Shown: piece after piece, positions 1-34,212 of the stretch
Position numbering within the stretch: the stretch's first letter is position 1
How the letters are laid out: every line of letters begins with the position of its first letter
Source: a virus
Strand: one strand, 5' to 3'
Virus record (IMG/VR): IMGVR_UViG_3300035190_000431
Span: 1-34,212 of that record
DNA: 34,212 nucleotides
Notes under the pieces: generated by a model
The model's database searches: none
Seen by the model: the letters and a program-made list of their open reading frames with translations, nothing else
What the model was told of the DNA's origin: nothing
Program-made: the position numbers and the translations under genes

Positions 1-127
1 AAGGTGCGCCCGTTTCTTCATTTTTTAATTCGTAATATTCAGGTCTCCAAATAAATGCAACTGTATCCGCGTCCTGTTCAATACTTCCAGATTCGCGAAG
101 ATTCGAGAGCATCGGTTTTTTATCCTG
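1..127. repeat. Left copy of a 127-base exact terminal repeat (circularisation overlap)
   Basis: Bases 1-127 are identical to 34086-34212. Both copies encode the same part of DnaB and the gene reads through only when they are merged. A length of 127 is a common assembler k-mer, so this looks like the overlap of a circular assembly graph rather than a biological terminal repeat. The unique genome is then 34085 bases. Confidence 0.9.
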
Positions 128-1207
128 TGTCTGTTCACATTGTCGGTTTAACTGGGCCAAAACTATGAATGGTATACTTAATTCTTTTTGAGCCGCTTTT
201 AATGTTCTGGAAATCTGTGAAACTTCTGCTTCGCGATTTCCTCCTTTGAATCCTTCTAAGGTCATCAATTGTAAATAGTCAATAACTACCCAATCGCAAG
301 CATTTAATCGAGCCTGCCGCTTTATAATCCGTATAGCTTCATTAACTCCGCAGCCAGCCTTGTCGTAAATCTTGAATGGTTTATTTTCAACTATGCCGAT
401 TGTCTTTTCAAAATGGTTAAGTTCTTCAGGGTTTAGCGTTCCATCCCTTAAAGCTGCAGATCGAATCTGTTCATTTGAATTCTGTAAAATTAATCTTTGA
501 GTTAATTGTGACTGCGACATTTCCAAATTAAAATAAACCCCTGGTTTTCCTGTCTGCATTCCAAAAAATAAGGCGAGAGCTGTTTTACCCATTGACGGCC
601 TAGCTCCTAAAATAATAAATTCATTCTGCCATCCGCCCGTGAATTTATTAATCGCTTCAATTCCTGAATTCAATCCGCTTGTTAATCCAGATTTCGCAAG
701 TTCCGATCTTCTGTAATAAGCATCCCGTTCGTTTGACGTTAGCTCGGGCATTTCAACGATCTTCTGTAGTTCTGCACCGTCTTCCGTTAACTTCGTCAAT
801 CTTTTAATCATTTCATCAGCTATGTCCCGTCCTGGTTTATTTTCGTGTAATCCTATTCCAACTTCGTAATAAATTTTAGAAATCGACTGAGTAATAAAAT
901 TATTTTTAATCGATTCGATCACTTCAGGAATGTTCTCGTTATAGGTAACAATATTCGTAAACTGGATGGCTTCCCTGTACTCGTCGAATGAAAACGTTTC
1001 AGATGTTTTCCAAACGGTGAGCAGCGTAACTGGATCGGGTCGCCTATTTTCATCGTTTATTTTTTTTATAAAATAGAAAACTTTTCTGCACAAATCATTC
1101 TGAAAATGATGTGGGCCAACTTGTGCAATTATATCCTTATGTACGTCTCCTGGACTTAATAAAATTCCGATTAAAATTTTTTCGATTTGTTCGTTGGGGT
1201 TACTCAT
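1..1207 (-). CDS. dnaB: Replicative DNA helicase, DnaB type (N-terminal about 402 codons; continues at the other window end)
   Basis: Hexameric 5'-3' helicase that unwinds the phage replication fork. The ATG is at 1207 and the frame runs off base 1 without a stop; on the closed circle it continues at 34085 and ends at 33895, giving 465 residues, normal for phage DnaB. The frame shows an N-terminal helical DnaB domain, a RecA-like domain with Walker A GARPSMGKT at residues 201-209, and a Walker B strand VVIDYLQLM with Asp near residue 310. The start overlaps the stop of the upstream DUF6291-like gene by 8 bases, so the two are probably translationally coupled. No separate helicase loader gene was recognised. 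Motifs are seen directly; the role is family knowledge. Confidence 0.96.
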   Translation of the reverse strand, partial: MSNPNEQIEKILIGILLSPGDVHKDIIAQVGPHHFQNDLCRKVFYFIKKINDENRRPDPVTLLTVWKTSETFSFDEYREAIQFTNIVTYNENIPEVIESIKNNFITQSISKIYYEVGIGLHENKPGRDIADEMIKRLTKLTEDGAELQKIVEMPELTSNERDAYYRRSELAKSGLTSGLNSGIEAINKFTGGWQNEFIILGARPSMGKTALALFFGMQTGKPGVYFNLEMSQSQLTQRLILQNSNEQIRSAALRDGTLNPEELNHFEKTIGIVENKPFKIYDKAGCGVNEAIRIIKRQARLNACDWVVIDYLQLMTLEGFKGGNREAEVSQISRTLKAAQKELSIPFIVLAQLNRQCEQTQDKKPMLSNLRESGSIEQDADTVAFIWRPEYYELKNEETGAP

Positions 1208-1868
1208 AATGTAATTTTAGTTTTGAGGTTTGTTTGATTTCATATTTGCCCGAATTTTTCGGGTCTGTTTTCATTTCATAAAGTTTGTTTTTAATTCCAA
1301 AACTGGAAAACTGATTAACGCGGATTCCGCCATTTTCATTTGGGGTTGTAAAATGATTTATGAAATCCTGAAATAAAATTTCTGGGTATCCGCTGCCAGG
1401 GTTCTCATTTTTGAACTTTTCAACTTCTGCAATGAATTCCGTCTCGGTACATTTTTTAAACCATTTGCCCGTTATGTTTTGACTTTTTTTAAAATCAACT
1501 TTTACATTATCATTATCATTTACATTATCATTTACATTATCATTATCATTATCATTATCATTATCATTATCATTAAGCATTGCGATTTGTGCGATCGGAT
1601 GCGACCGCATTAATTCGCTTGCGGGTTTATCCCAACGTTTCTTCGCATTGTCAGAATTCTTTTTGGCCTTTTCAGAATATTTCTTGTTATTTTCTATTAC
1701 CTTATTGAAAACGAAATTAACAACGCCCTGTAAATGTTTACTTTTAAATTCTGGAATATCTTCATCGTTAAAATTAAATAACGTATCGTAAAACAATAAC
1801 CGTTCTTCGTCCTCTAGCGATCCGATTAAAATGTTCCATTCTTGGTAAATTATAAATGATTCTTTCAT
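1200..1868 (-). CDS. DUF6291-like replication initiator/organiser protein
   Basis: A 222-residue protein directly upstream of and overlapping dnaB. Residues 1-75 (MKESFIIYQEWNILIGSLED, then a YDTLFNF helix, then IENNKKY..AKKNSDNAKKRW) have the form of the DUF6291 domain found at the N-terminus of many phage replication proteins. The C-terminal part, with FQDFINHFTTPNENGGIR and a final KNKLYEM helix, resembles the small C-terminal domain of phage replisome organisers. Between them lies an Asn/Asp linker (about residues 99-124) encoded by a hexanucleotide tandem repeat. Position before dnaB supports origin recognition or helicase recruitment, but this is inferred. The gene follows a strongly structured leader. 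Confidence 0.75.
   Translation of the reverse strand: MKESFIIYQEWNILIGSLEDEERLLFYDTLFNFNDEDIPEFKSKHLQGVVNFVFNKVIENNKKYSEKAKKNSDNAKKRWDKPASELMRSHPIAQIAMLNDNDNDNDNDNDNVNDNVNDNDNVKVDFKKSQNITGKWFKKCTETEFIAEVEKFKNENPGSGYPEILFQDFINHFTTPNENGGIRVNQFSSFGIKNKLYEMKTDPKNSGKYEIKQTSKLKLHYE
1500..1576 (-). repeat. Hexanucleotide tandem repeat inside the initiator gene
   Basis: The plus strand reads as repeats of cattat with interspersed cattta units, about a dozen in total. On the coding strand each unit gives Asn-Asp or Asn-Val. Unit length is a multiple of three, so copy-number change alters the acidic/polar linker length without breaking the frame. Confidence 0.9.
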
Positions 1869-1884
1869 TTTTTTAAATTGAAAA

Positions 1885-1979
1885 GCCCGTTAAAAGCTGC
1901 GGTAGTAGCGGATCGGGTTTTCCCTTTCCTCGCAGCCTTTGACGGGCGAATTTTTTTCATTTACATTTGAGCTACTACC
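1885..1979 (-). promoter_or_regulatory. Structured leader RNA: 17-bp stem with 9-nt pseudoknot potential
   Basis: In the 141-base gap before the DUF6291-like gene the minus strand reads, in order: GGTAGTAGC (1979-1971), the 5' arm GCCCGTCAAAGGCTGCG (1947-1931), a loop containing GGGAAAACCC and GCTACTACC (1909-1901), the 3' arm CGCAGCTTTTAACGGGC (1901-1885), then TTTTC and an A-rich run to the ATG at 1868. The arms pair over 17 positions with one mismatch and one G-U. The upstream GGTAGTAGC is exactly complementary to the loop GCTACTACC, which allows an H-type pseudoknot. It could be a riboswitch-like element, an attenuator or part of a replication origin; no known class was recognised. Confidence 0.6.
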
Positions 1980-2009
1980 TTCAAACGTTTTTCAAAAATA
2001 ATACTTTTT

Positions 2010-2630
2010 TTATTCAATCGGCTTTTTTTTATTTTTAAAATTATCTAACAACGCAAAATTAACTTTTGGTTTTCTAGCCCAATCATCGTTGAAATCAATC
2101 GGTCTATCATTCGGCACCAGATCAGCACTTTCATAAACTTGAACGTTTTTCAAATTATACTGTTTAATCAAATGGTCCTGCTTTCCGCCGTAGCTAGCCG
2201 TCAGGGTTAAATTATTTGGTATTTCGTTAATCCTATTAACCCAATACTGTAAAGACTTCGTGTAGGCCCAGATTTCAACGTTTGGATTATTCTTCGCAAT
2301 TTCGATCCATAAATCAAAATAGTTTTGGTTAAAGAAATCCCCAGCCGCATGAATTCGAATTGAAACACAATCGTTCGGCAATAATGGTACCCCGCCGTCT
2401 TTTACAAGTTCAAAATTTTTCCATCGGTGTTCCCTTACTCCAGGAAATCGTTCTGGGCTTGCCGCATAACATTTGTATTGTCCTTTCTTAATGTCAAACT
2501 TTCCTGTTTCCCTGTTGACAGTTACTTTACATTCCAGGGCGAACGGGCATGTACTTCCCGTTGGAAGATTCCATTCGTAAACCGTACCCGTGTAATACTT
2601 TTTATTTTTAACAAATTTCCCTGAATTCAT
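2010..2630 (-). CDS. Gp88-family phage protein
   Basis: A 206-residue protein with the hallmarks of the phage Gp88 family: an N-terminal Cys cluster (TGSTCPFALEC with C28 and C34, then QYKCYAASPE with C54), PGVREHRWKNF, the core IRIHAAGDFFNQNYFDLWIE (about 91-110) and AYTKS (about 122-126). The biochemical role of the family is not known to me; the conserved Cys and His residues suggest a metal or Fe-S site. It lies two genes from a PP-loop ATPase that is also Cys-rich, which may mean a shared redox or nucleotide modification pathway (inference). It is the last gene before the structured leader. Confidence 0.8.
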   Translation of the reverse strand: MNSGKFVKNKKYYTGTVYEWNLPTGSTCPFALECKVTVNRETGKFDIKKGQYKCYAASPERFPGVREHRWKNFELVKDGGVPLLPNDCVSIRIHAAGDFFNQNYFDLWIEIAKNNPNVEIWAYTKSLQYWVNRINEIPNNLTLTASYGGKQDHLIKQYNLKNVQVYESADLVPNDRPIDFNDDWARKPKVNFALLDNFKNKKKPIE

Positions 2631-2641
2631 TTTTTTTAATT

Positions 2642-2881
2642 CTAATTATGTCCGCAATTAATTTCGCAATTTATTTTCCCTTTTATAACTTTTGCATGTT
2701 CACATTTTCCCGATCGGATTTCGTAATAATTGAAATCGCAACCCATTGCCCACATTCTACGAAACGTAAAAGAATTATTAAATCGATGTACAAACTGCTC
2801 GTAATTTAAATTCATTTCGTCGAGCATTATAAACGGCTCGCTTTGATGTTTCTCGAGGTAATTTCTATATTCCGCATCCAT
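2642..2881 (-). CDS. Small Cys-rich protein, unknown function
   Basis: 79 residues, between the Gp88-like gene and the QTAVEW-family gene with gaps of a few bases, so clearly in the operon. The N-terminal half is acidic and probably helical; the C-terminal half contains four Cys and a late His (positions around CDFNYY, GKCEHA, KINCEINCGHN), a spacing that could bind zinc or an Fe-S cluster. I do not recognise a family. Confidence 0.65.
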   Translation of the reverse strand: MDAEYRNYLEKHQSEPFIMLDEMNLNYEQFVHRFNNSFTFRRMWAMGCDFNYYEIRSGKCEHAKVIKGKINCEINCGHN

Positions 2882-2884
2882 TTT

Positions 2885-3094
2885 TTAAATATTTTTTTTA
2901 AAATATTCTTCGCTTTCATTTTCATAAGTTTTTCTAAAATAGTCCTCGCCTTCCAGATAAAAAGTTCCTGAATCGTAGGCGTTAATTATTTGTTCTTTCT
3001 CCAATGATAAAGCCAAATTTACTGCCCCGTGAAAAGATTCTAGGTTAAATTCTTTTACAATCCATTCAACCGCTGTTTGTTTTTTATTTTTCAT
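2885..3094 (-). CDS. Small QTAVEW-motif phage protein (paralogue of the gene at 33241)
   Basis: 69 residues starting MKNKKQTAVEWIVKEF and containing LEKEQIINAYDSGTFYLEG followed by an acidic EYF..NI end. This is a widespread type of small Bacteroidota phage protein of unknown role. A second copy with the same layout (KQTAVEWLYSEL, MEKEQIIEAYWAGSQN, EQYYKETF) lies at 33241-33456 in the same operon, so the genome carries two diverged paralogues. Confidence 0.7.
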   Translation of the reverse strand: MKNKKQTAVEWIVKEFNLESFHGAVNLALSLEKEQIINAYDSGTFYLEGEDYFRKTYENESEEYFKKNI

Positions 3095-3122
3095 TTGATA
3101 AATTTTTAAAGTTTAAAAAGTT

Positions 3123-3935
3123 TTAATCTGTACAGAAGCCGCCTTGGCATCCAGAACCGCCACCGTAATTAAAATCAAGTTGCAATCCTAATTTTTCAAT
3201 GTTTTGGTATAAAATTCCATTTTTCCACGTCCCCTTCGCTTTAATTTCCTGGTTAACAAACCATTGCATTTTGTTTTTATTTAAATCAAAATTTTTTCTA
3301 AGCTGTTGTTTTGATTTATGGAAACAACCTACGCAGTTGCTGTCTTCAGGAAAATCAATGTTTGTTTTATTAGCCCAGACTTTTACTGGCAAATTTGTGA
3401 TTTTATTTTCAATCAGTGGAAAATAACCTTCTCGCCATTCGATGTCCTTCCATTTATTGCGCCCGTTACTTGATTTACCTACTACACCTTTAAATGTACT
3501 TGTAAATCTTTCGGCTCGTTCCATTTCGTCCCATCGGTAACCTATGCCCATTTTTATTTTTTCATTAATGTTATTGTACCACCAGTTCCAAATTGGTCGC
3601 ATTTTCATTTCTGAAGTACAGAATCTTGTTAATGAGCTAGGTAACATTTGTTTTTTATTTATAATTGATTCGAATGAATCCCCTGCAACCCAAATGATTT
3701 CGTTTCCTATTAATTGTTCGAGGTCAAAAATTACTTTTAAAGTTTTGTCGTCCTCAACAGTAGCAATAAATTCCTTGCCTATTTTATCCGAAACTTTTTT
3801 AATTAAAATTTTATCATTTGGGCTGCAGTTTTTATCTTCTATTGTAACCAATGAAAACAAATTAAAATCAGCTGGATAATGTACCGCCATAAATGAAGAA
3901 GTTTTTCCGCCTGATAATGAATTAATTGTTTTCAT
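3123..3935 (-). CDS. PP-loop ATPase of the PAPS-reductase/DndC-like superfamily
   Basis: 270 residues. The N-terminal SLSGGKTSS (residues 6-14) is the N-type ATP pyrophosphatase loop, which activates a substrate by adenylylation. Cysteines C106 (RFCTSEMK), C201 and C204 (NCVGCFHKS), C263 and C268 (GCQGGFCTD) resemble the metal or Fe-S ligating Cys of phage-type PAPS-reductase-like proteins. Family members are often labelled phosphoadenosine phosphosulfate reductase, but a sulfur-assimilation role is doubtful for a lone phage gene. Alternatives are thio- or deazapurine-like modification of nucleic acid. It overlaps the start region of the upstream PD-(D/E)XK gene's end by 14 bases. Confidence 0.75.
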   Translation of the reverse strand: MKTINSLSGGKTSSFMAVHYPADFNLFSLVTIEDKNCSPNDKILIKKVSDKIGKEFIATVEDDKTLKVIFDLEQLIGNEIIWVAGDSFESIINKKQMLPSSLTRFCTSEMKMRPIWNWWYNNINEKIKMGIGYRWDEMERAERFTSTFKGVVGKSSNGRNKWKDIEWREGYFPLIENKITNLPVKVWANKTNIDFPEDSNCVGCFHKSKQQLRKNFDLNKNKMQWFVNQEIKAKGTWKNGILYQNIEKLGLQLDFNYGGGSGCQGGFCTD

Positions 3936-4248
3936 TCAATAAAGTTTTTAAATCATTTAATAAATCCTTTGAATTTTTTGCCGTGTAACGTAATAATTTA
4001 AAACCCATTAAACTCGCTCGGTTATACTTTTCACAATTCGCAGTGTAACCAGTCAACGTTTGATGCCCGCCCATCCCGCTCCAATGATTACCGCCCATGC
4101 CTTCGAATTCAATTAAGCAATTAAACTCTAAAATATAGTAGTCGGATTTCCAACGTCTAGAAATATCAAATCGAAATTCCTGAGCAAGAGTTAAATTATA
4201 CGCGCGGCAAAATAGATTTATATCTATTTCAAAAACTTTTTTACTCAT
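3922..4248 (-). CDS. PD-(D/E)XK nuclease-like protein (Vsr/DUF559-like)
   Basis: 108 residues with the pattern of small phage PD-(D/E)XK nucleases: EFRFDISRRWKSDYY (Asp36 in the first acidic strand), LIEFEGMGG (Glu47/Glu49), the His-containing loop GMGGHQTLTG, then YTANCEKYNRASLMGF and the closing strand KLLRYTAKN. Homologues typically read as RRWRFDFAW...EIEGG...CEKYNAA..GW.VLRFT. It sits directly after the exonuclease/RecT pair, consistent with a Holliday-junction or repair nuclease, though a mobile-endonuclease origin is possible. Its start overlaps the end of the upstream YqaJ-like gene by 8 bases. Confidence 0.72.
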   Translation of the reverse strand: MSKKVFEIDINLFCRAYNLTLAQEFRFDISRRWKSDYYILEFNCLIEFEGMGGNHWSGMGGHQTLTGYTANCEKYNRASLMGFKLLRYTAKNSKDLLNDLKTLLNENN

Positions 4249-4939
4249 TTGAAAATAAATTTAAGTTCATCCACTCCCTACACTCCAAAACTCTGTTATT
4301 AATCGCCTGGATAGTTTCCTCGTTCCGCTCTATTTCAATTTCGAAAACTCGTTCCGCAACTGGAATATCTTCATAAATTGATAAGCGGTCAATTTCTTCG
4401 CAGGCCGTCAGATATTCGATGGCTTCCATATCGGGGCAATTCATTTTAAACCAAAGTGATTTCTTTTCCTGTTCAATTAAATTAAGTGGCGTATTTACTA
4501 AACAATATGCGACGGTAGCGGATTTGGCCCCCGTAAGGGCCATGTATCCGTGTACTTGAAAATAATAATCTTTGTTTAAACTTTCGTTCTTTGATTTAAA
4601 GAAACTGAAAATGTCCCAGCTCGTTTTTATATCCGTAACGATTTCATTCTTTAAAATGTCCCATTCTCCCGTAATAAATTCGTTCGACATTCTTGCTTTA
4701 TTATTTACAAAGTAATTTTTTTTAAACTTTGAATAAAGAGTAATCGATTCTTCCTCTTGCGAGATTCCTTTCTCTAGGTATTTATTTTGAACGTTTTTCG
4801 ATCTTCCGTATTTCTCATTAATAAAAACTTTTATTAATTCACTTTTGCAAGTTTCAGAAAGGTTTTCGGTTTTCTTTTTGGATTCCGTCATTAACGCACC
4901 AAGTGAGCTGCACCTGAATTTTATTTTATCCGCGTTCAT
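4241..4939 (-). CDS. YqaJ-type viral recombinase (lambda-exonuclease-like)
   Basis: 232 residues. The 5'-3' dsDNA exonuclease makes 3' single-stranded tails for RecT annealing. Visible signature: an N-terminal RCSSLGALMTES, an acidic KGISQEEESI helix, the catalytic GEWDI (Asp94) and VTDIKTS (Asp103, Lys105), then YYFQVHGYMALTG with the conserved Gln and Tyr. Length fits the family. It overlaps RecT by 4 bases (ATGA type), as expected for coupled partners. An ACCCCT motif occurs 8 bases before its ATG, inside the RecT coding end. Confidence 0.88.
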   Translation of the reverse strand: MNADKIKFRCSSLGALMTESKKKTENLSETCKSELIKVFINEKYGRSKNVQNKYLEKGISQEEESITLYSKFKKNYFVNNKARMSNEFITGEWDILKNEIVTDIKTSWDIFSFFKSKNESLNKDYYFQVHGYMALTGAKSATVAYCLVNTPLNLIEQEKKSLWFKMNCPDMEAIEYLTACEEIDRLSIYEDIPVAERVFEIEIERNEETIQAINNRVLECREWMNLNLFSNE

Positions 4940-5796
4940 TTTTCAGCAGGGGTTAGGTTCATGTATTTTTCTTGAAACAATTGGCTAAGTTCCTCAGGAA
5001 TTGAACTGGCATAAACTTCCAGTTCTTCGATCGATTCCGACGTTTCGATTAAATGTTTTAATCTTTCAATTTCTGGGTTAACTTTTATTTCTTCGTGATC
5101 AACGTAGGTAACGTCATCGCCATTCTCGTCATTAATTACCGCTTGGTCAATTTTTACGGCCGTTTGCATTTCGATTGAAAGTATTCCCCATTTCGATAGT
5201 GTCGACTTAAGCACCGTCTTCTTTGCCATCGCATCAAAATCCGATTTCCAGGGTCCGTTATTAAAACTTTTCGAATAACGTTTACCATGTTGAGCTACTT
5301 TCTCAGTAGTCCAGAAACATGTTTTTTCGAATCCATTTATTAATTTAAAATAAGCAGCGTAACCAATTATTTTGCCTTCACCTGGAAGATCAAAATTGGC
5401 ATTTAAATTTTCCGTTAAAGTATTGAATGATTCGAATTGATTTTCGTAGACTTCAATAACATTAATGTTTAGGTATTGACCAGACCGCTGGGCAAGTTGT
5501 ACTAATCCTTTTACGCCTAGTTGAAACTGGGCTGCCTTCCCGTAAGGTACGATCCATGCAAATCCGAGATTCTGGTTAATTGGTAAATCCAATGTAGCAG
5601 CCATTAAGGCCGCGTTGTAAACCGAAATCGGGTCCGCATTTTTCAACATTGAATTATTCGCGGTAATCTGCAGAATTGAACTGATAAATTGAGTAGATCG
5701 TTTTCCGATTACTTCCGCAAATTTATTTTTGACTGCTGGTTTTTCGAAGAAAGTTTTAATTGTATTTTCGATCTTCATTGGGGTTTTGTTTTCCAT
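4936..5796 (-). CDS. recT: RecT-family single-strand annealing protein
   Basis: 286 residues that bind ssDNA and anneal complementary strands during recombination and replication. Recognisable features: the N-terminal helical region with FISSILQITANNS, DPISVYNAALMAATLDLPIN, the core AAQFQLGVKGLVQLAQRSGQ, and FDAMAKKTVLKSTLSKWG. The C-terminal about 60 residues are acidic and variable as usual. It forms an operon with the exonuclease just downstream. ACCCCTG lies 5 bases before the ATG at 5796. A second ACCCC lies just before an in-frame ATG at codon 7 (about 5778), so that start cannot be excluded. Confidence 0.93.
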   Translation of the reverse strand: MENKTPMKIENTIKTFFEKPAVKNKFAEVIGKRSTQFISSILQITANNSMLKNADPISVYNAALMAATLDLPINQNLGFAWIVPYGKAAQFQLGVKGLVQLAQRSGQYLNINVIEVYENQFESFNTLTENLNANFDLPGEGKIIGYAAYFKLINGFEKTCFWTTEKVAQHGKRYSKSFNNGPWKSDFDAMAKKTVLKSTLSKWGILSIEMQTAVKIDQAVINDENGDDVTYVDHEEIKVNPEIERLKHLIETSESIEELEVYASSIPEELSQLFQEKYMNLTPAEK

Positions 5797-5816
5797 TTTA
5801 CAGGGGTTTTTAGTTA

Positions 5817-6179
5817 TTAAAAATTAAATTTAAAAGTAAGTATTTTTGTTGTAGTATCATTGTTTTCGTTGGTTCTTTTGATAGAAATTAATCCGCTTTT
5901 TTGGTGAAATTTAATTGCTTTTGCAACGTCATTAATTTGATATTTAAAACGAAGTTCATTTACTTTTTTATCGTTTCTTTTAATCTCCTTTCCGATTCCG
6001 AAATGATCGCGAAGCTCCTTTAAAAAATCCCGCGTTTTATATTGGACTTTATGTAAACAATCTTCAAAGCGTTTAACGGCTTGTATTTCTTCCAGGGGTA
6101 AAACCGTTTGGAAATTTGCGATTTCTTCAGGGCGAAATGTAATTTGGATTTCACCGTTTGGCAATTTTTGAATCTTCAT
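5817..6179 (-). CDS. Hypothetical early protein, possible winged-helix
   Basis: 120 residues, basic overall. The N-terminus (MKIQKLPNGEIQITFRPEEI) forms a probable beta hairpin; the middle has an amphipathic helix with a single Cys; the C-terminus (INDVAKAIKFHQKSGLISIK and a closing strand ILTFKFNF) could be a small DNA-binding or beta-rich domain. I do not recognise it. It lies between a membrane protein and RecT in the replication operon; its start is preceded by an ACTCCT variant of the early-leader motif. Confidence 0.6.
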   Translation of the reverse strand: MKIQKLPNGEIQITFRPEEIANFQTVLPLEEIQAVKRFEDCLHKVQYKTRDFLKELRDHFGIGKEIKRNDKKVNELRFKYQINDVAKAIKFHQKSGLISIKRTNENNDTTTKILTFKFNF

Positions 6180-6182
6180 TGT

Positions 6183-6611
6183 TTAGGAGTTAAAATGTTT
6201 GGTTAAAATTTTTTCGAATGATTTAGTTAATTCAATATTGACTGAATTAAAAGCATGTACAAAATTTGATTCGGTAGTCTTTTCGTATATCCTGAACAGC
6301 TCCAGTCTGCACTCGTTAAAATAATCTTTTATTATTCTTTCCGCGTTCATCGAATCGCTATTTCTAATATTTATTCCGTAACGATCCATTATGTTAATCA
6401 CTTCGATAAATTCCTTTGTCAATGGATTGAAGGCGTAATAATTTAACTCGCTTCCGTTTGACTTAAAATAAATCCATTGCTTAAACTTATTTGTCTTATC
6501 GTTACCATCAGGTCCATTAAATGGTTTGGGTCTCCTATTCTTTGAGCGGGCCGTTAAAATACCGCCAAATATTAATAGAGCAGTTCCTGTCAATAAAAAA
6601 AGTGATTTCAT
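6183..6611 (-). CDS. Hypothetical membrane-anchored early protein
   Basis: 142 residues. The N-terminus MKSLFLLTGTALLIFGGILT is a single hydrophobic helix followed by a very basic stretch (SKNRRPKP), so it is probably an inner-membrane anchor or uncleaved signal with the rest cytoplasmic. The remaining 110 residues are charged and helical, with no known motif. The gene starts 5 bases after an ACCCCT motif. A host-takeover or membrane-tethering role is only a guess. Confidence 0.6.
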   Translation of the reverse strand: MKSLFLLTGTALLIFGGILTARSKNRRPKPFNGPDGNDKTNKFKQWIYFKSNGSELNYYAFNPLTKEFIEVINIMDRYGINIRNSDSMNAERIIKDYFNECRLELFRIYEKTTESNFVHAFNSVNIELTKSFEKILTKHFNS

Positions 6612-6662
6612 TTTGTAGGGGTTTAAAAAGTTTTGAAATGGGCTTTTTCCAGCCAGTTAATT

Positions 6663-6878
6663 TTAATTATTAAAATGAAATGAAATAAGCTCCAATTCCG
6701 TCTTGTGTTGCTTGTTTCCACGTTCAGAAATCCAATTGTTTAAATTTTTTCTTTGTTCGGATTCTCCCTTTAATTCCCAGCAATAAACTCCGCTTGAATA
6801 TGCGTTTGTTGCATCGATGGTTCTTTCAACAAATTCGTTTGTTAGGCAGTCAATCATTTGTAAGGTTACAGTTTTCAT
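6663..6878 (-). CDS. Small hypothetical early protein
   Basis: 71 residues beginning MKTVTLQMIDCLTNEF and ending ELELISFHFNN, with two Cys and a charged central helix. No family recognised. It has its own 59-base upstream gap that holds a GC hairpin (6914-6931) and an AACCCCTTAAAA motif 14 bases before the ATG, so it is probably subject to the same post-transcriptional control as its neighbours. Confidence 0.55.
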   Translation of the reverse strand: MKTVTLQMIDCLTNEFVERTIDATNAYSSGVYCWELKGESEQRKNLNNWISERGNKQHKTELELISFHFNN

Positions 6879-6913
6879 TTTTTTAAATTTTAAGGGGTTG
6901 AAAAAGTTTGAAC

Positions 6914-6931
6914 GGGCGGTTTTACCCGCCC
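6914..6931 (-). other. GC-rich hairpin just after the first gene of the replication operon
   Basis: GGGCGG (6914-6919) and CCGCCC (6926-6931) form a perfect 6-bp stem with a 6-base loop, 6 bases beyond the stop of the gene ending at 6938. On the minus strand a T5 run follows only after 8 other bases, so this is a weak terminator at best; attenuation or mRNA 3'-end protection are alternatives. Confidence 0.5.
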
Positions 6932-6937
6932 TTATTT

Positions 6938-7276
6938 TTAGTTTTTTACTTGGTATGGTTTATTCCATTCGCCCACCGTTATCCAAACATAATGCGAAGG
7001 TTGCGATCCATAATCGCATGTTTCACGCCATTCAGTTCCAACGCTCGCTATTTCATAAACTTTTGAAAGTAGATTAGCTTGGGCCCCAGAATAATGCTCG
7101 TTAATATAATACTCGTTGATTTGTTTGTAATCAGCTTCGAAATTTACATTCGAAGATAAAATTGCAATGCGAACGCCAGAATAATGTTCACGTCGAATTG
7201 AAAATTTCACTTTTGGAAATTGAGTTTTCAGATTAGTTCTGATTTCTTTTACTTTCTCAGTTGAAATGTAAGCCAT
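6938..7276 (-). CDS. LPD29-like small protein, first gene of the replication operon
   Basis: 112 residues. The N-terminal pattern STEKVKEIRTNLKTQFPKVK followed by FSIRREHYSGVRIAI resembles the LPD29-type domain (large polyvalent protein associated domain 29) seen alone in many phages; the middle repeats an EHYSGA element and the C-terminus is aromatic (SHYVWITVGEWNKPY). Function unknown. It is the first gene after the promoter at 7324-7352, with a leader of about 45 bases carrying AACCCCT. Confidence 0.6.
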   Translation of the reverse strand: MAYISTEKVKEIRTNLKTQFPKVKFSIRREHYSGVRIAILSSNVNFEADYKQINEYYINEHYSGAQANLLSKVYEIASVGTEWRETCDYGSQPSHYVWITVGEWNKPYQVKN

Positions 7277-7323
7277 AATTTTGAATTTTTAAAGGGGTTA
7301 AAATTTGATTGATTTGATATATT

Positions 7324-7352
7324 CAAAGATAGATGTTTTCTATCATTCCCAA
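7324..7352 (-). promoter_or_regulatory. Early promoter with an overlapping inverted-repeat operator
   Basis: On the minus strand: TTG (7352-7350), an 18-base spacer, TATCTTTG (7331-7324), matching the Bacteroidota consensus TTG-N17-23-TAnnTTTG. The -7 element is embedded in GATAG-N7-CTATC (7328-7344), found again at the promoter at 10069. Transcription from here would cover 7276 down through dnaB to the terminator at 32822-32851. Confidence 0.72.
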
Positions 7353-7427
7353 CGCCGTCGTTGAATTTATTTTAAAATAACTGCTAAGTGATTGATTATT
7401 AATACGTATAATTTCATTTTAGGTCGT
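7353..7427. other. AT-rich non-coding spacer between terminator and promoter
   Basis: Seventy-five bases with no credible reading frame, containing the short palindromes ATTTTAAAAT and ATACGTAT. It separates the terminator of the regulatory operon from the replication-operon promoter. It could hold an upstream activator site, but nothing decisive is visible. Confidence 0.4.
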
Positions 7428-7460
7428 AAAAAAGCCCCAAAAAGGTTAGGTTTTCAGGGC
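7428..7460 (-). terminator. Intrinsic terminator of the regulatory operon
   Basis: The minus strand reads GCCCTGAAAA, a 7-base loop CCTAACC, TTTTTGGGGC, then six T. All ten positions pair when two G-U wobbles are allowed. It follows the 28-codon gene and precedes the next promoter, so it marks a clean transcript boundary. Confidence 0.85.
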
Positions 7461-7490
7461 GATTCATTCCTTTAAAATGTAGGTTTTTGG

Positions 7491-7577
7491 TCAATCTGGA
7501 TCGAAATCCGTTAAATGAATGGTTAAAAAGAACATTGAAATAGCCAGCACAAACGATCCAATTATAAAGGTTAGCAT
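7491..7577 (-). CDS. 28-residue single-pass membrane microprotein
   Basis: The frame begins MLTFIIGSFVLAISMFFLTI and ends HLTDFDPD. One hydrophobic helix of about 20 residues with a short acidic tail fits a small inner-membrane protein. Its start overlaps the stop of the upstream gene as ATGCTAA, typical of coupled translation, and the operon terminator lies about 30 bases beyond its stop. Homology cannot be judged at this length; a regulatory, antiholin or superinfection role is possible but unproven. Confidence 0.5.
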   Translation of the reverse strand: MLTFIIGSFVLAISMFFLTIHLTDFDPD

Positions 7578-7864
7578 ATTACTTCGAATAAATGATGTAT
7601 TATGTTTCCCTCATGTTGGGACAAGGTCGCTACATGCTTTAAAAAATAGTCTGGATCGGAATTATTAAAAGCTCGACCAGTTCCGATGTCCTGAAATATT
7701 CGTACTTCCGTTTCCTTTTCTTCTTGGTTACACATGAAATAAACTGAAATCGTCTGGTCCTTTTCATTTATAATTGAAGATAAGAAAACCGATCCACGTA
7801 AAACGTTAATTGTCCAGCGTTGGTCATTCTGGGGCAGGGAATGTTTAATAATTACTTTGTTCAT
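7571..7864 (-). CDS. DUF7352-like protein
   Basis: 97 residues. The layout (an N-terminal strand KVIIKHSLPQND, RGSVFLSSI, VYFMCNQ, ETEVRIFQDIGTGR and the C-terminal HHLFEV) matches small DUF7352-type phage proteins, which usually read as leakage of a compact beta domain with a conserved GTG. Function unknown. It overlaps the DUF3127 gene by 4 bases and the membrane microprotein by 7. Confidence 0.6.
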   Translation of the reverse strand: MNKVIIKHSLPQNDQRWTINVLRGSVFLSSIINEKDQTISVYFMCNQEEKETEVRIFQDIGTGRAFNNSDPDYFLKHVATLSQHEGNIIHHLFEVIC

Positions 7865-8130
7865 AGCTTTGAAATTTTCCAGGCGTTAACTTTTGTGAAA
7901 TACTTATCATTGTACTCGCGGCTTTCAACATTGACTGAAACGTTTAGCTTATCGTTTAACTGGATTCCATTTAGTAAATTGATCTTATCGCCAAATAAGC
8001 TGACGGCTACGGGTTTCGGGTACTGTCCCTCCTGTTCAACTATTATTGTTTGGTTGGACCAATCGCCACCGCCATTTTTTTGTCCAGATTCAATTGGTAA
8101 AATTTTGATTAATGTTCCTGTGATTTCCAT
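7861..8130 (-). CDS. DUF3127 protein, OB-fold, probable ssDNA-binding
   Basis: 89 residues very close to the DUF3127 pattern: MEITGTLIKILPIESGQ, a Trp-containing NGGGDWSNQTIIVEQ, QYPKPVAVSLFGDKI, LNVSVNVESREYNDKYFT and a final KVNAWKI. DUF3127 proteins of Bacteroidota and their phages are OB-fold-like and are thought to act as ssDNA-binding proteins. No other SSB is visible in the window, so this is the best candidate for the phage replication SSB (inference). Confidence 0.82.
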   Translation of the reverse strand: MEITGTLIKILPIESGQKNGGGDWSNQTIIVEQEGQYPKPVAVSLFGDKINLLNGIQLNDKLNVSVNVESREYNDKYFTKVNAWKISKL

Positions 8131-8134
8131 GTTT

Positions 8135-8524
8135 TTAATTTGTTTTTTGTTTATACTCGTATACTGGTTTTTCTGCTTTCCCTTTATTCTTTCCGTTGAA
8201 CTTTCTTTTGTCGATCATTGAATCCATTTTGTCGCAAAGTTCGTTATTCAATTTTTGGTATTTCTTAAGGATTGTTTTTAAATAATCAACGTTAATAAAT
8301 TGATTCTGCACCTGGTTACGTAGATCGGAAATCATTTCCGCCTGTTCACTTATTACATTATTCAAATGTGATCTATGCCGTTTCAATTCGGCGTTCTCTA
8401 AAAATAAATCGTTTTCCATTTTTTGAAGTTTTGAATTTTTCTTTTTTAAATAATTGTTTTGTATTACCTGGATCGAAATCGTTGCGACTGCCCCAGAATA
8501 AAATAAAATATGTATTGCGCTCAT
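8135..8524 (-). CDS. Membrane-anchored coiled-coil protein
   Basis: 129 residues: an N-terminal hydrophobic helix (about 3-22, IHILFYSGAVATISIQVIQ), then a long heptad-rich region (about 25-105) with many Leu, Lys and Glu, and a basic tail. The topology suggests an inner-membrane anchor with a cytoplasmic coiled coil. No family recognised. It overlaps the XRE regulator by 4 bases, so they are coexpressed. A membrane or partner-binding role for early infection is possible. Confidence 0.6.
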   Translation of the reverse strand: MSAIHILFYSGAVATISIQVIQNNYLKKKNSKLQKMENDLFLENAELKRHRSHLNNVISEQAEMISDLRNQVQNQFINVDYLKTILKKYQKLNNELCDKMDSMIDKRKFNGKNKGKAEKPVYEYKQKTN

Positions 8525-8724
8525 TTCTTTGTTTTTTTTATTTTTAATTTATTCAATGCGTTAATTATTATTTCCGCATAATCATTCGAACAATTCCGAA
8601 AACCGCTTTCAATATGTGAAATGTACTTTCCGTTTTGTAGTCCTATTTCCCTGCCGAGTTGATCCTGCGTAACGTCAAGCTCCCGCCTTAATTTCCTTAT
8701 CCGCATTCCGTTTTCTGTTTTCAT
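8521..8724 (-). CDS. XRE/Cro-family helix-turn-helix regulator
   Basis: 67 residues, almost entirely one HTH_3-type domain: MRIRKLRRELDVTQDQLGRE, IGLQNGKYISHIESGFRNCS, and a final helix with a Lys-rich tail. Length fits a Cro-like protein without an oligomerisation or peptidase domain. It is the leading candidate to bind the GATAG-N7-CTATC repeat over the promoters at 7324 and 10069, which would make it an autorepressor that also controls replication genes. This pairing is inferred from context only. Confidence 0.85.
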   Translation of the reverse strand: MKTENGMRIRKLRRELDVTQDQLGREIGLQNGKYISHIESGFRNCSNDYAEIIINALNKLKIKKTKK

Positions 8725-9158
8725 ATATCGTTATTTCTTCTCATGTCGTAAAGTTCATCTGGATCGGGTCCTTCGTCCGATGGGTCGAAATCTTCAAGTT
8801 CTATTATTTTTTCCTCGATTTCATTTAAGCTTTCAACTGAAAGCAGATATAGTACATTTCGTCCTTTGTAAATAATTGAATGAAATTCAAAGTCGATTGA
8901 ATCGGGGTGATCCATCAATCCAGGTTGAAATTCAAAATGGTAGTGTACCGTAATAATTCTTCCCAAAAATATTATGCTTCTGTTCATGTTTTTTAAAGTT
9001 TGTTTTCTTTTTAATTCCTTTGAAATATGTACGTTCAATGTTCCAACTGGAACGCTGAAAATTTTCGAAATTGATTCAACGGTTTCGTTTCCGCTTTTCC
9101 TGAAGTAATACCTTATCGCTTCATTCAATTTTTTTAAATCGTATTTAATTGGATTCAT
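8721..9158 (-). CDS. HTH-containing early protein of unknown function
   Basis: 145 residues from the ATG at 9158 (MNPIKYDLKKLNEAI). In-frame ATGs at 9170 and 9185 would lengthen it but overlap the upstream 58-codon gene more deeply, so I prefer 9158. Near the N-terminus, NETVESISKIFSVPVGTLNV followed by HISKELKRKQ looks like an HTH. The C-terminal half is beta-rich with a FLGRIITVHYHFEF strand and an acidic end. It overlaps the XRE gene by 4 bases. A second DNA-binding early regulator is plausible. Confidence 0.6.
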   Translation of the reverse strand: MNPIKYDLKKLNEAIRYYFRKSGNETVESISKIFSVPVGTLNVHISKELKRKQTLKNMNRSIIFLGRIITVHYHFEFQPGLMDHPDSIDFEFHSIIYKGRNVLYLLSVESLNEIEEKIIELEDFDPSDEGPDPDELYDMRRNNDI

Positions 9159-9321
9159 AAAAACTTTCATAGGTAACCCGTGCATTAACTAAATCATTCA
9201 ACGCATCAATTAAATTATCAGCTTCAATTCTTTGATCGCTTGTTAAATAATCAATCTGCATCAAATCAAATAGCTGTAATTTATAATTTTCAATTATTAA
9301 GTCGAGAGTTTTGTTTTTCAT
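9145..9321 (-). CDS. 58-residue hypothetical protein
   Basis: The minus-strand frame from the ATG at 9321 reads MKNKTLDLIIENYKLQLFDL and on to VTYESFYESN, ending at a TAA at 9145. It fills an otherwise empty gap, has an A/T-rich leader (TTTAATTTAATTAAA) before the ATG like other genes here, and is acidic and helical. No family recognised. Its end overlaps the HTH gene start by 14 bases. Confidence 0.6.
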   Translation of the reverse strand: MKNKTLDLIIENYKLQLFDLMQIDYLTSDQRIEADNLIDALNDLVNARVTYESFYESN

Positions 9322-9326
9322 TTTAA

Positions 9327-9812
9327 TTAAATTAAACCGTTAGCAGCAAATGAAGTAAATCCGTTATCCTGGGTTAATATTAGATGGTCCAGCAATACTA
9401 TGTCAAACAACTTCAATCCGTCTTTTATATCCTTAGTTATTTTTATATCCGCATCGCTTGGTTTTACATTTCCAGATGGGTGGTTGTGGCATAAAATTAC
9501 CGCCTGTGCATTCGATAAAATGGCCAATCTAGCAATATATTGTTTGTCAACAACTACCTGTGATGCTGCACCTTCGCCACAGTTTACAACTCCCAAAACT
9601 TGGTTTGCCCGCGTCAATAAAATAATTGAAAATATTTCCCGCTGCTCATACATTTCCGTGTTAATGTACCATTGATGCATAAAATTAAAAATGTCATCTT
9701 CATTTTTAATTACCGCTCTGTCTTTCACTTTTACTTTTGTACTGTACTTCGCAGAAATATCGCAGATGTGCGATACGTCTTTTAATAATTGATTTAATTT
9801 AGGTTTGATCAT
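9327..9812 (-). CDS. radC: RadC-like JAMM-domain protein
   Basis: 161 residues covering the RadC/JAB domain only, without the N-terminal helix-hairpin-helix of chromosomal RadC. Motifs: QREIFSIILLT with the conserved Glu (about 59), VNCGEGAASQVVVD, then the metal-binding CHNHPSGNVKPSDAD with H109, H111, S119 and D122, followed by FDIVLLDHLIL. A zinc protease or DNA-processing role is proposed for the family but unproven. Such proteins are common near phage early regions. AACCCCTTAAAA lies 15 bases before the ATG. Confidence 0.9.
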   Translation of the reverse strand: MIKPKLNQLLKDVSHICDISAKYSTKVKVKDRAVIKNEDDIFNFMHQWYINTEMYEQREIFSIILLTRANQVLGVVNCGEGAASQVVVDKQYIARLAILSNAQAVILCHNHPSGNVKPSDADIKITKDIKDGLKLFDIVLLDHLILTQDNGFTSFAANGLI

Positions 9813-9846
9813 TACAATTGAATTTTAAGGGGTTGTTTGATTTGAA

Positions 9847-10041
9847 TTAAAGTTGTTTTTCGAATTGAATGAATTCCGCTTCAGTCATTCGATCAAAAAG
9901 TATGTCGATTATAACTTGTGAAACAAGGTCCGCAGCATCGGAATAATCAAGCATCAATTTTTTATATTCCTGGATTAAATCATTTGTGGGAATTCCAGCA
10001 AATTTCACTGTTGCAATTTTTGTAAATTCTAAAGTTGTCAT
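9847..10041 (-). CDS. Small hypothetical protein, first gene of the regulatory operon
   Basis: 64 residues from the ATG at 10041 (MTTLEFTKIATVKFAGIPTN). The open frame extends upstream to a TTG at 10146, but that extension contains the promoter at 10069-10101 and an ACCCC motif just before the ATG, so translation most likely begins at 10041. The protein is acidic and helical, ending DRMTEAEFIQFEKQL. No family recognised. Confidence 0.62.
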   Translation of the reverse strand: MTTLEFTKIATVKFAGIPTNDLIQEYKKLMLDYSDAADLVSQVIIDILFDRMTEAEFIQFEKQL

Positions 10042-10068
10042 TTCGTTTGGGGTTTTAATTTGATCTGT

Positions 10069-10101
10069 CAAAGATAGAATAATACTATCGAATAATGCAA
10101 A
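10069..10101 (-). promoter_or_regulatory. Early promoter with an overlapping inverted-repeat operator
   Basis: Minus strand: TTTG (10101-10098), 21-base spacer, TATCTTTG (10076-10069), an excellent Bacteroidota promoter. GATAG-N7-CTATC (10073-10089) overlaps the -7 element exactly as at 7324. Downstream, ATCAAAT and AACCCC precede the ATG at 10041, as in the other early leader. Confidence 0.78.
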
Positions 10102-10157
10102 TTTATTTTTAAGAAAACCGTCATTTTCTTTTGTAAACGTTACCAATGCTGGTAAAA

Positions 10158-10832
10158 TTATTTTCTTGAAGCGGCTAGAAATCCCAAAAATCCGCCAAAT
10201 GCAATTTTAAATCCCGTCGTTTGGTACCATTTTTTCCGATTATGAATATAAATATTATTCATTCCCTGGAGCTGAATGTTTGGATTGTCGATATGTAACC
10301 GCACTACCTTATCCGATTTATTAAATAAACGGTTTATAAGCCCTTTTCGGATCGTGTCACCAACTGAATAAGTAAATTGTCCATTCGTGATAAGTGAATC
10401 GATTAAAAGCGATCCGTTGGACTTAATCTGTCCATTTATAGAAAACCATCTTTCGTACTTTTGAAACGATGCGGGCACTTTTAAATAATTGATTGAATCA
10501 ATCAGCTCAGTTTCGGCGATCGGAATTTCTGTTTTAATAATATATCGAGTTTTGAACTGTACTATTTCTTTTGGTTTTTTGATCTTCATAACTCGCAAGG
10601 CAAAAATTTCCTGCTCATTTTTTAAAATTCTGGAATCATTCAATTTTATATTAATATCCTGCGTGTAAATTGTACTGGAATCCTGAAGCCGTAAAACTTT
10701 GAAACTTTCAATTTCGGAATCTTGTTTTTTTAATTCTGTAATGTAACTTCGATTTAATTCGCAACTGCGAAATAAAAATAATAACAGGCAAACAATTATA
10801 AAAACAAGGATGTAATTAATTCCTTTAAACAT
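10158..10832 (-). CDS. DUF6549-like membrane protein, possible spanin-like lysis protein
   Basis: 224 residues. The N-terminal helix INYILVFIIVCLLLFLF (about 5-21) is a membrane anchor followed by RSCEL, a charged coiled coil (about 25-75), a beta-rich middle with VQFKTRYIIKTEIP, and a second hydrophobic segment near the C-terminus (GFKIAFGGFLGFLAA). The architecture resembles DUF6549-type proteins at the end of lysis cassettes in Bacteroidota phages. By position after lysozyme and holin candidates, an i-spanin-like role is plausible but unproven. It is the last gene of the late region. Confidence 0.6.
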   Translation of the reverse strand: MFKGINYILVFIIVCLLLFLFRSCELNRSYITELKKQDSEIESFKVLRLQDSSTIYTQDINIKLNDSRILKNEQEIFALRVMKIKKPKEIVQFKTRYIIKTEIPIAETELIDSINYLKVPASFQKYERWFSINGQIKSNGSLLIDSLITNGQFTYSVGDTIRKGLINRLFNKSDKVVRLHIDNPNIQLQGMNNIYIHNRKKWYQTTGFKIAFGGFLGFLAASRK

Positions 10833-11022
10833 TGGTTTGTGTTATTAGTAATAATTGAATCCAGAATTTTGCAAAATCCTTTTTATTTCTAAGGTTATCT
10901 TGTAAAACATTTCTGGCAAAAGTTAAAGGCATTTCCTTTTCAACTACGTAATTCGTAATAACTTTTATAAGCCGCTCGTCAGCTTCGGCATCCGTCTTGG
11001 GTAAAAAACATTCTGCATTCAT
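10825..11022 (-). CDS. Small hypothetical protein
   Basis: 65 residues, MNAECFLPKTDAEADERLIK then an amphipathic helical region ending WIQLLLITQTNV. No family recognised. It lies 5 bases after the PAS-HisKA gene and overlaps the spanin-like gene by 8 bases, so the three are one translational block. Soluble and helical; it could be a partner of the HisKA protein, but nothing in the sequence proves this. Confidence 0.55.
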   Translation of the reverse strand: MNAECFLPKTDAEADERLIKVITNYVVEKEMPLTFARNVLQDNLRNKKDFAKFWIQLLLITQTNV

Positions 11023-11027
11023 TTAAA

Positions 11028-11597
11028 TTAAATTTGCCTTGTTGCTTTTTTAACTAGATTGTGAATCGACTTGTCTAACTGCTCAACTGATAAGTTAACC
11101 ATTTCGAGCAATTTAATATTTTCTTCGTCCGTACTTGTAAAATCCTTTTCTATTAACATTTTAACCAGTCCAGCGATACTCGTCAACGGCTGACGTAATT
11201 CATGCGACAGCATAAAGCGGAAATCTTCCAGGAGCTGTTTTTGTTTTTCATGCTCATGTGAAGTTATCGACGTTACATCCGTTATTGGCAAACCTACAAA
11301 GTGTAATGAATTCAGGATAAAATAAATGTTCCATAAATTCCAGCGCGTTGATCCATTTTTTTGTTTTGTTTTTGCGTAGAATCGAATTGGTAACGGTCCA
11401 CTTTCTTTTGCCTTATTAACTGAATTAACAAAATCAGTTAAATCAGCACTGTCAGAAATTATTTCGCTAACATTTTTCGGTTTAATGTGACTTGTGTATT
11501 CTTTAAATAGGTCATTGCTTCCAATTATAGCACCGCTTTCATCCGTCACTAAATAAAATAAATCGATTGAATTGGTAAGAATATATCTTGTGCTCAT
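11028..11597 (-). CDS. PAS + HisKA (DHp) protein without a kinase ATPase domain
   Basis: 189 residues. Residues about 10-108 look like a PAS sensor (DLFYLVTDESGAIIGSNDLF, later WNIYFILNSLHFVGLPITDV). Residues about 118-186 are a full dimerisation and phosphotransfer domain: FRFMLSHELRQPLTSIAGLV has His132 in a perfect H-box, and the second helix LLEMVNLSVEQLDKSIHNLV follows. The gene stops there by a normal TAA and no HATPase domain follows in any minus frame; the next gene begins 6 bases on. The protein can be phosphorylated by, or pair with, a host kinase but cannot phosphorylate itself. A phage decoy or modulator of host two-component signalling is my inference. Confidence 0.85.
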   Translation of the reverse strand: MSTRYILTNSIDLFYLVTDESGAIIGSNDLFKEYTSHIKPKNVSEIISDSADLTDFVNSVNKAKESGPLPIRFYAKTKQKNGSTRWNLWNIYFILNSLHFVGLPITDVTSITSHEHEKQKQLLEDFRFMLSHELRQPLTSIAGLVKMLIEKDFTSTDEENIKLLEMVNLSVEQLDKSIHNLVKKATRQI

Positions 11598-11644
11598 TTA
11601 CCTGGAAATAAAGCCGCAAAGTAAATTAATAAAAGATTAATTGT

Positions 11645-12154
11645 TTACGATTTCAGTGCAAACTTAATTCTGCAAATCATTTCTGCCCAGTCTCCAATCG
11701 ATTGAATTAAATAAATTGTAGTGCAAACAAGCATGAATGTCATTTCAACGCCCAAAGCAGCCGCATTTAAATCGATTTGCGGGGCTATATTCTTATTTTT
11801 GGGATATATTACCACAAGCTCGTTTGCACTCCTAGAATCGCCTTGGTTTAAATACTTCAATTCGTTTAACTTTAATGTATCACTAAATCGAATTATGTTT
11901 TCGGGAATCTTGTAATTTAAATTAACTTCTGTTGTTTCCTTTTCAGTAAAAAAAATTTGCCCAGATTCCGAAACAAAATAATTATTTTGAAGATCAAAGT
12001 TTTCATTTAAATAATTAGTTTGCATTTCAGTTACTTTCCCGTATTTACTTATAACTTCAATATGCTTGTATTTATGAATCTTGCATATTTCTCCAATAAC
12101 GCAAACTGGGTCTAGCGAGAAAGTTATTAAAGTATCTGTATTTAATTTATTCAT
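11645..12154 (-). CDS. Hypothetical protein with one C-terminal membrane helix
   Basis: 169 residues. The first 125 are soluble and beta-rich with several Cys (DPVCVIGEICKIH). A hydrophobic stretch AALGVEMTFMLVCTTIYLIQ (about 131-150) is followed by a short basic tail, suggesting a tail-anchored membrane protein. No family recognised. It overlaps the holin candidate by 8 bases, so a part in lysis or its timing is plausible. Confidence 0.55.
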   Translation of the reverse strand: MNKLNTDTLITFSLDPVCVIGEICKIHKYKHIEVISKYGKVTEMQTNYLNENFDLQNNYFVSESGQIFFTEKETTEVNLNYKIPENIIRFSDTLKLNELKYLNQGDSRSANELVVIYPKNKNIAPQIDLNAAALGVEMTFMLVCTTIYLIQSIGDWAEMICRIKFALKS

Positions 12155-12353
12155 TTGTTTCTTTTTTTTCTTTTGGTTTCCAAACCCATTTTAACGTTAT
12201 TACAGCTCCGATTATGTACGCAAAAGTTTCCTTATCAATTTGTTTTAAAAAGAACAGCCAGAATCCAGTAATTATTGCCATCGATCCGACGCAATAATTC
12301 CAATATTCAAAAATTATATTTAAAACATTTCGAATCTTTCTGGGTTCAATCAT
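12147..12353 (-). CDS. Holin candidate
   Basis: 68 residues with two hydrophobic segments (CVGSMAIITGFWLFFL and FAYIIGAVITLKWVW), a basic N-terminus and a highly charged C-terminal tail PKEKKETNE. Size, topology and location next to the lysozyme suggest a class II holin that permeabilises the inner membrane for lysozyme release. Holins have no reliable signature, so this rests on topology and position. Confidence 0.6.
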   Translation of the reverse strand: MIEPRKIRNVLNIIFEYWNYCVGSMAIITGFWLFFLKQIDKETFAYIIGAVITLKWVWKPKEKKETNE

Positions 12354-13122
12354 TGCGAACTATTTTAAATTGTGTGTTTCCAGAAACGGAACGCCCAGAA
12401 AGGTCAAAATAGCTTTTAAAAGTTTCTTTTTTATTTCTGCATTCAAAATAGGCAACGTCCGAAACGGTTGCATTTCCATTTAAGTCAATTTCACGAATAG
12501 CCAAATAATTAATTCCGTTATCGAAATTATTTGTTTCAATTCTGTAAATACTTTCATTGGAATTATTTTCAATTTGTGGCTGGATAATTTCTGCGACATT
12601 CCAGGAAATTAAATCCTTTGAAATAATTAATTCAAATCGATCTGTATTTGTATTTGAGCACGTTTTAAATTCAACTTTTAAAAGTTCTTCGCCCATTACA
12701 GCGGAAAGCCCGCAGAATTCAACGGCCAACGGCGATATAATTAGCGAATAAGGGCAAAAGTTATCAATTAATTCAGACGAAATATCGTAACAAATTACAA
12801 CGCTATCAATTCCCGCATCAATTAAATTTCCGTAGCCAATAAAAATGCAATCCGAGTTGTACTGCCGTATTTCATTTACGATTAGTGGGCTACCAAACGG
12901 GCTGCTGTAACTAAATCGTGCCTGCTGCGTGGCTAGAATCTGTTTAACTTTTACACAAATAGTCGTGTCGGTAATATTTGCGGAAATACACTGCCCCGTA
13001 TTATTTAATGAATTAAATGAAGGGAAGCCCCAAAAAGATTTAACCGCTTTTGCTGAATCGCACTGGGCGTTTCCTATATTTGCAAAAGTTATTAATGCGA
13101 ATAATATAATTAAATTCTTCAT
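12346..13122 (-). CDS. Secreted protein with a T9SS-cargo-like C-terminal region
   Basis: 258 residues from the ATG at 13122; the frame extends upstream to a GTG but the ATG gives a clean signal peptide (MKNLIILFALITFANIGNAQ with cleavage near Ala-Gln). The region around TNTDRFELIISKDLISW and later NYLAIREIDLNGNATVSDVA is the familiar Bacteroidota pattern of a beta domain just before a type IX secretion sorting domain, and the end has YFDLSGRSV and FKIVRND, which resembles a short sorting signal. Cys-rich mature part. It suggests a phage protein exported by or acting on the host envelope, or a captured host gene. Confidence 0.65.
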   Translation of the reverse strand: MKNLIILFALITFANIGNAQCDSAKAVKSFWGFPSFNSLNNTGQCISANITDTTICVKVKQILATQQARFSYSSPFGSPLIVNEIRQYNSDCIFIGYGNLIDAGIDSVVICYDISSELIDNFCPYSLIISPLAVEFCGLSAVMGEELLKVEFKTCSNTNTDRFELIISKDLISWNVAEIIQPQIENNSNESIYRIETNNFDNGINYLAIREIDLNGNATVSDVAYFECRNKKETFKSYFDLSGRSVSGNTQFKIVRND

Positions 13123-13174
13123 AGCCCATTTACGAATAAATCGCACCTGGGTTTATTACTTTTTATGTTTTTAA

Positions 13175-13624
13175 TTACATGAAATAAAGTTTCGCTTCAT
13201 CTTTTCTTCTGCGAATTAATCCTTTGGATTTCTTCCCGCCTGAATTGATCCATTTATTAAATTCAGCTTCGATAGTTTTATCGTTTGGATTTATTTTAAC
13301 TTTTTTAAATAAAGTGGAATTAGCAAATGCAGTAACTCCAATATTAAAAGTCAAAGAAACAAGGGCATCGTATTGATTTTGTTTCAATGTAACATTGTAA
13401 AATAGTCCAGAAATAATGTTTTCAAATGTTTGTAAAGTTAATTTGAAAAGTTCTTCCGCCTCTTGTTTATCTTTTAATTTATCGCCCATTTTAACCGAAG
13501 TTTTGTCTGGGTAAAAAGTGCTTCCAAAACCGATTGTTGCAATTCCAGAAGTACACTTGTATGCTTCAAGTTTTAATCCTTCGAATGATTTAATTAAATC
13601 AATTCCCGTTTGGCTAATTTTCAT
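13175..13624 (-). CDS. Endolysin, GH24 T4-type lysozyme
   Basis: 149 residues. Cleaves the peptidoglycan glycan backbone at lysis. Signature: IDLIKSFEGLKLEAYKC with Glu15 (general acid), Cys24 in the position often held by Asp, then SGIATIGFGST with Thr30, the GH24 triad spacing E-8-C-5-T. The Cys variant is known among P22/lambdoid-like lysozymes. Further on, QYDALVSLTFNIG and the C-terminal RRRKDEAKLY are typical. It has no signal peptide, so it depends on a holin. Confidence 0.95.
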   Translation of the reverse strand: MKISQTGIDLIKSFEGLKLEAYKCTSGIATIGFGSTFYPDKTSVKMGDKLKDKQEAEELFKLTLQTFENIISGLFYNVTLKQNQYDALVSLTFNIGVTAFANSTLFKKVKINPNDKTIEAEFNKWINSGGKKSKGLIRRRKDEAKLYFM

Positions 13625-13826
13625 TTAAATAAATATTTAAATCGTTAAAATTATTAAATGTTATTCCGTTGAATGTAAATTCATTTAATTGAATTAAATA
13701 AGTTCCTGAAATTGTGTTAACGTGAACAGAAATATCGTCTACATTTTCGACGTCAATTAATTCAGTAACAATTAATTCATCTGAATAAATTCTAATTATA
13801 TTATTTTCAATTTCAATATTTCTCAT
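13614..13826 (-). CDS. Small hypothetical late protein
   Basis: 70 residues, acidic and beta-rich with many Asn and Ile (MRNIEIENNIIRIYSDELIV). It overlaps the lysozyme start by 11 bases and the tail fibre by 4 bases. Asn-rich beta content and position right after the fibre suggest a small virion-associated or fibre-accessory protein, but no family is recognised. Confidence 0.55.
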   Translation of the reverse strand: MRNIEIENNIIRIYSDELIVTELIDVENVDDISVHVNTISGTYLIQLNEFTFNGITFNNFNDLNIYLNEN

Positions 13827-15673
13827 AACTTTTCAATTAAAAACATTGAGCCGTAATTTACGTCTGTTACGCTATTACTTTGAATTGCGAAAACAAAATA
13901 CCTATTTAAAGTCCAATCTATTACCGCGTTTGTTAATCCGTTATATAAACCAAAATCATTTGAAACCGCAGTTCCCGCAGCTAAAAAAACCTCCGTATTA
14001 TTTGTATTACTTTTAATTGCTAAATGCCGTTGAATTTGATTTGTTAAAAATGAAATCGCACCCGAATTTGTATAAGTTGCAATTAAAACAGGCGAACCGC
14101 TTAAACTTGCAGCCGAATTAACATAAATTCTTAATATTTGAGTTCCTAAAATACCCGTTTTTTTTGTTCGATAAATTATTCTAATTATATCGCCCTGAGA
14201 AAATTTATTTGCTGGGATTAATTGAGTATAAACAGCCGTATTTGTTATTCCTGAATAACCAGCCGTATCGACGGTATTTTTATAATTTAGTGCTTTGTTA
14301 TTAAAAACATTCCAATCGGTAGAATTTAAATAACCGCTTTGCGAATAAGTTGCTTCGGAAATTGATAAAGTTAAATTGCCGCTTAAATCCCCGCCGCCGC
14401 TTAATGGCGCATTGGTTGTTATTGTTCTCGCATTCGTTACTGGAGTAAATCCTAGAGCCGTATCGATTGTTTTATTTTTCCAAAGTTGGCTAGAACTTTC
14501 ATAGGTTAAAACATTATTGTTTGCAACTGATGAAATTAAAACGTTATGTAATTCATTTAATTCATAACCGTTTTGTATTTTAAAAACAATTCTGCCCTGG
14601 TTTGGATGTGAACGCGCGCAATAACCAATGAAGACGGCATGGTTCGGTTGAACTGGTATTGTTGATGTCATACCGCCAGAAACGGTCGCAGATAACCATA
14701 ACGCATCGCCAGCCGCAAAGGCAGATGTGTCCAGATCATGCGCGCTGCCAGAAACTCCAATGTATCCGTCTGAATTATTGTTAATGTTTTCCGTAACCCA
14801 TCCAATTGTTTTTGAGCTTGTAGATTCCGCATCAGCCCTTGAAAGCACAGCGTTTGGCCGATTTCCAGTAGCTCCAGATAAATAAACAATTTGTCCCTTT
14901 GTTAATGTTGATCCTGTGGAATTCCTAACAATTATTTGTACCGTTTCAGCTTTGTCAACGCTACCATCATTGTCAGTGTCATAAACGGATTTAAGCATGT
15001 CGCCACCGCCCGTAGTACCTAAAGCCCAAACCGCCGCATTAATTGTATTGTCAATACATTTATAAAGATTTCCATTGTCTAAAATCCATTTCGAGTTAGG
15101 AACGTAACCCTTTGTAATATCGTCGAATTCGTTAGGAATATTATTAAAATTATATCGAGTTTCACGAATTGTAAAACCGTCCTGCTCCATTACATAAAGC
15201 CGCCCCGCCTCCCATTTAAATTCGTAATTAATTGAGCAAATTAGCGCAACCCCTTTTGCACCGCCTAAACCAGCATCCGTTGTCCCCTCTTTTACTTTTG
15301 AATTATTTTCAAATAAAACAGCAGCATTGTTAATTAAATTAATATCTGTTTCCGTTCTATTTGAAACATCGAGAACGTCTTGCAAACCTGGAATTTCACC
15401 AGTGCCACCAGTACCATAATCGCCAAGTAAATTATTTAAAGCAGCTAGAAATTCCGATCCATCACGCGGCAAAATAGAAGTACCGCCGTTAATTAATTCA
15501 ACTTCGTCGGCACTAATTTCTAAACGTATTTGATTTGCAAATATTATTTGTACAATATTTCCCAAATTAAACAAGCGCAGGCCGTCTTTTAAAACATCGT
15601 AATTATTAGTTAAATCGTTTCTTAGGTCAACTATTTCAATTCTTCCGCCCGCATTTGTTATTGTAACGTCCAT
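13823..15673 (-). CDS. Tail fibre / receptor-binding protein
   Basis: 616 residues, the probable host-recognition protein. N-terminal part (to about 110) is a structured adaptor with GTGGTGEIPGLQDVL; the middle holds DTDNDGSVDKAE, an EF-hand-like calcium-loop pattern seen in phage fibres, then VIVRNSTGST-type repeats and a GYIGVSGSAHDLDT segment; near 425-450, RTITTNAPLSGGGDLSGNLT is a motif frequent in Bacteroidota phage fibres; the C-terminal third is a beta-rich knob candidate. It lies directly after the connector gene and before the lysis genes. The exact receptor cannot be told from the sequence. Confidence 0.85.
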   Translation of the reverse strand: MDVTITNAGGRIEIVDLRNDLTNNYDVLKDGLRLFNLGNIVQIIFANQIRLEISADEVELINGGTSILPRDGSEFLAALNNLLGDYGTGGTGEIPGLQDVLDVSNRTETDINLINNAAVLFENNSKVKEGTTDAGLGGAKGVALICSINYEFKWEAGRLYVMEQDGFTIRETRYNFNNIPNEFDDITKGYVPNSKWILDNGNLYKCIDNTINAAVWALGTTGGGDMLKSVYDTDNDGSVDKAETVQIIVRNSTGSTLTKGQIVYLSGATGNRPNAVLSRADAESTSSKTIGWVTENINNNSDGYIGVSGSAHDLDTSAFAAGDALWLSATVSGGMTSTIPVQPNHAVFIGYCARSHPNQGRIVFKIQNGYELNELHNVLISSVANNNVLTYESSSQLWKNKTIDTALGFTPVTNARTITTNAPLSGGGDLSGNLTLSISEATYSQSGYLNSTDWNVFNNKALNYKNTVDTAGYSGITNTAVYTQLIPANKFSQGDIIRIIYRTKKTGILGTQILRIYVNSAASLSGSPVLIATYTNSGAISFLTNQIQRHLAIKSNTNNTEVFLAAGTAVSNDFGLYNGLTNAVIDWTLNRYFVFAIQSNSVTDVNYGSMFLIEKL

Positions 15674-16216
15674 TTAAAAAATGTTTCTTTTAAAAATACT
15701 TTTATTTCCACGCACAACGCCTAAATAAGCAGTTCCCGTATGGTTTATTTGTCCCCTAAAATGGCAACTTGTTTTCCATTCTGGATAAGTTTCTGTATTA
15801 TCATTTAAAAAATCAATTAATCTTTTCGCATATTCTTGCGCCGATGCCCTTGCCGCCTGGATTGTTCTCTGTAAAGTTGGTTCGGGTACCAGATCGGAAA
15901 AATCCGTTTTCTTTGAAACAACTCCATACGCCGTAATCGTGGTTTGGTTTTGAGAAAGTAAACGGGCATAAGCTGAATAACAAAGAAATCCAGAATACTG
16001 TTGTTTTAATTCAGGATAAAAATATGTAGCAGGAAATGTCGGTGGATCAATCGGAGTAAAAAGTTTTAGGTATAAATCCTTTCCAAGTAATTCGTAAAGG
16101 TCCATTTCCTGTGCTTCAAAAATGTACGGGTCCAAACGTGCTTCTGGTACATTATCCGATATAGCCCGAAACATTTGTATGTCCGTGACTGAAATTAATT
16201 TAATTGTTTGTGTCAT
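15674..16216 (-). CDS. DUF6712-like head-tail connector protein
   Basis: 180 residues, helical, with an N-terminal MTQTIKLISVTDIQMFRAIS, then ARLDPYIFEAQEMDLYELLG, YSAYARLLSQNQTTITAYGV and a basic C-terminus. This is the DUF6712-like profile in Bacteroidota phages, adjacent to the portal gene and presumed to be an adaptor between portal and tail. It overlaps the portal end by 4 bases. Assignment rests on pattern and context. Confidence 0.7.
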   Translation of the reverse strand: MTQTIKLISVTDIQMFRAISDNVPEARLDPYIFEAQEMDLYELLGKDLYLKLFTPIDPPTFPATYFYPELKQQYSGFLCYSAYARLLSQNQTTITAYGVVSKKTDFSDLVPEPTLQRTIQAARASAQEYAKRLIDFLNDNTETYPEWKTSCHFRGQINHTGTAYLGVVRGNKSIFKRNIF

Positions 16217-17550
16217 TTTCTCAAAGGGTTTAACATTGAATCAATCTGGGCAGGAGTTAAGAAAGGGAAAGATGCACCAATAATCGCGCGTCCAGTTTCC
16301 GCAGGATAAACGCCAGAAGTTATGTTGGCAATGATTTCGTTTAATGATGCGATTTGGGCTCCATTTAAAGCCGTAGCTGCAACATTTGGTGTATCGGCTA
16401 CCACAACTGGAGCTGCAACATTTGGATCGGCTGGTGAACTTAAATCGACGTTTGAGCTTGAATTTAATTCAAGTGGTAAAATTGAAACTGGTTTTCCAAT
16501 TAATTTTGTAAACTGTTCTTCGAAAACAATTCTATCTGGTTCCGTTTCTGAATTGTAAATAATATACGCTTCGATTAATTCACTGGATGTCGCTAAACTT
16601 CCAGGTTGTAAAACTCCAGCCAAAATATTAGGAATCGCAAAACATTTTACTATCGCCTGTTCAACTGACTTCTCGTGATATTCGAATCTGTTGTCAACTC
16701 CGCTACCCGCATTAAATGCCGTAAATGTGGGTGGCTGCTGCCCTGGCTCAACTTCAACGTACATAATATTTCCTGCTCCGTCCGCGCCTTGAAACTCCGT
16801 TAATACGCGCTGCTTTTCAAATCTAATATTTTCCGATTCCGAAACTCCATAGTCGATGTACATGCCCGAACTTGTAAAAGAAGTTCGAATATTTTTGTTC
16901 TTATAAAGTTTCGCCTGGTAATCTGTTTCAATATCTTCCGCGACTGGATCGGCTAAACTAACAGGATAAGAATTATGCCCCGCCTGTGAATACCATAGAA
17001 CTTGCCCAGGAAATTTTGAAACTTTCTCCGCATAACTTGTTCCCTCGGTTTCGTTAATTTCTTCAATAACTTTTGAAGGATTGAAACGATTTAAGTAAAC
17101 AATGTCCGCTCGATTGAATTTACTTGTTTGGCTCGATCCATCCCAGTTATTGTAATATGCAATTTGTCCATTTAACGCTAGCCGCGTATCCTGGAAAGGC
17201 ATGTAATTCCTTTCAATTATTTGGCCCAATCCATTGTATTTTACATGTACGGCAAAACCATACAATGCGGCGTAATCATTCGCGCAAAGATTTAAAAGTT
17301 TGTCCATCGTAACGCCATTTTTATTCGTTACTGATTTGTAAATAAGCGGATCGGAAAAGCCACGTCCAACTATGAATCTTTTAAATCGATTTACACATCG
17401 TGTCGCAACCCCTGAACACGCAATTAAATCAACCATTCGCTGTGGATAAGCATTGTCAGAATCCCAGCCCAGAATTTTCTCTTGCTTTAGCGAAGTAATT
17501 ATTAATCGCTTATTTGTTCTTGGTATTGTTATTCTGCTCCCGTGTTCCAT
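16213..17550 (-). CDS. Portal protein
   Basis: 445 residues, the dodecameric channel at one capsid vertex. Sequence features: VATRCVNRFKRFIVGRGFSD, the DYAALYGFAVHVKYNGLGQI strand pair, NRADIVYLNRFNP, FEYHEKSVEQAIVKCFAIPN with ILAGVLQPGSL (portal-wing and stem region), and a low-complexity Ala/Val-rich C-terminus (about 370-445). Length and motifs fit Bacteroidota phage portals. Unusually it is downstream of the capsid and tail genes rather than beside the terminase. Confidence 0.85.
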   Translation of the reverse strand: MEHGSRITIPRTNKRLIITSLKQEKILGWDSDNAYPQRMVDLIACSGVATRCVNRFKRFIVGRGFSDPLIYKSVTNKNGVTMDKLLNLCANDYAALYGFAVHVKYNGLGQIIERNYMPFQDTRLALNGQIAYYNNWDGSSQTSKFNRADIVYLNRFNPSKVIEEINETEGTSYAEKVSKFPGQVLWYSQAGHNSYPVSLADPVAEDIETDYQAKLYKNKNIRTSFTSSGMYIDYGVSESENIRFEKQRVLTEFQGADGAGNIMYVEVEPGQQPPTFTAFNAGSGVDNRFEYHEKSVEQAIVKCFAIPNILAGVLQPGSLATSSELIEAYIIYNSETEPDRIVFEEQFTKLIGKPVSILPLELNSSSNVDLSSPADPNVAAPVVVADTPNVAATALNGAQIASLNEIIANITSGVYPAETGRAIIGASFPFLTPAQIDSMLNPLRK

Positions 17551-17569
17551 TTCGAAAAGAATGTTTTAA

Positions 17570-18112
17570 TTAAATTGTTTTTTTTGAAAATCGGCCGCCC
17601 CTTTTTTTTGTAATCTTTGAAAGTTTTGGAGCTTCGAATTCCTTTAAATCCAAATGTTTTTCTTCAATAACTTCTGGTAAAATTTCAATTTCTTTTTTAT
17701 TTGTCTTTTCAATCAATTGAAAAAACTTTGAAAACTGCGGATTCAATTTTAAAATCGCATCAATTTTTTCATCAGTAGCGTTCTCAACTGTTAGAGTATC
17801 GGGGCTTCCAAACATTCGAAAAGAAGTTGTAAGCATTTTATATTTCTTTAAAGTTCCCATTGGTTTTTTATTTAATTGTTTTAATTCTGGAATCAAATTT
17901 AGTGAATTATCCCAACCTTCGCCCGATGTACTTATTTTCTTTAATTCAAAGTAAGCATCTATCGCACATTGAAAACATCTTATGCCGCGTGGTTCCCTTC
18001 CTGTAACCGTTGTGTAAATTGAAAAAACCCTTTGCATTGCGTCGGGTTTTCTCGACTGCAGCAAAGGGCCTTTTAATTCATCTAGCGCGATTTTTAAGTC
18101 GCTTAAAATCAA
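17570..18112 (-). CDS. Hypothetical virion-region protein
   Basis: 180 residues between the portal and the tail-tube-like gene. An N-terminal helical region (MILSDLKIALDELKGPLLQS, with RCFQCAIDAYFELKK) is followed by a domain with TLKKYKMLTTSFRMFGSPDT and DEKIDAILKLNPQFSKFF, a pattern seen in small proteins near capsid genes of Bacteroidota phages, then a highly basic tail (KITKKRGGRFSKK). It overlaps the upstream gene by 4 bases. Probably a structural or assembly protein; role not known. Confidence 0.55.
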   Translation of the reverse strand: MILSDLKIALDELKGPLLQSRKPDAMQRVFSIYTTVTGREPRGIRCFQCAIDAYFELKKISTSGEGWDNSLNLIPELKQLNKKPMGTLKKYKMLTTSFRMFGSPDTLTVENATDEKIDAILKLNPQFSKFFQLIEKTNKKEIEILPEVIEEKHLDLKEFEAPKLSKITKKRGGRFSKKTI

Positions 18113-18699
18113 GGTGTAGAGAAAAATAAACTTTCGATAAATGCTTTTGTGGTAGCGTAATCTGTATCGAATAAAGTCGCTGGTAAATAAGGTTCTTTGA
18201 TCTGTTCAGAACTGCTTAAAGTAATGTTATAAGCTCCCTGAGTTTCTTGGTCGTTTACGATTCTTTCAAGTACGCTAATTGTCAATCCTGAACGCAACCC
18301 GTAGATTTCAAAAGGTACTTCGCCAGTTGATCCCTTATAGTTGTTTTCTACAATCGCAACAACTTTAACATTTGTCATGTATTCCAACTGTTGCTTAATG
18401 TTACTCGCATTGTCGAAAACTTTGAACATACATTCGTGATTGAACGTATTTGAATAACGAGCTTTAACTAGCGAACTTTTCGGATCGATTGAATTATTTT
18501 TTCCTTCGAATTGATAAAGAAAAGAATTAGGCGCAAGCGTAAAACTTTCAATTAAATTTGGGTTTGAAATATCCTCTACAATCGATGCTATGTCAGAGAA
18601 ATTGACTAAGTATAGCATATCTTTTACGCCAGCCGAAATCGGCTTCGTACAATCTAGAAATATGTCGGCATTAATGCCTGGACAGCTTACAGTTGGCAT
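18109..18699 (-). CDS. Tail-tube-like structural protein
   Basis: 196 residues, beta-rich, lying just after the capsid terminator. Sequence around VKVVAIVENNYKGSTGEVPF, EIYGLRSGLTISVLERIVND and QGAYNITLSSSEQ resembles the core of tail tube or similar ring proteins (a GLR.GL turn and a closing strand). Such a protein would form the siphovirus tail tube. An alternative is a capsid decoration or head-completion protein. I prefer the tube reading, at moderate confidence. Confidence 0.5.
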   Translation of the reverse strand: MPTVSCPGINADIFLDCTKPISAGVKDMLYLVNFSDIASIVEDISNPNLIESFTLAPNSFLYQFEGKNNSIDPKSSLVKARYSNTFNHECMFKVFDNASNIKQQLEYMTNVKVVAIVENNYKGSTGEVPFEIYGLRSGLTISVLERIVNDQETQGAYNITLSSSEQIKEPYLPATLFDTDYATTKAFIESLFFSTP

Positions 18700-18724
18700 G
18701 TTTTTATGTTTTTAATTTATGAAT

Positions 18725-18754
18725 AAAAAAGCGGGGAAAAGTTAATTTCCCCGC
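18725..18754 (-). terminator. Intrinsic terminator after the major capsid gene
   Basis: Minus strand GCGGGGAAA, loop TTAACT, TTTCCCCGC, then six T, 9 bases after the capsid stop. A perfect 9-bp stem. Partial readthrough would supply the downstream genes, keeping capsid mRNA in excess. Confidence 0.9.
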
Positions 18755-18762
18755 GAATTAAT

Positions 18763-19815
18763 TTAGTAACCCGCTTGGATTAAATAATCTTGCAAAAGTT
18801 TCGCATCTACGCGGTACTTTCCTTTGAAATTATTTAATTCTGTGTCCTCAGAGTAATAAACTTTAAAACTTTCCGCATCCGCAAGTTTATCACTACCAAC
18901 AGCAAGGTTCATCTTGGTAGTCAACAAAGCACGATGTGGAAGGTCATAAGTTGTACCGTTATCGAAATCCGATTGTATTGTTCTATCCCAGAAATCCATT
19001 CCGTAAATAGTTACATTTCTATAACGTAATGTCGAATATCCGTTTTCAATACGAATAAACGATGCATCGTTTCCTTGAGTTTCAAGGTATGCAGCGTAAT
19101 TTTCTAATAATGTTGTAGTGCAAATAATAATTTTATCTTGAGCACTTTTCAAACGCGAATCCGCCTTTTCCATTAACCTTTGAAAAAGTTTAAAAGCCGT
19201 TTGCGCGGATAAAGTTAATTGAGCAGTTTTTGAAACCGCTGCATTTTCTGAAATTGCAACCAAGCGTTCAGGACTTGCAGAAACAACATCGAAAATTTGT
19301 TTCCACAAACCGTCAATAATATTGTAATCTGTCAAAGAAACCCCGTTCTTAATTACTCCACCGCCAGAAACATTATCCGCCGCCTTATCATTAAACCAAA
19401 TGATGCGAAGTAAATCCTCCTGAGCCGCCGCAGTCATTCTTTCAACTACGAAAGATGCGATTGTAGTTCCCGTTACATCGCTACGATCCATTCCTAATTT
19501 CTGCGCGTAAACCCAAAAAGAATTTAATAAATCTTCGGCACAAAGTTGTAACCAAATTTTAAGGTTTTCAGGTTCCCAAAACTTTTCGGTCATTGGAATA
19601 TTGTTCGAACTTACGCCCGATCCGCAACCTTCATCTTTCTTTGTAATTTTTGACAAAGTTCCCAAAAAAGGAATTTGTTTTTTAGTTACGATTCCATCGT
19701 ATACGGTCATTAAATCGGCAACCGCAGGGTTTTCGAAAATACTTTCAATAACTGCTTCGCCTATGTCTTTTGCTTCCTGTCCGTTAAAAGACAAATCTGC
19801 TGGATTTAAAATCAT
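18763..19815 (-). CDS. Major capsid protein
   Basis: 350 residues. The N-terminus MILNPADLSFNGQEAKDIGE, the EKFWEPENLKIWLQLCAEDL segment, AAAQEDLLRIIWFNDKAAD and the C-terminal KVYYSEDTELNNFKGKYRVD match a major capsid type common in Bacteroidota siphophages. It follows the protease/scaffold gene with a short A/T-rich leader and is followed at once by a strong terminator, as expected for the most abundant late product. No delta domain is evident in the N-terminus, consistent with scaffold on the protease fusion. Confidence 0.85.
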   Translation of the reverse strand: MILNPADLSFNGQEAKDIGEAVIESIFENPAVADLMTVYDGIVTKKQIPFLGTLSKITKKDEGCGSGVSSNNIPMTEKFWEPENLKIWLQLCAEDLLNSFWVYAQKLGMDRSDVTGTTIASFVVERMTAAAQEDLLRIIWFNDKAADNVSGGGVIKNGVSLTDYNIIDGLWKQIFDVVSASPERLVAISENAAVSKTAQLTLSAQTAFKLFQRLMEKADSRLKSAQDKIIICTTTLLENYAAYLETQGNDASFIRIENGYSTLRYRNVTIYGMDFWDRTIQSDFDNGTTYDLPHRALLTTKMNLAVGSDKLADAESFKVYYSEDTELNNFKGKYRVDAKLLQDYLIQAGY

Positions 19816-19848
19816 TTTTTTATTTATTTAAATGTTAATTAAATTGAA

Positions 19849-20355
19849 TTATTTATTGTTGCGTTGGTTCGGTTTGATCTGTGACTTATCAAATGAAGCA
19901 ACCGCTTTTGTTTTGGTAGCTCCTTCTGCACGTCCTGGACCATTTTGTACTGTTCTCTGCACCTTTGCGCTTGGAGTAAATTCGCCAGTAATTGAAGATA
20001 AGTTTGCGATAATTGGTTGAACTTCAGCCAAAGCTGTTTCAAGTTCTGTAATTCTCGCTTGTAATTCCTCAACTGATTGTGCGGCAACTGGATTGATTTC
20101 AGTTACAACTCCGCCCACAGTTACGATCACCATGCCAGTGTCCAATGTATGCGTTCCGTCTGGAGCGGGTTCACCAGTTTCTGTCAAGTAAACTTCATCG
20201 CCCACAGCGGGTTCCGTCGCCTCGGTTGAAATAAAGATGGCAGTGCCGTCTTCGAGTACTGCATCTAGATTTTTCACGGCTTCGCCAGAAAGTGCTTTTA
20301 ATGCACGTTTTGCGATCGCTTTAAAATTTTGTAAATTAAATTGTGGCTTGTTCAT
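19849..20355 (-). CDS. Possible nested scaffold product
   Basis: In-frame internal start at 20355 (MNKPQFNLQNFKAIA) preceded by TTTAATTAATCCAAAA, resembling the leaders of normal starts here. The 168-residue product would be the scaffold domain alone, as lambda Nu3 is within C. This is inference from start context only; the Met may be just the domain boundary. Confidence 0.35.
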   Translation of the reverse strand: MNKPQFNLQNFKAIAKRALKALSGEAVKNLDAVLEDGTAIFISTEATEPAVGDEVYLTETGEPAPDGTHTLDTGMVIVTVGGVVTEINPVAAQSVEELQARITELETALAEVQPIIANLSSITGEFTPSAKVQRTVQNGPGRAEGATKTKAVASFDKSQIKPNQRNNK

Positions 20356-20916
20356 TTTTGGATTAATTAAATTATTGTTAGAATTATTTTCTTTGTAAAG
20401 TGCAACCGCCTTCATTGTGTCGATCACTTCGGTCGCAAATCCCATTTTAACGGCTTCACTTGCGGAATAATAAGTTTCGGTTTTCATCCAACTTAAAATG
20501 TCCGCAATTTCAATTCCTATTTTTTTAGAATAAAACTTTGCGAGCATTCTTTCTTCGTCTTTTAACATTGAAGCGTATTTCTGCATCGATGCCGCGTCGC
20601 CTTCATTTGCGCCCCAGGGGTTATGTATCATAAATTCCGAGTTGCTTGTAATCTTTCTAACTGGAGCAGATAAAAAGATCACCGTCGCAATTGATTTACA
20701 TTCGCCTTCAGCAATTGTTTCCAGATCAAAACCTAATTGTTTGGATTGTGATACCAGATAATCGTAGATTGCGTAGCCCTCCGAAACAAAACCGCCTGGT
20801 GAATGAATATGAGCCGTTACAGTTTCACCTGGATGTACTGAGCCCATCTGTTCAATAACGTTTTTAAGGAAAACGTCCTGCCCAATTATTCCGTATAAAT
20901 AAATATGGTGGTTCAT
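19849..20916 (-). CDS. ClpP-type prohead protease fused to a scaffold-like domain
   Basis: 355 residues. Residues 1-175 are a ClpP/S49-like serine protease: HIHSPGGFVSEGYAIYDYL, GECKSIATVIFLSA with Ser75 as nucleophile, FMIHNPWG with His98, YYSASEAVKMGFATEV. Residues 188-355 are an acidic domain with a coiled coil (EELQARITELETALAEV) and a basic tail, typical of a capsid scaffold. An ATG at codon 188 (20355) with an A/T-rich leader could start a separate scaffold product. The protease would mature the prohead; it lies directly before the capsid gene. Confidence 0.88.
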   Translation of the reverse strand: MNHHIYLYGIIGQDVFLKNVIEQMGSVHPGETVTAHIHSPGGFVSEGYAIYDYLVSQSKQLGFDLETIAEGECKSIATVIFLSAPVRKITSNSEFMIHNPWGANEGDAASMQKYASMLKDEERMLAKFYSKKIGIEIADILSWMKTETYYSASEAVKMGFATEVIDTMKAVALYKENNSNNNLINPKMNKPQFNLQNFKAIAKRALKALSGEAVKNLDAVLEDGTAIFISTEATEPAVGDEVYLTETGEPAPDGTHTLDTGMVIVTVGGVVTEINPVAAQSVEELQARITELETALAEVQPIIANLSSITGEFTPSAKVQRTVQNGPGRAEGATKTKAVASFDKSQIKPNQRNNK

Positions 20917-20969
20917 TTGTCAAATGTATTTAGTTAATTAAATCAAAAGTTTATCATTTTAGTTGTAAA

Positions 20970-21221
20970 TCATTTTTCTGAAATCCATTTTAACGCTCGG
21001 TAGATTGTTTGAATTCCGCAATTGTATTTATTCGCCGCATTATAAATAGCATCCATACGGCTTTGCCCTATTTTCTGGAATGTATCCACGTCGAAATAAA
21101 TGTTTCGATATTTAATTGCAAACGGTTCAATTAATCCAGCTTTGTACAGGGAAATTATTTCGCCAGAATCACTAAGCCGTTTAATTATTTCCAATCTAGT
21201 TTCTTTTTTATATGGTTCCAT
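20970..21221 (-). CDS. Hypothetical small protein, possible HTH
   Basis: 83 residues between the tape measure and the protease. Sequence: LEIIKRLSDSGEIISLYKAG followed by a short strand pair and a C-terminal helix ending in NKYNCGIQTIYRALKWISEK that looks HTH-like. A recurrent layout in Bacteroidota phages; function unknown. It overlaps the tape-measure stop by 14 bases. Confidence 0.55.
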   Translation of the reverse strand: MEPYKKETRLEIIKRLSDSGEIISLYKAGLIEPFAIKYRNIYFDVDTFQKIGQSRMDAIYNAANKYNCGIQTIYRALKWISEK

Positions 21222-24129
21222 TTACGCGAACTTCTGAATAGTCAGATTGTTTTTTATTAATGTCCGTAACTTTCACTACTGGCGAAATGCCCGAAATAGC
21301 CGCAATAAGTCTATCAGTTGAGTCCGTTGATCCATTTAATACATTTCCACCGCCGAAATTAACTACGCCCGTTGCAAATCGATTTCTTGTATTCAGGAAT
21401 TCCAATAGGCCAGGGTAATTACTTTGTGCAAAACTTGTCCCGCCAGAAGTAATTACGCTTTCACCTTTCGAAAGTCGAGCTGGAATTGAATCGCTTGTTC
21501 CATTTCCAGGTCCATCTAACGCAATAACTCCGCGAGCAAAACCTGGAGCCGCGGGTGGTGGCTGAGATTGAATAGCTGCAATTTGCGCCGCCGTTAATAT
21601 TCCAGTTGTAATAGCCGCAATAGCACCGCCTATCGGTCCTAATTGTGCGAATCCCTGAATTATCGCCTGGGCTGCTCCGATTAACGCCTGCGCGATTGAA
21701 AAAGCTTTTTGAGTTTCGAATTCTTTTTTCTGAATTTCGTATTTCTTTTTTGCTGCGTCCTTTTCAATCTTTTCAATTTTCTTTGATTTCTCGGCTTCAC
21801 TTAAAGTTGAATTATTAACCGCATCAATTTCCGCTTGTGCATTTGTATCAATTGCGTTTTTTTGCGCCTCGTATCTGAGTGAAACAATTTCCTGTACTTG
21901 CGATACGGCCGATCCTATGGCCTGTACCGCTTCATCCGCCGCAGCAATGTCTTCCTCCGATAGTCCTAAACTTTGACCAAAAGTTTGTGATCCTGCTACG
22001 TCAGATGCCGTTTTTCTTGCGGCCATTAAAGCCGTTTGGATTGTTTGAATTCCCTGTAATTCTTCCGCAGTTATAATTCCATCAGCTCCCAAATATTGCG
22101 ACGTTAATAAAAGTTGTTGTTCTAAACTTTTAATTTGTATATCCAACTTCGCAGCTTGTTTTTCAGCTTCCGTTTTTGAACTTAAATCGACGGCGTCCTG
22201 GTCAAGTTTTAATTGAGCATTTAATAATCCAATTTGTTTATTAAATTCTTCCGCAGCGTAGGTATCATTTATTTTTTGAATTTCAGCTAGTTTAATTCTT
22301 TCAATTTCCGCTTCAGTAGCCCCTTGTTTTTTTAAAGCAGCAGATCGAGCAGCAAATGAATTTTCAAACAACGCAAGTCTATTGTCCAGCGAATCCTGTT
22401 CGATCGCTAGCAGGGCCGCTTGAACGTTTAATGCACTATCCTTAGTTACCTGCGACTTTTCATCTTCCGCCTTTTTGAAATCATCGTCAAACTTTGTAAG
22501 AGCTTTTTGTTTATCAGCTTCAATCGCTTCACGTAATTGAACTTCTTTCGCTCCGTTCCCTTTTAAAACCGCCGCCTTGTCATCAAAACTTTTTGCTAAC
22601 TTTTCACGTTCACTTAAATTAAATTCGGCATCCAGGGAAGCCAAAGTTTCATTGTATTTTTTTCTATCAGCAGCAGCCTTTTCGCCCGCCTTTTTATTTT
22701 CTTCGGCAATTTTATTATTCTTTTCCGTTTCCGTTGCAATTTCTTTTGCTGCAGTTTCTGCTTTTGAATCCAAAACTTTGCCCTGTAAATCCTGAATTTC
22801 TCGACTTAATGCGATTTGGTCCTTAGCACTCGCCTTTGCGGCCTGTGCAAGTTTCAACTGGGCTTCAAGTTGAAGAATTAATTTAGCGGTCGATTCCTCG
22901 AAACTTTTTGCTTTTGCTTTTTCCAGGTCAACCGTTGACTTTCCAGCGGCAGAAACTAATTTAATCTGTCTGTCATAGGTAGCACTAACAGATGAATTGT
23001 AACGATCATAAGCGTCCCGCGCAAAATTAATCGCATCAGCTTGTTTTTTATATTGTTCCGCCGCTAAATTCGCTGCCCGTGTTTGTTCTGAAGTTAGTCC
23101 CAGGAAATCTGTTACTGCATTTTTAATGTCATCAAAATAAACAATTAATGCAATTATTCCCGCAATTAATGCAGAAACTCCTAACGTTGCAATCGCCCAC
23201 GCAGCGCCCGAAGCAACTCCAAAAGCTGTTGTTATTCCTGTTAATACAGTAGTTCCAAAACTTAAAATAGCATTTCCCGCAATTAAAGTTTTTTGCCCTA
23301 TTGCGGCAAAAGTATCCGCTATCGCTCCCTTTTCTTTTACAATGTTTGCGATTTGTTGACCTATTGCAAGCGATTTAACGCTTCTTGCCATCGCGTCCGT
23401 AACATTCTTGTTATCCCCGAACGCTAAGGTTACTAGCTCCGATGCAGACGCCGCAGCACCCGCCGTCGCTATCGTATCTTCGAAAGTTCTTTTCGCTGGA
23501 TTCTTTGGTTCTTTATTTCCAAACTCGTCAAGTTTCCCTTCCAACTGTCCAATAGCCAGCCCTAAGTTTTCAGCTTCTGTTTTGGCCTCTTTAAATTGGA
23601 TTGAATCAACATTTGTTGTTTGAATTACTTTTTGCAAATCGCCTAATTTGGCGCGCATTCCTTCCAAAGTATTTCCGTAATTACCTACGTTTTCGTTTCC
23701 AACTTTTATTCCTGCATTGAAAAGAAGTAACCCTTCGCGAGCATTATCTACTTGCTCCTTTGCTTTAAAATAAGCATCTGTAAATTGAACTGTTCCATCT
23801 GAATTTGTTTTTATGGTTCCCGTTAAATTTTTTAATTCAATTTCAGCTAAATTAACATTTCGTAAAAGTTGTTCGTATGAATCTTTATTTGCGTTTACCG
23901 CTTGGGCTTGCATTAATAACTGCCGTTCGTTGTTTGAAATTTCTTTCGAAAGAAACTTAATATCGGCGGCGGTTTTTACGTAAGCTTCCGAAACAAATTT
24001 TTCGGATTCAAACAATTCTTTGTTTTCTTGTTTTAGTCTTGCAACTTCATTTTTTAAGTCCGCAGTTTTTTTAATTACGTCCTCACTTTTAAATTGAATA
24101 TCTAATATTAATGTTTGCGTTTCGGCCAT
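21208..24129 (-). CDS. Tail tape measure protein
   Basis: 973 residues, sets tail length and helps DNA delivery. Long helical coiled coils (residues 1-170 and 400-740, Ala/Lys/Glu-rich), a hydrophobic region (about 280-335 with AWAIATLGVSALIAGIIALI), a second hydrophobic stretch near the C-terminus (GGAIAAITTGILTAAQIAAI), and the classic C-terminal GFARGVIALDGPGNGTSDSI...LSKGESVIT region. Length predicts a long flexible siphovirus tail. It follows the two large tail proteins in the operon. Confidence 0.93.
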   Translation of the reverse strand: MAETQTLILDIQFKSEDVIKKTADLKNEVARLKQENKELFESEKFVSEAYVKTAADIKFLSKEISNNERQLLMQAQAVNANKDSYEQLLRNVNLAEIELKNLTGTIKTNSDGTVQFTDAYFKAKEQVDNAREGLLLFNAGIKVGNENVGNYGNTLEGMRAKLGDLQKVIQTTNVDSIQFKEAKTEAENLGLAIGQLEGKLDEFGNKEPKNPAKRTFEDTIATAGAAASASELVTLAFGDNKNVTDAMARSVKSLAIGQQIANIVKEKGAIADTFAAIGQKTLIAGNAILSFGTTVLTGITTAFGVASGAAWAIATLGVSALIAGIIALIVYFDDIKNAVTDFLGLTSEQTRAANLAAEQYKKQADAINFARDAYDRYNSSVSATYDRQIKLVSAAGKSTVDLEKAKAKSFEESTAKLILQLEAQLKLAQAAKASAKDQIALSREIQDLQGKVLDSKAETAAKEIATETEKNNKIAEENKKAGEKAAADRKKYNETLASLDAEFNLSEREKLAKSFDDKAAVLKGNGAKEVQLREAIEADKQKALTKFDDDFKKAEDEKSQVTKDSALNVQAALLAIEQDSLDNRLALFENSFAARSAALKKQGATEAEIERIKLAEIQKINDTYAAEEFNKQIGLLNAQLKLDQDAVDLSSKTEAEKQAAKLDIQIKSLEQQLLLTSQYLGADGIITAEELQGIQTIQTALMAARKTASDVAGSQTFGQSLGLSEEDIAAADEAVQAIGSAVSQVQEIVSLRYEAQKNAIDTNAQAEIDAVNNSTLSEAEKSKKIEKIEKDAAKKKYEIQKKEFETQKAFSIAQALIGAAQAIIQGFAQLGPIGGAIAAITTGILTAAQIAAIQSQPPPAAPGFARGVIALDGPGNGTSDSIPARLSKGESVITSGGTSFAQSNYPGLLEFLNTRNRFATGVVNFGGGNVLNGSTDSTDRLIAAISGISPVVKVTDINKKQSDYSEVRVNGTI

Positions 24130-24151
24130 TGTAAAAAGTTTTTTAAATTAA

Positions 24152-26167
24152 TTATCCAATTCGTAATAATTCGACTGAGGTACTTTCGCTCGAGCTGGTA
24201 AAATCTTTTATTTCCTGCACGTAATAATAACCAGATGGGTTTTCTAAATAAACAGGAATTGAAAAATCAAAATCCTGAATGTCGAACTCCGTTAAACGAA
24301 AAGTTAATTCAATCTTTAAAATATTATTTGTTATTCCTTGAAATAAACTTTTGTAAAATGTTTCGTATAAATAATTCCAATCTAGGCTAAATGTTTGAAA
24401 ACTTTGTGTTTCAAATCCCAAAAAAGGAATGTTTGTATTTTGTGAAACATTTGATTCGCCAAAACTAGAATAAATAACTTGGGTATTTTGTCTAAATAAA
24501 AATGCAACTCTAACTTTGCCGTTAAACTTCATCATGTTTTTATAAGTGAAGTTCGACGTAATCTGTATTTCTGGGTCGTAATTATTTAAAAATATTGTAT
24601 TGAAATTTTTATTTAATAACCTGGAAAAAGTTGAGTAATTAAATTCAGATTTAATGTACGCAACTTCCTTCGGCAAACTTTCATTTACAATGTTAATTGA
24701 ATATCCAAAAGTTGAATCGGGCAAATATTGAAAAGTATTTAACTGCCCGTATCCATCAATTTTAAAAGTATAAACTGGATCATTAGCCAAATCAATTTTA
24801 CTTTGCCAATTTTTCGCAATTGTTTTATTTGCATTCAATTCATTAAATAGCATTAATCGAATTGTTTTATCGTATTCGTTTACGATCGGAATAATTCCAA
24901 ATAAATTCGATATTTCTTTTAAAAATTTTCCGCATGTCCATTTCGGCAAACTTTCCTGAACGTTATACAATCGATTATAATGAGAAACTTTTGCACTTGT
25001 TATTTCTTCAATGTTGAAACTAAGATAATTAATAACGAAATATATCGGATTAAAATAATCTGCGCCTCCGTACCTATAATCTACGTAAACTTTTACTTCG
25101 GTATTTTCCGATCCATTTGTATTTGGGTTTAAAGTTGTTTCAATAAAAGACTCAAAAGGAATATCCAAAACTAATTGTCCAGTATAGTTTCCAACTTCAT
25201 CGCCTTTTTGAATTGCTACTTCGCCCATTAAAGTAGTAACAGCATTTAATTCCTGGTATGCTTTTATTACCAATTCAGCGGCTACATAAATTTCTCCGTT
25301 TGGGTCTTCTGGAATTAAACTGAAATCGTAATCTAAAGTAACTCTGTAATTTCCAGGAATGTGAAAATAATAAATGTTTCCATCAGGGTTAACATTCCAT
25401 TTATCCGAAAAAACATTTCCGTCAGTTCCTTTTACGATATTGTAATAATCATAAATACGCGATTGAAACGCATTAGTCATCGTGTAAGGAACATTCGTAA
25501 TGTAACTACATTTTAATTCTTCTATGTTCCGTTCCCCTACGTTACAACCTATTACAGGCATCACTAAGTTTTCAAAATAACTTGTGTTGAAAATATCCCC
25601 CGTAAAAGTATATCCAAAAGTTTCGCCTATTTTTTGAAATAAATATTTCACGAATATAGACGGCACAATTCCGTAACAATTCAAAGAACTTGTAAACTGC
25701 GATTGGTAACCTGAATCGTGAATGCCATAAATATAGCCATCATTAAAATCATTATTAATTGAATTAATCATTTCCGTCTTGCTCCATAAATGGTCAAGAT
25801 CGGCCATGTCAATATCATTTATTAATGTTTTTTTAATTGCGTCAAAGAAAACCGCATTGTCTGAATTAATTAATAGCTCAATCCGATCACTTAAACTTTC
25901 AAAGCTAAATTGAGCGGCATTCATTATTTCAATCCCGTTTGCATAAACCGATCCAGTCTGCTTAATATATTTCTTAGTTGAATCGTCGCTTCCTTGCACC
26001 ATTCCAATTGCCGCCAAATTATTAGCCGTCGTTGGAAGATTTAATTTATTTGTAAAACTGGACTGTCTTTCAAGCGTTCCAATATTCGCAACTCTTTTCG
26101 TGGTTGAAATAATTGTATTTGTATCCAGATCGAGCGGAGTTTCCCCTATTTTAATAACTTGTCGCAT
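24152..26167 (-). CDS. Tail protein (probable baseplate/tail-tip)
   Basis: 671 residues starting MRQVIKIGETPLDLDTNTII, beta-rich with many aromatic and Asn residues. Such large proteins with an N-terminal RNIGTLERQSSFTNKL-like motif recur beside the tape measure in Bacteroidota siphophages and are thought to form the distal tail. No catalytic site is visible. Overlaps the upstream 569-residue tail gene by one base. Specific role unknown. Confidence 0.65.
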   Translation of the reverse strand: MRQVIKIGETPLDLDTNTIISTTKRVANIGTLERQSSFTNKLNLPTTANNLAAIGMVQGSDDSTKKYIKQTGSVYANGIEIMNAAQFSFESLSDRIELLINSDNAVFFDAIKKTLINDIDMADLDHLWSKTEMINSINNDFNDGYIYGIHDSGYQSQFTSSLNCYGIVPSIFVKYLFQKIGETFGYTFTGDIFNTSYFENLVMPVIGCNVGERNIEELKCSYITNVPYTMTNAFQSRIYDYYNIVKGTDGNVFSDKWNVNPDGNIYYFHIPGNYRVTLDYDFSLIPEDPNGEIYVAAELVIKAYQELNAVTTLMGEVAIQKGDEVGNYTGQLVLDIPFESFIETTLNPNTNGSENTEVKVYVDYRYGGADYFNPIYFVINYLSFNIEEITSAKVSHYNRLYNVQESLPKWTCGKFLKEISNLFGIIPIVNEYDKTIRLMLFNELNANKTIAKNWQSKIDLANDPVYTFKIDGYGQLNTFQYLPDSTFGYSINIVNESLPKEVAYIKSEFNYSTFSRLLNKNFNTIFLNNYDPEIQITSNFTYKNMMKFNGKVRVAFLFRQNTQVIYSSFGESNVSQNTNIPFLGFETQSFQTFSLDWNYLYETFYKSLFQGITNNILKIELTFRLTEFDIQDFDFSIPVYLENPSGYYYVQEIKDFTSSSESTSVELLRIG

Positions 26168-27876
26168 TATGCAAATTGGTTAAAATATTTAGGTTTCAAA
26201 ATAGTTAATTCAACGTTGAAGTAATTATCTTTTGAAGATCGAATGTTAAATGTTCCAGGTTCAACTATTACGCCGATCCATTTCGAAAGTTCTTCATTGT
26301 ACCAGTATACCTTTGGCGACGTTGGTAATATTTTTAATCCTTCAGCTTCATTCTTTGTTAGCGTATCGCTTCCAACCTGGACCGCAGGCGAAACATTTTT
26401 AGCAGAAACATTTTCGTAATCCGATATTGAATAAATCTCGTCGAAATAACTTTCATAATTCGCCCCATTTTCAACATTTAAAGCTTCATAAATTTTATGC
26501 TCAAATAGCCAGTAGTCCCATCCGCCCAATGTATTTAACCAGCGAACATAAAAAGTGTTGCAAGACTGTTCTACTGCACGTTTAACGTTAATTGTGATCG
26601 GGGCAAAAGCATCCAAAAATAAGCTAGATTCGCCACGTCCAAATCTAATTTCGATTTTCTTTGATATTGCAGTAAAATTTATAATTGCGGGTTCGCTTAA
26701 AATCAGCGCAATGTTTAGTTTTGCCAAACCAATAAAAGGAGATTCAACAAACGTTTGGGTAATATGTGTGGCTTCAGAGCCATCGGGAGCGAAGAATTTA
26801 ATCCTTACAAAATAACCTTCGTAATTGGTCATTTGCTCATTCCCTAAAAAAGAAAGTGTATAAGGGAATCCGTAAAAATAAACGGGGTTTTGAAATTGCG
26901 TTATCCATTGTGGCATCAATTCAGGATAAACTAAAGTCCCTTCCGTATTACCATAATATTTGTCGTAATAACCATTCAATGGGTCCCCGATTTGAAACGC
27001 GCCCGCGATACACGTATTTACTTGGCCTCCAGGTGGAAAACTATTACTGCTTCCGAGCCATTTTTCTAAAATTGAAAAGTAAAAACCGATTGAAAGATTT
27101 TCTTCATTTGTTAAAATATCCGTTTCAAAATTTGGTTCGGTATAATTCAAATTTAAAAAACTTCGCAAAGCACCAGAAATTTCAGCTCTAATTTTTCCGA
27201 ATTTATTCGGGGTAAAACGCAAATCTCTATAAACTGAATTTGTTCGGTTTTCCGTAATTCGCAAAATAATATAAAAGTTTTGTCTAGATTCTAAATTAAA
27301 AACAATTGAAGGAGTAGGTAGTCCAGGAATTTCGGCCAAATCTAAGCGAACAATCGTTCCAGATATGCTTTGTATTCTAATCCTAACAAACGTTGGTCCG
27401 TTATTAAAATATATTATTTGAATGTAGGTATTAACTATAAATTCACCAACGTCATCGCCCGCATCAAAACAATAAAAATCAAGTCCGAAAGGAATAAACA
27501 AAGGAAAACTAAAATCGTTTCTTTCGATTAAAATAACAACTGGGTTGTAAGCCGCAACTACCGAAACATCCATTTCAACATTACCACCAACATCGGGCGG
27601 TAAAACAATAAACCTCGTAAACGTTGCGGGATATGAAACAAACAACATTGTATTAATTGTAATACTAAAATTATTAATATCAATTATTTCAGTTTCGATA
27701 TAATTATTAACCGCATAAAGAACAAAAATCTTATCGCCTATACTTAAACTTTCGGGACTATCATAAAAAAATTGAAAGAAAGCGGGAATAGTAGTTGAAC
27801 GAACAAAATCCGCGGAGTATCGAATTCCTTGTTGTTCTTTTTTTGATTTAATGTTTTGAGTTATTATTGTTGCCAT
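26167..27876 (-). CDS. Tail protein
   Basis: 569 residues, strongly beta-rich and aromatic with Asn- and Phe-rich strands. Pairs of similar large beta proteins occur upstream of the tape measure in Bacteroidota siphophages; together with the 671-residue neighbour it probably builds the tail tip or baseplate hub. I see no enzymatic motif. It overlaps the gp10-like gene by 13 bases. Confidence 0.6.
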   Translation of the reverse strand: MATIITQNIKSKKEQQGIRYSADFVRSTTIPAFFQFFYDSPESLSIGDKIFVLYAVNNYIETEIIDINNFSITINTMLFVSYPATFTRFIVLPPDVGGNVEMDVSVVAAYNPVVILIERNDFSFPLFIPFGLDFYCFDAGDDVGEFIVNTYIQIIYFNNGPTFVRIRIQSISGTIVRLDLAEIPGLPTPSIVFNLESRQNFYIILRITENRTNSVYRDLRFTPNKFGKIRAEISGALRSFLNLNYTEPNFETDILTNEENLSIGFYFSILEKWLGSSNSFPPGGQVNTCIAGAFQIGDPLNGYYDKYYGNTEGTLVYPELMPQWITQFQNPVYFYGFPYTLSFLGNEQMTNYEGYFVRIKFFAPDGSEATHITQTFVESPFIGLAKLNIALILSEPAIINFTAISKKIEIRFGRGESSLFLDAFAPITINVKRAVEQSCNTFYVRWLNTLGGWDYWLFEHKIYEALNVENGANYESYFDEIYSISDYENVSAKNVSPAVQVGSDTLTKNEAEGLKILPTSPKVYWYNEELSKWIGVIVEPGTFNIRSSKDNYFNVELTILKPKYFNQFA

Positions 27877-28352
27877 ATTTCCGTTTTAGCACTTTCGACA
27901 AAATCCAAAATTAGTCTTTTACTCAATTCTTTTATTCTCCCGTCATTGATAACATCGTTTATTATTCCTGTCGGTTTATTCATTTTCCGAAAGTTTTGAT
28001 TTGTCCTATGCAGCAAATCGCCTTCTCTGTGGATTTTTCTCGCAATTAAAAAGGCCAAAGTTTCTTTTGTAATTTTATCTTTTGGTATTATTCCTTTCGC
28101 GTTGATCCATTTTAAAATAATTCCTTTTAAACTTCCATCGCCCGTTGGTGAAGATGGTTTTCTTCCGTACTCCAATCCATAAATAAAAGGCCGTCCGTAA
28201 AGTTTATACGAGTCAAAAGTTATTTTAGAATGTAAACTTCGCTTAGTCTCCCCGCTTGCCGTAGTTCCCGCCGCATCCAGAGACGCACGAAGGTCCTGAA
28301 TTAATTTTTTATCGAATTCGTCTAATGTTTTTCTGTCGATCGATAAGCTCAT
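27864..28352 (-). CDS. HK97 gp10-like tail/neck protein
   Basis: 162 residues with the helical opening (RKTLDEFDKKLIQDLRASLD), a loop ASGETKRSLH and basic strand, YGLEYGRKPS and a C-terminal RILDFVESAK helix, similar in pattern to HK97 gp10-type proteins that join head and tail. It is preceded by a TIG-containing tail-completion gene. Specific function rests on context. Confidence 0.6.
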   Translation of the reverse strand: MSLSIDRKTLDEFDKKLIQDLRASLDAAGTTASGETKRSLHSKITFDSYKLYGRPFIYGLEYGRKPSSPTGDGSLKGIILKWINAKGIIPKDKITKETLAFLIARKIHREGDLLHRTNQNFRKMNKPTGIINDVINDGRIKELSKRLILDFVESAKTEIWQQ

Positions 28353-28357
28353 TTTAA

Positions 28358-29089
28358 TTAAATTAAAATATTAATTGAATCTGGCAGCGTAAATCTTATT
28401 CCGTCTGAATTAATAATTGTTAACGATCGCGTACCAGGCAGGGCCAGGATGTCAACCGTAACATTAATTCTCGCTTCGGTGTCCGAAATCATTGTTACTG
28501 AATTGATTGTAATTAATTCCCCGTTGATTTCAAAATAAGTAAACGCGTTAACCAGAAATCCGCTACCATAAACCGTAACGTCCTGCGATCGGCCCTGGTA
28601 AATTGAATTCCCCGTAAGCGAGTTAATTACTGGATTCGAGTAATAAAATGGCTCCTGTGGACAAATGCCGTCTTCTGCTTTAAGTTTAACCTGGAATTGT
28701 AAAACAACTCCCGTAAGGTTCTGGTCCAGGAAATTAAAAACGTCGTGTAACGCAACTTCATAAACTTCGAAGATTTCAGGATGTGAAATTAAATTGGTCA
28801 CGAATTGATTCGCAATTAATCTTCTCGTTTCAATTATTTCATTGTGCTGTTCCTGGGTGAATTCAGGTTGCGACTTATCACAAAATAAAATAATAGGTTG
28901 GTACTGTTCTTTTATCTGTGCGTACTTTGAATCTCGAATAAATTTAAAATCGATTGGTTGATCCATAAACACGCATGGTAAAACAACTTTGTCCGCTTGA
29001 ACATTCTGCAACCATTTAGGCCCAGAATAAAACAGCCCCGCTCCCATTATCGGGTTTGAGCAACTTTTTAGTATTTCAATTATTCTCAT
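28358..29089 (-). CDS. Tail completion protein with a C-terminal TIG/IPT Ig-like domain
   Basis: 243 residues. Residues 1-140 look like a minor tail or tail-terminator protein (MRIIEILKSCSNPIMGAGLF..., EVYEVALHDVFNFLDQN). From about residue 155, PVINSLTGNSIYQGRSQDVT, YGSGFLVNAFTYFEINGELI and GTRSLTIINSDG are the strands of an immunoglobulin-like TIG/IPT domain. Ig-like domains on virions often bind surface glycans. The fusion to a tail-completion domain is noteworthy. Confidence 0.65.
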   Translation of the reverse strand: MRIIEILKSCSNPIMGAGLFYSGPKWLQNVQADKVVLPCVFMDQPIDFKFIRDSKYAQIKEQYQPIILFCDKSQPEFTQEQHNEIIETRRLIANQFVTNLISHPEIFEVYEVALHDVFNFLDQNLTGVVLQFQVKLKAEDGICPQEPFYYSNPVINSLTGNSIYQGRSQDVTVYGSGFLVNAFTYFEINGELITINSVTMISDTEARINVTVDILALPGTRSLTIINSDGIRFTLPDSINILI

Positions 29090-29090
29090 T

Positions 29091-29896
29091 TTATTTTTTA
29101 TGTTTTCTTTCGTTTTCCTGAATAATTAACTTTTCATAACGTTGATTGAATTTTTTTAATTCCGATCTCATTTTAAAAGTTAAGTTAACTTCATACATTG
29201 ACAAATCTAAAATAGCACTAAATTTTAACGGATCGCCTTCAGCCAGCGAATATATCGTGCCGAATTTGCCAAACTTTTCCAGCTCTTGAATTCCAGCGCG
29301 GGTTTCAAGCTCGGAGTATCCTGCATCCGTTCCCTTTGCTTTTGTACTGAAATTTCCAATTTGTTCAAAAAAAAAGCCGAAACTGGATATGCAATAAATA
29401 TTGGCATCTTCATTACTTCATTGTTCGCAATGTTTTCGATTTCTTTTCTCGCTTCAATTTCACGATCTCGAAACTTTCCGTTGTAAATAATTGATGCGAT
29501 CATTAGCGGAATCTTTTCGCAAAAGTTTGTGGATTCATTCGAAATTGTTTTTTCGAAAATTTCCATGCAACCGTAATTAATTAAACCAGGGTCAATTGTT
29601 GTTTTATAAACATTTTCCCCGCATTTAAATTCTTTCGGGCAGCTCCATTCGTCCTTGTCAAGTTTCGTTTCAATTATGAAATTATAAGCAGGGGCGGCGA
29701 TCTTCGTAATTAATTCAAAAGGTAAATCTAAAAGTTCAGACTTATCCAATGTTGAAACAATTGATGCAAGCGTGGCTAAATCCTTTTCAGGCCCGTTTGC
29801 CCATTCAAGCAGATCAATTGTCTGTCCTACGTTTAAATCTTCCCAGCTTCCAGCAATTAAAATTGTTTTTCCGTTTAATTCGAAAGGTAAATTCAT
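29091..29896 (-). CDS. Tail assembly chaperone, -1 frameshift fusion product (GT type)
   Basis: The 0 frame reads GCT TTT TTT TTG; a -1 slip on the T run gives an open frame to a TAA at 29091-29093 and about 268 residues in total. The -1 portion has STKAKGTDAGYSELETRAGI, KFGTIYSLAEGDPLKFSAIL and a charged helical end (NQRYEKLIIQENERKHKK). The -1 frame explains a gap (29090-29224) that otherwise has no gene. Dual frames in tail chaperones are known to be made by programmed frameshifting. A homopolymer error would give the same appearance. Confidence 0.72.
29225..29896 (-). CDS. Tail assembly chaperone, short (0-frame) product
   Basis: 223 residues starting MNLPFELNGKTILIAGSWED, ending RYIRWLKAIR. 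By family logic it is the G-type product of the tail assembly chaperone, a cytoplasmic helper for tape-measure folding and tail-tube assembly. A T9 run at 29375-29367 on the coding strand lies about 50 codons before its stop. The -1 frame beyond that run encodes a more typical chaperone tail, so this short form is probably one of two products. Confidence 0.65.
   Translation of the reverse strand: MNLPFELNGKTILIAGSWEDLNVGQTIDLLEWANGPEKDLATLASIVSTLDKSELLDLPFELITKIAAPAYNFIIETKLDKDEWSCPKEFKCGENVYKTTIDPGLINYGCMEIFEKTISNESTNFCEKIPLMIASIIYNGKFRDREIEARKEIENIANNEVMKMPIFIAYPVSAFFLNKLEISVQKQRERMQDTPSLKPALEFKSWKSLANSARYIRWLKAIR
29367..29375 (-). other. Slippery T9 run, candidate -1 frameshift site
   Basis: Nine T on the coding strand (A9 on the plus strand), codons GCT TTT TTT TTG in the 0 frame. 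T_TTT_TTT is an ideal heptamer for -1 slipping, and the -1 frame is open from here. Confidence 0.7.
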
Positions 29897-29905
29897 AAAT
29901 GTTTA

Positions 29906-31132
29906 TTATCGTTTTCCAGGTGTTGTAATAATTGAATCTTTTGTTTTCTTTCCTACTAATCCCGTCACTCCATATCGGATGGCATCCAGGGCGTGGTTAA
30001 ATCGATCGACTGGCTTATTAATTGTTTTTCCTGCTTTATCAATCTGCCAAATGTAATTCTTTATTTCTTTTTGAATGTTTGGACTTCGAACTATAAAAAC
30101 AGGATATTGTTTTATTTTTTGAATTCCCTGAATAATACTATCGGGTCCTTTTATGGTCGGTTGAATATTAAAACCAGATGTTAAAATTTCCCTAATCGAC
30201 TTAGGTTCTGCTGAATCCGCAAATATTGTATCGTTTCTTTTAATTCCATGCTCCGTCATTCTTTTACAAATTTCTGGGTTGGTCAATCCGTAATCATAAA
30301 TTAATTCCTGAATGTAAATAGCACCTTCGCTAAGCCGTATGTGTACCAAAGCTGTCGGATCATTTGTAAATCCAAAATCAAGTCCGTAACATTCCATTTT
30401 AAAATTGTTAGGCATCGAATCCGCAGAAATCCAATTTTCATAAACTTTGCCACGTTTTCCCCCGCCCCAGAATCCGAAAACATCGGAGCGTGCCGCCTCT
30501 GGGTCCTCTTTAATCATTCGTTCCAGGACACGTATGTAATCTGGATGAAGGTTCTTGTAATTATCTTTAAATGTTGCGTGAATTAGCAGGGTATCTTCAG
30601 GCCGTATTTTATCGTGAAATTCCGATTTCAAAAAACAATCTTCATTGTCCGTGTTATACGTAAAAACAATTTCAAGCTCCGCACCTTTTACAGATCGTAA
30701 ACTTTTATCCAATTTATCAAAATCGTCCTTTGAAACTTCGTCGGCTTCCTCAATCCAGACAAACGTCGCCTCGGTAATTGATTTCATTTTCGCTGTTGAA
30801 TTTCCAGACGCCGCCCGAAATCCTTTTGCAAATATTCTGTTTCCCGTATTTAAATGGGTAATCTGCATTGTGTTTTCCAAAATATGGAAATCGTTCTGCA
30901 ACCCCTTATCTTCAATTATATCAATTATCTGCTGAAAACTTGATCCACGTATATCGGCAAAATGTTGTCGAGCAATTATTCCGCGAAAATATTCAGGTGA
31001 ATAAAGTTTTGTGATCGCGTACTGGGCTACTTCGAATGAACGTCCCGCACCGCGACCGCCAAACAAATGTTTGTAACGTTTTTTCTGTCGGTATAAATCA
31101 ACGTATGCGGAGTTAACTTTCAGTTCTTTCAT
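29906..31132 (-). CDS. terL: Terminase large subunit
   Basis: 408 residues that translocate and cleave the genome. Walker A GGRGAGRS (25-32), Walker B VWIEEADE (about 125-132), coupling region, then an RNase-H-like nuclease domain with YGLDFGFTNDPTA (about 250-262), FADSAEP, and FNHALDAIRYG near 377-388. Family is PBSX/lambda-like TerL. It overlaps the small terminase by 20 bases. The order small then large in the direction of transcription is standard. Confidence 0.95.
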   Translation of the reverse strand: MKELKVNSAYVDLYRQKKRYKHLFGGRGAGRSFEVAQYAITKLYSPEYFRGIIARQHFADIRGSSFQQIIDIIEDKGLQNDFHILENTMQITHLNTGNRIFAKGFRAASGNSTAKMKSITEATFVWIEEADEVSKDDFDKLDKSLRSVKGAELEIVFTYNTDNEDCFLKSEFHDKIRPEDTLLIHATFKDNYKNLHPDYIRVLERMIKEDPEAARSDVFGFWGGGKRGKVYENWISADSMPNNFKMECYGLDFGFTNDPTALVHIRLSEGAIYIQELIYDYGLTNPEICKRMTEHGIKRNDTIFADSAEPKSIREILTSGFNIQPTIKGPDSIIQGIQKIKQYPVFIVRSPNIQKEIKNYIWQIDKAGKTINKPVDRFNHALDAIRYGVTGLVGKKTKDSIITTPGKR

Positions 31133-31454
31133 TCATGTTCTGGAATATAACTCGTAACGGTTCGCCATCCTTTCCCGAATGCTCATACGCCTGGACCGCC
31201 TTGCCATGAGCCGAGTCCATCAATTCCTTAAATGCCTGCGTATCCCCTTCGCGAGCTTTTTTAATCTGTGCCAGCGTTATAATATCCTGTTGTTCAAGTT
31301 TCTCAATAACTCCCGTGATCGGGTTTTTAATTTCCTGCTCAACTTCCAACCATTCGCGAACTATCGTCGCTCGATTTCTCGATCCTTTTGGCCTGCCGTT
31401 TTTCTCGGGTTGATATTCTGAGCTGAATTTCTTTAAATTCTTTTCGTTTGCCAT
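31113..31454 (-). CDS. terS: Terminase small subunit (DUF5681-like)
   Basis: 113 residues immediately upstream of TerL. The NGRPKGSRNRATIVREWLEV region and the helical core ITLAQIKKAREGDTQAFKEL match the small DNA-recognition subunits in this type of phage; the C-terminal SAHGKAVQAYEHSGKDGEPL is typical. It recognises the packaging site. Confidence 0.8.
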   Translation of the reverse strand: MANEKNLKKFSSEYQPEKNGRPKGSRNRATIVREWLEVEQEIKNPITGVIEKLEQQDIITLAQIKKAREGDTQAFKELMDSAHGKAVQAYEHSGKDGEPLRVIFQNMNERTES

Positions 31455-31473
31455 TTTCTCGTTTTTTTCTCGT

Positions 31474-32211
31474 TTAAACTCCTTTTAACGGAATTCTTAA
31501 AATAGGGTTAAAATCAAATTTTCTTCTGCTCGTTGAATCTTTCTGAATAATTTTTGATCCCCATTTTTTTTGTAACAATAAAAACTGTTCCGTTTCTTTT
31601 TGAATATTTCTATACGTCGCACAACCGCCAGATTGTTCCGCCTGTTTTACGTCATAATTCGCAAAATTGATTCGTAAACATCCGCCGTATTCTTTTATGT
31701 GTTGAAGCGTAATATCGTAATCCTCTTTTAATGGTAAAGTTTCATCGTATCGAATTGAACTTTTTAGGTGGGCCTGGAATGGACCGCCAATGTATTGTAA
31801 AGTTCCAAACGGGGTATGTTCCCTATAAGCACCTTTGTCCTGCACACAATTCAAGCCCCAGAATTTAAATCCGTAATCCTCGCACAAAATCGCCATCTGT
31901 TCCGCGAATTCAATTAATTGATCTCCGTCAAACTTTATTTTTTTTTGCCCGTCCCATCTGTAAACTCCCTTACAGTCGTCATCCATCAAAACAATACAGT
32001 CGCAATCTTCAAAATAATTATCTAAAATGTAATTTCGAATTTTACACAAATTACCCTGAGCAGAATCGGGTACTATTACTATTTCGTTTCCGTTCTGGAT
32101 ATATTCTTCGGCATCACTTTCTCGCACAATTAATTTAATAAATGGGTAATTAATTTGCGTAATACTTTTTTCAGGCCGTTTATAACTTGGCGCATAAAAT
32201 TTAACCTTCAT
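31474..32211 (-). CDS. GT-A-like glycosyltransferase, TAGT-like
   Basis: 245 residues from the ATG at 32211 (MKVKFYAPSYKRP); a longer ATG at 32250 exists but would deepen the overlap with the ParB-like gene to 50 bases. VLMDDDCKGVYRW with DDD at about 77-79 is the metal-binding motif of GT-A enzymes, and TLPLKEDYDITLQ lies in the acceptor region. This resembles the TET-associated glycosyltransferase type found in phages that glycosylate modified bases. No base hydroxylase or hydroxymethylase was seen in the window, so the acceptor is unclear. Its ParB-like partner lies immediately upstream. Confidence 0.7.
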   Translation of the reverse strand: MKVKFYAPSYKRPEKSITQINYPFIKLIVRESDAEEYIQNGNEIVIVPDSAQGNLCKIRNYILDNYFEDCDCIVLMDDDCKGVYRWDGQKKIKFDGDQLIEFAEQMAILCEDYGFKFWGLNCVQDKGAYREHTPFGTLQYIGGPFQAHLKSSIRYDETLPLKEDYDITLQHIKEYGGCLRINFANYDVKQAEQSGGCATYRNIQKETEQFLLLQKKWGSKIIQKDSTSRRKFDFNPILRIPLKGV

Positions 32212-32806
32212 TTGAGCTCGATTTAATTTTAATAATCGCTTCCGTTCCATCGATCACTCGTCCAACTCCTTTGCTCCAGGGCTTTCCGTTTGCACGTTTC
32301 GAATGGGTACTTTTCAATCCAAAAATTGATTGTACTTGTAACCAATCGATGTCCGTCGAAAACTTTAAAACAATGTAATTACTTTCTTGGTCCAATTCAT
32401 TACTGAATATTATTTCGCCATCTTCCGTCGGTTCTTTACTTTCTGGAAGATCAAGGCCCCAAAGTTCAAGTTCTTCGGTATTCCAATTTTCGGCCAGGTC
32501 GTGAAAATCCCATTCACCGTATCCTACGTTATCCTTAATTATAAACTCCCGTTGTTGTTCTTCGGTAAGGTCTCCTGCAAGTATCACTGGAATTTCCGTC
32601 AGTTTCGCCTCTTTGCAAGCTTTTAAGCGCATATTTCCGCCCAGCACTACATTATCCTCATTTATAACTATCGGCCGTAATTTTAACATTTCAGGAAAAT
32701 TCTTAATTGAATTAACCAGCTTTAAAAATTTGTCGTCTTTAATTATTCGTGGATTGTTGGGGTTCGGTTTAATATCCGAAATCTTATAAAGTTTTGTTTC
32801 GATCAT
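32201..32806 (-). CDS. ParB-like (Srx/ParB N-domain) protein, first late gene
   Basis: 201 residues: ISDIKPNPNNPR (9-20), KLRPIVINEDNVVLGGNMRL (about 42-61) with the ParB/Srx-fold GGNMRL loop, then EVPVILAGDLTEEQQREF-like text and a C-terminal domain. Phage ParB-domain proteins often pair with DNA-modification enzymes. No ParA and no parS-like repeat are seen, so plasmid partition is unlikely. It overlaps the glycosyltransferase by 11 bases. Confidence 0.8.
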   Translation of the reverse strand: MIETKLYKISDIKPNPNNPRIIKDDKFLKLVNSIKNFPEMLKLRPIVINEDNVVLGGNMRLKACKEAKLTEIPVILAGDLTEEQQREFIIKDNVGYGEWDFHDLAENWNTEELELWGLDLPESKEPTEDGEIIFSNELDQESNYIVLKFSTDIDWLQVQSIFGLKSTHSKRANGKPWSKGVGRVIDGTEAIIKIKSSSNEG

Positions 32807-32810
32807 TCAA

Positions 32811-32818
32811 CAAAGTTA
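32811..32818 (-). promoter_or_regulatory. Possible -7 element of the late promoter
   Basis: TAACTTTG on the minus strand fits TAnnTTTG and ends 4 bases before the ATG at 32806, which would give an almost leaderless transcript. No convincing -33 TTG at the right spacing was found, and the site abuts the terminator. Confidence 0.3.
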
Positions 32819-32821
32819 AAT

Positions 32822-32851
32822 AAAAAAAGCCGAACGAATAAACGAACGGCT
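32822..32851 (-). terminator. Intrinsic terminator of the replication operon
   Basis: Minus strand AGCCG..CG, loop TTTATT, CG..CGGCT, followed by TTTTTTT. The 5-bp outer stem and 2-bp inner stem flank a TT mismatch pair. It follows the 110-residue gene and precedes the first late gene. Confidence 0.75.
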
Positions 32852-32904
32852 ATAATCAAACGGCGTAACCCCTTACGCGAATTCAAAACTTGAATGCAAA
32901 GTTA
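32852..32904 (-). other. Hairpin-rich non-coding segment after the replication operon
   Basis: Upstream of the terminator the minus strand also has TTCAAGTTTTGAA and the perfect GCGTAA-GGGG-TTACGC hairpin (32863-32878). A TAACTTTG occurs at 32904-32897 but lacks a well-spaced -33. Together with the terminator this could be a small RNA of about 70-80 bases or only 3'-UTR structure. Confidence 0.45.
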
Positions 32905-32905
32905 A

Positions 32906-33238
32906 TTAATTTTGAGCAACCGCCTTACTTAAATATTCTTGTTCTGGAAATATTTCAACGTCAACTATGCAATATTCAAAATTTATTAGTTCACCTTCTG
33001 GCATATCATTGCAGAAATAATAATTAATTGATAGGTGAATCCTTTCTCTAATTTTATTGAATTCAATTTCCGTTGAATTAATATAATCAATTTCTAACTT
33101 ATTGAACGTCAGTGCTTTTACTCCTACGTCTATTATTTCCTCGTCGAATAAATCAATTAAATTATAATTCATTTGATCAAGTTGTTTTATTAATTCAACT
33201 TTTGTGAAAAGTAACTTTTGACGGTTATAATTTTTCAT
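32906..33238 (-). CDS. Hypothetical protein, last gene of the replication operon
   Basis: 110 residues starting MKNYNRQKLLFTKVELIKQL and containing EIIDVGVKALTFNKLEIDYI and a C-terminal NFEYCIVDVEIFP. Acidic, mixed alpha/beta. No family recognised. It follows the QTAVEW paralogue with a 2-base gap and is followed by the operon terminator. Confidence 0.6.
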   Translation of the reverse strand: MKNYNRQKLLFTKVELIKQLDQMNYNLIDLFDEEIIDVGVKALTFNKLEIDYINSTEIEFNKIRERIHLSINYYFCNDMPEGELINFEYCIVDVEIFPEQEYLSKAVAQN

Positions 33239-33240
33239 AA

Positions 33241-33456
33241 TTAAAATGTTTCTTTGTAGTATTGTTCTGCTTCTTGTTCACTATCCCAATTTTGCGAACC
33301 TGCCCAATACGCTTCTATTATCTGCTCCTTTTCCATTGCTTTGGCTTGGTTCCAAATTTCTGATTCTTTATAAATTCTACTTTTTATCGAATCATTTGAG
33401 ATGTTATTTTTGTGTAACTCACTATATAACCACTCAACTGCTGTTTGTTTTTTCAT
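33241..33456 (-). CDS. Small QTAVEW-motif phage protein (paralogue of the gene at 2885)
   Basis: 71 residues beginning MKKQTAVEWLYSELHKN, with MEKEQIIEAYWAGSQNWDSE and EQYYKETF at the end. Same layout as the 69-residue protein at 2885-3094. Overlaps the upstream gene by 4 bases. Confidence 0.7.
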   Translation of the reverse strand: MKKQTAVEWLYSELHKNNISNDSIKSRIYKESEIWNQAKAMEKEQIIEAYWAGSQNWDSEQEAEQYYKETF

Positions 33457-33884
33457 AATTCAAATGTTTCGGGTTTCGGCTGCATTCCTAAATTATCAAT
33501 TGTTTCAGGTGAATCATTCCAGGAACAAATTAGTTTTTCGTTTGGCGTTCTGAAATCTGAATATAAAAAATTAATTGGGTTTTGATTTCCATGTTTTGAA
33601 ATTACGGATTCGTCCCTTCGTATTTCGCATCGACTTATTAAAAATTCAACCATTGAATCGTGGTCCATAAATTCGAATCCGTTTGACTTCAAAGATTCGC
33701 GAATTCCGTTTTCAATGAATCGGGTATATTGTTCCTGGGTTGAATTTAATATTTCAATCGCGTCGATATTGTCTTTCAACTTCGTTTTAAGTAAATCATT
33801 TCCATAAATATCAGCGGTGAATCTTAACGCCGCTTTTATCTTTTCCTGTTTATTAAATTCGGGTTTTGCTTTTTTTGATTTCAT
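33453..33884 (-). CDS. Hypothetical protein after dnaB
   Basis: 143 residues from the ATG at 33884 (MKSKKAKPEFNKQEKI), 11 bases after the DnaB stop and preceded by an A-rich leader; an in-frame ATG at 33923 would overlap DnaB by 29 bases and is less likely. The protein is charged with a basic N-terminus and mixed alpha/beta content (EFMDHDSMVEFLISRCEIRR). No family recognised. Confidence 0.6.
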   Translation of the reverse strand: MKSKKAKPEFNKQEKIKAALRFTADIYGNDLLKTKLKDNIDAIEILNSTQEQYTRFIENGIRESLKSNGFEFMDHDSMVEFLISRCEIRRDESVISKHGNQNPINFLYSDFRTPNEKLICSWNDSPETIDNLGMQPKPETFEL

Positions 33885-33894
33885 ATTATTTTTT

Positions 33895-34212
33895 TTAGAA
33901 TGGTAACTGTCGGTCGACTTCATAAAAGTTTTTATTCGGCTGCAAATTACTTTTTATAATTGGAAATTGAGTAGGTGGTTCATTCATTCCATAAAAACTG
34001 CTCATCGTCGTGTTATGTCGAAATCCAACTGATCCAGTAGCTCCTTGGCGATGTTTCTCGAATAATAAAAATATTTCGTTGGTATAAGGTGCGCCCGTTT
34101 CTTCATTTTTTAATTCGTAATATTCAGGTCTCCAAATAAATGCAACTGTATCCGCGTCCTGTTCAATACTTCCAGATTCGCGAAGATTCGAGAGCATCGG
34201 TTTTTTATCCTG
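33895..34212 (-). CDS. dnaB: DnaB helicase, C-terminal part (5' end at the start of the window)
   Basis: This frame is open to the right edge and ends at a TAA at 33895-33897. It carries the last DnaB motifs: SNLRESGSIEQDAD, a core motif just after the Walker B strand, and the arginine-rich stretch FEKHRQGATG. Its first 127 bases repeat bases 1-127 of the window, and after joining the reading frame is exact (1398 bases including the stop). An internal Met at 34197 could be taken for a short separate gene, but that would lack the ATPase core. The next gene begins 11 bases after the stop. Confidence 0.95.
   Translation of the reverse strand, partial: QDKKPMLSNLRESGSIEQDADTVAFIWRPEYYELKNEETGAPYTNEIFLLFEKHRQGATGSVGFRHNTTMSSFYGMNEPPTQFPIIKSNLQPNKNFYEVDRQLPF
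34086..34212. repeat. Right copy of the 127-base terminal repeat
   Basis: Exact copy of bases 1-127, in direct orientation, inside dnaB. It should be counted once when the genome is annotated as a circle. Confidence 0.9.

Follow-up and report, generated by a model that had tools for sequence, protein, structure and literature searches.

A conserved inverted repeat over two early promoters of an uncultivated phage clade, a probable operator of a Cro-like XRE protein

In bacteriophage lambda, the OL and OR regions provide three operators per promoter, a CI-type repressor is encoded and the half-site differs from the one described here. The locus analysed in this study resembles the system of lambda Cro, a protein of 66 aa (PMC7286687), in that it encodes a small single-domain HTH protein in an early operon, carries 17-bp operators over two early promoters and would bring about an early shut-off. 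In contrast to lambda, each promoter has one operator, both promoters read on one strand, a CI-type repressor is absent and the operator overlaps a -7 box of the Bacteroidota type. The temperate betatectivirus GIL01 has two early promoters and a late one (P1, P2 and P3) and is kept silent by the host LexA together with the phage protein gp7 (PMC6182141). The phage analysed here also has two early promoters and a late one, with a putative control of early genes by a repressor; its regulator, however, is probably an XRE protein of the phage, and nothing implies a host factor. Controller proteins of restriction-modification systems (C.Esp1396I, C.BclI) are likewise small XRE autoregulators acting on inverted repeats, whereas the operator described here is a different one and its protein would control phage operons. 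Riemerella GDF21 and Leeuwenhoekiella Arctus_1 share a RecT with about 66% DNA identity and recombination modules of the DUF3127/SSB type; unlike the present phage, they have temperate layouts, with integrases and, on both strands, HTH or S24 repressor genes.

A preliminary description of this DNA had called a two-promoter early switch without integrase unusual. This was an overstatement, since early regulators that control two early promoters through a single operator sequence are already known (the lambda principle, with Cro) and the integrase-free GIL01 has two early promoters under one repressor. New would be the combination of a lone Cro-like protein, single operators on a Bacteroidota -7 box, co-directional promoters and no CI. 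A search of the open literature found no description of such a circuit, which does not prove its absence.

Genome organisation and early operons

The window, i.e. the whole analysed stretch of 34,212 bases, represents a complete phage with a direct terminal repeat of 127 bases. Terminal repeats of 121-127 bases were also found in four relatives, and the map is therefore circular. A DnaB-like gene is split by the contig end (33895-34212 and 1-127, with the 127-base terminal overlap). All identifiable genes (terminase, portal, capsid protease, RecT, exonuclease, endolysin and others) lie on the minus strand, and no divergent promoter of the lambdoid-switch type was found among the identified genes of the window. 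Judging from the promoter type (TTTG / TAnnTTTG) and from the closest cultured relatives of RecT and SSB, the host would be a member of the Bacteroidota, probably of the Flavobacteriia.

The regulatory operon behind P2 encodes, in some genomes, a RadC-like protein, followed by the 145-aa HTH protein, the XRE protein, a 129-aa protein, the SSB-like DUF3127 protein and a DUF7352 protein. P1 is located 90 bases further on than the strong terminator of this operon and is followed by a co-directional chain with the LPD29 protein, RecT and the exonuclease, which extends from 7276 across the contig end to DnaB; this strongly supports the replication operon described earlier. The LPD29 gene follows P1 in genome G004 and P2 in genome G005, and both operators stay. 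More generally, the genes adjoining P1 and P2 (6938-7276, 9327-9812 and 9847-10041) are exchanged between relatives, as if the promoters were fixed docking points. The coordinates of all relevant features are given in Table 1.

Table 1. Positions of regulatory elements and genes in the window.
Feature	Position	Strand	Remarks
Promoter P1, TTG-N18-TATCTTTG	7324-7352	-	serves the replication/recombination operon
Operator O1, GATAG-AAAACAT-CTATC	7328-7344	-	-25 to -9 of P1; kept in all near-complete genomes of the clade
Promoter P2, TTTG-N21-TATCTTTG	10069-10101	-	serves the regulatory operon 10041-7571
Operator O2, GATAG-TATTATT-CTATC	10073-10089	-	-25 to -9 of P2; kept in the clade
Late promoter-like -7 box, TAACTTTG	32811-32818	-	behind a hairpin and T-run (terminator-like) at the start of the late module; 10/10 genomes
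XRE (HTH_3) protein, 67 aa	8521-8724	-	proposed operator-binding autorepressor (Pfam, PHROG repressor hits, model)
Second HTH protein, 145 aa	8721-9158	-	overlaps start of XRE gene by 4 bases; competing candidate or partner
RadC-like JAB protein	9327-9812	-	accessory, P2 operon; PF04002, 115 bits; among the relatives' loci only in L007
DUF3127 single-strand DNA binding protein	7861-8130	-	P2 operon
Intrinsic terminator of P2 operon	7434-7460	-	upstream of P1; 10-pair stem, then TTTTTT
LPD29-domain protein	6938-7276	-	first gene after P1; behind P2 instead in L007
RecT-like annealing protein	4936-5796	-	P1 operon; phrog_148, 275 bits
Exonuclease	4241-4939	-	P1 operon; phrog_5715, 165 bits

The absence of an integrase held in a wider set: tyrosine integrases (PF00589) were found in 0 of 18 records and serine recombinases (PF00239) in 0 of 10 genomes. 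A second XRE or CI-type repressor was not detected either, each of ten genomes having one HTH_3 protein. Searches of GTDB genomes with XRE and RecT revealed no match of close identity and no integrated relative. These results are in line with a strictly lytic phage that would shut off its early genes; a carrier state maintained by XRE is a less probable alternative.

Three further gene products were recorded in the window. A PAPS-reductase-like protein (phrog_424, 3123-3935) is encoded within the early operon, a glycosyltransferase-like protein (phrog_842, 31474-32250) adjoins the terminase genes, and a PAS protein with a truncated histidine-kinase-like part (phrog_10912 kinase, 11028-11597), conserved to 87-90% in the clade, lies in the late/lysis region.

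The inverted repeat and its conservation

A pattern search for GATAG-N7-CTATC in the window revealed exactly two copies, one at each early promoter, and no scattered third copy. Read on the minus strand, both copies correspond to GATAGnnnnnnnCTATC-TTTG, in which CTATC merges into the -7 box TATCTTTG, so that four of the five right-arm bases are part of this box. The box itself is found at 7331-7324 and 10076-10069 and nowhere else in the window. Upstream of it, TTG follows at a distance of 18 bases in P1 and TTTG at 21 bases in P2. Scanning this region for sigma-70 promoters yielded no more than chance, as expected for promoters of the Bacteroidota type.

For mapped promoters of Flavobacterium johnsoniae, the published description places TAHHTTTG at T-12 to G-5 and A/T-rich motifs with centres at -18 and -28 (PMC6847099). 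By this numbering, both copies of the repeat occupy -25 to -9, in agreement with the earlier statement that the same 17-bp repeat covers the -7 element of both promoters, and transcripts would start near 7319 (P1) and 10064 (P2). An RNA hairpin or attenuator formed by the repeat was considered and rejected, because the repeat lies upstream of these presumed start sites. Counted in the same way, the late transcript would start at 32806, on the first base (A) of the ATG that opens the ParB-like gene, and would be leaderless, also in several relatives. The late site, within 32806-32860, has neither the GATAG operator nor a TTG at the -33 distance in any of ten genomes; lacking a -33 element, it may need an activator.

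Twelve relatives were retrieved with the XRE protein as query, and searches with RecT, SSB and terminase led to the same uncultivated clade. Its near-complete set consists of the window and nine other genomes (G001-G007, G010 and G011). Each of these nine has exactly two exact copies of the repeat, at P1 and P2, and the same is true of the fragment G009, which spans both promoters. Loss of the repeat was not seen in any of them; the idea of an operator thus withstood two of the refuting conditions set out beforehand, scattered copies and loss in relatives. Altogether, 24 distinct sites were compared; neither the arms nor the -7 box vary, apart from a single GGTAG at P2 of the fragment L014. 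The preliminary description had held that only the arms and their spacing are conserved. The N7 sequences do differ, with 15 forms at the 24 sites, but their composition is restricted to 96% A/T. N7 coincides with the A/T-rich -18 element of the F. johnsoniae description, which would explain a sequence that is variable yet rich in A/T. The upstream flanks of P1 and P2 within one genome differ in 7-18 of 22 bases. Arms that remain invariant in the clade while N7 and flanks diverge strongly support the proposal, made from sequence, that the repeat is a protein-binding site.

The fully specified P2 pattern, TTTG-N8-GATAG-N7-CTATCTTTG, was found in 10 contigs out of 2.9 million in IMG/VR, all belonging to this clade. 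The bare GATAG-N7-CTATC occurs in at least 120 stretches of IMG/VR; among the matches listed, most are located inside ORFs and are unrelated; on its own, the bare pattern therefore lacks diagnostic value. In dinucleotide shuffles (n=300), a mean of 0.017 exact copies was obtained and two copies in 0 of 300. Twelve other arm sequences, mostly A/T-only, also form perfect 5-7-5 inverted repeats at least twice in the window, and such a repeat occurring twice is not rare in itself. It is the conservation in relatives that lifts GATAG-N7-CTATC above chance, and the shuffles alone were not leaned on.

Candidate binding proteins

The 67-aa regulator predicted earlier in the first operon was confirmed as an XRE protein by its match to PF01381 (HTH_3; 28.4 bits, cut-off 23), the sole HTH_3 match above cut-off in 10 of 10 genomes. 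In those relatives whose locus includes P2, its gene follows this promoter and so lies within the operon that it would control. The XRE sequences of these close relatives are 78-91% identical, with a near invariant recognition region (GLQ[NS]GKYISH[IV]ESG). The structure model, of moderate confidence, shows four helices in the usual small XRE bundle. The closest folds in Foldseek are C-proteins, P22 c2 and 434 Cro, all with E-values above 0.2 and thus of low significance; C.Esp1396I and C.BclI, with weak scores, are among the closest solved sequences and folds. An R-M gene pair was seen neither next to the XRE gene nor among the 30 window proteins compared with PHROGs, although the ParB-like protein best matches a methyltransferase-associated family.

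The second HTH protein, alone or together with XRE, might instead read the operator as part of a two-protein regulator in which one partner may act as antirepressor or co-repressor. The gene of this protein overlaps the XRE gene and is present in the loci of all relatives, its HTH segment (VPVGTLNV.I..ELKRKQ) is highly conserved, and its model has a three-helix N-terminal domain (pLDDT about 65-84). Against this, the identity of 66-79% within the clade is below that of XRE, the model is poor beyond residue 53, which made the Foldseek search with it uninformative, and searches assigned the protein to no known DNA-binding family and found no cultured relative. We regard this reading as unlikely. 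A tblastn search of cultured phages revealed homologues of neither protein.

Conservation cannot separate the two proteins, because they co-occur everywhere. Alignments of XRE, HTH, RecT, SSB and TerL contained no distant relatives and returned the same tight clade throughout, so the binder cannot be fixed by covariation of the arms with a recognition helix. The single arm change, in L014, goes along with an XRE recognition helix identical to that of L013, whose site is exact. In no relative do the arms change along with either of the proteins, which leaves both as candidate binders, with XRE preferred.

Proposed circuit and alternative readings

Based on the sequence comparisons, we consider it likely that an early regulator encoded by the phage uses GATAG-N7-CTATC as its operator in a Cro-like autorepressor circuit, the 67-aa XRE protein being the most probable candidate. 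That XRE binds, that it represses and when it does so are inferred. The centres of the arms are 12 bp apart, about one helical turn, which would place both arms on one face of the DNA, and an XRE dimer would set one recognition helix on each 5-bp arm. Such a dimer over -25 to -9 would cover the -7 box and block the host RNA polymerase. Early in infection, P1 and P2 would be open, P1 providing recombination and replication proteins and P2 the SSB-like protein, the second HTH protein and XRE. Rising XRE would then close P1 as well as its own promoter, and transcription would pass to the late promoter at 32.8 kb, which has no operator. Being made from P2, XRE would limit itself and P1 jointly and leave the late promoter free. 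The best explanation of the circuit is thus a negative-feedback early shut-off and not a lysogeny switch.

With the same binder, XRE could play another role, that of a lysogeny-type repressor of an extrachromosomal carrier state. A dedicated repressor-operator pair without integrase, the circular maps and the protein with a ParB-like domain are in line with this; however, the repressor gene has no visible operator-free promoter, a second XRE or CI-type protein is lacking, the ParB domain fits best to the methyltransferase-associated family mentioned above and no ParA was seen. This role appears improbable. That the one protein and its two sites form a self-contained switch, by which an integrase-free Bacteroidota phage would either replicate or persist silently in an extrachromosomal carrier state, with neither CI nor integrase nor host LexA involved, seems a little less probable still.

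A host repressor of the LexA or SOS type could also bind the site and keep the phage silent, by analogy to LexA and gp7 in GIL01, which is likewise free of an integrase and has two early promoters sharing one site (PMC6182141). We consider this highly unlikely, as the promoter-operator pattern is restricted to one phage clade and the phage encodes an XRE protein of its own. That GATAG is a promoter element for a host sigma factor and its palindrome with CTATC incidental is the least probable reading and hardly to be expected: the share of the right arm in the -7 box and the normal occurrence of an A/T-rich motif around -18 in Flavobacterium would suit it, but the available part of the F. johnsoniae promoter description names only A/T-rich motifs and no GATAG at -25 (PMC6847099), the conserved late promoter has no GATAG, and the arm match is exact in all but one of the 24 sites.

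Little has been described of how transcription is controlled in phages of Bacteroidota, the promoters of which depart from the sigma-70 type. The clade offers a clean comparative case in which the arms of an operator stay constant and the spacer of the promoter drifts. With a well-delimited operator, present twice per genome and in 24 distinct natural variants, and an obvious candidate protein, early control in this group becomes directly testable, and the proposed Cro-like XRE regulator and its operator may provide a repressor-operator pair for Flavobacterium genetics.
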